Assembly (NCBI GenBank): GCA_945896675.1
Contig: CAMDEM010000009.1
Location: 1-64,000 of the forward strand
DNA from: Cyanobium sp. NIES-981
Lineage (GTDB): Bacteria > Cyanobacteriota > Cyanobacteriia > PCC-6307 > Cyanobiaceae
Length of the DNA: 64,000 nt
Direction of reading: 5' to 3'
Positions 1-64,000 of this stretch are shown here, piece by piece. The notes under the pieces are model-generated. The model had not been told where the DNA came from and did no database searches. It saw only the letters and a list, made by a program, of their open reading frames with translations. The position numbers and the translations under genes are program-made. The stretch's first letter is position 1, and every line of letters starts with the position of its first letter.

Positions 1-5
1 ATTGG

Positions 6-467
6 TTGGTGCGCAGCGCTGAATTGATCAGCAGCGAAGTTCTCTCCTGTTGTGCCAGCTGGCCGGAATTACGCCGCTATCTACTGGAACCAGAGCTGCT
101 AGCCACCCGCAACTTGGAACGCCTACGCAACCAACTCAACGCCCAACAACGTTGGAATAGCTGGTTTGTACGGCCGATCGCCCTCTATGAGAGCCGCCGA
201 TCGCTCTTCTCTCTCCAAGCCGGGGGTATTGCCTTGGTCGACCTCACCGAACCCCGGGATGCTGAACTGCGGGACTTGGGCTGGGTGCAGCAACTTGTGA
301 CCCTCTCCCTTGAAACCCGGGACGCCCTCGCCCCCCAACTGCAAAGCCTGATCAAGGGGCTCGGAGATCTGTTCGTTGTCTTGCTCACCCAGGTGGTGGG
401 CCGTTCCATCGGCCTCGTGGGCCGCGGCATCCGCCAGGGCATGGGCCGCAGCCTCAGCCGCGGCTAA
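6..467 (+). CDS. DUF3685-like cyanobacterial protein, C-terminal part (gene probably begins outside the window)
   Basis: ORF open at the window edge; C-terminal sequence resembles the conserved cyanobacterial DUF3685 family. Confidence 0.5.
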   Translation: MVRSAELISSEVLSCCASWPELRRYLLEPELLATRNLERLRNQLNAQQRWNSWFVRPIALYESRRSLFSLQAGGIALVDLTEPRDAELRDLGWVQQLVTLSLETRDALAPQLQSLIKGLGDLFVVLLTQVVGRSIGLVGRGIRQGMGRSLSRG

Positions 468-501
468 AGGCCACAATGACCCCACATTGAGGCCTGAAAC
501 C

Positions 502-1065
502 GTGCCGTTGCGCCTGCCTGGTCGCCCCTTCCTCGGGGTATTGCTGGCCCTGTGGATCGGCCTCACGGGATTGGGGGTTCAACCTGCGTACGCCGCCCTG
601 ACGAACAACACCTACGACGGCAATATCTACGCCCTCTACGCCGGTAATGGCTCCCTAGTGCCCCCCCGGGGCACCCTCGCCCAGGCCATGGCCGATCACC
701 GGCCAGCAGCCGTGATCTACTACCTCGATGACGATGCCGCGAGCAAGCAGTTCTCCCCGGTGGTCTCCGAATTGCAACGGCTCTGGGGCAACAGGATTGA
801 GTTGATTCCCCTGGTGATCGACCCCCTGCAAAACCGCGCCACCGAAGGTCCCACTGATCCGGCCACGTACTGGAGCGGGGTCATTCCCCAGGTGGTGGTG
901 TTTGACCCCGATGGAAAGGTGGTGTTCAACGCCAGCGGCTCTGTGGACGTGGACCGCATCAACGATGGCTTGAGCATGGCCACGGGCATCCCCTTGCCTG
1001 AAGGGGGCACCACCAGCACCACAGTGAGTTTCAACGAACTCAATGCGGAGGTTGTCAGCCGCTGA
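502..1065 (+). CDS. Thioredoxin-fold thylakoid protein (photosystem I accumulation factor-like), signal peptide
   Basis: GTG start at 502 gives a hydrophobic signal-like N-terminus; body '[18 protein letters not shown]...YYLDDD...[14 protein letters not shown]' matches the cyanobacterial family; the longer ORF start at 376 is unlikely. Confidence 0.65.
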
Positions 1066-2456
1066 TGGCCGAGCCGCACCTGAGCCAACGGATCGAAACC
1101 GACAGCCTGGGAGCCATTGAGGTTCCCCACGACCACTACTGGGGCGCCCAGACCCAGCGATCGATCCACTTTTTTCCCTTCGGCCAAGCCATGCCCCTGG
1201 CGGTGGTGCACGCCTTCGGCCAGCTCAAAGCGGCCTGTGCCGAAGTGAATGCCGCCAAGGGCAAACTGGATCCAGAGCTCAACGGCTTGATCGTGGCCGC
1301 CGCAGAAGAGGTGGCGTCAGGACGCTTGGATCCCGAGTTTCCCCTGAAGGTTTGGCAGACGGGTTCGGGCACCCAAACCAACATGAATGTCAATGAGGTG
1401 ATCGCCAACCGGGCGATTGAGCTGGCCGGGGGCGTGATGGGCAGCAAGAGTCCGGTGCACCCCAACGACCACGTCAACCTCAGCCAATCCAGTAATGACA
1501 CCTTCCCGGCGGCGCTCCACATCGCCGTAGCGATCGAGTTGGAACGGCAGCTGATTCCAGCCGTCGAAGGGTTGATCGGCTCACTGCAGCAGAAAAGTGA
1601 GGCGTTTGCGGGGATCGTGAAGATCGGCCGCACCCACCTGCAGGACGCCGTGCCCCTGTCCTTGGGCCAGGAATTCAGTGGCTACGTCGCCCAGCTCGAG
1701 CTCGGCCTCGAGAGCCTCAGGCACACCCTCCCCCAGGTGTATCAATTGGCCATCGGCGGTACCGCCGTGGGTACGGGTCTCAATGCCCCCAGGGGATTTG
1801 GCGATGCTGTTGCCCAGCGGCTAGCCGAGCGCCTGGGATTGCCCTTCATCAGTGCCCCCAACAAATTTCAAGCCTTGGCAGGCCATGAACCCCTGGCGGC
1901 AGCCCACGGGGCCCTGACCGTGTTGGCTGGATCGCTGATGAAGATCGCCAATGACGTGCGTTGGCTCGGCAGCGGGCCCCGCTGCGGGCTCGGTGAATTG
2001 GTTATTCCGGAAAATGAACCGGGTTCATCGATCATGCCGGGGAAGGTGAACCCCACCCAGTGCGAAAGCCTCACCATGGTGGCCGCCCAGGTAATGGGCA
2101 ACAACACGGCTGTGCAGTTAGGGGCGAGCCAGGGCAATTTTGAACTCAATGTGTTTAAGCCCCTGATCGCCCACAACATGCTCGAGAGCATCGCCTTACT
2201 GGCCGGTGCGGCCACCAGTTTCCGCGCCTTTTGTGTCGATGGACTGGAGGCCAACACCAAGCGGATAGAGCGGCTGCTGAACGACAGCCTGATGTTGGTC
2301 ACCGCCCTGACCCCAGCCATCGGCTACGACCGGGCCTGCGGCATCGCCAAGCACGCCCACAAGCACCAATTAAGCCTCAGGGAGGCCGCCCTGGTACTGG
2401 GGGAAATCAGTGCCGATGACTTCGATCGCTACGTAAAGCCCCAGCAGATGGTGTAG
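1065..2456 (+). CDS. fumC: Class II fumarate hydratase
   Basis: Signature [15 protein letters not shown] and full-length fumarase C sequence. Confidence 0.95.
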
Positions 2457-2498
2457 GCCAGCCAGGGGCCCCATTACGCTCCGGCGATTCGCGTTCCG

Positions 2499-3677
2499 TT
2501 GCTCTTGGTGTTCAACTTCCTGCTGCTCGCGGCCCTGCTGCTGGGCCTAAGCCTGCTGTGGCTTGAACTCCGCCATCGCCTTAGACCCGCCTCGCCCCTT
2601 CAGTTGAAGGCCGGCCCCTTCCACGTGGAGAGCAGCCCCCAGGGGATCACCGTCACCGGGGAGATCACCATCACCAATCCCCACCGGCGCATGGAAGTGT
2701 TCGTGCCGGAGATCAACCTGAATCCCACCTTGTTGGGCAACGGCGACCTCCGCAACCTGGAGGTGAAAACCCAGATTGTGGCCCTCCATCCCGATGAGGA
2801 CAGCAGGCCCGACCACTATTGGGCCGCCTACATCGTGAAAGGGCGCAAGAACACACGAGCCTCCCTTGAGATCAGCATCACTGCGGCCCCAGGAATTGCC
2901 ATCAAGAAACTCATTGACACCCTCTGGATCGAGGTGGTCTGGGTCAATTACGGACCCTTTGGTCGCCTGCACCGCCGGGATGGATTCCTTGTTCCCCTGC
3001 GCAAACCCGAGCCGATCAACGCCAACACCGCAGCTTGGCGCCAGGGTGATCGCTGCCAGGTGCTTCCGATTGGCACCCACCTGCTCGGTGTTCTCGACGA
3101 GCCCCAAGAGGTGTTGCGCCGTTATGCCGGTCACCTCTGGCAGAGCGGCGACGTGCTCACCATTGGCGAAACACCCCTGGCGGTGATGCAAGGCCAGTAC
3201 CTCCATCCCGCCACGCTGGAACCCTCGGCCCTGGCCCGGTTGCTTTGCCGGGTGTTCCATCCCACCAGCAGCTTGGCCACGGCCTGCGGGATGCAAAGCC
3301 TGATTGACCGAGAGGGCCCGGCCCGGATTCTTGGTGCCTGGCTGATTGGCACCGGGCTCAAGGTCCTGGGCTTCAAGGGCTGGTTTTATCGGCTAGCGGG
3401 AGATCAAGCCCGGCTGATTGATGACATCACCGGCACCACGCCGCCCTATGACCAAACCCTGGTGATGGGGCCCCAGGAACCGGGGCATTTCTGCCAACAC
3501 ATGGCTGAGGCCCTGGGCGTGGCCGTGGCGGTTGTGGATGTGAACGACCTGGGCCGGGTCAAGGTGCTCGCCGCCAGCCAGGGTTGTGACGGGGCCCTGC
3601 TGGAGCGGGCCCTGAGGCCCAACCCGGCCGGAAACGCCAACGAACGCACTCCCCTGGTGCTGGTTCGCGGAACCTAG
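2499..3677 (+). CDS. Membrane-anchored CofE-like (F420-0:gamma-glutamyl ligase-like) protein
   Basis: N-terminal TM segment, beta-rich region, then CofE-like C-terminal region (VLPIGTHLLGVLDEP..., DDITGTTPPYDQTLVMGPQEP). Confidence 0.65.
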   Translation: MLLVFNFLLLAALLLGLSLLWLELRHRLRPASPLQLKAGPFHVESSPQGITVTGEITITNPHRRMEVFVPEINLNPTLLGNGDLRNLEVKTQIVALHPDEDSRPDHYWAAYIVKGRKNTRASLEISITAAPGIAIKKLIDTLWIEVVWVNYGPFGRLHRRDGFLVPLRKPEPINANTAAWRQGDRCQVLPIGTHLLGVLDEPQEVLRRYAGHLWQSGDVLTIGETPLAVMQGQYLHPATLEPSALARLLCRVFHPTSSLATACGMQSLIDREGPARILGAWLIGTGLKVLGFKGWFYRLAGDQARLIDDITGTTPPYDQTLVMGPQEPGHFCQHMAEALGVAVAVVDVNDLGRVKVLAASQGCDGALLERALRPNPAGNANERTPLVLVRGT

Positions 3678-3749
3678 GGCCAGTTCAACCAATCCACTTC
3701 GTTCGAGCTCGATAGACTTGGGGTTCAGGGTCTTTTTGGAACCACCCCC

Positions 3750-4808
3750 ATGGCGGTTGAGCCAGACCCAACCCAGTCTCCAGGAGCCCCATGCGCCACA
3801 AGTTGGCGGTTGGAGCCCCTGGCGGGCTGGCACCTGCCTTTGCTCAGTGATCCAACGTTCCTTCCGCTCCAGAGCGTGCTGCAACGGGCCGTTTGGCTCG
3901 GGCTACCGGAGAGGCTGATCCACGCCCTCGCCGCCCGCCAGCCCATTGCACCGTTGGTGCTTGTCGCCTTTAGCGAGCACAATCCCCTTGGGCTGATTGT
4001 GACCAGCCGACTCAACCGCAGCGGCAGTTGCTGGCAAGTGCAGCACCTACGCCTTGTGAACCCCATCGGTCAGAGGGATTTGGCTACAACCCTGCTGCGG
4101 GAAGCCATCCACCAGGCCAGGGATGCCACCAGCTGGATGGCAACGGCCTCCAGCCTTGATTCCAAACGCCTGGCCCTGCTGCGTGAGCAAGGATTCCAAC
4201 CCCTGCGCACCGACCAACTGTGGTGCTGGCCTGGCGTCAACGAGGCGCAAAGGGGGAACAGCTCAGCCCTTGGCTCCTTACAACTGCGCCAACTCAACCG
4301 GCGCACCGGGGGCCTGCTCTGGCACCTGGAGCAGGCCGCTTGCCCAGCCCAACTCCGCCAGCTACTGGACCGGCGGGTCGAAGACCTGCTCGATCAAAGC
4401 CATCGCAAGGGCTGGATTTTGGTCGATGGGGTCCGGGATGATGCGGTTGCCGGAGTGCGTTGGGTTGGGGAGCACGCCGGTGGGGGCCATGACGTGGAAC
4501 TCACGGTTCATCCTGGCTGGCAACACCTGATTGGTGGCGCTACGGAGCTGCTGTTGGCCCAAGCCCAGCAATCCTTTGGCCGCGGTGAAGACCTCTGGCT
4601 GCGCTGCGATGTGCGTGATGCATCCCGCCAGGACTGGCTTCGGGGGCGCGGTGCCCTGGAACGGGGGGAACGGGTGCTGATGGCGCGCAGCGTCTGGCGC
4701 CGCCACGAACAGCCCCTGCCAGCGCTCGCAGCCCAGCGGCTCGAGGCCATGTTCGGCCAACTGCAACCCCAACGCCGTCCCCTGCCCACCCCGCTCATTC
4801 CCCGTTAA
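3750..4808 (+). CDS. Possible GNAT-like N-acetyltransferase
   Basis: Long ORF ending in an overlap with the ruvX start; GNAT-like segment 'LLREAIHQARDATSWMATASSLDSKRLALLREQGFQPLR'. Confidence 0.5.
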   Translation: MAVEPDPTQSPGAPCATSWRLEPLAGWHLPLLSDPTFLPLQSVLQRAVWLGLPERLIHALAARQPIAPLVLVAFSEHNPLGLIVTSRLNRSGSCWQVQHLRLVNPIGQRDLATTLLREAIHQARDATSWMATASSLDSKRLALLREQGFQPLRTDQLWCWPGVNEAQRGNSSALGSLQLRQLNRRTGGLLWHLEQAACPAQLRQLLDRRVEDLLDQSHRKGWILVDGVRDDAVAGVRWVGEHAGGGHDVELTVHPGWQHLIGGATELLLAQAQQSFGRGEDLWLRCDVRDASRQDWLRGRGALERGERVLMARSVWRRHEQPLPALAAQRLEAMFGQLQPQRRPLPTPLIPR

Positions 4809-5305
4809 TGCCCCCCCAACCCCTAGCCAGATCGGTCCTGGCGCTGGATGTGGGTCGCCGGCGGATCGGCTTGGCGGGTTGCGACCCCCTCGGGATCACC
4901 GTGACCCCGCTCGGGGCCCTGGCCCGGGGCAAATTTCCAGCGGATCTGGAACGGCTGAAGCCCCTGGTGGTCCAACGGCGAGTTCAGGCCCTGGTGGTGG
5001 GTCTACCGCTGGATCGCGATGGCAGGCCCACCGAACAAGCAGCCCACTGCCGCCGTTATGGGGAACGGATTGCCCGATCGTTGGAGCTCCCCCTAGCTTG
5101 GGTCAATGAGCACGCCAGCACCTGGGCTGCAGGAGAACAGCGGGGTCTCCACGGCGACCGCAGCGGCGCCCTCGACAGTGCCGCCGCTGCCTTGCTGCTA
5201 GAGCAATGGCTGGCCGAGGGGCCTGAAGCGGTTCTGCTGTATTGCGAACCGGTGCAACCAGCGACCCCCAACGACGGCAAAAAAGCCAACGTTGATCCAT
5301 CCTGA
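4808..5305 (+). CDS. ruvX: Putative pre-16S rRNA nuclease / Holliday junction resolvase YqgF
   Basis: VLALDVGRRRIGLAGCDPLG, VVGLPLDRDGRPTEQA, VNEHAST motifs. Confidence 0.9.
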   Translation: MPPQPLARSVLALDVGRRRIGLAGCDPLGITVTPLGALARGKFPADLERLKPLVVQRRVQALVVGLPLDRDGRPTEQAAHCRRYGERIARSLELPLAWVNEHASTWAAGEQRGLHGDRSGALDSAAAALLLEQWLAEGPEAVLLYCEPVQPATPNDGKKANVDPS

Positions 5306-5876
5306 GAAGACAACCACCAACGCCATGAGCTCTGAAAGTTCCGCCATGACCAACGCAGGCGACGTGCCCACAGTGCTGGTGAGCGATACCCGGGGCCGCC
5401 AACTCCTCTGTTTCCTGGAAGAGTTGATTCCCCTGGATGGCCATGATTATGTGCTGCTCACCCCGGTGGACACCCCGGTCTGCCTCTTCCAGTTGGACGA
5501 CGAGGAAGATCCCGAGCTGATCGACACCATCGACGCCACCGAGCCCATCCTCTCTGTGGCTGATGTGGTCCTGCAGGAGCACGACCTCACCCTGGTGCGC
5601 TCCGCCGTCACCCTCACCGTCAGCGGCGAACTCGATGAACCCGAGCCCGAAGACCTCGAAGACGACGAGGACGCCGATGATGATTCTGAGACCTATGAAC
5701 TTCTCGTGAGTTTCATGGTCGACAACCAGGAATATGGCCTCTACATCCCCCTCGACCCCTTCTTTGTGGTCGCTCGGATGCAAGGCACCGAAGCCATTCT
5801 CGTGGAAGGCGAGGAATTTGATCGGGTCCAACCCCGTATCGAAGCCGAACTGGCAGAGCGAGAGGGCGATCTCTGA
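5292..5876 (+). CDS. DUF3727 (DUF1292-like) protein with acidic linker
   Basis: Cyanobacterial DUF3727-type sequence; acidic tract EPEPEDLEDDEDADDDSE. Confidence 0.7.
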   Translation: MIHPEKTTTNAMSSESSAMTNAGDVPTVLVSDTRGRQLLCFLEELIPLDGHDYVLLTPVDTPVCLFQLDDEEDPELIDTIDATEPILSVADVVLQEHDLTLVRSAVTLTVSGELDEPEPEDLEDDEDADDDSETYELLVSFMVDNQEYGLYIPLDPFFVVARMQGTEAILVEGEEFDRVQPRIEAELAEREGDL

Positions 5877-6385
5877 TGCTCGCTGAGCTGTTGCGCCCCA
5901 ACTGGTTGATGGAGTGCACCCTGGCGGAACTTCCGCTGGAGGCCCTCCAGGAGCGCGGTATCCAGGCCCTGGTCTTGGATGTGGATCGCACCCTGTTGCC
6001 GCGTCGCCAAAGCCTGGTGCCACCGCTGGCCTTGGGTTGGTTGCACGAAGCTAAGCAGCAGTTCCCGATCCATCTGTTCAGCAATAACCCCTCCCGCCAG
6101 CGCATTGGCTCCGTGGCCCAAACCCTGGGCCTGCCTTTCACCACCTCGGCGGGCAAGCCCCGTCGCGGTGCCCTTCGGCGGGTTCTGGCCCAACTCAACG
6201 TTCCGGCCGCCCAGGTCGCCCTCGTGGGCGACCGGCTTTTTACTGATGTGATCGCAGGCAACCGCCTGGGCCTATTCACGGTGCTCGTCAAACCGATTGA
6301 TGCCACTGGCCAGCCCTGCCAACGGGATCGTCTGCAAAAAATGGAATTGCGCTTGGCGCAATGGATGGGTGCTGCCCTCCGCTGA
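5876..6385 (+). CDS. YqeG family HAD IIIA-type phosphatase
   Basis: LVLDVDRTLLPRR, LFSNNPS, ALVGDRLFTDVIAGNRLG motifs; overlaps the proB start. Confidence 0.85.
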   Translation: MLAELLRPNWLMECTLAELPLEALQERGIQALVLDVDRTLLPRRQSLVPPLALGWLHEAKQQFPIHLFSNNPSRQRIGSVAQTLGLPFTTSAGKPRRGALRRVLAQLNVPAAQVALVGDRLFTDVIAGNRLGLFTVLVKPIDATGQPCQRDRLQKMELRLAQWMGAALR

Positions 6386-7473
6386 TGACGCCCATCAGCA
6401 ACGGGGTGCGGCGGGTGATCAAGGTGGGAACCAGCCTCCTGCGGGGCACTGCTGAGCGCCCAACTCCAGCGGTGATTGCCGATCTGGCCGCAAGCCTGGC
6501 CCGGCAACAGGCCAAGGGGGATGTGCTGGCCCTGGTCACAAGCGGAGCCGTGGGCCTGGGCTGTGGGGCCCTCAAGTTGGCCAAGCGGCCCACGGAAGTG
6601 GTCGCCCTTCAGGCCGCCGCCGCCGTCGGCCAGGGCCAGCTCATGGCCCTCTACCAAGACGCCTTTACCCGTTGCGGTGTCGCCGTGGCCCAGGTCCTCC
6701 TCACCAGGGGGGATCTCGCCTCCAGGCGTCGGTATCAAAATGCCTGCAGCACCCTCGAACAGCTGCTCAGCTGGGGGGTGGTTCCCGTGGTGAACGAAAA
6801 CGACACCCTGGCCACCGATGAGCTGCGCTTCGGGGACAACGACACCCTCTCCGCCCTAGTGGCCGTGGCCGTGGGCGCCGATGAGTTGGTCTTGCTCACC
6901 GATGTGGATCGGCTCTATTCGGGGGACCCCCGCAGCGACGCCTCCGCCCAACCGATTGAGGAGGTGCGCAACCTCGCGGAGTTGGAACGCTTCAGCCAGG
7001 GGGCTACGGGCGGTGGCCAGTGGGGCACCGGGGGCATGACCACCAAAATTGCGGCCGCCCGCATTGCCACCTCGAGTGGCATCCGGGTGCGGCTGGCCGA
7101 TGGCCGGGATCCCCGGGTTCTCGATGCCTTGTTTGCTGGCGAGAAGGTTGGCACGGTGTTCCAGCCATCCCAGAGCCCGTTACCCGATCGCAAGCGCTGG
7201 CTAGCCCATGCCCTGCTCCCCAAGGGAAACCTGAGGCTCGACCCCGGCGCCGAGGCCGCCTTGGTGGACCGGGGGGCTTCGCTGCTGGCCGTGGGCGTGC
7301 AATCCGTGGAGGGGGAGTTTGGGCGTCGGGAAGCGGTGCGGCTGCTGAGCGCCGATGGCCGGGAATTGGGCCGAGGTTTATCCACCCTCAGCAGCGGGGA
7401 ACTGCGGGAGCTGATGGGCAGAGCAGGGGTTGAGGTGGTGCACCGCGACCAGTTGGTGATCACAAGGGGCTAG
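6385..7473 (+). CDS. proB: Glutamate 5-kinase
   Basis: VIKVGTSLL, VTSGAVGLG, NENDTL, GTGGMTTKIAAA motifs; start at ATG 6385. Confidence 0.95.
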   Translation: MTPISNGVRRVIKVGTSLLRGTAERPTPAVIADLAASLARQQAKGDVLALVTSGAVGLGCGALKLAKRPTEVVALQAAAAVGQGQLMALYQDAFTRCGVAVAQVLLTRGDLASRRRYQNACSTLEQLLSWGVVPVVNENDTLATDELRFGDNDTLSALVAVAVGADELVLLTDVDRLYSGDPRSDASAQPIEEVRNLAELERFSQGATGGGQWGTGGMTTKIAAARIATSSGIRVRLADGRDPRVLDALFAGEKVGTVFQPSQSPLPDRKRWLAHALLPKGNLRLDPGAEAALVDRGASLLAVGVQSVEGEFGRREAVRLLSADGRELGRGLSTLSSGELRELMGRAGVEVVHRDQLVITRG

Positions 7474-7530
7474 CCAAAGAGCCACCCCACCTACGATCCG
7501 CCCAGCTTCACCTTCCCCGCAGCCAAGCCC

Positions 7531-8586
7531 GTGATGCTCTTCAGCGAATTGCTCAGCCGACTGGGGCAGGTGACAGGGGAGACACCACGGCATCTCGCCA
7601 GCGATCCCGAGCTCCAGGGCGCCAACGCCCTGGACCAGGCCACCCCAGGACAATTGAGTTTTCTGGAGCGGGGCAATGCCCTGGCCCTCGCCCTTGACAA
7701 CACCAGGGCATCGGCGGTGCTGCTGCCTCCAGATCCCGACTTGCAAGCCATCGCCACCGCCCAGGGCCTGGCTTGGGTTGCCCTCAAGGATCCCCGGCTC
7801 GCCTTTGCCGAATCCCTCGACTGCCTGCACCCCCGCAAGCCCAAACCAGCGGGAATCCATCCAACGGCGGTGGTGGATTCCAGTGCCACCATCGGTTTCG
7901 GCGTGCATATCGGTGCCCATGTGGTGGTGGGCGAGGCCTGCACCATCGCTGATGGCTGCACCCTCCATGCCGGCGCCGTTCTCTACGAGGACGTGCAACT
8001 GGCCAGAGGATGTGAAATCCATTCCGGGGCCGTGCTGCACCCCGGCAGTCGTTTGGCCGCCCAGTGCGTGGTCCATTCCAACGCGGTGGTTGGCAGCGAG
8101 GGTTTTGGCTTTGTTCCCACGGCCCAGGGATGGCGAAAAATGCCCCAAACGGGGCTGGTGGTGCTGGAAGAGGCGGTGGAGGTGGGCTGCGGCACCACCA
8201 TCGATCGCCCATCGGTGGGCGAAACCCGCATCGGCGCTGGCACCAAAATCGACAACCTGGTGCAGATCGGCCACGGGGTGATCACCGGCAAAGGCTGTGC
8301 CCTGGCCTCCCAGGTAGGCATTGCCGGCGGCGCCAAGCTCGGCCATGGGGTGATCCTGGCCGGCCAGGTCGGGGTGGCCAACCGCGCTGTGATCGGCGAT
8401 GGGGCCATCGCCTCCTCCAAATCCGGCATCCATGGCGAAGTGGCCGCCGGTGAGGTGGTGAGTGGCTACCCCGCCATCCCGAACCGGCTGTGGTTGCGCT
8501 GTTCCGCTGCCTTCAACAAACTGCCCGAGATGGCGAAGACCCTGCGCAAGCTGCAAGCCTCTGGGCCCAAAGCAACCAGCCAGTAG
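7531..8586 (+). CDS. lpxD: UDP-3-O-(acyl)glucosamine N-acyltransferase
   Basis: Left-handed beta-helix hexapeptide repeats; [25 protein letters not shown] motif. Confidence 0.93.
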
Positions 8587-8622
8587 CCTCGCGCCCTGCC
8601 CTAACGCCCCGCGGCACCTGCG

Positions 8623-9696
8623 ATGACGAGCTACCGGATCACCCTGCTTCCCGGCGACGGCATCGGTCCCGAAATCACCGCGGTGACCCGCCAGCTCCTC
8701 GATGCCGTGAGCCGCCGCCACGGCTTTGAGCTCGTTTACGACGAGCAGCCCATGGGCGGCTCAGCTATTGATGCCACCGGCGAACCCCTCCCCGCAAGCA
8801 CCCTCGAAGCTTGCAAGGGCGCTGATGCCGTTCTGCTCGCTGCGATTGGCAGCCCCCAATACGACAACTTGCCGCGCGAAAAGCGGCCCGAAACGGGCTT
8901 GCTCGGCCTCAGGGCAGGGCTTGGCCTCTTCGCCAACCTGCGGCCGGTCAAAATCATTCCGGCCCTGGTCGATGCCAGCAGCCTCAAGCGCGAGGTGATC
9001 GAGGGTGTTGACCTGATGGTGGTGCGTGAGCTCACCGGTGGGGTGTACTTCGGTACCCCCAAGGGCCGGGTCGAGGCCGATGGCCATGTGCGGGCCTTCA
9101 ACACCATGGCCTACTCGGACTACGAAATTGATCGGATCGCCAAGGTGGGCTTCGACCTGGCCGTTGCCCGCGGCGGCAGGCTCTGCTCTGTCGACAAGGC
9201 CAACGTGCTCGATGTGAGCCAGCTCTGGCGTGATCGCGTTGAGGCCATCCATGCCGATTACCCAGCCGTGGAACTCAGCCACATGTATGTGGACAACGCG
9301 GCGATGCAACTGGTGCGCTCGCCGAAGCAATTCGACGTGCTGCTTACCAGCAACCTCTTCGGCGACATCCTGAGCGATGAGGCCGCCATGCTCACCGGTT
9401 CCATTGGCATGCTCCCCTCCGCCTCCCTGGGATCGGGCGGACCTGGACTGTTCGAACCTATCCATGGCTCTGCCCCCGACATCGCCCGCCAGGACAAGGC
9501 CAACCCCATGGCCATGGTGCTCAGCGCCGCCATGCTGCTGCGGGTCGGCCTCCAGGAAGGGGCCGCCGCCGCCGACCTCGAGGGGGCCGTCGACCGGGTG
9601 CTCGACGCCGGCTATCGGACCGGCGATCTCATGGCAGTTGGCTGCACCCTGCTGGGTTGCCAGGCCATGGGCGATCAACTTTTGGCAGCGCTCTAG
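8623..9696 (+). CDS. leuB: 3-isopropylmalate dehydrogenase
   Basis: LLPGDGIGPEI, NLFGDILSDEAAMLTGSIGMLPSASLG motifs. Confidence 0.96.
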   Translation: MTSYRITLLPGDGIGPEITAVTRQLLDAVSRRHGFELVYDEQPMGGSAIDATGEPLPASTLEACKGADAVLLAAIGSPQYDNLPREKRPETGLLGLRAGLGLFANLRPVKIIPALVDASSLKREVIEGVDLMVVRELTGGVYFGTPKGRVEADGHVRAFNTMAYSDYEIDRIAKVGFDLAVARGGRLCSVDKANVLDVSQLWRDRVEAIHADYPAVELSHMYVDNAAMQLVRSPKQFDVLLTSNLFGDILSDEAAMLTGSIGMLPSASLGSGGPGLFEPIHGSAPDIARQDKANPMAMVLSAAMLLRVGLQEGAAAADLEGAVDRVLDAGYRTGDLMAVGCTLLGCQAMGDQLLAAL

Positions 9697-9761
9697 GGCC
9701 GCCTTGGGCAAAGGGCCGACGACCTGCCAAAATTAAATTCGGTTTTTCTCTTCCTGCGCCG

Positions 9762-10664
9762 ATGTCGAAGCGTCACCCGGTTGTGGCCGTTACCGGTTCC
9801 TCAGGCGCAGGAACCAGCACTGTCAAACGCGCCTTTGAGGCCATCTTTGCCCGGGAGGGCATCGTGCCCGCGGTTGTCGAAGGCGACAGCTACCACCGCT
9901 ATGAGCGGGGCCCGATGAAGGAAGCCATGGCTTCCGCCCTGGCCAAGGGTGAGAACTTCTCCCACTTCGGCCCCGAAGCCAACCTCTTCGACAAACTCGA
10001 GGAGCTCTTCCAGACCTACGGCTCCAGTGGCAGTGGCGAAAAGCGCTACTACCTCCACTCGTTCGACGAAGCAGCCGAGCACAACACCCGCCTGGGCACC
10101 AGCTTGCAACCCGGGCAATTCACGCCCTGGGAAACCATCCCCAGTGCTAGCGACCTACTCTTTTACGAGGGTCTTCACGGTGGTGTCGTCGGCACTGGCT
10201 ATGACGTGGCCAGCCTTGCCGACCTGCTGATTGGTGTGGTGCCCATCACCAATCTGGAGTGGATCCAGAAAATTTCCCGGGATAACGCCGAACGCGGGTA
10301 TTCGGCTGAAGCCACCGTGGACACGATCCTGCGCAGGATGCCGGACTACATCAACCACATTTGTCCCCAGTTCAGCCGCACGGATATCAACTTCCAGCGG
10401 GTCCCCACCGTGGACACCTCCAACCCCTTCATTTGCCGCAATATCCCCACCCCGGATGAATCCTTTGTCATCATCCACTTCCGCAAGGGAGCCAGGGAGA
10501 AGTGGGGCATCGACTTCACCTACCTGCTCGACATGATTCATGAGTCCTTCATGTCCAGCCCCACATCAATCGTGGTGAACGGCGGCAAGATGGGCTTCGC
10601 CATGGAGTTGATCCTGGCACCGATCATTCACCGGATGATCGAAGAAAAGAAGAAGCTGGGCTGA
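9762..10664 (+). CDS. prk: Phosphoribulokinase
   Basis: GSSGAGTSTVKRAF P-loop, EGLHGGV; start at ATG 9762. Confidence 0.96.
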   Translation: MSKRHPVVAVTGSSGAGTSTVKRAFEAIFAREGIVPAVVEGDSYHRYERGPMKEAMASALAKGENFSHFGPEANLFDKLEELFQTYGSSGSGEKRYYLHSFDEAAEHNTRLGTSLQPGQFTPWETIPSASDLLFYEGLHGGVVGTGYDVASLADLLIGVVPITNLEWIQKISRDNAERGYSAEATVDTILRRMPDYINHICPQFSRTDINFQRVPTVDTSNPFICRNIPTPDESFVIIHFRKGAREKWGIDFTYLLDMIHESFMSSPTSIVVNGGKMGFAMELILAPIIHRMIEEKKKLG

Positions 10665-10750
10665 TTTCTCGCCTACCGATTAACCTGCTTGCATAAGTTG
10701 ATTGGTGAGGACGATTTCCTTCGCCGCTCCCACTCCTTCCTTCACGATTG

Positions 10751-10781
10751 CGGGAGCAGCTTCATCGGCTGCTCCCGTTTT
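10751..10781 (+). terminator. Rho-independent-like terminator after prk
   Basis: Perfect 10-bp stem CGGGAGCAGC / GCTGCTCCCG, 7-nt loop TTCATCG, followed by TTTT. Confidence 0.7.
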
Positions 10782-11076
10782 GCGTTTGGATCAAATCGAT
10801 AGCCAGCAGGTCCTACGGGCCGCTCGCCAGGTGCTGTTTCACTACCAGCAGCAGTGCCCCATGGGACGTGATCCCTTTGGCGTCGTGCTTCAGGGCGGGG
10901 CCCAGGCCCCGCCGGGGCACCAGGGCCGGGTGGTGTTTGACACCCCAATCCTGTTGCCAGACGAGCAATTCATTGCGATGGAGTGGATTCTTGGGCGCTC
11001 CAAGCGAGGTCAAGGCCCTCGCCTGCGGATGCCGAAGCAACCAACGCCGCGACCCTGGGGAGAGCTGCAGTCGTAA
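10780..11076 (+). CDS. Conserved hypothetical cyanobacterial protein
   Basis: ORF continues to 11076; the hairpin at 10751-10781 suggests the 10702 start is wrong and TTG near 10780 is more plausible. Confidence 0.5.
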   Translation: MRLDQIDSQQVLRAARQVLFHYQQQCPMGRDPFGVVLQGGAQAPPGHQGRVVFDTPILLPDEQFIAMEWILGRSKRGQGPRLRMPKQPTPRPWGELQS

Positions 11077-11906
11077 TGGAGCCCAACCAGACCATGGATT
11101 TACCCATCGTTGCCGCCTTTTTGGGAGCCTGCGTCGGCAGCTTCCTCAATGTGGTGGCCTGGCGTCTGCCGCGACAGGAATCGGTGGTCCTGCCGCCAAG
11201 CCACTGTCCGCGTTGCGGGACCCAGCTGCAGTGGTTTGAAAACGTACCCGTGGTCGGCTGGATCGGGCTGCGGGGGCATTGCCGCCATTGCGGGGCACCG
11301 ATTTCACCGCGCTATCCCTTGGTGGAATTGCTGAGCGCCGGGTTATGGGTTGCCGTCACCATGGCCAGCCCCACGGCCATGGGTCCAGGTGCTGCTCCCC
11401 TCCCCCTGATCGTGGCTGGTTGGGTCCTGGTGAGTTGGCTCCTGCCCCTGGTACTGATCGACCTCGACAACCTCTGGTTGCCGGAACCGCTCTGCCGATT
11501 CGGACTCGTCTTGGGCCTGCTGTTCACCGCAGGCCTCGGCTGGATGCAGGGGCCCGGAGTTGCCCGGGAGCTGCTTGGTCAACACCTACTAGCCGCCGGC
11601 CTCGGCCTGGTGGGCTTTGAGGCGGTGAGCGCCATAGCCCAAAAAGTGATGGGTCGCCCTGCCCTGGGGCTTGGCGACGCCAAGCTGGCGGCCCTGCTCG
11701 GAGCCTGGCTGGGCCTCACCGGCCTAGGGGTCGCAGTCGCGCTGGCCGTGTTTGCCGGAGCCATCATCGGCGTTTTGGGTCGGCTCAGCGGCAGGCTTGG
11801 GCGCAACCAACCCCTGCCCTTTGGACCCTTTCTGGCCTCAGGGGGCCTGGCGGTGTGGCTGGGCGGGCCAGCCCTATGGATCCAAATCTTCGGGATGGTG
11901 AGCTGA
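11076..11906 (+). CDS. pilD: Prepilin peptidase (A24 family)
   Basis: FLGACVGSFLNVVAWRLP, paired CPRCG / CRHCG motifs, GLGDAKLAALLGAWLG. Confidence 0.92.
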   Translation: MEPNQTMDLPIVAAFLGACVGSFLNVVAWRLPRQESVVLPPSHCPRCGTQLQWFENVPVVGWIGLRGHCRHCGAPISPRYPLVELLSAGLWVAVTMASPTAMGPGAAPLPLIVAGWVLVSWLLPLVLIDLDNLWLPEPLCRFGLVLGLLFTAGLGWMQGPGVARELLGQHLLAAGLGLVGFEAVSAIAQKVMGRPALGLGDAKLAALLGAWLGLTGLGVAVALAVFAGAIIGVLGRLSGRLGRNQPLPFGPFLASGGLAVWLGGPALWIQIFGMVS

Positions 11907-11947
11907 GCTGCCTTAAATAGGGTCAAGCAAACAGGCACCTTCCTTCG

Positions 11948-12823
11948 ATGTCGCTCTTCGACTGGTTCGCCGATCGCCAGAAAAATGCGCCGGTGGTGCG
12001 GGCCACCCAGGAGCCAGAGGAGGGTGATGGGCTCTGGAGCAAATGCCCTGACTGCGCTCTGGTGGTCTATCGCAAGGATCTGGTGACCAATGCCAGCGTT
12101 TGCAAAGGCTGTGGCTACCACCACCGCATTGATAGCGACGAGCGCATCCGACTGATTGCCGATGCCGGCAGCTTTGAAGAGCTCGATGCCGACCTCGCCC
12201 CCATGGACCCCCTGGGCTTCAAGGACCGGCGCAGCTATGCCGATCGGATCCGCGACAGCCAGGAGAGCACGGGGCTGCGGGATGCGGTGATTACTGGCTT
12301 CTGCCGCACCAATGGGTTGCCCCTCGCCCTAGGGGTCATGGATTTCCGCTTCATGGGCGGCTCCATGGGTTCGGTGGTGGGCGAGAAGCTGACCCGGATG
12401 ATCGAGGCAGCAACCGCGCGCCGCTATCCCGTGCTGATTGTGTGCGCTTCAGGAGGAGCGCGCATGCAGGAGGGGATGCTCAGCTTGATGCAGATGGCCA
12501 AGATCTCAGGGGCCCTCCATCGCCACCGAGAGGAGCGATTGCTGTATCTCCCCTTGCTCACCTACCCCACGACGGGGGGTGTCACCGCCAGCTTCGCGAT
12601 GTTGGGCGATCTCATTCTGGCTGAACCCAAGGCTTTGATTGGTTTCGCTGGTCGCCGGGTGATCGAACAAACCCTGCGCGAAAAGCTTCCCGAAGGCTTC
12701 CAAACCGCTGAATACCTGCGCGACCACGGCTTCGTGGACACCATCGTGTCGCGGACTGAATTCAAAGGCACCTTGAGTGCCCTGTTGAAGATGCACGGCT
12801 GCCAGCAAGCGGTGGCTGCCTGA
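11948..12823 (+). CDS. accD: Acetyl-CoA carboxylase carboxyltransferase subunit beta
   Basis: CPDC...[10 protein letters not shown] zinc ribbon; [20 protein letters not shown]. Confidence 0.95.
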
Positions 12824-13308
12824 TGGCTCACCACTGGATCGCCGGGCTCAAGACCATGGCAAAGGCCCTTGCAACCCGCCTCGCTTTTCCCCTCGCTGGC
12901 CTTCTGGCCGGGTTGGTTGTTTGGCTTGGTTGTCTGCCATCGGTGGCCCTAGCCGGCCCCGTGAATTGGCAGGAGGTTCCATCGACCGCAGAAGGCCGGC
13001 AGTGGTGGGATTCCGGCAGCCTCCGGGCTACCAAAACGGGCAATCTCTCGGTGTTGAGCCGCTTTCAACCTCCCAATCCAGGGGCCCCAGACAGCGGAAC
13101 CACCGGGGAAACCGAGTCAAGACCGAAGCGGATGGCGGATCTGTATGTCATGGACATTGACTGCGACCAACAGCTGTTTCGGGACACATCGATTAATGGC
13201 ATCCCCCAGTTCAAAGCCGAATGGCTGCCCGCCGCCGGCGACAACCTGATCAGCGCTGTCATCGAAGGCTCCTGCACAGCAGCTAGGGAGCGGGGTGTGG
13301 TGTCATGA
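12823..13308 (+). CDS. Conserved hypothetical secreted/lumenal protein
   Basis: Signal-peptide-like N-terminus; overlaps both neighbours by 4 nt; Y/C-containing conserved core. Confidence 0.65.
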   Translation: MAHHWIAGLKTMAKALATRLAFPLAGLLAGLVVWLGCLPSVALAGPVNWQEVPSTAEGRQWWDSGSLRATKTGNLSVLSRFQPPNPGAPDSGTTGETESRPKRMADLYVMDIDCDQQLFRDTSINGIPQFKAEWLPAAGDNLISAVIEGSCTAARERGVVS

Positions 13309-14411
13309 GCGCCATCGAGCCCCCCTTGCGGGTGGCCATTGCGGGCCTTGGCTTCGGTGAAAAGGTTCACCTGCCCGCCCTCCGGGCCTCCGCCCATAGC
13401 CAACCTGTTGCCCTCTGGCACCCCCGCCAGGAGCGTCTCGAGGCCGCCTGCCGCAAAGCTGAGTTGCCTGGCAGCAGCGATTTCGCCGCACTCCTGGACG
13501 ATCCAGCGGTCGATGCCGTGGTGATCGCCACGCCACCGGCTCCACGCTTTGCCCTGGCCAGGCAAGCCCTTGAAGCCGGCAAACACGTGATGCTGGAAAA
13601 GCCGGTAGCGCTTTGCTCAGAAGATGCGGAAGAGCTCCAACGCTTGGCCCTAAGCAACAAGCTCACCGTGGCCGTGGATTTTGAATACCGGGCCGTGCCC
13701 CTGTTTCAACAACTCGAGGCCCTGATAAGAAGCGGGGTGCTTGGTGAGCGCTACTTGGTGAAACTCGACTGGCTGATGGGCAGTCGGGCCGATGGCAGTC
13801 GCCCCTGGAACTGGTATTCCCAGCGCTCAGAGGGGGGCGGCGTGCTCGGAGCCCTCGGCACCCATGCGTTTGACACCCTCCATTGGCTGGTGGGGCCCAC
13901 CCGCAGCCTGCGGGCCCAGCTCTCGACCGCCATCCAGCAGCGCCCCCTTCCCGAAGGTTCCCTCGCCGCGGGATCACTAGCGGAGGGAACCCTCGCAACC
14001 GTGGATGCTGAAGACATTGCCCTGGTTCAGCTGGAGCTTGAAAGCCCCTGCGGAGATCCGGTGCCGGCCCAGATGACGTTGGCCTCCGTGGCCCGACGGG
14101 GCCGGGGCTACTGGATTGAGCTGTATGGCAGTGGGGGCACGGTGGTGCTGGGATCCGACAACCAAGCCGACTACGTGCACGGATTCGGGCTGTGGCAATC
14201 CCAGGGGGGTGAGCCCCTGCGCCCCATCGAGCCCGATCCCCAGTGGGCCTTTGAACGCACCTGGGAAGACGGCCGGATTGCCCCGGTGGAGCGCATCCAC
14301 GGCTGGTGGAGTCAAGCCATAACCCAAGGGCGTCCGATGGTTCCAGGCCTGGGGGAAGGGATCCTGAGCCAACGCTGCTGCGACTGGGCAAGGAACGGCT
14401 TTTGTAGCTGA
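13305..14411 (+). CDS. Gfo/Idh/MocA family oxidoreductase
   Basis: [38 protein letters not shown] motifs. Confidence 0.9.
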
Positions 14412-14473
14412 AGAAGCCCAGGGCATCCCCTAGAGTCGGCCGCAGTTTCTACCCCCGCCCGAGAGGTTTTTCC

Positions 14474-15547
14474 ATGGCGCTAGTCCCCCTTCGGCTTCTG
14501 CTCGACCATGCCGCTGAAAACGGCTATGGCATCCCCGCCTTCAACGTCAACAACCTCGAGCAGGTCCAGTCGATCATGGAGGCTGCCCATGAAACCGACA
14601 GCCCCGTCATCCTCCAGGCCTCCCGGGGTGCCCGCCAGTACGCCGGTGAGAATTTCCTGCGCCACCTGATCCTGGCTGCCGTTGAGACCTATCCCGACAT
14701 CCCGGTGGTCATGCACCAGGACCACGGCAATAGCCCCGCCACCTGCTTTGGTGCAGCCGCCAACGGCTTCACCTCGGTGATGATGGATGGCTCGCTGATG
14801 GCTGATGCCAAGTCGCCTGCCAGCTACGAGTACAACGTGGCTGTCACCAAGGAAGTGGTGGATGTGGCCCACGCCATTGGCGTGAGTGTGGAGGGCGAAC
14901 TGGGTTGCCTGGGATCCCTGGAAACCGGCATGGGTGAAGCCGAGGACGGCCACGGCTTCGAAGGCAAGCTTGACCACAGCCAACTGCTCACCGACCCCGC
15001 TGAAGCGGCCGATTTCGTTGCCAAAACGAAGGTCGATGCCTTGGCGATCGCCATCGGCACCAGCCACGGCGCCTACAAGTTCACCCGCAAGCCCACCGGC
15101 GAAGTGCTGGCCATCAGCCGAATCGCTGAAATCCACAAAGCCATCCCCAACACCCACCTGGTGATGCACGGCTCCAGCTCCGTTCCCCAGGAATGGCTGG
15201 ACATGATCAATAAGTACGGCGGTGCCATCCCCGAGACCTACGGCGTCCCCGTCGAGGAAATCCAGGAAGGCATCCGCAATGGCGTGCGCAAGGTGAACAT
15301 CGACACCGATAACCGCCTGGCCTTCACCGCCGCCGTCCGCGAAGCCTCCTTCAAGGATCCCGCCAACTTCGATCCCCGCCACTTCAACAAGCCTGCCCGT
15401 CAGTACATGAAGCAGGTGTGCCTGGATCGTTACCAGCAGTTCTGGGCTGCCGGTAATGCCAGCAAGATCAAGCAACGGGACATCAACTTCTACGCCGGTC
15501 TCTACGCCAAGGGCAGCCTCGATCCCAAAACAGCAGTTGCGGCCTGA
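14474..15547 (+). CDS. fba: Class II fructose-bisphosphate aldolase (Calvin cycle subtype)
   Basis: [32 protein letters not shown] motifs. Confidence 0.96.
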
Positions 15548-15591
15548 TTAACACGTGATCGCCTGATGAGCAGGTTTTTGCTCAACCCTCT

Positions 15592-15618
15592 GGGGGCTCA
15601 CAAGAGCCCCCTTTTTTT
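15592..15618 (+). terminator. Rho-independent terminator after fba
   Basis: 8-bp stem GGGGGCTC / GAGCCCCC with ACAA loop followed by T7. Confidence 0.88.
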
Positions 15619-15677
15619 GTCCTTCTGATCAGTGCATCGGAAGAACTGAACCCATTCCTCAGGATCATGCACCAGGT

Positions 15678-18482
15678 TCAACGCACCAGCTTGGCCAAGG
15701 CATCCTTCAAATTGCGCTCCATCACAAACGTGACTCCATCGGTTACAACCACCCGCACCAAGGTTGGCAGGTCGTTGTTCTTGCTCTGCAAGTAGATCGG
15801 TTCCACATAAAGGATCCCCTTGCCCACGGGAAGCACGAGCAGGTTGCCGTGAATCAGGCGGGACCCCACCCGGTTCCAGAGGCCAAATTGATAGCTAATA
15901 GCTGGATCCTGCTCAATCAGGGCAGACACTTGCTGGGGACCCAGCAACAGCCGTTGCTGGGGGAATCGGGCCAATTGCAATTGTCCGTAGTGGGGTAAAT
16001 CGTTGCGAGCCGCCATCCAACCCACCATGTTGGCCCGTCCGAGGGGCGTGAAAGGTAGCAGCAAGACATACTCTGGCTTTTGCTGGCCAGGGAGCTGAAC
16101 GGTGACGTGATAGGGCCGAACCGGGGTATTGCTTGAGCCATAGATTTCCATGGGAATCGACCAAACGTCATCGCCGTTGTAGAACGTGCGCACGTTGGTG
16201 ACGTGATAGCGCCGTAGGCGTTCTGCCTGGATATTGAACTGGCTCAAAGGCACTTGAATGTGGGCGAGCAGCGCCTTAGGCATCGCTGTCAAAGGCTGAA
16301 ACAAATCGGGAAAAGCCCGGCGCCAAGTCCTGAGGATGGGGTCGCTGGGATCACTGACATAGAGCCAGACCCGGCCGTTGTAGGCATCCACCACAGCCTT
16401 CACGGGGTTGCGGAAATAGCGGATACCCTGGGGATTGGGATCGGAGTAGGGATAGCTGCGGCTGGTCGTAAATCCATCCAACATCCAATACTGGTGCTGG
16501 TCTGGAACAAAGCCTGGCTGGTCAACTCGCGCTGTCACGAGAAAAGGCTGACTTTCAAACCTCAAAAATGGCAGCAGGGCCGCCAATCGACGATTGACCT
16601 GGCGGCGTAGCAGTAACCGCGAAGCGGAGCTCAACGAACCGTTGCTCAAAAGCCTTGGCTCGAATAAATACGTGGCCGCCAACAGCCTTTGCAGCGGGCT
16701 GTTAATCGGAACACCAGCCTCTCCGTCGTAGCGCGAATACACATTCAGATCACCGTCGGGATAGTCAAACTCCCGAACCTGGGACGGGGCGATGGCGTAG
16801 GGAGCCTTAGACGATGAGAAATAAAGCCTGGGCCGGCCCACCGGCAGGATGTTGCGGGCCTGTTCGTTGCTGATGCCGAGCTGGGGAATGCCTTGCACTT
16901 GGCCGCCCCTGCCGAGATCCTTGACGAAATACACCGGAAGGCCATCGGCTCCCGCAGCATTAACAGCAGAGACCGTGAACCCATAGCCGTGGGTGAAGAC
17001 CAGGTGACGGTTCAACCAGGTTCTGGCCGGCTTTGGTAAGGCCGAGGCATCCAGCTCGCGGGCAGAAATTAAGACCTGCTGGGATCCATGCAGCTTGTTG
17101 TTGGCCAACAGGGGATAGCGATCGACTGCAGCCGATGCGAAGCTGTAATAAAGGCGCAGTTGCTGCAACTGCCGGTTGGTGGCCAGCAGCGGCTGGCTAT
17201 CCCAAAGGCGGATATTCGCAATCGTGCCTCGGGATTGCTTGAGGTCGGCTGCGGTGATTTTTTGGCGCGGCTCAAGAACCTTGCTCTCCATGGCGTCCAG
17301 GCCAAAGGCCTGGCGGGTGGCGGCGATGCTGCGCTTGATGTAAGGGGCTTCCATCTGTAACTCCCTCGGTTGCACCACCAACCGTTGAATCAGGGGCGCG
17401 ACAAGCCATTCCGAAACGGGCAACAAGGCCGCTGCAGAAGCAAGGGGCAACAAAATGCCGCGCCGCAGCCAGTCCTTGGGCAGGGGTACGAGCAGGCCGA
17501 CGCAGCTTGCTACCAACAACAGGGCCAGAAGTATTCGCAGCGGCAAGCGCACATGCAGATCAACAAAGCCAGCTCCGCTGGCCACACCGCTGCCTTGAAC
17601 CATCAAGGCAAATGGGGATAGGGCTGTTGCAAAGGCTGCCGCCAGGGCGATCACGGCCAACTGGGGCTGGAGCACTCTTTGCTGGATGCGGCTCAAGCCC
17701 CCAAAGGCCAGGTCAGAAAGGGTGGAACCCTCCGTAAAGGTGAGCCAGAGGCAGCCGGCAAAGCCCACGATGGCCTGGGCGAGTACGACGCTGATCAGCA
17801 AGCGCAGGGCTGGCAGCTGCAACACCGTGAAGCTGAGATCCAAGCCCGTGAGGGGATCGGATTGGCCGAAGGGCACGGCCAATAGAGCTGGCAACCACAG
17901 GCTCCAGCCCCGAGCCAAGGCCGTGGCCGAGCCCGCCAGGGCCGCTGCCAAGGCAATCCGCAAGGTGGTGAGGGGCCAGCGCAGCAGGGGGAAAAGCAGA
18001 CCAATCGCCAACCCCACCAACAGCAGGGGCTGCAGGTCAGCGAACACGGGTATTCCCGTCGTGACATGGCCACTAAATGGTGCGGCGATCAAATCGCGGG
18101 CCTGCACCATCAGATAGGTGAGAGCGGCCACCAGTAGCAACAGCAAGAGGCCCAACAGGCCAACCAGGGTCCAGCTGGAGCAGCCCAGAAGCGGCGATAG
18201 GGGCAGTTGTTTGCGGGTTGCCTCTAACCGCAGGCGCCAGCAGCGTTGCAGTTGCTGCAATTGCAACGGCACGCCCAGGCCCATGACCACCAGGAAGGCC
18301 ACGAGTTGGAGCAACCAACGGCGCAGGACTATCCCCTGGACGCCAAATTCACCAAACCATTGCCACTCAATGCTCAGCCTGGCCACCAGGACCAACAGCC
18401 CCACGACACCAATGGCGATGGGCACCAGCACCCATCCACCCCATTTCCAGCGCTGCGACCGGGGAAGCAAGGAGATCGCCAT
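15678..18482 (-). CDS. UPF0182 family large membrane protein
   Basis: Seven or so N-terminal TM segments and long soluble domain typical of UPF0182 (FTHGYGFTVSAVN, IDRYPLLANN-like region). Confidence 0.85.
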   Translation of the reverse strand: MAISLLPRSQRWKWGGWVLVPIAIGVVGLLVLVARLSIEWQWFGEFGVQGIVLRRWLLQLVAFLVVMGLGVPLQLQQLQRCWRLRLEATRKQLPLSPLLGCSSWTLVGLLGLLLLLLVAALTYLMVQARDLIAAPFSGHVTTGIPVFADLQPLLLVGLAIGLLFPLLRWPLTTLRIALAAALAGSATALARGWSLWLPALLAVPFGQSDPLTGLDLSFTVLQLPALRLLISVVLAQAIVGFAGCLWLTFTEGSTLSDLAFGGLSRIQQRVLQPQLAVIALAAAFATALSPFALMVQGSGVASGAGFVDLHVRLPLRILLALLLVASCVGLLVPLPKDWLRRGILLPLASAAALLPVSEWLVAPLIQRLVVQPRELQMEAPYIKRSIAATRQAFGLDAMESKVLEPRQKITAADLKQSRGTIANIRLWDSQPLLATNRQLQQLRLYYSFASAAVDRYPLLANNKLHGSQQVLISARELDASALPKPARTWLNRHLVFTHGYGFTVSAVNAAGADGLPVYFVKDLGRGGQVQGIPQLGISNEQARNILPVGRPRLYFSSSKAPYAIAPSQVREFDYPDGDLNVYSRYDGEAGVPINSPLQRLLAATYLFEPRLLSNGSLSSASRLLLRRQVNRRLAALLPFLRFESQPFLVTARVDQPGFVPDQHQYWMLDGFTTSRSYPYSDPNPQGIRYFRNPVKAVVDAYNGRVWLYVSDPSDPILRTWRRAFPDLFQPLTAMPKALLAHIQVPLSQFNIQAERLRRYHVTNVRTFYNGDDVWSIPMEIYGSSNTPVRPYHVTVQLPGQQKPEYVLLLPFTPLGRANMVGWMAARNDLPHYGQLQLARFPQQRLLLGPQQVSALIEQDPAISYQFGLWNRVGSRLIHGNLLVLPVGKGILYVEPIYLQSKNNDLPTLVRVVVTDGVTFVMERNLKDALAKLVR

Positions 18483-18629
18483 GGCTGCTTACTAAAAACG
18501 AGGCTAAGCAGCGCCAGCCCAGGCGCAAGCCCAACGGCAGGGATTCCAGGCTCCGAAAATCCCGACCCACAGGATCGGCTTAAATCTGGCCACCAGAATC
18601 ACGCTGGTAATCTCAGGGCATCGCCTGGT

Positions 18630-19892
18630 GTGATCGTGACAGCCACCCTTTCTCGCTCCACCTTTACGGGTCTGCGCTGCAAAGAATGCGGCCACCCCTA
18701 TGAGGCCAGTGCCCGCCACGTCTGTGAGGACGTCTGCTTTGGCCCCCTCGAAGTTGTCTACGACTACGAGGCCATCAAAAACAGGGTGAGCCGCGCCACC
18801 ATCGAGGCGGGGCCGGCCTCGATTTGGCGTTATCGCGACTTCCTGCCCATTGAAGGCGATCCGATCGATGTGGGCACGGGCTTCACCCCCTTGCTGAAGG
18901 CAGGCAACCTGGCCAAGCGCCTTGGCCTTAAAAGCCTGTACATCAAGAATGACGGCGTCAACATGCCGACGCTCTCCTTCAAAGACCGGGTTGTCTCGGT
19001 GGCGCTCACCCGGGCCCGCGAGCTGGGATTCACCACGGTGAGTTGTGCCTCAACCGGCAATCTGGCCAATTCCACCGCCGCCATTGCAGCCCACGCCGGA
19101 CTCGACTGCTGCGTCTTCATCCCCAGCGACCTGGAGCTCGGCAAGGTCCTTGGCACCTTGGTCTATAACCCCACCTTGATGGCGGTGCATGGCAACTACG
19201 ACCAGGTCAACCGCCTCTGCTCGGAGGTGGCCAACACCTTTGGTTGGGGCTTCGTCAACATCAACCTGCGCCCCTATTACTCCGAGGGTTCCAAAACCTT
19301 GGGTTATGAGGTGATTGAACAGTTGGGCTGGCAGCTGCCCGACCACATCGTGGCTCCCCTCGCCTCGGGCTCCCTGTTCACCAAGATCCGCAAGGGCTTT
19401 GATGAATTCATCAAGGTGGGGCTCGTGGATGAAAAGGCCGTTCGCTTTAGTGGGGCCCAAGCTGAAGGCTGCTCACCGATCGCCCAAGCCTTCGCCGAGG
19501 GGAGGGATTTCATTACTCCCGTGAAGCCCAACACCATTGCCAAGTCGATTGCCATTGGCAACCCGGCTGATGGTCCCTATGCCATCGACATTGCCAACAA
19601 AACCAAGGGCACCATCGCTGCCGTTACCGACACCGAGATCATCGAGGGCATCAAGCTCTTGGCTGAAACGGAAGGGGTGTTTACCGAGACGGCCGGTGGC
19701 ACCACCATCGCCGTGCTCAAAAAACTGGTGGAAGCAGGCAAAATCAATCCCGACGAAACCACCGTGGCCTACATCACCGGCAACGGTCTCAAGACCACCG
19801 AAGCGATTGCCTCCTCCATCGGTGAGCCCTATCTGATCGAAGCCACCCTGGATAGCTTCAAATCCGCCTGGCAGCGTTCCCAAGCCGGCTAA
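18630..19892 (+). CDS. thrC: Threonine synthase
   Basis: Cys zinc-ribbon-like N-terminus ([20 protein letters not shown]), SFKDR PLP lysine motif, [12 protein letters not shown] start at 18630 or 18636. Confidence 0.93.
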
Positions 19893-19933
19893 ACCCTCTT
19901 CGTTTCCCGTTTCTTCCTCCCACTACTACACCC

Positions 19934-20209
19934 ATGGCTGTCCAGGTTCTGATCCCGACCCCCCTGCAAAAGTTCACCAACGACGAGGCCACCGCTGAAC
20001 TAACCGCCAGCAGCGTTGACGGGCTCCTTGATGCCCTTGAAGGTCGTTATCCCGGGATCAAAGGTCGCCTGTGTGATGAAGCCGGCAAACTCCGCCGCTT
20101 TCTCAATGTCTACGTGAATAGCGAAGACATCCGCTTCCTCAACAACCAAAACACGCCCCTCAAGGACGGCGACGAGGTCTCGATTGTGCCAGCGGTTGCT
20201 GGTGGTTGA
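19934..20209 (+). CDS. MoaD/ThiS family sulfur-carrier protein
   Basis: Ubiquitin-fold small protein ending in VPAVAGG (C-terminal GG). Confidence 0.88.
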
Positions 20210-20226
20210 AACCAGCCAAACAACCT

Positions 20227-21222
20227 ATGAGTCAGGCCATTAGCCCAAATAGCGACAGCGGGATCAAAAGTGGCACCGTTGACCAAATCAATCCCATTGG
20301 GAATTGGCAAACCAAGGGCCAACTCTTTGATTACCGAAAAGCTGCAAACCCGGTGCGCCCTGGTCTGACCGAGCCGATTGGTTACTACCAATGGGATCCA
20401 GCCATCCACTCCACCGGACCCACGGCCATCCTCCCCCTGGATCGCAGTGATCATCTGGGCTGCGCCGCTCCCGCCACCAGCCCAGCGCTAGCAGCCCATT
20501 TCCTCCGCATCCTTCCAGGCGAGGAACTAAAGGCAGCTGCTGTTGCCACCAGCTCCCTGTTTTACGTGCTGCGGGGTCAAGGGCAGCTGCAGTACGGCTC
20601 CAACCAGCTGGAGTGGGGCCAGGGGGACCTGTTTGTCCTGCCGGCCGGGGACACGCCGATCCTCCATGCCAACCAAGAAAGCATCCTGTATTGGGTCCAC
20701 GATGGCCCCCTGCTTACCTACCTCGGCGTCCAACCCAACCGGGCGCGCTTTGAGCCCACCCACTATCCAGCCCAAGTCCTGCAATCGGAATTGGAGGCCC
20801 TCCTGGCCGACCCCAGCAGCGCCAAAAGCAATCGGCTGAGCCTGCTGATGGCCAACAGCGACCTGCCGTCGACCCGCACGGTGACCCACACCCTCTGGGC
20901 CATGCTCGGAGTTGTGCCGGCAGGGGCTGTTCAGCCACCGCATCGCCACCAATCAATAGCCCTAGATCTCATTATCGATTGCGATCCCGGCTGTTACAGC
21001 CTGGTGGGCAGCGAGCTCGAAGACGATGGGACGATTCGCAATCCCTTCCGGGTGGATTGGCAAAGCGGGGGAGCCTTTATTACCCCGCCAGGCCATTGGC
21101 ATGCCCATATCAACGAGAGCGGCCGGATCGCCAGGCTCCTGCCGATTCAAGATGCGGGGCTCCATACCTACCTACGCAGCCTGGACATTCGCTTTGCCGG
21201 AGGCCTCGTAGCTGGCGACTAA
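20227..21222 (+). CDS. Cupin-domain protein
   Basis: Cupin-like motifs (VLRGQGQLQYGSNQLEWGQGDLFVLPAGDTPILHAN; PPHRHQSIALDLIID; PPGHWHAHIN); start ATG 20227 preferred. Confidence 0.75.
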   Translation: MSQAISPNSDSGIKSGTVDQINPIGNWQTKGQLFDYRKAANPVRPGLTEPIGYYQWDPAIHSTGPTAILPLDRSDHLGCAAPATSPALAAHFLRILPGEELKAAAVATSSLFYVLRGQGQLQYGSNQLEWGQGDLFVLPAGDTPILHANQESILYWVHDGPLLTYLGVQPNRARFEPTHYPAQVLQSELEALLADPSSAKSNRLSLLMANSDLPSTRTVTHTLWAMLGVVPAGAVQPPHRHQSIALDLIIDCDPGCYSLVGSELEDDGTIRNPFRVDWQSGGAFITPPGHWHAHINESGRIARLLPIQDAGLHTYLRSLDIRFAGGLVAGD

Positions 21223-23022
21223 AGCGCGAAAGGCTTCCCCCTCCAGGGTTTCCTGCTCGATCAACAGGCTCACCAACTGATCCATCAACTCCCTCCGTGG
21301 TGAGAGCATCGCCACGGCGCGATCGAGGGCTCCATTGGCTAGATCCCGCACCTGCTGATCGATCCGATTGCCCGTTTGACGGGAATAGTGGGGCTCGGAG
21401 CGCAACCAATCGCGGCCCAAAAACACTTCACCGCCATCGGCCTCAAAGGCCACGGGCCCAAGGCTGGAAAAGCCATACCGGGTCACCATTTCCCGGCAAA
21501 TCCGGGTCACCATTTCCAGGTCACCACTGGCGCCTTGGGTGACCTCCCCTGGGCCAAAAACCACCATTTCCGCCGCCCGCCCTCCCAGAGCCACCACGAG
21601 CCGGGCCAGGAGGTAGGCCTTGCTGATCAAGCCGGAATCGAGGATGTCCTCGTCGGGCATGGTGCGGGCAAAGCCCCCCACCCCACCGGCCCGCGGCAGC
21701 AGGGTCACCTTGTCGAGTTTGTCGGCATGGGGCACCAGGCTGGTGAGCAGGGCGTGGCCAATTTCGTGGTATGCGATCAATCGCTTTTTGGCGCTGTCCT
21801 GCAGGGGTGATGCCGTCAGGCCCATGGTGATGCGCTCGAGGGCACCACTGAGGCACGATTCATCAATTTCGCTCTGGTGCCGCCTGGCCGTGAGGATGGC
21901 CGCTTCGTTGAGCAGGTTGGCGAGGTCAGCACCCGAGAACCCTGGCGTGCGGCTAGCCCACTCCGCCAGGGAAACCGATTCGGCCAAGGGCCGGGTGCGG
22001 GCATGGACCGAAAGAATCTCCTCGCGACCACGGCGGTCAGGCAAATCCACGGTGATGCGGCGGTCAAAGCGGCCTGGCCTCATCAGGGCTGAATCGAGCA
22101 CATCCGGGCGATTGGTGGCGGCCAGCAGGATCACGCCCGAGTTCTCCTCGAAGCCATCCATCTCGGTCAGCAATTGGTTGAGGGTCTGCTCCCGCTCGTC
22201 GTTGCCACCCCCAATCCCAGCGCCGCGCTGGCGACCGACCGCATCAATTTCGTCAATAAAAATGATGCAGGGGGCCTTCGCCTTCGCCTTGCGAAAGAGG
22301 TCACGAACCCGTGATGCACCAACCCCCACAAACATCTCGACGAACTCCGAGGCTGCCATCGAGAAAAAGGGGACGCCGGCCTCACCGGCAATCGCCCGGG
22401 CCAAAAGGGTCTTTCCCGTGCCCGGAGGCCCCACCAGGAGCACCCCTTTGGGGATCTTGGCTCCAACAGCAGTGAACTGTTCAGGCGAGCGCAGGAAGGT
22501 GACCACCTCGGAGAGTTCTTCTTTGGCCTCGGCGATGCCGGCCACATCCTCAAAGCGCACAGCCACACTGCCCTCGGCCTGGAGCCTGGGCTTGCTACTG
22601 CCAAAGCCCATGGCCCGGTTGGCCACCTGGGCGGAACGGCGGATCAGCAGGGCTAAACCGCCGAGCAACAACAGCACCAGCAGGCCATTGGCGACCATGC
22701 CAGCCATGGCACCATCCTGGCGGTCGTCCCGAACAGTGAGGGGCACCTTGGCCTTCTCCGCACTGCGCAGCAGGAGCTGGTCGTTGCTGAAGACCGGCAC
22801 CTGGGTCTGGCGGCCATCCTCGAAGCGCACCCGCACCTCACGCTGCCGCAGGGAGAGCTCCAAATCCTTCACCTTTCCGCTGCGTAAATCCCGCAGCAAA
22901 TCGCTGTAGGACGGCGCAGCTGGAGCAGATGACTTCCCAGCAGGTGATTGGATCGCCTTGAACAGGCCCGAGGGGACGGGGGCCGGAACAGGGTCCGGCG
23001 CAGGAGAAAGGCTGTCGCTCAC
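21172..23022 (-). CDS. ftsH: ATP-dependent zinc metalloprotease FtsH
   Basis: GPPGTGKT Walker [17 protein letters not shown] region, HEIGH zinc motif; GTG start near 23022 (the 23067 start is TTG). Confidence 0.95.
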
Positions 23023-23108
23023 TAAAAACCGACTTTGATCGGAGCTTAGCCATTTGACGAAAGGCAAGGCTGCAGCGGAAGATCAGTGTTTGGTATGAGT
23101 GATCTGGG

Positions 23109-23288
23109 ATGGCTGTTCCCAAGAAGAAAACCTCCAAGGGCAAGCGCAACCAGCGCCATGCCACCTGGAAAGGCAAGGCTGCTATCGCAGCCCAAAAGGC
23201 CCTCTCAATCGGCAAGGCCGTTTTGAGTGGTCGGGCCCAAGGCTTCGTCTATCCCATGGATGAAGAGGCCGAAGACAGCGAAAGCTGA
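23109..23288 (+). CDS. rpmF: 50S ribosomal protein L32 (59 aa; not in supplied ORF track)
   Basis: Translation [59 protein letters not shown]. Confidence 0.95.
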
Positions 23289-23297
23289 ATTCAACCC

Positions 23298-24248
23298 TCA
23301 CATTTCAATGTTGATGCAGCGCCTCCGCCCATTGAGTTGGGCGGAGGCTTTTGCTTGGGCCTTCAATGGCTCTTGATACAGCCCTGGTGGTAGCGACGCC
23401 ATGCTGGAGCGCACCAACCGAACAAGCTCTTCTGGCTTAAGCCAGCCGTCGGCTTTGTGTTGTTGTCGTTGGAGACGCCGCTGCCGGGCTTCGGCTTGAA
23501 AGCGCCAACGCGTCGGTAAACCCCAATCCACCGGACGCAGCACCCAGAGCCCATTACACAGATCAAAGAGCGGGCCATAGGCCTCCAGCTGGCGATCCCA
23601 GTGGGGCAGCCAGGTCGCTTCCTCGGCCCGTAATGGTGCCAAGCCTGCTGCCAATTCCATGCCACAGGCAACCCCAGCCGCCCGCAGGCCGGCGACACCG
23701 AGGGGCCGGCAACCCATCAGCCAGCCCTCAAGCACCAGGGCATCGGGGGTGGCCCACTCTTCACTTAACGCAGCTTCGCTGAACGGGGCTTCAACCACGC
23801 GATCACCGGCGCCATCGCGCAGGGTTTTATCGAACCGGGGGAGCTGCAGCGCCCCCCCCGATTGCCACAACTGCAGCCGCTCCACCAGCAGGGCGGCATC
23901 GTGGCTACCTGGAGGCACCCGATTCACCCCGAAGGGGTTGCCCGCCATGGCCACCAGGCGCTGCTCCCACGGCAGATAGGCATCGTCGATCGAGGCCACC
24001 GCCAACCGCAAACCGCGGGCTTTTGCCAGGCCAATCAGTTGCTGGCAGAACCGGCTCTTACCCGCCCCCACCGGGCCATTGAGCGCCAGCACAGGACGTT
24101 GACCGGAGCCAACCAACCCCTGCACCTGGGCGAGCATGGGCATGGCGAACCCCTCCAGCAACAGGGGATCCATGGCCACAACCACTTGCACCGGATCAGT
24201 GGCTACCTGATCTTTGGGGCAGAGACCGCAGCGAGATTCTCCGCTCAA
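23298..24248 (-). CDS. D-glycerate 3-kinase-like P-loop kinase
   Basis: LALNGPVGAGKSRFC P-loop; ASIDDAYLPWEQR; GVNRVPPGSHD; LEGWLMGCRPL. Confidence 0.85.
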   Translation of the reverse strand: MSGESRCGLCPKDQVATDPVQVVVAMDPLLLEGFAMPMLAQVQGLVGSGQRPVLALNGPVGAGKSRFCQQLIGLAKARGLRLAVASIDDAYLPWEQRLVAMAGNPFGVNRVPPGSHDAALLVERLQLWQSGGALQLPRFDKTLRDGAGDRVVEAPFSEAALSEEWATPDALVLEGWLMGCRPLGVAGLRAAGVACGMELAAGLAPLRAEEATWLPHWDRQLEAYGPLFDLCNGLWVLRPVDWGLPTRWRFQAEARQRRLQRQQHKADGWLKPEELVRLVRSSMASLPPGLYQEPLKAQAKASAQLNGRRRCINIEM

Positions 24249-24592
24249 GACCCGAGCTTGAAGGCTTCAAGCACCACGGCATAAACCAAACCAAGGCGCA
24301 GGTTGTCGGTGATCACCCAGGCGAGGCCAGGGGTTTGGGAGACCAAGCGGCCGCGTAGGCGAACAATCAGTTCGAGCAGCACGAGCAGGGCCAAAACCAG
24401 AACCGGGCGCCCTCCCGGGAAAACAATCACGAAATAGGCCGTCAGATTGCTGCCTGCGTAAAACCCCACCAGCAGCGCCAGGAGCACGGAGCTGCGATGG
24501 CGCCAGTTGCCCCGCCAGTTGCCCAGCACCACGGCAGTCAGCCGTTCACTAAAACGCTGAAACCTGGTGGACTGGATCGGCAGGCGACTCAC
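24245..24592 (-). CDS. DUF565 / Ycf20-like membrane protein
   Basis: Ycf20-like 'LALLVGFYAGSNLTAYFVIVFPGGRPVLVLALLVLLELIVR'; GTG start at 24592 overlaps the upstream TGA. Confidence 0.8.
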   Translation of the reverse strand: MSRLPIQSTRFQRFSERLTAVVLGNWRGNWRHRSSVLLALLVGFYAGSNLTAYFVIVFPGGRPVLVLALLVLLELIVRLRGRLVSQTPGLAWVITDNLRLGLVYAVVLEAFKLGS

Positions 24593-25326
24593 CGCAACAA
24601 CTCCAGGTAGGAGAGCGTGATTCGTCCATCCTGGCAAGGCGGCCCCTGGAGAACCTCGGCCCCATCGCCCAACTGGTCGACGACGGCAGCAGCTCCCGCA
24701 AAACGGTCACCTGGTTCCTGGGCGCTGTAGTGGCTCAGGCTCACCACACAGGGCAGCCCGGCCCCAAGGGCGGCCGATAGGCCAGCGCTGGAATCCTCAA
24801 TGGCGCAGGCCTCTCTGGGGTCCAGCTCCAGCAGCTCCAGGGCTAAGCGATAGGCCTCGGGATGCGGTTTCTTGCGGGCCACATCCCCTCCGCAAACCCA
24901 GACATCAAAGGCCCCGAGCAGGTCGGCGAAAAGCTGCTTCGCCAGGGCATCGACCGCCCCTCGGCCACTGGTGGTCACGATCGCCTGGCGCAAACCCGCC
25001 GCCGCCGCAGCTTCAATGAGTTGGCGCACCCCAGGGCGGAGCGCCAACTCCCCCTCGGCCACCAGGTCGGCGTAATGGCGTTGCTTGCTGGCATGGAGCG
25101 CTGCCACCCGCTGGGGATCGGGGGGCTGGCCCTCCTCGCTGGTGAGATAGGCGCCAATGCGCTCCGCGCCTCCGGTGATGGCTAAGAGGTCGCCATACCG
25201 ATCGACATCCCAATGGGCCGATAAACCCGCCTGGCGAAAGGCCCGGTTGAACGCCCTGCGGTGGCCATCGCGTTCGGTTTCAGCGAGGGTGCCGTCCACA
25301 TCCCACAGCAGGGCAGCAAACCCCAT
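24589..25326 (-). CDS. HAD-IA family hydrolase (CbbY-like)
   Basis: LLWDVDGTLAETERDGHRRAFN; TTSGRGAVDAL; KKPHPEAY; IEDSSAGL; start at ATG 25326. Confidence 0.88.
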   Translation of the reverse strand: MGFAALLWDVDGTLAETERDGHRRAFNRAFRQAGLSAHWDVDRYGDLLAITGGAERIGAYLTSEEGQPPDPQRVAALHASKQRHYADLVAEGELALRPGVRQLIEAAAAAGLRQAIVTTSGRGAVDALAKQLFADLLGAFDVWVCGGDVARKKPHPEAYRLALELLELDPREACAIEDSSAGLSAALGAGLPCVVSLSHYSAQEPGDRFAGAAAVVDQLGDGAEVLQGPPCQDGRITLSYLELLR

Positions 25327-25412
25327 CGGCAGCAGCGCGAATGGGCCCAAACTATGGGGATGTCGGTGCTGGGGTGGCGCCGCAGAATGGCCAAATCCTT
25401 GCCCCCTAACCG

Positions 25413-27314
25413 TTGCTCCCTGCGCTCCACGAGCAACGCTGGCAATTGCCAACTCCCCTGCCGCTCGACGGCAGCCTGGAAGCCCTCAATGGCCCAGGCA
25501 AGGCCGCCTTGCCCGCCCCCCTGCTGGCCCTCTTGTGGCGGCGGGGTTTTTGCACGGCCGAAACCATTGATGCCCTGCTCGATCCACCAAGCGCCCCAGC
25601 TGCCAAGGGCCACTTTCCCGACCTAGCCAAGGCGGTCAAACGGCTGCAAGGGGCCTGCGCGGCGGGAGAGAGCCTGGCCATCTGCGGCGACTATGACGCC
25701 GATGGCATGACCAGCACGGCCTTGCTGGTAGGGGTCTTGCAACGGTTAGGGGCCCAACCGGTTGCAGCCATTCCCAGCCGGATGGAGGAGGGCTATGGCC
25801 TGAATGCCGCCATGGTGGACCGGCTTGCGGCCGAGGGGATCCGGCTACTGATCACCGTCGACAACGGGGTTTCTGCCCAAGAAGCCCTGGAGAGGGCCGA
25901 GGAGCTGGGCGTTGAGGTGATCCTCACGGACCACCACACGCTCCCTGCCCAGATGCCACCGCACCTGGCCCTCCTGCATCCGGTGCGAACCCCAGTTGAT
26001 TCGCCCTACCGGGGTTTGGCTGGGGTTGGATTGGCCTACGTGCTCGCAGCAGCCCTCTGCCAAAGCCTCAAGCGTCAAGACGGGCTCGAAGTGGCCCGAA
26101 ACCTTTTTTGCATCGGCACCATCGCCGACATGGCCCCCTTGGTGGGGGTGAATCGTCGCTGGCTCATCGATGGGCTGCCCCACCTGGTCAAGAGCCCCCT
26201 GGCGGGCCTGCAAGCGTTGCAGCAATTGGCCGGGCTCGACGACAGCCCCCTCGATGCCCAGGCCGTGGGTTTCCAAATCGCGCCCCGCATCAATGCGGTG
26301 GGGCGCCTGGGGGATCCCCAGTTGGTTGTGGAGCTGCTGACCACCCAGGACAACAACAGGGCCCTGGAATTGGCCCGGGAGTGTGAAGGCCTGAACCGGC
26401 AACGGCGCGAACTCTGCAGTGCCATCGAAGCGGAAGCCCTGGCCCTCTTGGACGCCGATGGCCCCCAACGCCCCCCGTTTCTGTTGCTGGCCCAAAGCCA
26501 CTGGCACCACGGCGTCATCGGCATCGTGGCGGCCCGGCTGGTCGATCGTTTTGGCCTTCCAGCTGCCCTTTTGGCCGGTGAAGGTAATGGCCGGTTGCGG
26601 GCCTCGGTGCGCTCACCCAAGGGATTTGCGGTGGATCAGGCCCTCAAGCAATGCGCCCCGCTCCTCGAGCGCTTTGGGGGCCACCCCGCCGCCGGTGGAT
26701 TCACCATCAAGGCCGAGAGGGTTGCCGAATTGCATGAGCAGCTCAATGGTCTGGCCCAGAGTTGGCTGGAGACAACCGGCAGGGGCAACCCGGTCGAGCC
26801 CGAAGCCCTGCTGCGCTTCGAGCAGATTGACCGCGATTTCTACCACCAATTGCAACGGCTCGAACCCTTTGGGATCGGCCATCCCCAGCCCTTGTTTTGG
26901 AGTTCTGGTTGCCGCGTGGTTTCCCAGAAATTGCTGCGGGGGGGGCACCTCCAATTGGAATTGGAACAACAGGCGAACCAGCTACGGGCCATGGGATGGC
27001 GCTGGCAAGGGGAAGCCAACCTGCCCGCCTGCGTGGACGTGGCCTACCGCTTGAAGCTGGACTCCTGGCAAGGCCAGCCCCGACTCCAGCTCGAGCTGGT
27101 CGGGGTTCGGCCCAACACGGGGGCCGATGGCACCAGGGACGTGGTGCTCAGGCGGCGCGAGCGCACCTATTGGTGTCGCATCGAGGGGGATGGATGGGTC
27201 GTGCGCAATGCCGCCGGTGGGGAGATCCGCAGCGACAATGCCGCAATGGAGCAACATCCCTACATTCGTTCCCTGCTTCAAGAGGCCGCCATGGCCCTGG
27301 GTTTGGTGGCCTGA
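25413..27314 (+). CDS. recJ: Single-stranded-DNA-specific exonuclease RecJ
   Basis: GDYDADGMTS, ITVDNGVSA, TDHH, IAPRINAVGR, GHPAAGGF motifs; TTG start. Confidence 0.93.
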   Translation: MLPALHEQRWQLPTPLPLDGSLEALNGPGKAALPAPLLALLWRRGFCTAETIDALLDPPSAPAAKGHFPDLAKAVKRLQGACAAGESLAICGDYDADGMTSTALLVGVLQRLGAQPVAAIPSRMEEGYGLNAAMVDRLAAEGIRLLITVDNGVSAQEALERAEELGVEVILTDHHTLPAQMPPHLALLHPVRTPVDSPYRGLAGVGLAYVLAAALCQSLKRQDGLEVARNLFCIGTIADMAPLVGVNRRWLIDGLPHLVKSPLAGLQALQQLAGLDDSPLDAQAVGFQIAPRINAVGRLGDPQLVVELLTTQDNNRALELARECEGLNRQRRELCSAIEAEALALLDADGPQRPPFLLLAQSHWHHGVIGIVAARLVDRFGLPAALLAGEGNGRLRASVRSPKGFAVDQALKQCAPLLERFGGHPAAGGFTIKAERVAELHEQLNGLAQSWLETTGRGNPVEPEALLRFEQIDRDFYHQLQRLEPFGIGHPQPLFWSSGCRVVSQKLLRGGHLQLELEQQANQLRAMGWRWQGEANLPACVDVAYRLKLDSWQGQPRLQLELVGVRPNTGADGTRDVVLRRRERTYWCRIEGDGWVVRNAAGGEIRSDNAAMEQHPYIRSLLQEAAMALGLVA

Positions 27315-28723
27315 TGGATTCGCTTTTGAACGCGAAGGTTTTAAACGGGAACCCCTCCAAGAAAGGCCAATCCGAGGAAGGCGAACCCAGGGACGACCCC
27401 TTCAGGTCGGTTCGTCTGAAACGTCCCCTGGCCACCCTGCTGCAACTGGTTTTGTTTGGTGGGGCCGTTGGATTGGCCTGCCTGCCCCTCAACATTGTTG
27501 ATAGCTGGCAGGCCCAGCTCCTGCATGGTTTGCCCGGTTTCAACAATCAGGCGTGGCACCTGGGCAATCTGGGCCAAGCGCTGGCGCCCCTGGTGGTGAT
27601 GCCCGTGTTGCTGTGGCTCCAGGCAGGGCGCTTCAAAGCCGGTGCCGGCTCAGGCATCCCCCAAACTATCGAGAGCATTGAGGAGCCAGGTTCAGCCAGC
27701 ACCTTGCTTGGCTTGAAACCCACGATCCAGAGGCTCTCGCTTTGGACCGCTGCCAGCCTTGCCCTGATGCCCCTGGGGCGGGAAGGTCCCGTGGTGCAAG
27801 TGGGCGCCTCCGTGGCCCTTGCCCTCAAGAAACGCTTCCCACGGCTACTGGCCGGGTTCAGCGAAACCAACCTGGTGACCATTGGCGCCGGAGCAGGCCT
27901 CGCTGGCGGCTTCAACAGCCCGTTGATGGGCACGGTTTTTGTGTTTGAAGAGCTGACAGGGCGCTTCCTGCCCTCGGTTGTGTGGCCGGCCCTGGTGGTT
28001 TGCCTCACAGCCGCGCTGGTCAGCAACCTCACTGGCACGCCGGTGTTCATCCTGGGCCTGATCCAGGACCCGGAAGCCGAGTGGGTGCAGCTGGTCCTTG
28101 CCCTTCCCGTGGGCTTGGTGGGGGGCTGGCTTGGCGGATTGTTTGCCCGGCTTCTGTTTTCAGTAACGGCTTGGCTGCGGCCCAAGGTCAACCGCAGGCC
28201 CCTGGCCTGGGGGGTCGCCCTTGGGGGCTGCCTGGCCCTGATTGCGGTGCTGAGCGGTGGCCTCAGTGGCGGCGATGGCGAAGCTCTGATGGGCCACCTG
28301 CTGGGCGATGGCGGAAGCCTGCCCGTACCCGGATCTCCGATCGATTTGATCGGCTGGTTGCTCCTGCTTGCCGCCAGGCTCGTGGCTCCGGTGCTGGCCC
28401 TCGGCGCCGGAATTCCGGGGGGGCTGATCGATCCGGCCTTTGCCATTGGCGCCGTCTTTGGCAGTGGCAGCCTTGAGTTGCTGGGGGGCAATGGTCAATT
28501 GGGATTGGCCCTGGGTATGGCGGCCGGCCTAGCCGGCGCCACCCAACTGCCCTTGATGACGATTCTGTTTTCCCTGCGGATGATGGGCGATCAGCAATGG
28601 CTCTTCGGCATGCTGCTGAGCGCCGTGATTGGAGCTTTGATTGGGCGCAAAATCCAGCCAGAGCCCATCTATCACGCCCTTTGGGGTCTCGGCAAAAAGC
28701 CAATCAAAAGCCCGGTACCCTAG
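27314..28723 (+). CDS. clcA: CLC-family chloride channel / exchanger
   Basis: GAGSGIPQ-like, LGREGPVVQVGASV, AAGLAGATQLPL motifs; start at ATG 27314. Confidence 0.92.
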   Translation: MDSLLNAKVLNGNPSKKGQSEEGEPRDDPFRSVRLKRPLATLLQLVLFGGAVGLACLPLNIVDSWQAQLLHGLPGFNNQAWHLGNLGQALAPLVVMPVLLWLQAGRFKAGAGSGIPQTIESIEEPGSASTLLGLKPTIQRLSLWTAASLALMPLGREGPVVQVGASVALALKKRFPRLLAGFSETNLVTIGAGAGLAGGFNSPLMGTVFVFEELTGRFLPSVVWPALVVCLTAALVSNLTGTPVFILGLIQDPEAEWVQLVLALPVGLVGGWLGGLFARLLFSVTAWLRPKVNRRPLAWGVALGGCLALIAVLSGGLSGGDGEALMGHLLGDGGSLPVPGSPIDLIGWLLLLAARLVAPVLALGAGIPGGLIDPAFAIGAVFGSGSLELLGGNGQLGLALGMAAGLAGATQLPLMTILFSLRMMGDQQWLFGMLLSAVIGALIGRKIQPEPIYHALWGLGKKPIKSPVP

Positions 28724-28738
28724 GGGGATACCGGGCTT
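28705..28738 (-). terminator. Hairpin terminator for psb30 overlapping the clcA stop codon
   Basis: Perfect 10-bp inverted repeat AAGCCCGGTA / TACCGGGCTT (28708-28717 / 28729-28738); minus-strand reading gives stem followed by TTTT. Confidence 0.6.
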
Positions 28739-28769
28739 AAGGGAGCTCGAAGGCCTGGGGTCTTCGTCC

Positions 28770-28877
28770 CTAGAGAGCTCCGCGGCGGTAGAAGAGCAGG
28801 AAGATCACGGCTGGGCCGGCCAAGGTAATCAGGGCAAGGGCCGCGAAGTTGGCAATCAGATGAATGTCGATGCCCAT
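28770..28877 (-). CDS. psb30: Photosystem II protein Psb30 (Ycf12)
   Basis: [35 protein letters not shown]; the longer ORF to 29057 contains non-coding tandem repeats; alternative start at 28904. Confidence 0.92.
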
Positions 28878-28948
28878 GGGGTTCCGGTTCGTTAGCGCTG
28901 CCATCAGGATAGAAGCCCCGCCGGGCAGTCCACAAGGGTCTGCTTGCC

Positions 28949-29020
28949 ACTGTGATGCCTTGTCACGTCGTAACTGTGATGGCTTGTCACGTCGTAACTG
29001 TGATGGCTTGTCACAGCCAA
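28949..29020. repeat. 24-bp tandem repeat x3 (last copy diverging at its 3' end), each unit with TGTGA-N7-TCAC palindrome
   Basis: actgtgatgccttgtcacgtcgta / actgtgatggcttgtcacgtcgta / actgtgatggcttgtcacagccaa at 28949, 28973, 28997. Confidence 0.9.
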
Positions 29021-29062
29021 CCTTGTGTTGTGACTGAATAGACGGAAGCCGAAGCAACTGGG

Positions 29063-29437
29063 ATGGGTTGTACCGAAGAGCGATGGCAATGCATCAGCCA
29101 GTGCGGCTCGTGCTGCCGATTGGATCCGGGCGAACGCCAAGACGCCCTTGGGGCCCTAAACGAATCCCAGCGGGAGCTCTACCTCTCGATGGTGGGAGCC
29201 GATGGCTGGTGCATCCACTTCAACAGCGGTTCCCGCAGCTGCCGGATTTACGAAACCCGCCCCGATTTCTGCCGCGTCAGCAATTTGATGAATCTCTTTG
29301 GCGAGAGCCAAGACGGGGATCCAGGCGTTGCCGATCGCTTCGCCATTGCCTGCTGCAAGCAACAAATTCGCAGCGAGCATGGCGGCCGTGGCAGGGTGAT
29401 GCGCCGATTCCTCAGGGCGATCCGCCGGCAGCCATGA
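29063..29437 (+). CDS. YkgJ family cysteine-cluster protein
   Basis: [11 protein letters not shown] ... [12 protein letters not shown] cysteine pattern. Confidence 0.85.
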
Positions 29438-29829
29438 GTCCCGATCCCGAAGCCAACCAAAGCCAAGAGCCTGGCCAACCAGACAAGGGGGGGGGGGCGA
29501 TCCCGGAGAACGGATCGGCCCCCGCCTGGGGCGTGGCCTTCATCACCACCTTCACCACGGTCTTTTTGGCTGAATTGGGCGACAAGACCCAACTGGCCGC
29601 CCTGTTGCTTTCGGCCCAGTCCGGCAAGCCTGGGGTGGTGTTCCTTGGGGCCTCCCTGGCCCTGATCTGCTCCAGCTTGGTTGGTGTTCTGCTGGGCCGG
29701 TGGCTCTCCAAACTGATGCCCCCCCAACAACTGGAACGGTTGGCCGGGATCTTGATGGTGGCCCTAGGCCTCTGGCTGGGACGGCAGGCGGTCGTGGCCC
29801 TAGCTCCCGAATCCCTTCCCCTGACTTGA
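29434..29829 (+). CDS. TMEM165/GDT1 family half-size transporter (first copy)
   Basis: FLAELGDKTQLAALLL signature; single GDT1 repeat; ATGA overlap with upstream gene. Confidence 0.88.
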   Translation: MSPDPEANQSQEPGQPDKGGGAIPENGSAPAWGVAFITTFTTVFLAELGDKTQLAALLLSAQSGKPGVVFLGASLALICSSLVGVLLGRWLSKLMPPQQLERLAGILMVALGLWLGRQAVVALAPESLPLT

Positions 29830-29857
29830 CCAAGAACCATTGACTTGAAGACCAACC

Positions 29858-30187
29858 ATGGACCTCGCCCTCCTTGCCTCCACATTTGTCACGGTGTTCC
29901 TGGCCGAATTGGGCGATAAAACCCAATTGGCGATTGTCACGATCAGCGGCACCTCAAACCGACCTGGGGCCGTCTTTGCTGGCAGCTCCGCGGCCTTGGT
30001 GTTGGCCAGCCTGCTCGGGGCCGCCGCTGGAGGTTCCCTCTCGGCGGTGATCCCAACCAATGCCCTGCAGTTGGCCGCCTCCGTGGGATTTCTCGTGATT
30101 GGGCTGCGCCTCATCCAACGCTCCAGCACGGGCGCAGAGGCTGTAGACGAGGCAGAAACTGAAGGGTCCGCAGACCCCCTAAAGTAG
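29858..30187 (+). CDS. TMEM165/GDT1 family half-size transporter (second copy)
   Basis: FLAELGDKTQLAIVTI signature; single GDT1 repeat. Confidence 0.88.
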   Translation: MDLALLASTFVTVFLAELGDKTQLAIVTISGTSNRPGAVFAGSSAALVLASLLGAAAGGSLSAVIPTNALQLAASVGFLVIGLRLIQRSSTGAEAVDEAETEGSADPLK

Positions 30188-30310
30188 TGATCAAAGGCCT
30201 GGCGGCCGTGGGCATCGCTCCGAGCCCAGACTGCCCTGCCCCATTTCCCACCATGCTGCGCCCTTTGGGGCCTCTCGCGGTGGTCCCCCTCCAACCAGCT
30301 GACCAAGCCG

Positions 30311-32626
30311 ATGAAGTTCACGGTCGCCGACCTGCTCGACCAGCTTCCCGCCGAAGAAGCCCTACCAATTGCCAAGCTGGAAAAGGCGCTTGGCCTGAGC
30401 CAAAAAGCCGAGAAGCAGCAACTGCGGATCGGTGTGGATGGCCTGATCAAGCTTGGGGTGGTGCAGGAAGTTGACGACGGCATCCAGCGCCGGGAGGACC
30501 CGGAATTGATTCCCGCCAGGCTGCGGTGCTCCAGCAAGGGGTTTTGCTTTGCCCTACGGGAAGACGGCGGCGAGGACATCTACATCCGCGACCACCAGCT
30601 CAACCACGCCTGGAATGGCGATCGGGTGCTGGTGAAAGTGACCCGTGAGGGGGGCCGCCGCCGCTCCCCCGAAGGTGGGGTCCAATGCATTCTCGAGCGC
30701 CGCACGGCCTCCCTGCTCGCCCAGGTGGAACAGCAAGAGTCCCGCCTGGTGGCGACTCCCCTCGACGACAGGCTGCTCACCAGCATTGAGCTGCCCGAAG
30801 GGGACGCCCAACACCTCGATCCAGAGCGCGCCTCCGTGGTCGAAGTCTTGGTGGATCGCTATCCCGTTGGCCAGTTTTCGCCCCAGGGCCACGTGGCTAG
30901 GCAGCTGCCCGTCAAGGGAGGGGAGGCCGCCGATCTCGACCTTCTCCTCACCAAGCATCACCTGCATGAACGCGCCGCTGCACCGCGGGCCACGCTGAAA
31001 GCCCTAGCCCCCAAGGACCGCGCCGACCTCACCACCCAACCCGCGCTATTACTCCAGGGATGGTCGGGTAAGGAGGCCCCTGGTGGGACTGCCATCTGCC
31101 TGGAAGAACGGGAAGGTGGCTGGACCCTTTGGGTGCACAGCCCAGCCGTTGCTGAGCGGGTGGGTCTGGGCTCCGCCCTCGACCTTTGGCTACGCGACCA
31201 GGGCGAGGCGCTCTGTGTGGGTCGCCAGTGGCTCCCCCTGCTCCCAACCGCCCTCGCCAAGGCGGCAGCTTTCAGTGCCGGCGAGGACCAGGACGCCCTC
31301 TCCGTAGCCCTTGAGCTCGATGGCGAAGGCACATTGGAGCATTACCGCTTCAGCCGGAGTCGGATCAAACCCGTTGCCACGGTTGATGCAGCGGCCCTGA
31401 CCGCCCTGGCGGAACGCAAGCCCAAGAGCCGCACGGTGCCGGCAGCTCTGAAAGCCATCAAGGACCACCACCAACAACTGGAAAACCTGGTGGCCGTGGC
31501 GGAACTCCTGCACCAGCAACGGCTCTCCCAAGGATCCATCGACCTGGATCTTGGTCTGCCCGCCATTGACAGCCTGGGCGATTTGGCCATTCCTGGCCCA
31601 GACAGCCCCCTGCATGGCTGGTTTGTCCAACTGCCGATGCACCACCCCATGGCCCTGGTGCGGGAGTGCGTTCTGGTGGCAGAACGGGCCCTAGGCCAAC
31701 ACCTGGCAGCCCTTTCCCTGCCGGCGCTGTTTGGAACCAACGCCGCTGCGGATCCCAGCGACCTCAACGACGTTGCCAGGGCGGCCCTGGCCCTCGACAT
31801 TCCCCTGGAACTCAGCGAAGAGGGTGATGCCAGCGCTGCCGAATTGGCCGCTGCTTTTGCCACCACCGATCGCAACCGGGCCTTGCAACAGCAACTGCAA
31901 GGAGCCCTCAAGCCGATTCTTCTAGCGAGCGAGACCGGTGACCATGCCCTCGCTGGCCTCAAGGGCGACGGTGCGGCCCTGGCCCCCTGGTGCTCACCGG
32001 CTCTCCATTACGCCGATCTCTGGAACCAGCATGTTTTGGTGCTCCTGCTCACCGAAGGCAAGGATCGCCCCAGTGTGCGCCACAAAACCAGTGTTGACCT
32101 CAGCTCTGACGCCTGCCTCGGCGCGATCGATTGGCCCCTGCTAGCCCCCAGTGGCCTAACTCCCTACAAGGACGCCCCCGAGCATGGCCTGGTGCAACGG
32201 CTCAACGGCCGGGTGCGTTTCATGGCCGAACTCCACAAGGATTTGCTGTCGATGGCCCAGGCACGGCAGGCCGAACCTTTGGTGGGCCAGGTGTTGCCAG
32301 GCGTGATTAGTGGCGTTCAGAGCTACGGCTTCTTTGTGGAGGTGCCCCCCTCCCAGGTGGAAGGCCTGGTGCACGTGAGTTCCCTCAAGGACGACTGGTA
32401 CGAGTACCGCTCCCGCCAGAACCGCCTCGTGGGCCGCAAAAACCGTCGCACCTACAGGCTCGGCGACCACGTTGAAGTGGAGATCCAAAAGGTTGATCCC
32501 CTGCGCCATCAAATTGATCTGGCCGTCGTCTTACCCGAGGGGGCTGAGGACGAAGCCAGCGCATCCGAGTCCTTCGGCGGCGAAGACGACCCCTTTGCCC
32601 CCATTCCCGTGATCACCGAGGCCTGA
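30311..32626 (+). CDS. RNase II/R-family (RNB) protein, Zam-like, with C-terminal S1 domain; catalytic motif appears degenerate
   Basis: Cold-shock-like N-terminal region, RNB-like core and S1-like end ([32 protein letters not shown]). Confidence 0.8.
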
Positions 32627-32631
32627 ACGCT

Positions 32632-33282
32632 GTGCCCGCGGCAGATCCCATTGTTTTAGCCATCTCGGGGGCCTCGGCCCAACCCCTGGCCCAGCGGGCG
32701 CTCCAGCTGTTACTGGAGGCCGGTGAAACCGTGGAAGTGGTGACCTCCAAGGGAGCCATTGGTGTGTGGCAAGCCGAGCTCGGCATCCGGGTGCCCCTGG
32801 AACCGCGAGCCCAGGAGGCCTTTTGGCGGGACCGCACGGAGATGGCAAGCGGCCATCTGCGGTGCCATCGGTGGAATGACCAATCGGTGGGCATCGCCAG
32901 CGGAAGCTTTCGCACGAAGGGGATGGTGATACTGCCCGCCTCGATGGGCACGGTGGGGCGGATCGCCTCGGGGGTGGCCCTGGACCTGGTGGAAAGGGCC
33001 GCCGATGTGCACCTCAAAGAATGCAGACCCCTGGTGATTTGTCCGCGGGAAACCCCCTGGAACCTGATCCACCTGCGCAATTTGACCACCCTGGCTGAAG
33101 CTGGAGCCCGCATCGCGCCCCCCGTGCCTGCCTGGTACCACCAGCCCCAGTCCATTGAAGACATGGTGGATTTCTTAGTCATCCGCGTTTTCGACGTGCT
33201 CGGCTACGACCTGGGCAACCTCAACCGTTGGCAGGGAGCCCTAGGCCGCCCAAACTCAGCACAAGCCGATCAGGCCGAGTAG
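32632..33282 (+). CDS. ubiX: Flavin prenyltransferase UbiX
   Basis: [51 protein letters not shown] motifs; GTG start. Confidence 0.93.
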
Positions 33283-33303
33283 CCCCAACCCGATACCCCT
33301 GCT

Positions 33304-33870
33304 GTGCTTCTGCTGCAACGGCTATTGCTGCTTCCCCTGCTGGCTCCGTTGCTAGTCGTTGTGTTGGTTGGGGCGATTAACCCACGGCCGCTGGTGGCCC
33401 TGCGCCTACTCACCTGGACCTCACCAACCCTGTCGATCGGGCTATGGCTAAGCATCGCCGCCGGAGGCGGTGCGGCCATTAGTGCGGCCGCTACCGGCCT
33501 TGCCCTGCGCCTGGGCCCGGGAGCTCGATCCATGCCCACCGGCCGCCAAGCCAACCGCCAAACCGGTCGGCCAACCAACCACGCCGTGGGACCCGACGAC
33601 GAGATCTGGCCAGATGGTGAGAGGCAAGCCAAGGGCCCAGCACAGGGTCCAGCCAAGGGCCAATCCAAAGAACGATCCAACGGGCCATCACGGAACCCAT
33701 TTCAAGCAGGTCCATCCCGGGCGCCAGGAGATCCAGCACCCACGGTGGCCGTGCCCTTTCGGGTGATTCGCAAAGCCCCAACCGCCAGCGCCCCCCCTAG
33801 CCACGCCCCTGAGGCCAAAGCAACCGCCGTAGGCGATGGCTGGGATCAGGCCGCCAGCGACGACTGGTAA
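33304..33870 (+). CDS. Hypothetical protein: two TM segments plus low-complexity Q/G/R/P-rich tail
   Basis: Hydrophobic N-terminus then compositionally biased region (GRQANRQTGRPTN..., KGPAQGPAKGQSKERSNGPSRNP). Confidence 0.6.
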   Translation: MLLLQRLLLLPLLAPLLVVVLVGAINPRPLVALRLLTWTSPTLSIGLWLSIAAGGGAAISAAATGLALRLGPGARSMPTGRQANRQTGRPTNHAVGPDDEIWPDGERQAKGPAQGPAKGQSKERSNGPSRNPFQAGPSRAPGDPAPTVAVPFRVIRKAPTASAPPSHAPEAKATAVGDGWDQAASDDW

Positions 33871-33947
33871 AACCTCGCCACGTCCTGGGTCTGGGGGCAC
33901 CCCTCACCCAGTGAGCTGGTTCCAACTAGCTGGATCCGCCTAGCAGA

Positions 33948-34003
33948 GCACTGCCTCACTGGGCACTGCCTCATTGGGCACTGCCTCACAGGGCACTGTC
34001 TAA
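33948..34003. repeat. 15-bp tandem repeat, about 3.7 copies
   Basis: gcactgcctcactgg / gcactgcctcattgg / gcactgcctcacagg / gcactgtctaa. Confidence 0.9.
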
Positions 34004-34036
34004 ACTGCAAAAGTGATCCCTTGAGGGCCTGTAACG

Positions 34037-34471
34037 GTGAGCGATTCCGCCAGTTCTGCCCCCCAGCCGGTTGAGAGCAGCCCCCCTGCCGCCCCCAAAG
34101 CCAAGCCCCCGGCCCCCGAAGACAAGCCCTTTGCCGAGTTTGTGCCGCAACTGCTGCTGCCCGCCCTCGCCAAGGAAATTCAAAGCTACGGGGGGCCAGC
34201 TGCGGAGCTGAGTTTTGAACAGGGTCCGATGCCCGTGGTCGGCATGGCCTGCTGGATGGTGAAGGGTTGCCTACCTGGGGAACGTCGGTTCTGGCTCTGC
34301 TTCACGGCTGACGACATCAACGCCTCGAAAACCGTGGTAATTGCCGAAGCCGGTAGTGAACCGAGCCTGTTGGAGTCGTTTCTGATCGACGAAAAACGGA
34401 TGAGCTTGGCCCTGATCGTTTCCCGCTTGGTGCAACGGCTTAACGGCCAGAAATGGCTCGGCCCGAACTGA
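34037..34471 (+). CDS. DUF2996 family protein
   Basis: P/A-rich N-terminus then FVPQLLLPALAKEIQ...EQGPMPVVGMACWMVKGCL; GTG start. Confidence 0.75.
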   Translation: MSDSASSAPQPVESSPPAAPKAKPPAPEDKPFAEFVPQLLLPALAKEIQSYGGPAAELSFEQGPMPVVGMACWMVKGCLPGERRFWLCFTADDINASKTVVIAEAGSEPSLLESFLIDEKRMSLALIVSRLVQRLNGQKWLGPN

Positions 34472-34519
34472 CGCTGGCTCCCCCTACGATGCAACGACTG
34501 CCTTAAGCCGCAACGCGCG

Positions 34520-35632
34520 ATGGTGCCTCCCGCTGCTACAGCCGAAGCCAAGACCAGCCAAGCCCAGGGGCTAGGGGCAGTCGGAACCTCCGACGCACCG
34601 GCGACCAAGGATCCCGCCAGGGACACGATCCTTACCCCTCGCTTCTACACCACAGATTTCGACGCCATGGCGGCGATGGATCTGCGCCCTAATGAGGTTG
34701 AGCTCGAAGCCATCTGCGAGGAGTTCCGCAAGGATTACAACCGGCACCACTTCGTCCGGAACGAAGAATTTGACGGCGCCGCCGATCAGCTTGATCCCAA
34801 AACCCGCCAGGTCTTTGTCGAGTTCCTCGAGCAGAGCTGCACGTCGGAGTTTTCGGGCTTCCTGCTCTACAAGGAACTGAGCCGCCGCATTAAGGACAAA
34901 AACCCCCTGCTTGCTGAGTGCTTCGCCCACATGGCCCGGGATGAGGCACGCCACGCAGGCTTTCTCAACAAGTCGATGAGCGATTTCGGGCTCCAGCTCG
35001 ACCTGGGCTTCCTCACCGCCAACAAGGCCTACACCTTTTTCAAACCGAAGTTCATTTTTTACGCCACCTATCTCTCCGAGAAAATTGGCTACTGGCGCTA
35101 TATCGCCATTTACCGCCACCTGGAGCAGCACCCCGAGAGCAAGATCTTCCCGATCTTCAACTTCTTTGAAAACTGGTGCCAGGACGAGAACCGCCACGGC
35201 GATTTCTTCGATGCCTTGATGAAGTCCCAACCCGACACCGTGCGGGGCCTGCGGGCTCGCCTTTGGTGCCGCTTCTTCCTGCTGGCCGTTTTCGCCACCA
35301 TGTACGTGCGGGACGTGGCCCGCAAGGAGTTCTATGAGGCCCTCGGTCTTGATGCTCGCGAGTACGACAAGCTCGTGATCGCCAAGACAAACGAAACCAC
35401 AGCCCGGGTGTTCCCTGTGGTCCTCAACGTGGACCATCCCAAGTTCTACGTCCGTTTGGAGAGGCTCGTCACCAACAACAACGCCCTGGCGGCAACCGAT
35501 GCCAGCAATGCACCAGGGGTGCTCAAAGTCCTGCGCAAGCTGCCCTATTGGGCCGCCAACGGTGTTGAGATGGCCAAGCTGTTCATGATGGCTCCCATCC
35601 GCAGCGACGCTTTCCAACCCGCCATTCGCTGA
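34520..35632 (+). CDS. acsF: Magnesium-protoporphyrin IX monomethyl ester (oxidative) cyclase
   Basis: [43 protein letters not shown]; diiron EX..H motifs ([22 protein letters not shown]). Confidence 0.97.
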
Positions 35633-35638
35633 CGCTGA

Positions 35639-37060
35639 GTGGTCCTATCCCCCCTTGCCGGCGGTTTTGACACCACCTGGCGTTCCAGGCTGGAAAGCCT
35701 TCTTTCCAGCGGCCGTGGCAGCGGCGCCGATCTTGTCGAAGTCTTTCTTGAGCGCACTGACCACATCGGTCTGTTAGCCGAGCAGGACACCATCACCAGT
35801 GTCAGCCCGGCCTTCGGCATGGGAGCGGGCATTCGGGTATTCCGCGGCGACCGCGACGGCTTTGTCAGTACCAATGACCTCAGCGATGCGGGTCTGCTCC
35901 ATGCCCTGGAACAGGCCCTGGGCATGCTCGGCCTAGCGCCAACAGCCTCAGCCGTTGCCAGCTTTGAAGGCCTCATGGATTTGCGCGATTTCGGTGCCAG
36001 CAAAACCGATTGGCTCCAGCGTTGCCCGGAGATACAAGAGGCCACGGGCACCTTGCTGGAGGGCACCGCAGCCCTCGAGCGCCATGGCCATCACCTGCAA
36101 GCCCGCCGCGGCAGCTATGCCCGTGATTGGCAGGAGGTGCTGGTGGCTGCCAGTGATGGCACCTTTGCCCGCGATATTCGTCTGCACCAATCCCTTGGCC
36201 TCAATGTGCTGGCCGCCGATGGGGACCACCGGGCCGGCCTCGGCCGCCGCTATGGCACCTCCGGTCGCCCGGATGATCTGCGCCAATGGGATGCGGATGG
36301 CTCGGCCCAGGAGGTGTGCTCTAGTGCCGGAACCATGCTCTATGCCGACTACGTGGAAGCCGGACAGATGCCTGCGGTGCTCGCCAACCGCTTTGGCGGG
36401 GTGATCTTCCACGAAGCCTGCGGCCATCTGCTGGAAACCACCCAAGTCGAACGGGGCACCACCCCCTTTGCCGACAAGGTGGGCGATTTGATTGCCCATG
36501 AAGCCGTCACCGCCATCGACGAGGGCCTCAGTGATGGGGCCTTTGGTTCCCTTTGCATGGATGACGAAGGCATGGAACCCCAGCGCACGGTGTTAATTGA
36601 GAACGGTGTGCTGAAGCGCTTCCTCAGTGATCGAGCCGGGGAACTGCGCACCGGCCATGCCCGCACCGGCAGCGGTCGCCGCCAGGGCCATTCCTTTGCG
36701 GCCGCCAGCCGCATGCGCAACACCTTTATTGCCGCAGGGCCCCATAGCCCCGATGAACTGATTGCCTCGGTGGATCAGGGCCTTTACTGCAAATCGATGG
36801 GTGGGGGCAGCGTGGGTCCCACCGGCCAGTTCAATTTCGCCGTGGAAGAGGGCTATCTGATCGAAAACGGCAAGCTCACCAAACCGGTGAAGGGGGCCAC
36901 CTTGATTGGCGAAGCCAAGGAGGTGATGCCTCGGATTTCGATGTGCGCCAACGACCTCGAGCTGGCCGCCGGCTTCTGCGGTTCGGTGAGTGGCAGCATC
37001 TTTGTGACCGTGGGCCAGCCCCATATCAAGGTGGATTCCATCACCGTGGGGGGCCGATAA
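35639..37060 (+). CDS. tldD: TldD family metalloprotease subunit
   Basis: [14 protein letters not shown] (HExxxH), paired with a TldE/PmbA homolog downstream. Confidence 0.92.
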
Positions 37061-37062
37061 CC

Positions 37063-38460
37063 ATGGACACCCAGACCAGCGCCCAGGTGGGCACCAACTC
37101 CAAAAGCCTTAACCCCATCCAGCTCAGGGATCAGCTCGAGCAGCTCGCCCGCGGCGCCGGCATCAACCAATGGGATCTGGGCGCGTCCTGCAGTACCGAC
37201 ACGTCGGTGCAGGTGGATCGGGGCGAGGCCAAGCAAATGAAGGGAGCCCAGCGCAGTGCCATCACCGTGAGGGTCTGGAACGGAGACGGACTGGTGGGGG
37301 TAACCAGCACGTCCGATCTCTCAGGTCCTGGCCTAGCCAAGGCCCTCGAAGGTGCCCGCGATGCCAGTGCCTTCGGCAATGCCGATGAGACCCCGGCCTT
37401 TTCGCCCCTGGCCACAGCTCCGCTTGCGACGCTCGAGCAACCGATCCATCAGCCCCAATCCATTCTCGACCTGCTCGCCACCCTCAAGGATGCGGAGCGC
37501 CAGCTGCTGGATCGCCACCAGGCCATTGGCACGGTTCCCTACAACGGCCTGGCCCAGCGCAGCAGCGAGAGGCTTTACCTCAACAGCGATGGCGCCTGCC
37601 GCCACCAGCAGCTGACCACAGCCAGCATCTATCTCTATGCCCGGGCAGAAGAGACGGGCCGCAAACCCCGTAGCGGCGGTGCCGTGCGGTTGGCCTATGG
37701 GGCCTCAGACCTCGATATTGCTGGCTGCATTGACGAGGCGGCCGAGCGCACCATCTCCCACCTCGACTACGCCCCCATCGACACCGGTCATTACACCTGC
37801 GTGTTTAGTCCGGAAGCCTTCCTCGATTTGGTTGGCGCCTTCAGCAGCCTGTTTAACGCCAGGGCCATCCTCGATGGGGTGAGCCTCAGCAGCAGGGAGT
37901 CGCTCGGCCAACAGCTAGCGGCACCGTTTCTCTCCATCCACGACAACGGCCTCAACCCGGGCAATGTCGGCGCATCGGCCTTCGATGGGGAAGGCACCCC
38001 CACCAAGCCCCTGGCCCTCCTGGAGGGCGGCGTGATCCAGCACTTTCTGCATTCGGAAGCCACGGCCCGGGCTTTTGGCGTATCGCCCACGGGCCACGCC
38101 GGCATGGGCTCCAAGGTTTCGGTAGGTCCCGACTGGTTTGAAATCAGTGCCACCCCCGGCAGCGATGGCGGCCAACAGGGCCTCAATCACCTGGGTGAAG
38201 GCAGCCCTCTGGTACTGATTGAGTCGCTGTCTGCCCTCCATGCCGGAGTCAAGGCCAGCCAAGGTTCCTTCTCCCTGCCCTTTGATGGCTGGCTGATCCA
38301 GAACGGCCAACGCCGTTCCATCGAAGCCGCCACCGTGGCCGGTGACATCCGCACCCTGCTCAAGGGCCTGGTGGGATTCGAGGGTGCAGCCAAGGTGACC
38401 CCCGATGGCCTCTGTCCCCACGTGTGGGTTGACGGACTCTCCATCACCGGCGAGGCCTAG
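37063..38460 (+). CDS. pmbA: TldE/PmbA family protein
   Basis: TldD-paralog fold sequence, start ATG 37063 two nt after tldD stop. Confidence 0.88.
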   Translation: MDTQTSAQVGTNSKSLNPIQLRDQLEQLARGAGINQWDLGASCSTDTSVQVDRGEAKQMKGAQRSAITVRVWNGDGLVGVTSTSDLSGPGLAKALEGARDASAFGNADETPAFSPLATAPLATLEQPIHQPQSILDLLATLKDAERQLLDRHQAIGTVPYNGLAQRSSERLYLNSDGACRHQQLTTASIYLYARAEETGRKPRSGGAVRLAYGASDLDIAGCIDEAAERTISHLDYAPIDTGHYTCVFSPEAFLDLVGAFSSLFNARAILDGVSLSSRESLGQQLAAPFLSIHDNGLNPGNVGASAFDGEGTPTKPLALLEGGVIQHFLHSEATARAFGVSPTGHAGMGSKVSVGPDWFEISATPGSDGGQQGLNHLGEGSPLVLIESLSALHAGVKASQGSFSLPFDGWLIQNGQRRSIEAATVAGDIRTLLKGLVGFEGAAKVTPDGLCPHVWVDGLSITGEA

Positions 38461-38481
38461 GCCCAAAACCAGCTGCACCCC

Positions 38482-39531
38482 ATGAAGATCCTGTTCTGGG
38501 GCACCCCTGCCTATGCCGTAGCCAGCCTGAATGCGCTGGTGGAAGCTGGCCACGAACTCGTGGGGGTGGTGAGCCAACCGGATCGGCGCCGGGGACGGGG
38601 CAAGGAGCTGGTCCCCTCCCCCGTCAAAGCCCGGGCCCTGGAACTGGGGGTACCGGTGTTCACCCCGGAGCGGATCCGCAAGGATCTCGCCTGCCAAGAG
38701 CAACTCGCAGCCCTTGGAGCTGATGCCTACGTGGTGGTTGCCTTTGGCCAAATCCTGCCCCCAGCGATCCTGGCCCAACCCCCCTTGGGCTGCTGGAACG
38801 GCCATGGCTCCCTGCTGCCCCGCTGGCGGGGGGCGGGCCCAATCCAGTGGTGTTTGCTGGAAGGTGATAGCCAAACAGGCGTGGGGGTGATGGCCATGGA
38901 AGAGGGCCTCGACACCGGCCCGGTGCTGCTGGAGCGCAGCCTGCCCATTGGTCTTCTGGACAACGCCCACCACCTGGGCCAAAGCCTCGCAAACCTCACC
39001 GGATCCCTGCTGGTGGAAGCCTTGCCCGTAATTAAACAAGCTGGGCCAGGGAGCCAGGCGGAACGCTGGGCCCGCCTGGGGCTCCAGAGCCAAAATTCGC
39101 AAGGCATGACCTATGCCCGCCAGCTGCTCAAAGACGACTTTCTGCTCGACTGGAGCCAAAGCGGCTTGTCCCTGCACCGCAAGGTGATGGGCCTCTATCC
39201 CGGGGCCCACAGCCCCTGGGCCGGCAAGCGGCTCAAGCTCTTGGCCACCGAACCCCTGGTTCAGCGGCTCCGCGACCAACTCAGCCCGGAAGCCAGGCCC
39301 TTGGCCGATCAATGGGGCCTGGATCCAAATGCGGGCGTTTCCCCGCAACCGGATCCGAACAGACCTGCCCCGGGCACGGTGTTAGCCATCGAGCCGGGCG
39401 TTGGTTTGGTCATCGCCACCGGTGGCTGCCCCCTGCTGCTTCGCTCCGGTCAATTGGAGGGCAAGGCTTCGGCTATAGGCCAATCGCTGATCCAACAACT
39501 GGCTGCATCCCCCGGCCAACAATTTGGCTGA
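38482..39531 (+). CDS. fmt: Methionyl-tRNA formyltransferase
   Basis: FWGTPAYAVASLNAL, VVSQPDRRRGRG, NGHGSLLPRWRGAGPIQW motifs. Confidence 0.95.
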   Translation: MKILFWGTPAYAVASLNALVEAGHELVGVVSQPDRRRGRGKELVPSPVKARALELGVPVFTPERIRKDLACQEQLAALGADAYVVVAFGQILPPAILAQPPLGCWNGHGSLLPRWRGAGPIQWCLLEGDSQTGVGVMAMEEGLDTGPVLLERSLPIGLLDNAHHLGQSLANLTGSLLVEALPVIKQAGPGSQAERWARLGLQSQNSQGMTYARQLLKDDFLLDWSQSGLSLHRKVMGLYPGAHSPWAGKRLKLLATEPLVQRLRDQLSPEARPLADQWGLDPNAGVSPQPDPNRPAPGTVLAIEPGVGLVIATGGCPLLLRSGQLEGKASAIGQSLIQQLAASPGQQFG

Positions 39532-39614
39532 AAGGGCTTTGATGAGCACTTACCCACTTGCATGCCCCCGCCGGTCCCGGCTAGAGCAAGACAAACACCG
39601 ATGTAGGGGCAGCC

Positions 39615-39842
39615 ATGGTCAGCGACCTGTCTTTTGTGAATGAAGCCGGAAACGGTTGTGTGATTTACAGGGAAACCACCGGTTCTTACGTTGTGGGCCT
39701 CCGAAGAAAGCCCACCCAGCGGCGCAAGGTCCCCACCCTGGCCTGCGCCTATGCCACTTGCCAGGACTTGGGGGCAGAAGCTCCAATTAATGGTGCCCCC
39801 ACGGGTGGGGCTTGCGGCGACACCATCAGCAGCCAGGACTAA
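39615..39842 (+). CDS. Small hypothetical protein (75 aa)
   Basis: Isolated ORF in the fmt-helicase gap; no family recognised. Confidence 0.35.
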   Translation: MVSDLSFVNEAGNGCVIYRETTGSYVVGLRRKPTQRRKVPTLACAYATCQDLGAEAPINGAPTGGACGDTISSQD

Positions 39843-40032
39843 CAGGCTGTTTTTCTAAGACCACCTTGCGGTGTAGGGCATGCAAGCCCTCCAGCTGGTT
39901 GTGCACGGACACCAGCTGGTCGCGGATGTGCTGGCTGTTATCAAGACGGTCGAGGGCGAGGAGCATCGACTCAATCTGGCTCTTGCAACTGATCAGCACA
40001 CGGCACTCGGATGATCCGGGCTCGTAGGGCAT
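39826..40032 (-). CDS. Small hypothetical helical protein
   Basis: ORF MPYEPGSSECRVLISCKSQIESMLLALDRLDNSQHIRDQLVSVHNQLEGLHALHRKVVLEKQPVSPGC; longer start at 40122 possible. Confidence 0.45.
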   Translation of the reverse strand: MPYEPGSSECRVLISCKSQIESMLLALDRLDNSQHIRDQLVSVHNQLEGLHALHRKVVLEKQPVSPGC

Positions 40033-40134
40033 TCTCGTCGGGCGGGAACACCCATCTGAGCCCAGCAACCGCAAAGCCACTGTGTGCGTCGCTGCAGTTC
40101 TCGCCGTTAGGGGCCACCCCAAGTGGAATGGCTC

Positions 40135-41391
40135 CTAGCGACCACCGGAGGGACGACGTCCGGTCCGTTTCGGCGCAGATTGGCCCGCACCGGGATGGCT
40201 GCTGCGGCCGCGCGCTCCCGAGGTCGGACGACGGCCCTTGCCCCGACCGCCACTCAGATCGAGGGGGGCAGCCTTGAGAACCTTGGGTTCGAAGCCGACA
40301 ACCTCCTGGCGGGGTAAGGGATTGCCGATCAGGCGCTCAATCGCCCGAAGCAGCTCAACTTCTTCTGCCGCCACAAGGGAAATGGCGTGGCCATTGTGGC
40401 CGGCCCGACCCGTGCGGCCGATCCGGTGCACATAATCTTCAGCCTGGTTGGGTAGATCCAGGTTGACCACGTGGGGCAACTGGTGGATATCGATACCGCG
40501 GGCCGCCAGATCGGTGGCCACCAGCACCCGCAGGGCGCCGCTCTTGAAATCGGAGAGGGCCCGGGTACGGGCGCCCTGGCTCTTATTGCCGTGGATGGCA
40601 GATGCCGCCATCCCTTCCTTGGTGAGGCGTTCGGCCATGCGATTGGCCCCGTGCTTGGTGCGGGAAAACACCAGCACCTGCTGCCAGTCGTTGACCCGTA
40701 TCAGGTGGCTCAGCAGATCGGGCTTGCGGTCCATATCGCAGGGGTGCAACAGGTGCTCCACCGTGGGGGCCGCCCGGTTTTCAGGGGTGGCCTGGAGCTG
40801 CACCGGTTCGTGCAACAGGCCAGTGGCGAGCCGGCGAATATCCCCCGAGAAGGTGGCTGAGAACAGCAGGTTTTGGCGCTTGGGGGGCATCAACGCCAGG
40901 ATTTTCTGGATGTCGCGGATGAAACCCATATCGAGCATGCGATCGGCCTCATCGAGCACCAAGATCTCAACCCGATCCAGGCGCAGGGCCTTTTGTTGAT
41001 GGAGGTCCATCAACCGGCCTGGGGTGGCCACCAGGATGTCGGTTCCCCGCTGGAGGCGGGTGATCTGGGGGTTGATCTTCACCCCACCGAAGACCACGTC
41101 ACTACGCATGTCGAGGTAATGGCCATAGGCCTTGACGCTCTCGGCGACCTGGGCAGCCAATTCCCTGGTGGGGGTGAGCACCAACGCCCGCACAATCCCG
41201 GCGCGGGCAGGGGGCCCATGGCGAAGCCGCTCAAGCATCGGCAGAGTGAAGCCAGCGGTTTTGCCGGTGCCCGTTTGGGCGGCAGCCATCACATCGTGGC
41301 CGGCCAGAACAGCAGGTATGCACTGGCCCTGGATTGGAGAGGGCTTGGTGTAGCCCTTCTCGGCTACGGCCTTAAGAATCGGTTCCCCCAA
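40135..41391 (-). CDS. DEAD-box RNA helicase
   Basis: [46 protein letters not shown] motifs. Confidence 0.95.
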
Positions 41392-41504
41392 CCCGAGGGA
41401 GGCGAAATCAGGAACGGCTTGCGAAATCGCGTTAACAATCAGATCCCTCCACCCTAGGGGCCACCGAGATCCAGGCCCTCCGGTGACCGATCAAGAACCG
41501 TGGA

Positions 41505-41861
41505 TCAAGCTCCAGCCTGCAACTTGAAGTGGGCACAGCGCTCGCAGGGGCCATCGGGCAGGACAGCACAGCGCAGCAAGGGGCTGCGGGCATTGAAGTG
41601 GCAACTTGGATCACCAATGACCCATTGGTTGCTCCACCAGCGGGCGTCATTGGGTTGGGCCTGGGCCTTTACTTGCAAGGCAACGGAAGCGAGCGTGTAG
41701 ATGCCATCAGTCAGTTTGTAGCGGTGGCTCCGCTGCAACACCAAGTAACTCTGGTTCTCAACGATGAACCAGCGTCCCGGCTGGGGCACATCGGCCAGGG
41801 CCTCCACGTCGAAGGTTGTCAGCAGCGAGTCGTTGCCGCTCTGGCGCAACTCAATCCGCAT
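41505..41861 (-). CDS. DUF6464-like cyanobacterial hypothetical protein
   Basis: SPLLRCAVLPDGPCERCAHF C-terminal cysteine motif; overlaps the start/stop junction with the upstream TerC gene. Confidence 0.6.
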   Translation of the reverse strand: MRIELRQSGNDSLLTTFDVEALADVPQPGRWFIVENQSYLVLQRSHRYKLTDGIYTLASVALQVKAQAQPNDARWWSNQWVIGDPSCHFNARSPLLRCAVLPDGPCERCAHFKLQAGA

Positions 41862-42736
41862 CAGCCTCGGGCACTATCGGGGATCTTGGCTGCCCCAAGG
41901 GGATTGCGCTTCGAGAAGCCCCAAGCAAACAGAACAGCAACTAGCAGCAACAACGACCATTCCGGCAGATCGAAATCAGGAACGAACAGCCGCAACAGCA
42001 GCCTGAAACCGACAAAGCCAACCGCCAAGTAACCAGCGGTTTCCAGGTGTTGGTACTGCTCAAGCCAGCGGATAAACAGTTCTGCCGTTAAGCGCAGGGC
42101 GACCACCCCGACCACCCCTCCGGCCATCACGAGCAACAACCGATCGGTCACCGCCACAGCTGCCGCCACACTGTCGAGGGAGAAGGCCAAATCGGTGAGG
42201 GCCAAGGTGATCACCACCGAAGACAGACCCTTGGAGGCAGCAACCAGGCCCCCTGGGGCTGGGGTCCCAATCCCATCTGGCCCAGGCTCCAGTTCGGCCA
42301 TCGATCTGAGATCGGCTCCTGTATTCAGATCGGCTGGAGCCATCCCATCCTCTGGAGCACTCAGTTCCACCGGCGAGGAAGCCGACACCTTGATCAGGTG
42401 ACTGCCACACAGCCAAAACAAATAGCCGGCAGCCAGGAGCTGCAGGGGCCAGAAGTTCAAGACCCACTGGGCCGCCACGATCAAAGCGAGGCGAAAAACC
42501 AGGGCGAGGGCCAGGCCCAGATTGAGGGCCTGGCGCTGACTAGCCGGATCTTCGAGGCCGCGGGCGATGGCGGCAAGCGCAATGGCATTGTCGGCCGAAA
42601 GGACAATCTCAAGCGCGACGAGCAAGGGGAGGAGCACCAGCACCTCGGCCCATTGATCGGCTTGCTGAAGCAGGGGTGTTAGCGATTGGATCGACTCCGC
42701 TTCCAAAATGCTGCAGCGGGCCTGGGGAGGGTCCAC
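41861..42736 (-). CDS. TerC family integral membrane protein
   Basis: ALEIVLSADNAIALAAIA and LALTDLAFSLDSVAAAVAVT motifs. Confidence 0.9.
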   Translation of the reverse strand: MDPPQARCSILEAESIQSLTPLLQQADQWAEVLVLLPLLVALEIVLSADNAIALAAIARGLEDPASQRQALNLGLALALVFRLALIVAAQWVLNFWPLQLLAAGYLFWLCGSHLIKVSASSPVELSAPEDGMAPADLNTGADLRSMAELEPGPDGIGTPAPGGLVAASKGLSSVVITLALTDLAFSLDSVAAAVAVTDRLLLVMAGGVVGVVALRLTAELFIRWLEQYQHLETAGYLAVGFVGFRLLLRLFVPDFDLPEWSLLLLVAVLFAWGFSKRNPLGAAKIPDSARG

Positions 42737-42772
42737 TCTAGGAAGTCCGTTGGCTCGAGGAGCCCACTAGCC

Positions 42773-43576
42773 ATGCAGCTCGAGGCCCAGTTGGTGCATG
42801 CCGAACCCGGCAAGCGGGTGGTTCAGGTGCGGGCGTTGGCCAACGACCAATGCCTGGGCAGTGCCCTTGGGGAAGCCCCAACGGCCGAAGAAGCGGAAGA
42901 TCGAGCCAGCACGAGGCTCTTGACCAGGCTTACAGCCGAGCCAGAACCAATTCCCCAGCCCCCTAGCCAGCCCCAGGCCAGGCCCCAACCGCTCAGCGAT
43001 CCCCAGACAAAGACCCAAAGCCAGGCAGCATCCCCGAAAACGGACAAGACCCACCTCCCCGCAGCGATCCCCAGCCAAGCCCCATCAGCTGAAGTAACTA
43101 CTGCTTCAGGTGAAGCGCTCAACAACACCGAACCCAAACTGCCTCCGTTTCAAAAGCTGGAACCTCCGTCAGAGGAGCAGGGGAGTGAGCCCGAGGATTG
43201 GAGTAGCGAACTGGCGGGCCTAGACCTGCAACTGCAACGGTTGGGTTGGAGCCGGGACGAGGAAGCGATCTATCTGGAAAGAGCTTTTCACCATCCCAGC
43301 CGAAACCGCCTCACCAGCTACGTAGACCTCGTCGCCTATCTCAAAGCCCTTGAGGCCCTCAGTCCAGGGGCCAATCCTGGTAACGCTCCGGTACCCCTGC
43401 GCCGCAGAGACCTGCTCAGCCAATGCGACCAATTACTCGGTCAATTGCAATGGGATGCATCGCGGGGTAGAAGCTACCTCGATCAACATTTCAGCCTTTC
43501 AAGTCGTCAGCAACTGAACGACACCCAATTGCTTCAGTTCAACATGCTTCTCGAGGGAGAACTGATGGGCGTCTAA
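42773..43576 (+). CDS. Conserved hypothetical protein with P/Q/S-rich linker
   Basis: ATG 42773; two ordered segments flanking PEPIPQPPSQPQARPQPLSDPQTKTQSQ. Confidence 0.7.
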   Translation: MQLEAQLVHAEPGKRVVQVRALANDQCLGSALGEAPTAEEAEDRASTRLLTRLTAEPEPIPQPPSQPQARPQPLSDPQTKTQSQAASPKTDKTHLPAAIPSQAPSAEVTTASGEALNNTEPKLPPFQKLEPPSEEQGSEPEDWSSELAGLDLQLQRLGWSRDEEAIYLERAFHHPSRNRLTSYVDLVAYLKALEALSPGANPGNAPVPLRRRDLLSQCDQLLGQLQWDASRGRSYLDQHFSLSSRQQLNDTQLLQFNMLLEGELMGV

Positions 43577-43705
43577 ACCCACAACCATTAGGTCGTGGCA
43601 CCGACAGCTCGGGCAATCAACACGGTCAGTAGCAACACGCGGGCAAGCCCAACCCTGCCTGCGAACCCCAGTTGCGAAGATCAAGGCATCTTTCATCGCC
43701 CTCCA

Positions 43706-46700
43706 ATGCCCCTCTCCCCCCTGGTGCGCCAGCTGCAGCAGGTGCCCCTCACGGGGGAGGTGCTGGAACGCAGCCTGCGTCCTGATCGACTGCGGCTCAG
43801 CGGAGCTGGACGGGGTGCCCGGGCGCTGATCAGCAGTGCCCTAGCCCGATCGGCGGGGGCTCCCCTGCTGGTGATCGTGCCCACTCTGGAAGAAGCGGGC
43901 CGCTGGGCATCCCTGCTGGAGTTGATGGGGTGGAGCAGCTGTCAGCTGTATCCCACCAGCGAAGGTTCGCCCTACGAACCCCTCGATCCCACCAGTGAGA
44001 TCACCTGGGGTCAGCTGCAGGTGCTCAGCGAATGGATGGATGCCCCAGGAAAAGGGGATTGCGCAGAGACCTCCAAGGGTTTGGCGGTGGTTGCCACCGA
44101 ACGGGCCCTCCAACCTCACCTGCCTCCGCCTGCGGCCCTGGCCGCCCAATGCTTCAGCTTGCGCAAGGGGGATGTGCTCGATCTTGAGCAACTCGCCGCC
44201 ACCCTCACCCGCCTCGGCTACGAACGGGTCTCAACGATTGAGCAGGAGGGCAGCTGGAGCCGCCGCGGCGACATCGTCGATGTGTTTCCCGTAAGCGCAG
44301 AGCTGCCCGTGCGGCTCGAGCTTTTTGGCGACGAGCTGGAGAAACTGCGGGAATTCGATCCCGCCAGCCAGCGCTCCCTCGACGCCATTGAGGTGATGCG
44401 CCTCACCCCCACCGGCTATGCACCCCTGATCGCCGATATCCTGCGCGACACCATGCCCGATGGGCTCGAGGATCTCCTGGGGCCCAAAACCACCGATGAG
44501 CTGCTCGAAGGCGGTACCCCGGAGGGGATGCGGCGCCTGATGGGGCTGGCCTGGAGCCAGCCCGCTTCCCTACTCGATTACCTCCCCGCCAACACCCTGA
44601 TTGCGGTGGATGAAAGGCGCCATTGCCTCGCCCATGGCCAGCAGTGGTTCGACCATGCCCAAGACCACGGCGCCGACTTAGCCAGCGAGCACCCCCAGCT
44701 GCCCATCACCCTGCACCGGGATCCCCAAACAGCCATCGATCAACTCGAGGCCTTTGGCGGTTTTGACCTGGCCGAGCTGTTTGAAACGGACAGCCATCCC
44801 AACAGCTTTGATCTGGCCAGCCGCTCCGTGCCGGCCTACCCCAATGCCTTCGGAAAGCTCGCCGGCCTGGTGAAGGGCTTTACCGCTAAGAAAGCCAGGG
44901 TTTGGCTGCTCTCAGCCCAGCCGAGCCGGGCCGTGGCCCTGCTGGAAGAGCACGACTGCATCACCCGGTTTGTGCCAAACCCGGCCGATACACCGGCCAT
45001 TGAGCGCCTGATCGAACAGAACACCCCCGTGGCCCTGAAGACCAGGGGGACTGCCGAGCTGGAAGGGCTGCAGCTACCAACCTGGAAGTTGGTGCTGATT
45101 ACGGATCGGGAATTTTTCGGCCAGCACTCCCTGGCCGCCACGGGCTACGTGCGGCGCCGCCGCAAGGCCGCCAGCCGCACGGTGGATCCCAACAAAATGC
45201 AGCCCGGCGATTTTGTGGTGCACCGCAACCACGGTGTGGGCAAATTCCTCAAACTCGAAAAGCTGGCCATCAGCGGGGAATCGCGCGATTACCTGGTGGT
45301 GCAATACGCCGATGGTCTGCTGCGGGTAGCGGCCGACCAACTGGGCAGCCTGGGGCGCTTCCGGGCCACCACCGATGCCCCGCCCGAGCTCAATCGGATG
45401 GGGGGCACGGCCTGGACCAAGGCCAAAGAACGGGCCCAAAAGGCCATCCGCAGGGTGGCGATGGACCTGGTCAAGCTCTATGCCGAGCGGCACCAGGCGC
45501 CTGGCTTTGCCTTCCCCCCCGACGGACCCTGGCAAAACGAGCTGGAAGACTCCTTCCCCTACGAACCCACCCCCGACCAGCTCAAGGCCATCATCGAGGT
45601 GAAGCGCGACATGGAACGGGACCAGCCCATGGACCGGCTGGTGTGTGGCGATGTGGGCTTTGGTAAGACGGAGGTGGCAATCCGCGCCGTGTTTAAGGCG
45701 GTGACGGCAGGCAAACAGGTGGCGATGCTTGCCCCCACCACGGTGCTCGCCCAACAGCATTGGCGCACCCTCTCCGAACGCTTTGCCCCCTATCCCCTGA
45801 AAGTGGCCCTGCTTAACCGCTTTCGTACGACGGCCGAGCGCAAATCCATCCTGGCCGGGCTGAAAGCGGGCACCGTGGATGTGGTGGTGGGCACCCACCA
45901 ACTGCTCAGCAAGGACACCAGCTTCGATCAACTGGGCCTGTTGGTGGTGGATGAGGAACAGCGCTTTGGCGTCAACCAAAAGGAAAAGATCAAGGCCCTG
46001 CGCAAGGACGTCGACGTCCTCACCCTGTCAGCCACCCCCATACCGCGCACCCTCTACATGAGTTTGTCGGGCGTGAGGGAAATGAGCCTGATCACCACGC
46101 CACCGCCCCTGCGGCGGCCGATCAAAACCCATCTCTCGGCCCTTGATGAGGAGGCTGTCCGGAGTGCCCTGCGCCAGGAGCTGGATCGGGGCGGCCAGGT
46201 GTTTTATGTGGTCCCCCGGGTGGAGGGCATCGAGGATGTGGCCGGCCAATTGCGGACGATGATCCCCGGGCTCAAATTGCTGGTGGCCCACGGCCAGATG
46301 GCCGAGGGGGAACTGGAGAGCGCCATGGTGGCGTTCAACGCCGGCGAAGCTGATGTGATGCTCTGCACCACCATCGTGGAGAGCGGCCTCGACATCCCCC
46401 GGGTGAACACGATCTTGATCGAGGACGCCCACAAATTCGGCTTGGCCCAGCTCTACCAATTGCGCGGCCGGGTGGGCCGCAGCGGCATCCAGGCCCATGC
46501 CTGGCTGTTCTATCCAGGCAACGCATCGCTCTCAGAAGCGGCCCGCCAACGGCTTAGGGCCATCCAGGAATTCGCCCAACTCGGCAGCGGCTATCAGCTC
46601 GCCATGCGCGACATGGAGATCCGCGGCGTGGGCAATTTGCTGGGGGTGGAGCAAAGCGGCCAGATGGAGGCCATTGGCTTTGACCTTTACATGGAGATGC

Positions 46701-47281
46701 TGCAGGAATCCCTCGCCGAGATCCAGGGTCAAGACATCCCAGCCGTCGAAGACACCCAAATCGACCTGCCCGTGACGGCCTTTATCCCGGGCGATTGGAT
46801 CACCGAAAACGATGAAAAAATCACCGCCTACCGCCAGGCAGCCGATTGCACCTCCAAGGAGAACCTGGTGGAACTGGCCGCTGGCTGGGTCGACCGCTAC
46901 GGCGCCATCCCGGCACCAGTGCAATCACTGCTCCTGCTGATGCAACTCAAGCTGGTGGCCAAGCGCTGCGGCTTCTCGCGAATCAAGCCTGAAAAGCCCA
47001 ACATCGCCTTGGAAACACCGATGGAAGAACCCGCCTTCCGCAACCTGCGCCAGGCCCTTCCCACCCACCTCCATGGCCGCCTGGTCTTCCAGGCCGGATC
47101 GGGTAGCACGGCCAAGGTGCTCGCCAGGGGCCTGGGCATGCTGCCCATGGAAAAGCAGTTGGAGCAGCTGATGGACTGGCTGAATCTGATGGCGGAACAA
47201 ATCCCAGGCTCCGATGGCCTCACCGATGCCCAGCGCATCGAGCAGCTCAAGGCCCAAAACGAAGCGGTCCTGACTGTCTAG
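43706..47281 (+). CDS. mfd: Transcription-repair coupling factor
   Basis: UvrB-like N-terminus, CarD-like [13 protein letters not shown], helicase [27 protein letters not shown]. Confidence 0.96.
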
Positions 47282-47359
47282 GGCCCATGAGCGTTGAGAG
47301 GCCCCTCACGGGCGAGCGCAAACCTTCGTTACGATTCTTAGAACGTTGACGGCTGGGCC

Positions 47360-47530
47360 ATGGGTGAACTCCTCGATATCGGCTCGGGTTTCGAATTTGG
47401 CTCCGGCCTGACCTCCGCACTTGTGGGGCTGGTCGGTCTTGTCCTGATGGCAACGATGAACAACCCTGGCAACAACAACGACGACGACGATTCCAGCCCC
47501 GGTGGTGGCCTGATGCAGCCCGTCGCCTAA
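47360..47530 (+). CDS. Small single-TM protein (56 aa; not in supplied ORF track)
   Basis: MGELLDIGSGFEFGSGLTSALVGLVGLVLMATMNNPGNNNDDDDSSPGGGLMQPVA; ATG to TAA. Confidence 0.6.
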   Translation: MGELLDIGSGFEFGSGLTSALVGLVGLVLMATMNNPGNNNDDDDSSPGGGLMQPVA

Positions 47531-47772
47531 TCAGGCCCTTGGTTCAGTTCAGCTTGGTAGGCCCGCGGCACCACCACCAAAAAGAGCCACCACCACAGCA
47601 AGACCCCCAGGGCCACCGGCGCAGAAATCCACCAGCGGTGTAAGAGCAGCCAGCTGCCAGCCATCGCCATCAGGCCGGTCAGCAGGATGGTCCAGGGCTG
47701 GCACCACCAGGGCTTGCTTTGCCATAGGGAGCCGGAGCTGCTGTCTTCCGTTGCCAAATCAGCCTTAACCAT
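47527..47772 (-). CDS. Small two-TM hypothetical protein (DUF6737-like)
   Basis: Trp-rich two-TM sequence WWCQPWTILLTGLMAMAGSWLLLHRWWISAPVALGVLLWWWLFLVVVP. Confidence 0.6.
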   Translation of the reverse strand: MVKADLATEDSSSGSLWQSKPWWCQPWTILLTGLMAMAGSWLLLHRWWISAPVALGVLLWWWLFLVVVPRAYQAELNQGPD

Positions 47773-47781
47773 CCAGTCCCC

Positions 47782-49170
47782 TTAGTTCTTGGGCAGGGCT
47801 GAGGGCAAATTGGCACCCGTGGGGCTGTAGGCCTGCACACCCGGCTTGGCGGAAGATTTGGCAGAAGCCTTGAGGGTATTGAGCTGTTTCACCAGGGTGT
47901 TTTCTGCCACCTTGTATTGGGGATCGCGCCGGGTACCCAGATCCTCAAGCTTCAGCCGCTGGGCCTCCAGCGCAGTCATCTTGACCGACACATCCGGGTC
48001 AATGCCGTGCTTGTGGATATCCCGGCCACTGGGGGTGAGGTACTTGGCGACGGTCACGGTCATGCCGGAGCCGTCGGAGAGGCCGCGAACTGATTGCACC
48101 AGACCCTTACCAAAGGTCTTTTGACCCACCAGCAGGGCGCGGTGGTTGTCCTGGAGGGCACCGGAGAGGATCTCACTGGCACTAGCGGAACCCTCGTTGA
48201 CCAAAATCACCAGGGGTTTATCAGTCAGCGCCCGACCCGTAGCCCGCTTGATGTCTTGAATGCCGTCGCGGGTTTTGGTGGACACAATCGTGCCCTCATT
48301 GAGCCACTCCCTGGCAATTTCGATACTGGCGACCAACAATCCACCGGGGTTGCTGCGTAGATCAAGTACATAACCATCGACACCCTTCGCCTCCAAATCC
48401 TGAACGGCAAGGCGCATATCTTTCGTAGCCGTTGCCGTGAATTGTTTAAGACGGATATAACCCACCTTGCCGCCGTCGGGGGTGGTGTTGAGTTGGTGCT
48501 CGACCGCATGCAACTCAATTCTCTGGCGCGTCAACGCCACGTCCAGGGTTTGGGTCTTGCGCTTGAGGGTTAGGGTAACGATGGTGCCAGCCTGGCCGCG
48601 GATCAATTTGACCGCGTCTTCGGTGCCCATGCCCTTGGTGCTCTTGCCATCGATGGCCAGAATCACGTCCTTCGGCTGAACGCCAGCCTTGGAGGCTGGG
48701 GAACCTTCAATCGGGGAAATGACCACCAATTGTTTGGTGTCCTTCTCAAGGCTCAGCTGGATGCCAACCCCGGAGAGCTCCCCCGAGGTATCGATCTGCA
48801 GTTCCTTGAACTCCCGCGGGTCCAGAAACTTGGTGTAGGGGTCGTCCAAGCTGGACAGCATGCCCCGAATGCCTTCATAGGCTTCCTTCGGACTGCCATA
48901 GGTCTTGGCCAACATGGCCTTGCGCAGCTTGCGCCACTGCTCCGGCGTGTATTTGCCGTTGATATCGAGATAGTCGCGGAAGACGATCTGCCAGGCCTGG
49001 TCCATCACCTCCTTCGGGCTATCGCTGATGAGCGAAGCCCCACTTGGTGCAAGCAAAGGGGGGAGGGCGATTGACGCCAGAAGCCCCGTTGCTCCAACAC
49101 CTGCGAGCACTAGCACCTTGGCGTGTCCCCTGGCCATGCTTCGAGCTCCCAATGCCCTAGTGATCCCCAC
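47782..49170 (-). CDS. ctp: S41 family C-terminal processing peptidase
   Basis: PDZ domain, DLRSNPGG, VNEGSASASEILSGAL, QKTFGKGLVQ motifs. Confidence 0.92.
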   Translation of the reverse strand: MGITRALGARSMARGHAKVLVLAGVGATGLLASIALPPLLAPSGASLISDSPKEVMDQAWQIVFRDYLDINGKYTPEQWRKLRKAMLAKTYGSPKEAYEGIRGMLSSLDDPYTKFLDPREFKELQIDTSGELSGVGIQLSLEKDTKQLVVISPIEGSPASKAGVQPKDVILAIDGKSTKGMGTEDAVKLIRGQAGTIVTLTLKRKTQTLDVALTRQRIELHAVEHQLNTTPDGGKVGYIRLKQFTATATKDMRLAVQDLEAKGVDGYVLDLRSNPGGLLVASIEIAREWLNEGTIVSTKTRDGIQDIKRATGRALTDKPLVILVNEGSASASEILSGALQDNHRALLVGQKTFGKGLVQSVRGLSDGSGMTVTVAKYLTPSGRDIHKHGIDPDVSVKMTALEAQRLKLEDLGTRRDPQYKVAENTLVKQLNTLKASAKSSAKPGVQAYSPTGANLPSALPKN

Positions 49171-49226
49171 AAGCTAATCGCCGAAGCCAGGCTTCGAGCA
49201 GGGCGAAAACCGAAGGCAATGGGGTA

Positions 49227-50465
49227 TCAGGCCTCGGGTTCAACCCAGCGGCCATCCTCCTTAATCAGGGCAATCAACGCCTCCACACCCTCGGCTTCCG
49301 GCACCCGACGAATCTCATCGCGACCGCGGTACAGGGAAATGGTTCCAGGGGTTTTGCCGACATAGCCGTAATCGGCATCGGCCATCTCACCCGGGCCATT
49401 CACGATGCAGCCCATCACGGCAATATCGAGGCCGGTGAGGTGGGCCGTGGCCGAGCGCACCTGGTGCAGCACCTCTTCCAGGTTGAACAAGGTCCGGCCG
49501 CAGCTGGGGCAGGCCACGTACTCCACCATGGTCTTGCGCAAGCCGAGCGCCTGAAGAATCGAGTAGCAAACAGGGATTTCTTTCTCAGGGGCTTCGGTAA
49601 GGGAGACGCGGATCGTGTCGCCCAAACCATCGGCCAGGAGGGTGGCGATGCCAGCGGTGCTTTTGATTCGGCCGTAATCGCCATCACCGGCCTCGGTGAC
49701 GCCCAGGTGCAAGGGGTAATGGAAACCCTCAGCGTCCATGCGATGGGCCATCAACCGATAGGCCGCGAGCATCACCGGAGCCCGCGACGCCTTCATCGAA
49801 ATCACAATGTTGTGAAAGTCGAGGCGATCGCAAATGCGGATGAATTCCAATGCCGATTCCACCATCCCCGCGGGCGTATCGCCGTAGGTAAAGAGCATCC
49901 GCTCTGCCAAGGAACCGTGGTTAACCCCGATGCGCAGGGCCTTGTCCTGCTCCTTGAGCAAGGTCACCAAGGGTTCAAACGTGGCCTGGATCCGTTCACC
50001 AATCTCCGCGATTTCAGCGTCGGAAAAGGAGGTTCGATTGGGATCGGGCTTGTCAAAGACAAACAGGCCAGGATTGATCCGCACCTTGTCCACGTGCTGG
50101 GCCACCTCCAGGGCGATCTTCATGCCGTTGTGGTGCACATCGGCCACCAAGGGCACCGGCTGGTAGGTGTCTTCCAGGCGCTGGCGGATCTCCTTCACCG
50201 CCTTGGCATGGGCCAGGCTAGGCACGGTGAGACGCACAATTTCGCAGCCCGCCTCATGCAGCCGGCGAATCCCTGCGGTGGCCCCTTCAATGTCGAGGGT
50301 GTCCTCATTGATCATCGATTGGACCGCCACGGGGTGGTCACTGCCGATCCAGATGTCACCCACCCGCACGCTGCGGGTTTTGCGGCGACGGATCACCGTG
50401 TCAAAGCGGGGATCGTTAGCCCAATCGGTTGCGGAAGCTTCGGGACGGGCCAGGGTGCCAGTCAT
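49227..50465 (-). CDS. ispG: 4-hydroxy-3-methylbut-2-en-1-yl diphosphate synthase
   Basis: [45 protein letters not shown] motifs. Confidence 0.96.
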
Positions 50466-50496
50466 GGTGAAGAGACCTGGAGATGGGCCAAGCCTG

Positions 50497-51120
50497 TCAC
50501 AGGGAAGCGGTCAATTGGCGAAGCCGCTCGGCAGCGCCGCGAAGATCCTCCCGGGTCAGCCACTTCGGCTTGCCCTCAGCCCCCGATGGATTGCGCAGCA
50601 GATAGGAAGGATGGAAGAGGGGAAGCAACAGACGGCCGCCGAGCAGCGGCCCCTCGCCAGCCAGCCATTGGCCGCGCAGCTGGGTCATGCCCGACTTCAC
50701 CCCCAACACCCCCGCCAAGGCGGTCGCTCCGAGCAAGCCAATCAAGGGGGGATCCACCCAGGCAATTTGTTGATCCAACCAAGGACGGCAGGCAGCCAGT
50801 TCCCCACCCCGGGGCCTGCGGTTGTCAGGGGGGCGGCACTTCACCGCATTGCACAGGTAGATATCCCGGCTGGGATCGAGGCCGGCTTCAGCCAAAAGCT
50901 GGTCAAGCAGCTGACCGGAGCGGCCCACAAAGGGCTCTCCCTGCGCATCTTCGGTGGCGCCAGGGGCTTCCCCGATCAACATCAAGCGCGCCTCATGGTG
51001 GCCTCGGCTGATCACCACCTGCTCGCGCCCGGAGCTGAGGCCGCAACGGGTACAGGCACCACAGGCCATGGCGAAAGCCGCCCAATCGGGCGCCGAACCG
51101 GGGGCTGGAGCATCGGCCAT
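50497..51120 (-). CDS. Uracil-DNA glycosylase, family 4/5-type (Fe-S)
   Basis: [52 protein letters not shown] motifs; start near 51120. Confidence 0.9.
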
Positions 51121-51269
51121 GGATGGGACTTGGGTTTGGAGATTTGGTTGGGGATTTTGTTTGGTGTAGGGATGAACCCTGCCGGGTTGATGCGTGGGGC
51201 AAAGTGGTTGCATAGCTCATGCCGCGCCACCTGTAGCCGGCCATTGCCCCATGCCGGCCCCCATGAACC

Positions 51270-52245
51270 ATGCCGGATAGGGGCTTGCTCTCCGATCGAG
51301 CCAAGGCTCTCCAGCCTTCGCTAACCCTGGCCATCGCTGCCAAGGCCAAACAATTGCGCGCCGATGGGGCCGATGTCTGCAGCCTCAGTGCAGGCGAACC
51401 GGATTTCGACACCCCGGAATTCATCCGTGCTGCTGCCTGCCCCCTACTGGCTGAGCTATCCCGAGATTGCCCGGATGGCTGGGGCCTCGGTGAAAGAACT
51501 GCCCAGTGATGCCGATCAGGGCTTCCGGCTCAAGCCCGAGCAACTGGAGGCGGCCATCACCCCAGCGAGCCGGCTGCTAGTACTCAACAGCCCGGGCAAT
51601 CCCACGGGCATGGTGCTCAGTCGAGCCGAGTTGGAAGCCATTGCCAACGTCCTGCGCCGCCATCCCCAGGTGCTCGTGGTGTGCGACGAGATCTATGAAT
51701 TTCTCCTGGCACCTGGCCACACCCACCACAGCCTTGCGGCAGTGGCCCCGGATCTGTCCGACCGGATCTTCACGGTGAATGGTTTTGCCAAGGGCTGGGC
51801 CATGACCGGCTGGCGCATCGGCTGGCTGGCCGGAGCCCAAGAGGTGATTGGCGCCGCCAGCGCCCTGCAAAGCCAGACCACCAGCAATGTCTGCACCTTC
51901 GCCCAATTCGGGGCCCTGGCGGCCATCAGCGGATCAAGGCAGTGCGTCCACGCCATGGCCGCCGAGTTCAACGGGCGCCGCAGCCTGCTCACGGAGGGCC
52001 TCATGGCCATGGAGGGCCTGAAACTCATGGCCCCAGAAGGGGCCTTTTACGCGTTCCCGGATGTGAGCCATTTCGGGCTCGATTCGATGACGCTGTGCAA
52101 CCGCCTACTCGACGAGGTGGGGCTGGCTGTCGTGCCGGGAGTGGCCTTTGGCGATGACCGCTGCATTCGCCTCTCCTGTGCCGCGTCACCTGCAACGATC
52201 GAGGATGGCCTCGAGCGCCTTCAGCGCTTTTTGAGCTCCCTTTAG
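51270..52245 (+). pseudogene. Aspartate aminotransferase (class I/II) with internal out-of-frame deletion
   Basis: N-terminal segment in frame of 51270 (MPDRGLLSDRAKALQPSLTLAI...SAGEPDFDTPEFIRAAA) and C-terminal segment in a different frame (LLPAPYWLSYPEIARMAGA...NSPGNPTG...NGFAKGWAMTGWRIG); the middle part of the family is absent. Confidence 0.85.
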
Positions 52246-52279
52246 GGCTTCCCAATCCCGCCTAAACCGTTCTGATTCC

Positions 52280-53227
52280 ATGCGCATTCCCGCCCGCTTC
52301 ACCGCCGTTGCCGTTGGCCTGTCGCTGGCCCTACTGCCTGCTCTTCCTGCCCTGAATCCAACGGCCCTCAGCGCCGTTGGCCTTATTCCGGCTCAGGCAG
52401 AGGTGCAAAAACCCGTGCTGCGCATCGGTGCTATCCCGGATCAAAACCCTGAAAAACTGAATCGGCTCTACGGGCTCGTCGCCAATGAGCTCTCCCAGCA
52501 ACTTGGGGTCACCGTCAAATATGTGCCCGTCACCGACTACTCCGCTGCGGTGAGTGCCTTCCGCACCGGCAATTTGGATGTGGTTTGGTTTGGTGGCCTC
52601 ACCGGCGTGCAGGCCACCCTGCTCAAACCTGGGGCGCGCATGATTGCCCAACGGGATATCGATGCCCAGTTTTATTCGGTGTTCATCGCCAACACCGCCA
52701 GTGGCCTCAAGCCAATCCGGAATGTGAAGGGGCTGAGCGAACTCAAGGGCAAGCGCTTCACCTTCGGATCGGAAAGCTCCACCTCGGGGCGCCTCATGCC
52801 CCAATACTTTCTCAGCCAAGCGGGCGTGAAATTGAGTGATTTTGCAGGCGGAGCACCGGGGTTCAGCGGCAGCCACGACGCCACCATTGCCCTGGTCCAA
52901 AGCGGGGCCTATCAAGCAGGCGCCGTAAATGAACAGGTTTGGAAATCCAACCTCCGCAACGGCAAGGTCAACAGAGCCAAGGTCCAAGTGATTTGGCGCA
53001 CCAGCCCTTACCCCGATTACCTGTGGCTAGCCCAGCCCAACCTGGATCAAAGCTTTGGCAAAGGGTTCACCACCAAGCTCGCCAAGGCCATCATCAGCTG
53101 GCGGGCAAGTGATCCCGAGCAAAAGCAAATCCTGACCTTGTTTGGGGCCCAACAGTTCACCAAGGTCAACGGGGCTGAGTACAAGCAGATTGAGCAGGTG
53201 GGCCGGCAGATCGGCAAAATCCGCTGA
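52280..53227 (+). CDS. PhnD-like ABC transporter substrate-binding protein (phosphonate/selenate-type)
   Basis: Signal peptide; [51 protein letters not shown]. Confidence 0.88.
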   Translation: MRIPARFTAVAVGLSLALLPALPALNPTALSAVGLIPAQAEVQKPVLRIGAIPDQNPEKLNRLYGLVANELSQQLGVTVKYVPVTDYSAAVSAFRTGNLDVVWFGGLTGVQATLLKPGARMIAQRDIDAQFYSVFIANTASGLKPIRNVKGLSELKGKRFTFGSESSTSGRLMPQYFLSQAGVKLSDFAGGAPGFSGSHDATIALVQSGAYQAGAVNEQVWKSNLRNGKVNRAKVQVIWRTSPYPDYLWLAQPNLDQSFGKGFTTKLAKAIISWRASDPEQKQILTLFGAQQFTKVNGAEYKQIEQVGRQIGKIR

Positions 53228-53249
53228 TCGGTTCCCGCAAGACCTAATC

Positions 53250-53295
53250 CAGAACCAAGACCAAGGCCAAGATCATGGGGTTGGTCTTGGTTCTG
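53250..53295. repeat. Perfect 15-bp inverted repeat between convergent genes (possible bidirectional terminator or rearrangement scar)
   Basis: CAGAACCAAGACCAA (53250-53264), 16-nt spacer, TTGGTCTTGGTTCTG (53281-53295). Confidence 0.85.
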
Positions 53296-54724
53296 CCCCC
53301 GTAAGGCCCAGTCTTCGAACCAGGGGCCTGGCCAGCAGCCCCTGGATCACGAGATCCACAAAGATCACGATAAAAACCACCGCGGCCAAGTTTTGAGCCA
53401 ATGTCTCTGCAATGGCAGGGCTCACACCTCGCAATTCCGGTACTTCCAAAACCAGGCTCATGGACAGGGCCAGGGGCACCGCCGCCCGGACACCACAGAA
53501 GGAAATAGCTAGCAGAGCCCCGCGATTCATCTGGCTCGAGCGATGGATGATCAGTACGGCCAAAGGACGCACCACAAACAACAGAATCAGCCCTGTAGCA
53601 AAACCAAGGGGCAATATTCCGACCATCCGCTCAGGGTGAACCAAAAAGGCCAACAACAACAAGATTGTGTATTCAGCCAAGGTGTTAAACGGCAGCAAAA
53701 CTTTCTGCAAAGCCTCGTGGTTAACCCATGAATCTTGATAACGCCAGTTACTCATTACGAGGCCACAAACAAACACCGCTACGATCCCTCCACCTCCAAA
53801 CGTATTGCCCAAGCCGTAGGAGACAAAAGCTACGGATATGGCCAGAACCAGTAACTGGGAATGCTCGCGCAGCACTCGATCGATCAACAGGCTGGCGCCA
53901 AGTCCCACCAGGATTCCCGCCAAAACCCCAGCAAACAGGTGTTTCAGCAAATTCAGCAACTCCTCAACAACAACTCCCGAGCCATAGGTGGCATGAAGAT
54001 GCCCATGGCCGCCATGGGCCTGGCCCTGAAAAAAGGCCGAGATAAAACCAAAGCAAAGAATGGCAGCCAAATTGGTGAGGGCAGCTTCGAACTGCAACAC
54101 GTCGCTGACATCCCGGGGTAGCCAACGCCGCAAGGGCTGCAGGAGGTCTTCGGTGGCAGAGCCATCGGTGGCCATCAAACAAGCTGCGGCAAGCAAGCCC
54201 GCACCCCAGGGCATTCGCTGCTGCCAGCCAAGGACCAAAAGATCGCCCCCTGGCGAACCCAGCCACACCAGCCAAGAGCCAAGGGAGATGAGGCTCACCA
54301 CCACTCCCAGAGTGGAGAGCAATAGGGCGAAGCTGAGGTGAATCCGGAAGCGGCGAAGGTCCGTTTTAAGGCCTGAATAGAACAAAAGCAGGGCCAAGCT
54401 CATCACATGCAGGGTTTCGACCTGGGCATGGTCAAGCGCCAAAAAATCACCATCGTTGAAGTTCACCAACATGCCCACCACCAGGACCGTTAAGGCGGCA
54501 GGCACCCCCAACCGGGTGGCCCAGCGATCTGCCGCCAATGCCAGGAGATAAAGAAGACCAAGAAAGAGGAAAAATCCCCTAGGCAAAATTGTTCCGGGGG
54601 AATGATTCAAATCCGCTCCTAGGCCCGTAGCGGCCAAAGGCAGGGGATGGGCGGCCCCGTAGGCCATCCAGTGGGCAAGGGTTTGGGTGGAGAAAAGGCA
54701 GGATGGAACGGAACCCAGATCCAT
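53273..54724 (-). CDS. Cation:proton antiporter (CPA1/NhaP-like)
   Basis: 12-TM-type antiporter sequence; LALLLFYSGLKTDLRRF, ATDGSATEDLLQPL; start may be the internal Met at 54670. Confidence 0.88.
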   Translation of the reverse strand: MDLGSVPSCLFSTQTLAHWMAYGAAHPLPLAATGLGADLNHSPGTILPRGFFLFLGLLYLLALAADRWATRLGVPAALTVLVVGMLVNFNDGDFLALDHAQVETLHVMSLALLLFYSGLKTDLRRFRIHLSFALLLSTLGVVVSLISLGSWLVWLGSPGGDLLVLGWQQRMPWGAGLLAAACLMATDGSATEDLLQPLRRWLPRDVSDVLQFEAALTNLAAILCFGFISAFFQGQAHGGHGHLHATYGSGVVVEELLNLLKHLFAGVLAGILVGLGASLLIDRVLREHSQLLVLAISVAFVSYGLGNTFGGGGIVAVFVCGLVMSNWRYQDSWVNHEALQKVLLPFNTLAEYTILLLLAFLVHPERMVGILPLGFATGLILLFVVRPLAVLIIHRSSQMNRGALLAISFCGVRAAVPLALSMSLVLEVPELRGVSPAIAETLAQNLAAVVFIVIFVDLVIQGLLARPLVRRLGLTGAEPRPTP

Positions 54725-54757
54725 ACCCGCAAGCTGCCCGTGATCAGTCAGAGGTTA

Positions 54758-55537
54758 ATGGCTGATAACCCAGGTGCCCCAAGCGATGGGGGCCCAGGCC
54801 CTGCCCTGCTTGAACTGCAGGGCATCACCCTGGCCGGTCGAGGCCAACAGCGCCTCGAAGCCATCAAGCTCAGCATTGCGCCCGGGGAACGGGTTGCCCT
54901 GATTGGGGCCAGCGGGGCGGGGAAAAGCAGCCTGCTGGCGGTGGCCAATGGATTGATCAAACCCAATGGGGGCACCGTGCTCTGGCAGGGGGCGCCTCCA
55001 GCCAAAAGCCGGCGCCAACGCCGCCGTCAACAGGCCCGCATTGGCACCCTCTGGCAAGACCTGCGCCTGATCGAAGAACTCACCGTGCAGCAAAACCTCA
55101 ATGGGGCTCGCTTGGCCCAATGGGGATGGCCCAAAGCCCTGCTCAACCTGCTGCTGCCGCTCGAGACTGGGCGTTGCGCAGCTGCCCTGGAAAAGCTTGA
55201 CCTGGATCAGGCCCTGCTGGATCGGCCCGTTGCGTCCCTCTCCGGTGGCCAACGCCAGCGCGTAGCCATCGCCCGGCTCCTGCGCCAGGAGCCCCTGCTC
55301 GTGCTGGCGGATGAGCCCCTGGCCAGCCTCGACCCCAGGCTCGCCGAAGAACTCCTAGCCCTCTTATTGGATTTCACCAGGGCACCTCGGGCCCTGGTGA
55401 TGAGCTTGCACCGGCCGGATCTCCTGGGCGGGTTTGATCGCGTGGTGGGCCTGAGGGCTGGACGGGTGATGTTCGATCAACCGGTGGATCAACTCGCCAA
55501 AGACCAGCTGACGGCGCTCTATGCCAGCAGCCTTTGA
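54758..55537 (+). CDS. ABC transporter ATP-binding protein (PhnC-like)
   Basis: GASGAGKSSLL, LSGGQRQRVAIARLL, LADEPLASLD; start ATG 54758. Confidence 0.9.
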   Translation: MADNPGAPSDGGPGPALLELQGITLAGRGQQRLEAIKLSIAPGERVALIGASGAGKSSLLAVANGLIKPNGGTVLWQGAPPAKSRRQRRRQQARIGTLWQDLRLIEELTVQQNLNGARLAQWGWPKALLNLLLPLETGRCAAALEKLDLDQALLDRPVASLSGGQRQRVAIARLLRQEPLLVLADEPLASLDPRLAEELLALLLDFTRAPRALVMSLHRPDLLGGFDRVVGLRAGRVMFDQPVDQLAKDQLTALYASSL

Positions 55538-57135
55538 GGAGCATCTCCCTACGTCCGGCAGCGCCGCTCTGGGTGTTGATGCCAGCCCTGGTGCTGATTC
55601 CGGTGCTGCTGGTTTTGCCCCAGCTGATCCATGGCGGTGGCTGGGAGCTCGTCGGCCAATTCGCCATGGCCGCCGTACAGCCCTCCCTTGATCCGGTGGT
55701 GATCCAGTCGGTGATCAGCGGGCTCGGCACCACCGTGTCGATGGCCCTCCTCGGCTGGGCGGGAAGCATGGTGCTCGGGGTGGGCTTGGGCATTGCCAGC
55801 TCCCGCACGGTCTGGCGGGCGGTGCTCGGCCATGGGGCACCCGCGGAACTAATCCGCAAACTGCTCGCCATCCCCCGCTCGATCCATGAGCTGCTCTGGG
55901 GGTTACTGCTGCTCCAACTGGTGGGCCTCGAACCCGTGGTGGCCGTGGTGGCCATTGCCATCCCCTTCGGTGCCCTGGTGGCCAGGGTTGTCAGTGACCT
56001 GATCGACGCCTTGCCCACGGGCAACCTCAACGCCCTGCGCGCGGCTGGAGCACCAGCGGGGCCGGCCCTGGTCACGGCCCTGGGGCCGCCGCTGTTGCCC
56101 CAACTACTGAGCTACAGCAGCTACCGGCTCGAGTGTGCACTGCGCAGTGCCACCCTGCTGGGCGTCTTTGGCCTGGGCGGCCTGGGCACCGAACTGAGGC
56201 TCACCCTGCAATCGCTCAACTTCAAGGAACTCTGGAGCGGCCTTTGGGTGCTGCTGGCCGCCATGGTGCTGCTCGAAACCCTGCTGGGCTGGCTTCGCCA
56301 CCGGTGGTCGATGCCGAATCGCTTCACCAAAAAAGCAATGGTGAGTGGCCGGCAAGGCCAAGAACTGGTGGCCCTTGGGGCGGCGTTAATACCCCTTCTT
56401 GTATGGATCGCCCAGGGCCAACAGATCGATCCAGGGGCCTTGCTGCACTGGCAGCCCCTGCCGCCCATCGGGCCGCCGCACTGGGCCGAATTGGCGGGCT
56501 TGAACTGGCCATCGCTGGTGGGCAACACCATCGTGCTCACGGGCCTCGCTGCGGCTCTCGCCGTGGGGGGTGCTCCCCTATTGCTGCTCTTGGTGGCGGC
56601 CTGGCCCCTGGGCAAACTCCTCGTGCGCGGGATCTGGTTGCTCGCCAGGCTCTGGCCACCGCCCCTGACAGCCCTGTTGCTGTTGTTTGTGCTCAAACCA
56701 GGCGTGCCAACCGCTGCCCTTGCCCTGGGGTTCCACAACCTCGGCATCCTGGGCCGCTTGTTGCTGGAGTGCGCCGAAACGGCCGACAGGGCACCTGAAC
56801 AGGCCCTGATCAGTGGGGGGACAGGTCCCAGCATTGCCCTGCTGTATGGACGCTTTAGCTCTCTGGCGCGCCCCTACCTGGCCTACGGGGCCTACCGGGC
56901 CGACGTGATCCTGCGGGAATCTGTGGTGGTGGGTCTGGTGGGGGCCACGGGCCTCGGCAGCCAACTCCTTGAGGCCCTCAGCTCCTTTGCTTGGGACCAA
57001 CTGCTTGCCCTGGTTGCCGTCTATGCCGCGCTGACCCTGCTGGGAGAAGATCTCAGCGACCGTGCTCGCCACCAACTCCTCGAAACCGCCCATGGTGATG
57101 ACCAATCCCAAGAAGTTGGTGGTGCTTGGCGATAG
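55534..57135 (+). CDS. ABC transporter permease with two fused PhnE-like domains
   Basis: Two tandem MetI-like membrane regions (…IRKLLAIPRSIHELLWGLLLLQ…; …YRADVILRESVVVGLVGATGLG…). Confidence 0.85.
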   Translation: MRSISLRPAAPLWVLMPALVLIPVLLVLPQLIHGGGWELVGQFAMAAVQPSLDPVVIQSVISGLGTTVSMALLGWAGSMVLGVGLGIASSRTVWRAVLGHGAPAELIRKLLAIPRSIHELLWGLLLLQLVGLEPVVAVVAIAIPFGALVARVVSDLIDALPTGNLNALRAAGAPAGPALVTALGPPLLPQLLSYSSYRLECALRSATLLGVFGLGGLGTELRLTLQSLNFKELWSGLWVLLAAMVLLETLLGWLRHRWSMPNRFTKKAMVSGRQGQELVALGAALIPLLVWIAQGQQIDPGALLHWQPLPPIGPPHWAELAGLNWPSLVGNTIVLTGLAAALAVGGAPLLLLLVAAWPLGKLLVRGIWLLARLWPPPLTALLLLFVLKPGVPTAALALGFHNLGILGRLLLECAETADRAPEQALISGGTGPSIALLYGRFSSLARPYLAYGAYRADVILRESVVVGLVGATGLGSQLLEALSSFAWDQLLALVAVYAALTLLGEDLSDRARHQLLETAHGDDQSQEVGGAWR

Positions 57136-57772
57136 CGGCGTGCAGGGCTGGGGGGATCCCCTCGAGGGGGGCTGGTGTGAACGGCTGAGACGCGACTGGA
57201 TGGGGCGATCCAACGGCCCAGTTTTGTACAACCTGGGCGTGCGGGGTGATGGCTTGGAACGCCTGGCGGCCCGCCTGGTGGATGAGGTGGGCCGCCGCGG
57301 AGAACTAAGGCGTCAGAGCCCCCAGGGAATCCTGATCGGCATCGGCCACAACGATGCGGCCCGGGTGGGGCGGGCCGATGGTCGGCAGCAACTGGACCCC
57401 GAGGGCTTTCTCTTTGGTTTAAAGCGGCTGCTCGCCACGGCCAAGGCCCTGGCCCCGGTCCATGTCTTGGGACTGGCGCCGGTGGATGAAGCCGCCATGC
57501 CCTATGCCGAGGTTCTTTGGTATCAACTCGACGACATCCGCCGCTACGAGGCCCTGCTGGAGGAAGCCTGCCTCGACGCCGATGTGCCGTTTTTGCCCCT
57601 GCTCGATGGGCTACTGGCGAATCCCAACTGGCGGCAGTGGCTCTGTGGGGATGGGCTGCATCTCAACACCGAAGGGCATCGCCAGGTGTACGAACGCATC
57701 AGCCACTGGCCTGCCCTTCTGCAATGGGCCGATCAGGGTCCAGCCGCCGCTGCGAATCACCCAAACAGGTGA
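57092..57772 (+). CDS. SGNH/GDSL-type hydrolase
   Basis: VVLGDSGVQGWGDP, GIGHNDAARVG, DGLHLNTEGH motifs. Confidence 0.88.
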   Translation: MVMTNPKKLVVLGDSGVQGWGDPLEGGWCERLRRDWMGRSNGPVLYNLGVRGDGLERLAARLVDEVGRRGELRRQSPQGILIGIGHNDAARVGRADGRQQLDPEGFLFGLKRLLATAKALAPVHVLGLAPVDEAAMPYAEVLWYQLDDIRRYEALLEEACLDADVPFLPLLDGLLANPNWRQWLCGDGLHLNTEGHRQVYERISHWPALLQWADQGPAAAANHPNR

Positions 57773-57860
57773 GGGGCATTCCTCCCCCTGGGGGACGCCA
57801 CAACCCGGGCGAACAAAGAACGTAGATGCCCCCTACCGGCGTCTTCATCGTCCAGGCTCC

Positions 57861-58703
57861 ATGGCCCTATCCACCCCCACCAAGTCCCAACGTCGCTCAC
57901 GCAACAAGCAATGGCTCCAAGCCTTGGCCCAGGCCAACCAATCCAAACAGGCTGAGCTCAGCCTCCACTGGCGCAATGCCCTGGTCAGCGAAAATTTGGC
58001 CCTCGTGCGCCAGGTTGCTAACCGCCTCAGCAAGCAAACAGGCCAACCCTTTGACGAGCTGGTTTCGGCGGGAAGCATGGGGCTGATTCGGGCCGTGGAG
58101 GCCTTCGACCTCCAACGGGATTGCCGCCTAAGCAGTTTTGCGGTGCCTTACATCCGCGGTGCGATCTTGCACGACCAGCGGGACAACGGCCAACCGCTCA
58201 AAACCCCCAGGCGACTGCGCGAACTACACCAGCGGGCACGACGGCTGGAGGAACAACGGCGGCGCCAGGGCGCAGCAGCCCTGGGTACCGCCGAACTTGC
58301 AGGCGCCTTGAACTGCCGGATTGAGCAGCTGGAAGAAGCCAACCGCGTGCAGCGGGCCCTGAAAGTGCTGAGCCTCGATGCCCCTTTTCCTGGGAGCCAT
58401 CAAACCTGGGGGGAAAGCCCATGCCTGGTGGATCAGATTGCCGATCCAGAAACCAGCGAGGGCCTCAACCATCCCAGCGAAGACCCAACCGAGGGCCCCG
58501 CCCAGGCGCAGCGGAGCTGGCTGGAGTGCCAGTTGAAGGCCCTACCGGGCCTGGATCGCGCCCTACTCCAAGGCCACTGGATTCTTGAACGCAGCTGGAA
58601 AGAACTTGGTTTTCAGTTACGGATCGGTCCCAAACAAGCCCAAGCCCGCGCTGAAGCCGCCCTCGACCAGCTACGCCACAACCTGCGACGGGAGGCCCAG
58701 TAG
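57861..58703 (+). CDS. Sigma-70 family alternative RNA polymerase sigma factor (group 3-like)
   Basis: Region 2-like ENLALVRQVANRL...DELVSAGSMGLIRAVEAFD...SFAVPYIRGAILHDQRD; start ATG 57861. Confidence 0.88.
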   Translation: MALSTPTKSQRRSRNKQWLQALAQANQSKQAELSLHWRNALVSENLALVRQVANRLSKQTGQPFDELVSAGSMGLIRAVEAFDLQRDCRLSSFAVPYIRGAILHDQRDNGQPLKTPRRLRELHQRARRLEEQRRRQGAAALGTAELAGALNCRIEQLEEANRVQRALKVLSLDAPFPGSHQTWGESPCLVDQIADPETSEGLNHPSEDPTEGPAQAQRSWLECQLKALPGLDRALLQGHWILERSWKELGFQLRIGPKQAQARAEAALDQLRHNLRREAQ

Positions 58704-59429
58704 CAGGAAGCAGGCCATGGCGATGAGGGCCGCAATCGTGGTTTGCAGGCCATTCACCAGTTCATTGGTGAGCCAGCTGAAGCGGTGTTGGCAGGTTGCC
58801 CCAATCACGCTTTCAATCAGGGTTGCCAGCAAGCCCACCACGGTCACGAGGATCCACCCCATCGCCGTTGGCAGCAGCCCCAACAGGGCTATCAGCGAGG
58901 CCATCAGGGCACTGCCCACAAGGCTGGCGGCAGTGCCCTCCAGGCTGATGGCCCCCTCCGTACCGGGGGGGACCGCTCGAAAGGTGGTGATCAACAGGGT
59001 GTGGCGGCCCCAGCGCTTGCCGATTTCACTGCCGAAGGTGTCCCCCAACTTGGCGGCAAAACTGGCAGCAAAACCCACCAGCAACACGGGGGTGGCCTGG
59101 GGGGGGAGGAGTTGGGTTGCCAGGGCCAACACCGCACCGGTGGCCGCCGAACCCCAGACATTTTCGGGGCCCCGCCGGCCACCCCTCGCTTCTGCCACAC
59201 CCCGGGCCTGTTTGCTGCGAAAGCCCAGCTTGGTGACCATCGAACCCAGGGCCAAATAGGCCACCACGGCCAACCAGCCCCTGGGGCCCAAGCTGCCCCA
59301 AAGGAGGGTGCCGAGGATGCCGGCATGCACCCAGCCCGCCTTGGTCAGCAGGGGCAGTCGCTGGGCCAGGGCAATCAAAAGCCCATTGATCAACAGGGCA
59401 TAGAACCAGCTCACCAGGACGGCAATCAA
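58671..59429 (-). CDS. DUF92 / TIGR00297 family membrane protein (VTE6-like)
   Basis: LTKAGWVHAGILGTLLWG, KLGDTFGSEIGKRWG, GAISLEGTAASLVGS motifs. Confidence 0.88.
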   Translation of the reverse strand: MIAVLVSWFYALLINGLLIALAQRLPLLTKAGWVHAGILGTLLWGSLGPRGWLAVVAYLALGSMVTKLGFRSKQARGVAEARGGRRGPENVWGSAATGAVLALATQLLPPQATPVLLVGFAASFAAKLGDTFGSEIGKRWGRHTLLITTFRAVPPGTEGAISLEGTAASLVGSALMASLIALLGLLPTAMGWILVTVVGLLATLIESVIGATCQHRFSWLTNELVNGLQTTIAALIAMACFLLLGLPSQVVA

Positions 59430-59521
59430 CGCAGGGACCTCGCTTCTGTTGCACAGATCTAAGCCAGGCCGCTGAAGTGGCCAACCGCCATCGATAATCG
59501 ACTCAAGACGTTGCTGCCGTC

Positions 59522-59953
59522 ATGGTGTTTAACCGCAAGGAAGTTTTCCGCCACGATTTCGGCAGCGAAGGCGCCGAACCGGCCACGATTGCGATCAGGC
59601 CAGCCACTGAGAAAGCTTCAGCAATCAAAGCCTCTGCCACCGAAGCTTCAGCACGCAAGACTGCAGCAGTCTTGCCTGGTGATTCCTTCCAGTTCCAAGC
59701 GCCCAAGGCAGGCGGAGCTTCCCCCGAAGCCAAACAAGCTGGCAGCAGCGAAGCCCCCGTCAGCACCCTCACCACGACGGAAGCCATCGCCGCCGAACTG
59801 CGGGCTGCCCAAGAAGCCATGCCAGCGCCGATTAACGCCACCTTCGCTCCCGACTGCCTCAATCCCGTCAACGCAGTCCCCACGGCCCGCCGCCGCGCCG
59901 GCGCGAACCTCGCGGGCTTTAAGACCATGGGCAAAGACATGCTCAAGAGCTGA
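59522..59953 (+). CDS. Conserved hypothetical, Ala-rich linker
   Basis: Ordered N-terminus MVFNRKEVFRHDFG and conserved-looking C-terminus; Ala/Ser/Lys-rich middle. Confidence 0.65.
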   Translation: MVFNRKEVFRHDFGSEGAEPATIAIRPATEKASAIKASATEASARKTAAVLPGDSFQFQAPKAGGASPEAKQAGSSEAPVSTLTTTEAIAAELRAAQEAMPAPINATFAPDCLNPVNAVPTARRRAGANLAGFKTMGKDMLKS

Positions 59954-59987
59954 TATCCAAAGCTGATAGCTGGGTGTACAGCGGCCC

Positions 59988-60725
59988 CTACAAGCCCGCC
60001 CGCCAATGGCTGAGCAGGGCCGCAGCTGCTACCGCTGCAGTGGAACTGCGCAGAATCGTGGGCCCCAGGCTGACCGGAATCCAGCCCTGGGAGATGGCCA
60101 GTTCTTCTTCGGCGGGGCTCCAGCCCCCTTCTGGGCCGATCGCCATCACGGCGCCTTGAGCAGAAAGGCTTGCCTGCTCCAGCACCGCCTCGAGCAAGGG
60201 AAGACCTTCGCGCCGCGTCGTCGCTAGCAGACCCAGACCCAAGGGCGGTTGGCCCAAGCAGGCCTGGGCTGGCTGCAAGGCCGCAAGTTCAGGAGACCAC
60301 AACCGCTCACACTGCTCCACCGCCTCCCGCAGGATCAGTTGGCAGCGCTCGCTGTTGAACGGGCCTGGAACACTGCGCTCAGCCTTGAGGGGCGTGAGGC
60401 GATCAAAGCCCAATTCACAGGCCATGCGCAGCACCAACTCCCCATCGCGCTTGGGCAAGGCCACCGCCAATTCCAGGGGCAGCAAAGGCCTGGCTTCCGC
60501 CAGCAGGGGCCCATCCACCGGTTGATCCAGGACCGCCCGGGTGCCGCCCGCAAGGGTGGCGCTCCAGAGATGGCCCGCCCCATCAACCAGGGAAAAACGG
60601 TCGCCCTCGCGCAGCCGCAACACCCGGCGCAGGTAGTGCAATTCCTCGGCCACGAGCGGCAGCTCAGGGCCCTCGCCCACCAGGCGGTGGGGGGGGATCA
60701 ATAGGCGGCGCAGTTCTCGGACCAC
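59988..60725 (-). CDS. rsmE: 16S rRNA (uracil1498-N3)-methyltransferase
   Basis: HYLRRVLRLREGD, AMACELGFDRLTPLKAERS, AIGPEGGWSPAEEELA. Confidence 0.92.
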   Translation of the reverse strand: MVRELRRLLIPPHRLVGEGPELPLVAEELHYLRRVLRLREGDRFSLVDGAGHLWSATLAGGTRAVLDQPVDGPLLAEARPLLPLELAVALPKRDGELVLRMACELGFDRLTPLKAERSVPGPFNSERCQLILREAVEQCERLWSPELAALQPAQACLGQPPLGLGLLATTRREGLPLLEAVLEQASLSAQGAVMAIGPEGGWSPAEEELAISQGWIPVSLGPTILRSSTAAVAAAALLSHWRAGL

Positions 60726-60752
60726 TGGCTACTGGGGGAGGGGCCGATCGCG

Positions 60753-61196
60753 CTAGTCGTCGAACACCGACTCGGGTTGCTCCTCAATCGGCCAGTCCTC
60801 GTTGAGCCCCCCGATCAAGAGCTCCTCAATCTCCACCACATCATGGTTGAGCTGGCGCAGGGCATTGATCAAGACATCGAGGGCGAAGCCATCACTGGTG
60901 CCCAGGTCGAGCCAGCAGCGGGCCCAGTTCTCCTGGTATTCCATCGGACCCATGTTGTGCATCAAGGCGGGCATGGCCGCCTGGGCGTCTTCGCTGTCGT
61001 AGGCCATCCAGCTGAGCTCGGCGCCCTCCTCGTGCACCTGCAACGCCTCAGCGTTGAAGGCGCCGCATTTACCCAGGAAAAACCAGCTATCCAAGGCCGT
61101 TTCCACGTAGCCCCGTTCACCGCCGCCGGGGGGATTGGCAAAGCGCAACCAGATCCAGCAATTGAAAGGGTCAAATTCGCGGAAACGCACCTCCAT
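60753..61196 (-). CDS. DUF3531 family protein
   Basis: MEVRFREFDPFNCWIWLRFANPP...WFFLGKCGAFNAEALQ; start ATG 61196. Confidence 0.85.
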   Translation of the reverse strand: MEVRFREFDPFNCWIWLRFANPPGGGERGYVETALDSWFFLGKCGAFNAEALQVHEEGAELSWMAYDSEDAQAAMPALMHNMGPMEYQENWARCWLDLGTSDGFALDVLINALRQLNHDVVEIEELLIGGLNEDWPIEEQPESVFDD

Positions 61197-61269
61197 GACT
61201 CGGACCAAAACAACAACGATCCCCCTATCAAACACGCCAGGCCCCCAACACACCAGGCATGCTTGGCAG

Positions 61270-61911
61270 ATGCTTGAGCTGCGCGACGTCTCGTACCAAA
61301 GCGCAACCGCCGCTTCACCGGTGCTGCGCCAGATCAATCTGCAACTAGCCCTCGGAACGCCCGCCCTGGTGGCAGGTCCCAGTGGCTGCGGCAAAACCAC
61401 CTTGCTCGAGGTGATGAGTGGTCTGGCGGAGCCCAAGACCGGCTCGATCACCTGGGATGGCGAAGGGCTCAACGGTCGCCAACGGCGCTGGCTGTGCGGC
61501 CTGGTCTTTCAGTTTCCCGAGCGCCATTTCCTAGGGCTCAGCGTGGGCCAGGAACTGAAATTGGGCCAGCGGCGCCTCAGTGCCGACAACGCCGAAGCCG
61601 TGCTTGCCCTGGTGGGCCTGGGGGGCCTCTCCCTCCAGCATGCACCGGAACAGCTCAGTGGCGGCCAACAACGCCGGCTGGCCCTAGCGGTGCAATTACT
61701 ACGCAACCCCAAGGTGCTGCTCCTCGATGAACCCACGGCAGGCCTCGACTGGAGCGTGCGCCGCGAGATCCTTGATCTTCTAGCAGTGCTCTCGAAGGAC
61801 CGAATGTTGTTGGTGGTCACCCACGAACCGGAGCTGTTCGTTGGGGTGATCGCCCAGGGATGGCGCATGCACGACGGCATGCTCGCCCCCCTCGAGCTGC
61901 CAGGGCCCTGA
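61270..61911 (+). CDS. ABC transporter ATP-binding protein
   Basis: GPSGCGKTTLLEVMSGL, LSGGQQRRLALAVQLL, LLLDEPTAGLD. Confidence 0.9.
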   Translation: MLELRDVSYQSATAASPVLRQINLQLALGTPALVAGPSGCGKTTLLEVMSGLAEPKTGSITWDGEGLNGRQRRWLCGLVFQFPERHFLGLSVGQELKLGQRRLSADNAEAVLALVGLGGLSLQHAPEQLSGGQQRRLALAVQLLRNPKVLLLDEPTAGLDWSVRREILDLLAVLSKDRMLLVVTHEPELFVGVIAQGWRMHDGMLAPLELPGP

Positions 61912-61926
61912 AGAGCGATTCGTACG

Positions 61927-62859
61927 ATGCCTGAATCAGGGAATCATCCTTTGGGCGACCAGTTGTTGCGGGCTACGGCCGCCGATGGAGGCATCCGCAT
62001 GGTGGCCGTGACCACCACCGAAGCCAGTCGGGTGGCCCGCCAAAGGCATGGGCTGTCGTATATCACCACGGCCCTATTGGGGCGTGCCATGACGGCCGGT
62101 CTACTGCTCGCCAGCTCCATGAAGGTGGCCCATGGCCGGGTCAACCTGCGCATCCAATCCGATGGACCCCTGAAGGGATTGATGGTGGATGCGGGGCGCG
62201 ATGGCACTGTGCGGGGCTACGTGGGCAACCCCCAGCTCGAGCTGGATCTGGTGCAACCCATCGATGGCGGCAGCCAGTTCGACTTCAAAACAGCCACCGG
62301 CACGGGCTACCTCCACGTCGTCCGCGACCTGGGCGAAGGTGAACCGTTCAGCTCCACGGTAGAACTGGTGAGCGGTGGCATTGGCGACGACCTCGCCTCC
62401 TACCTGGTCCATTCCGAGCAAACCCCATCGGCGGTGTTTGTAGGCGAACAGATCGATAGCCAGGGGGTGCGCTGCAGCGGTGGAGTGCTGGTGCAGGTGC
62501 TCCCCAAGGCCGCCCGCGAACCCGCCCTGGTGGCCCTTTTGGAGGAGCGCTGCCAGGAGGTGAGGGGCTTCAGCCAACGGCTAGCCGAGCACGCCACCAA
62601 CCTGCAGGGACTCCTCGAAGACATCTTCCCCGACCTCGATCCCCAGCCCCTGGAAAGGTTGGCCAACCGCCAGGGCGTGAGATTCCAGTGCACCTGCAGC
62701 CGGGACCGCAGCGTTGGGGCCCTGCAACTGCTGGGCCGCAATGAACTCACCGCCATGCTGCAGGAAGACGGCCAGGCAGAGCTGATCTGCCACTTCTGCA
62801 ATGAGCATTACGTGGTGGAACCGCCTGAACTGGAAGCGTTGATTCAGGCTGTCAGCTGA
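61927..62859 (+). CDS. hslO: Redox-regulated chaperone Hsp33
   Basis: C-terminal [10 protein letters not shown]...[10 protein letters not shown] zinc-binding cysteines. Confidence 0.94.
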
Positions 62860-62881
62860 AGCGAGTTGCTCCCTTGGGGCC

Positions 62882-63574
62882 CTAACCGAGCAGCAGCGCT
62901 CCCAAAAGCAACACCACCAGGGCAGGCAAGCTCTGCACCTGGACAGAAGACAGGGGAAAGCCCATGGGGAGGGATGGATCCAAGCCCGCCGCCAGCAGAC
63001 CACCGAGCACCAAACCGAGGCTCAGCAAGCCAACGCTCCAGCCCACAGCCTTGAGAAACTTGCCAGTGCGCCGCTGGAGATTGATCACGGCCATGCCTGT
63101 AGCCAAGGCCAACAACAACTCCGGCGGGGCCGCAGGCACCAACACCAACAGGCCGAGCAAAACACCTGATGTGGCCAGAGGAAACCAGAGTTCCCGGCCC
63201 TGGGCCGCCGGCGACACCCTGGGCAGGGCCGCCTGGGCAAATTTGGGCAACTGGGTGAGCTTTGGCAGCTGGGGAAGCTTGGGCAGGGCGGACACAGACA
63301 ATTTCTGGGCCGGCGGCACCTGTTCCCGCTGGGATGCGGTTTTAGCTGCGGTGCTCACCTTGCCTTGCTGGCGCTCCTTCAAGCGCTCCATCAACACGGC
63401 GTCGTACGCGGCCTCCACTTTGGAGGAGGCCATGGTGTCGCCTGCCACTTCGAGCAGGCGGGCCCGTTTAGCCGCCTGGACCTCATCAAAACTGGCATCA
63501 GCCGTAATCCCCAAGCGCTCGTAGGGACCAGGGGCATCGGCCGGCGGCGAGGGCGAATCGGAACGTTGATTCAT
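62882..63574 (-). CDS. CPP1-like / J-domain-like membrane protein
   Basis: PYERLGITADASFDEVQAAKRARLLEVAGD...KVEAAYDAVLMERLKERQQGK followed by TM segments. Confidence 0.85.
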   Translation of the reverse strand: MNQRSDSPSPPADAPGPYERLGITADASFDEVQAAKRARLLEVAGDTMASSKVEAAYDAVLMERLKERQQGKVSTAAKTASQREQVPPAQKLSVSALPKLPQLPKLTQLPKFAQAALPRVSPAAQGRELWFPLATSGVLLGLLVLVPAAPPELLLALATGMAVINLQRRTGKFLKAVGWSVGLLSLGLVLGGLLAAGLDPSLPMGFPLSSVQVQSLPALVVLLLGALLLG

Positions 63575-63625
63575 AGGAACGAAGCCTATCGAGGCCAGCC
63601 CAGCAATGGGACGAAAAGAGTGCCC

Positions 63626-63865
63626 CTAGAACAAAGGCTCACTGTTTTGGTAACCGTCGTCCTGCTGGAGTTGGAGGAAGCAGAGCTCAGCATCAGCCAG
63701 CAGCAGGCGCTGACGATGCTTGAGCAGGGGGATCTGGGGGGGCAAATGGCTGCCTTCACGCATGACCACCGTGCCGGACGACAAACCCTCAAGATCGGGT
63801 TGAAAATTGACGTAATCGCAGCCCCCGTCAGGGCGGGGACGCACCAGCCAAACAGGCTTCGGCAT
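63626..63865 (-). CDS. Conserved hypothetical protein
   Basis: ORF MPKPVWLVRPRPDGGCDYVNFQPDLEGLSSGTVVMREGSHLPPQIPLLKHRQRLLLADAELCFLQLQQDDGYQ; longer start at 63886 possible. Confidence 0.6.
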   Translation of the reverse strand: MPKPVWLVRPRPDGGCDYVNFQPDLEGLSSGTVVMREGSHLPPQIPLLKHRQRLLLADAELCFLQLQQDDGYQNSEPLF

Positions 63866-64000
63866 CGCAGTGATGGATTGTTTCACCCCATGCTGGCGCG
63901 AACCGCGGCCGCCTGTGGTCCTTGGGTCCTAGGATTCACTACTGAAGAGAGAAAGAGACACGATATTTGCAGTCGTGGGCGTAAAAATGCCAATGTTCAC

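Follow-up and report, generated by a model that had tools for sequence, protein, structure and literature searches.

The window, a 64-kb stretch of DNA from contig 9 of the picocyanobacterial genome G000 (1.97 Mb), contains the photosystem II gene psb30 (ycf12) on the minus strand, opposite a ykgJ-GDT1-GDT1 cluster on the plus strand (from 29063). Pfam confirms these genes (Table 1). The divergent layout given in an earlier note on this DNA was correct, although the intergenic region is 185 bp (28877 to 29063) rather than about 160 bp. The ykgJ stop codon and the GDT1 start codon overlap as ATGA (29434-29437), which suggests translational coupling of ykgJ-GDT1-GDT1. On the other side, a 13-bp inverted repeat (AAGCCCGGTACCC/GGATACCGGGCTT, 28708-28738) lies between psb30 and a convergent ClC channel gene and is likely to be a terminator shared by the two.

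The intergenic region carries an array of three 24-bp copies at 28949-29020 (ACTGTGATGCCTTGTCACGTCGTA, ACTGTGATGGCTTGTCACGTCGTA and ACTGTGATGGCTTGTCACAGCCAA). As the earlier note had reported, TGTGA-N7-TCAC can be read directly in every one of the three, and the inverted repeat CTGTGA-TGGCTTG-TCACAG in copy 3 is exact in both arms over 19 bp. The array is the top-scoring tandem repeat of the window (Tandem Repeats Finder; period 24, 2.8 copies, 97% match, score 125), and its 24-mer gave no matches at ≤ 3 mismatches across 100 shuffles. Copy 3 is only 79% identical to copy 1 over the 24-mer because the sequence departs after TCAC. In the species group of the window, the start of ykgJ (CTGGGATGGGTTGTACC) looks like the relic of a further copy; the comparison is with genome G006, whose one copy is an intact palindrome in the corresponding place, with the ykgJ ATG inside it.

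Table 1. Features of the psb30-ykgJ intergenic region and its flanks (positions in the window)
Feature	Position	Strand	Remarks
psb30 (ycf12), photosystem II subunit, 35 aa	28770..28877	-	Pfam PF05969
Predicted psb30 -10 hexamer, TATCCT	28906..28911	-	39 bp from copy 1
Copy 1, psb30-proximal	28949..28972		Core TGTGATGCCTTGTCACG at 28951-28967; centre about -60 of psb30
Copy 2	28973..28996		Core at 28975-28991; centre about -84 of psb30
Copy 3	28997..29020		Perfect 19-bp palindrome CTGTGATGGCTTGTCACAG at 28998-29016; centre about -108 of psb30
Probable relic of a fourth copy, CTGGGATGGGTTGTACC	29057..29075		Overlaps ykgJ start codon
ykgJ-type CxxCxxCC protein	29063..29437	+	Pfam PF03692

The psb30-ykgJ region was gathered from relatives, with genera counted by their g labels. 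This comparison, proposed in the earlier note, showed that the palindrome is kept upstream of psb30, mostly as a lone copy: CTGTGAYGGCTTGTCACAG, whose spacer is also conserved, was found once in this place in approximately 27 genera of the family, and nearly all relatives carry one copy. Positions G2, T3, A5, G12, T13 and A15 are invariant over 81 distinct sites, and the N7 spacer is present in all array copies and in all relatives in which the site is conserved. Several genomes of genus g7, which is without ykgJ, have TGTAACACGGTTTTACA at the position of the psb30 palindrome, 37 bp from TANNNT (counted by hand). This site reads TGTAA-N7-TTACA, both half-sites having been altered together. In the Prochlorococcus-like genera g9, g12 and g26 (genomes of 1.6 to 1.8 Mb) other sequences occupy the position of the palindrome. 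A different conserved dyad, TGTAC[TC][GA]ATACGTTACA, lies in the psb30-ykgJ gap of the HL-Prochlorococcus-like g12 (L176-L184), about 23 bp from a candidate psb30 -10 hexamer, TAGTAT. The palindrome was not found in cyanobacteria outside the family that keep psb30 next to ykgJ; for example, psb30 is divergent from ykgJ and the palindrome is absent in L024-L027 (Vasconcelosia, Halomicronema, Leptolyngbya and a MAG). The gene pairing therefore predates the site.

The position of the palindrome relative to psb30 is nearly fixed. Reading the plus strand as ANNNTA and counting a gap of 38, 39 or 40 bp up to TGTGA, a TANNNT hexamer on the psb30 strand was found at this distance in 110 of the 111 regions, against 2.5 expected from shuffled flanks; as the regions are related by descent, the 110 are not independent events. 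Pairwise identity was 0.30 in the 30 bp between this hexamer and the palindrome, compared with 0.85 in the palindrome. If TANNNT is taken as the -10 hexamer, the midpoint of the palindrome falls at -59 to -61 of psb30; in the window, the predicted 5' leader of psb30 is approximately 22 nt. At the -35 position the regions have no conserved columns, and no sigma-70 match was found. Two features of class I activator-dependent promoters were found: a weak or absent -35 element, and a site that keeps a constant distance from the -10 hexamer and is centred close to -60, as reckoned from the predicted transcription start.

We consider it likely that the palindrome is an operator of the psb30 promoter, served by a dimeric activator from a class I position, and that the extra copies in the window have been amplified from it. 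Such an activator would bind the palindrome centred near -60 of the predicted psb30 start and, from this class I position, would recruit RNA polymerase to an intrinsically weak promoter, the outcome being strong or regulated transcription of psb30. The transcription start of psb30 (Ycf12) was among the most active in Synechococcus CC9605 in situ, in the sea (PMC5069720), which fits an activated promoter. A repressor could act at the -60 site instead of an activator.

Control of the ykgJ-GDT1 side, which the earlier note had placed alongside that of psb30, did not emerge from the comparison. Four g13 genomes carry psb30 and ykgJ on separate contigs, and there the palindrome is found with psb30, at the same spacing. 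The gene upstream of psb30 in g13 runs co-directionally, so no divergent transcript is expected there. Furthermore, the palindrome is absent from ykgJ loci without psb30, and its distance to ykgJ ranges from -13 to 232 bp. From the fixed gap to the -10 hexamer, the variable distance to ykgJ and the linkage in g13, it follows that the palindrome is an element of the psb30 promoter, and ykgJ is probably a divergent neighbour rather than its target. A shared operator, also or mainly repressing ykgJ-GDT1-GDT1 and so linking the assembly of photosystem II with the transport of manganese, is unlikely. Although the palindrome lies 10 to 40 bp from the ykgJ start, or overlaps it, in many genomes, and GDT1 proteins are known from the literature to carry manganese, a ykgJ operator is hard to reconcile with such a variable distance, or with a site that is kept by psb30 without ykgJ and missing from ykgJ without psb30. 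TTGTCA within the palindrome was also considered as a -35 element of ykgJ, but was rejected as there is no conserved -10 sequence about 17 bp downstream.

The palindrome might alternatively be read as RNA, with the ykgJ transcript forming a hairpin, CUGUGAY-GGCUU-GUCACAG, in its leader. Asymmetric pairs on the plus strand are mostly G.U at the seven inner pairs (73 versus 6 of the reverse kind, counts that ignore the shared ancestry of the sites). However, the same G.U pattern is explained by a protein that contacts the two half-sites asymmetrically, the promoter-proximal one being held more strictly. The constant gap to the -10 hexamer of psb30, the presence of the palindrome in g13, where there is no divergent gene, and the invariance of G12, even though A would also pair with U, all speak against a hairpin. 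In addition, there was no Rfam match up to E = 1 and folding was no better than that of shuffled sequences (z -0.41). A hairpin is thus a distinctly poor candidate, even beside the shared operator.

Genome searches for sites with an N7 spacer, of the kind suggested in the earlier note, returned essentially the psb30 locus alone. All 16 congeners have a site at ≤ 2 mismatches at the psb30 locus and very few matches elsewhere, and in 120 genomes of the order 57 of the 58 matches at ≤ 1 mismatch were at this locus. A relaxed search for the core gave scattered extra matches, fewer than the reversed control. No recurrent second site, as would be expected of a regulon, was found in the 16 congeners or the 120 genomes of the order, and the palindrome is found in essentially one place per genome. 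Neither phage records nor viral contigs gave a match, and a phage or mobile origin was rejected.

It is very improbable that the palindrome is a canonical cAMP-CRP (SyCRP1-like) site. It resembles such sites (TGTGA-N6-TCACA) in its TGTGA/TCACA half-sites and in its class I position, some 60 bp ahead of the start. It differs in having a conserved, asymmetric spacer (YGGCTTG) of 7 rather than 6 nt, as the earlier note had pointed out, a spacing that fits no known CRP site. It also differs in occurring essentially once per genome, and in being present in marine-type genomes while marine relatives are reported to be without a crp gene (PMC2633013). From G000, which is 88.5% complete, three CRP-family proteins were recovered; all have NtcA-type RVTxTR helices, and none has the RExxxR recognition helix of CRP. 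The N7 spacing, these helices and the marine relatives without crp make binding by cAMP-CRP unlikely, and the earlier proposal of CRP or SyCRP1 as the binder is further weakened by N7 matches that are almost exclusive to the psb30 locus.

Two other protein families have features that would suit the site, as judged from its sequence. The first is the CRP/NtcA family, a paralogue of which would suit the TGTGA half-site. NtcA sites have the form GTA-N8-TAC and are usually centred near -41.5. The psb30 palindrome has a related half-site, to which the g7 variant TGTAA-N7-TTACA comes closer, and NtcA is present in all genomes sampled. Unlike an NtcA site, however, the palindrome reads GTG-N9-CAC, with one additional base of spacing and a different position, and GTA-N8-TAC does not occur in it, GTGA being invariant or nearly so. 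A CRP/NtcA-family paralogue of about 200 residues with a near-invariant helix, GxTRVTxTRLIS, is encoded on contig 13 of G000 (L306), and proteins of this kind were recovered from nearly all sampled genomes of the family, G030 being the exception.

The second family is LysR. An odd-centred GTGA-N7-TCAC dyad has the T-N11-A geometry with which a LysR-type protein would be compatible. T3 and A15, which form T-N11-A, are invariant over the 81 distinct sites, and the upstream activating position is also like that of LysR-type sites. One RbcR-type LysR protein is conserved in nearly every genome. The motif of RbcR is ATTAR-N5-YTAAT (PMC13249358), from which the palindrome differs in its half-sites (GTGA/TCAC versus ATTA/TAAT) and in occurring essentially once per genome; RbcR is also present where the palindrome is absent. 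Among the genomes sampled, no candidate from the LysR or CRP-family genes tracks the presence of the site. A parallel by description, rather than by sequence, is the conserved imperfect palindrome upstream of the very active Yfr103 promoter of marine picocyanobacteria, although this lies nearer to the promoter, at -29 to -58 (PMC5069720).

Within the window, copy 1 is in the conserved, ancestral position of the putative operator, and of the three copies only this proximal one occupies the ancestral place near -60. G000 shares the three-copy array, at exact 24-bp spacing, with its close relative G012, while G011 has at least two copies up to the end of its contig. G013 retains an intact proximal copy, the other two having decayed, and G004 has a partial duplication that is independent of the array in the window. 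That the array is a simple slippage repeat without function is scarcely credible, since, in spite of the restriction of copies 2 and 3 to close relatives, their decay in G013 and the independent event in G004, the duplicated unit is conserved family-wide as a single copy at a fixed place; slippage is therefore tenable for the extra copies only and is refuted for the proximal one. The earlier view of the palindrome as a putative regulator-binding site upstream of psb30 is accordingly upheld, with conservation in relatives, over that of an accident of slippage. The same cannot be said of the phased array for cooperative binding envisaged in that note: nearly all relatives are single-copy, the three-copy form is restricted to close relatives of the window, and 24 bp corresponds to 2.29 helical turns (at 10.5 bp per turn), so successive copies are not on one face of the helix. 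Under the preferred reading, an activated psb30 operator, the ancestral site would have been amplified in this species group into three 24-bp copies and a relic, and the extra copies may raise the local concentration of activator or be neutral.

In the open-access literature searched, no factor acting upstream of psb30 and no N7 site of this kind was found to be described; on such a factor, nothing emerged beyond PMC5069720. The psb30 palindrome is best described as a putative operator of the class I type whose sequence forms a new class. More tentatively, and with somewhat less than even confidence, it may belong to a picocyanobacterial system dedicated to psb30, in which an undescribed regulator acts through an odd-centred TGTGA-N7-TCACA at essentially one promoter in some 27 genera, with both half-sites changed in one genus (TGTAA-N7-TTACA) and the site absent in streamlined Prochlorococcus-like lineages. 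Picocyanobacteria, which have few regulators, account for a large part of the photosynthesis in seas and lakes, and here a sharp, family-wide and essentially single-locus putative regulatory site lies on a photosystem II gene. As its target sequence and position are defined, pull-down of the regulator and a search for its signal are possible. The repeat in the window is explained as an amplified putative operator and not as a peculiarity confined to a single genome.

The first GDT1 gene carries, close to its 5' end, a run of 11 G residues (29487-29497), the sole homopolymer of ≥ 9 in the window. The frame is open as written, and the relatives L002 and L004 are without such a run. Either phase variation of this tract or an error in the assembly could account for it.
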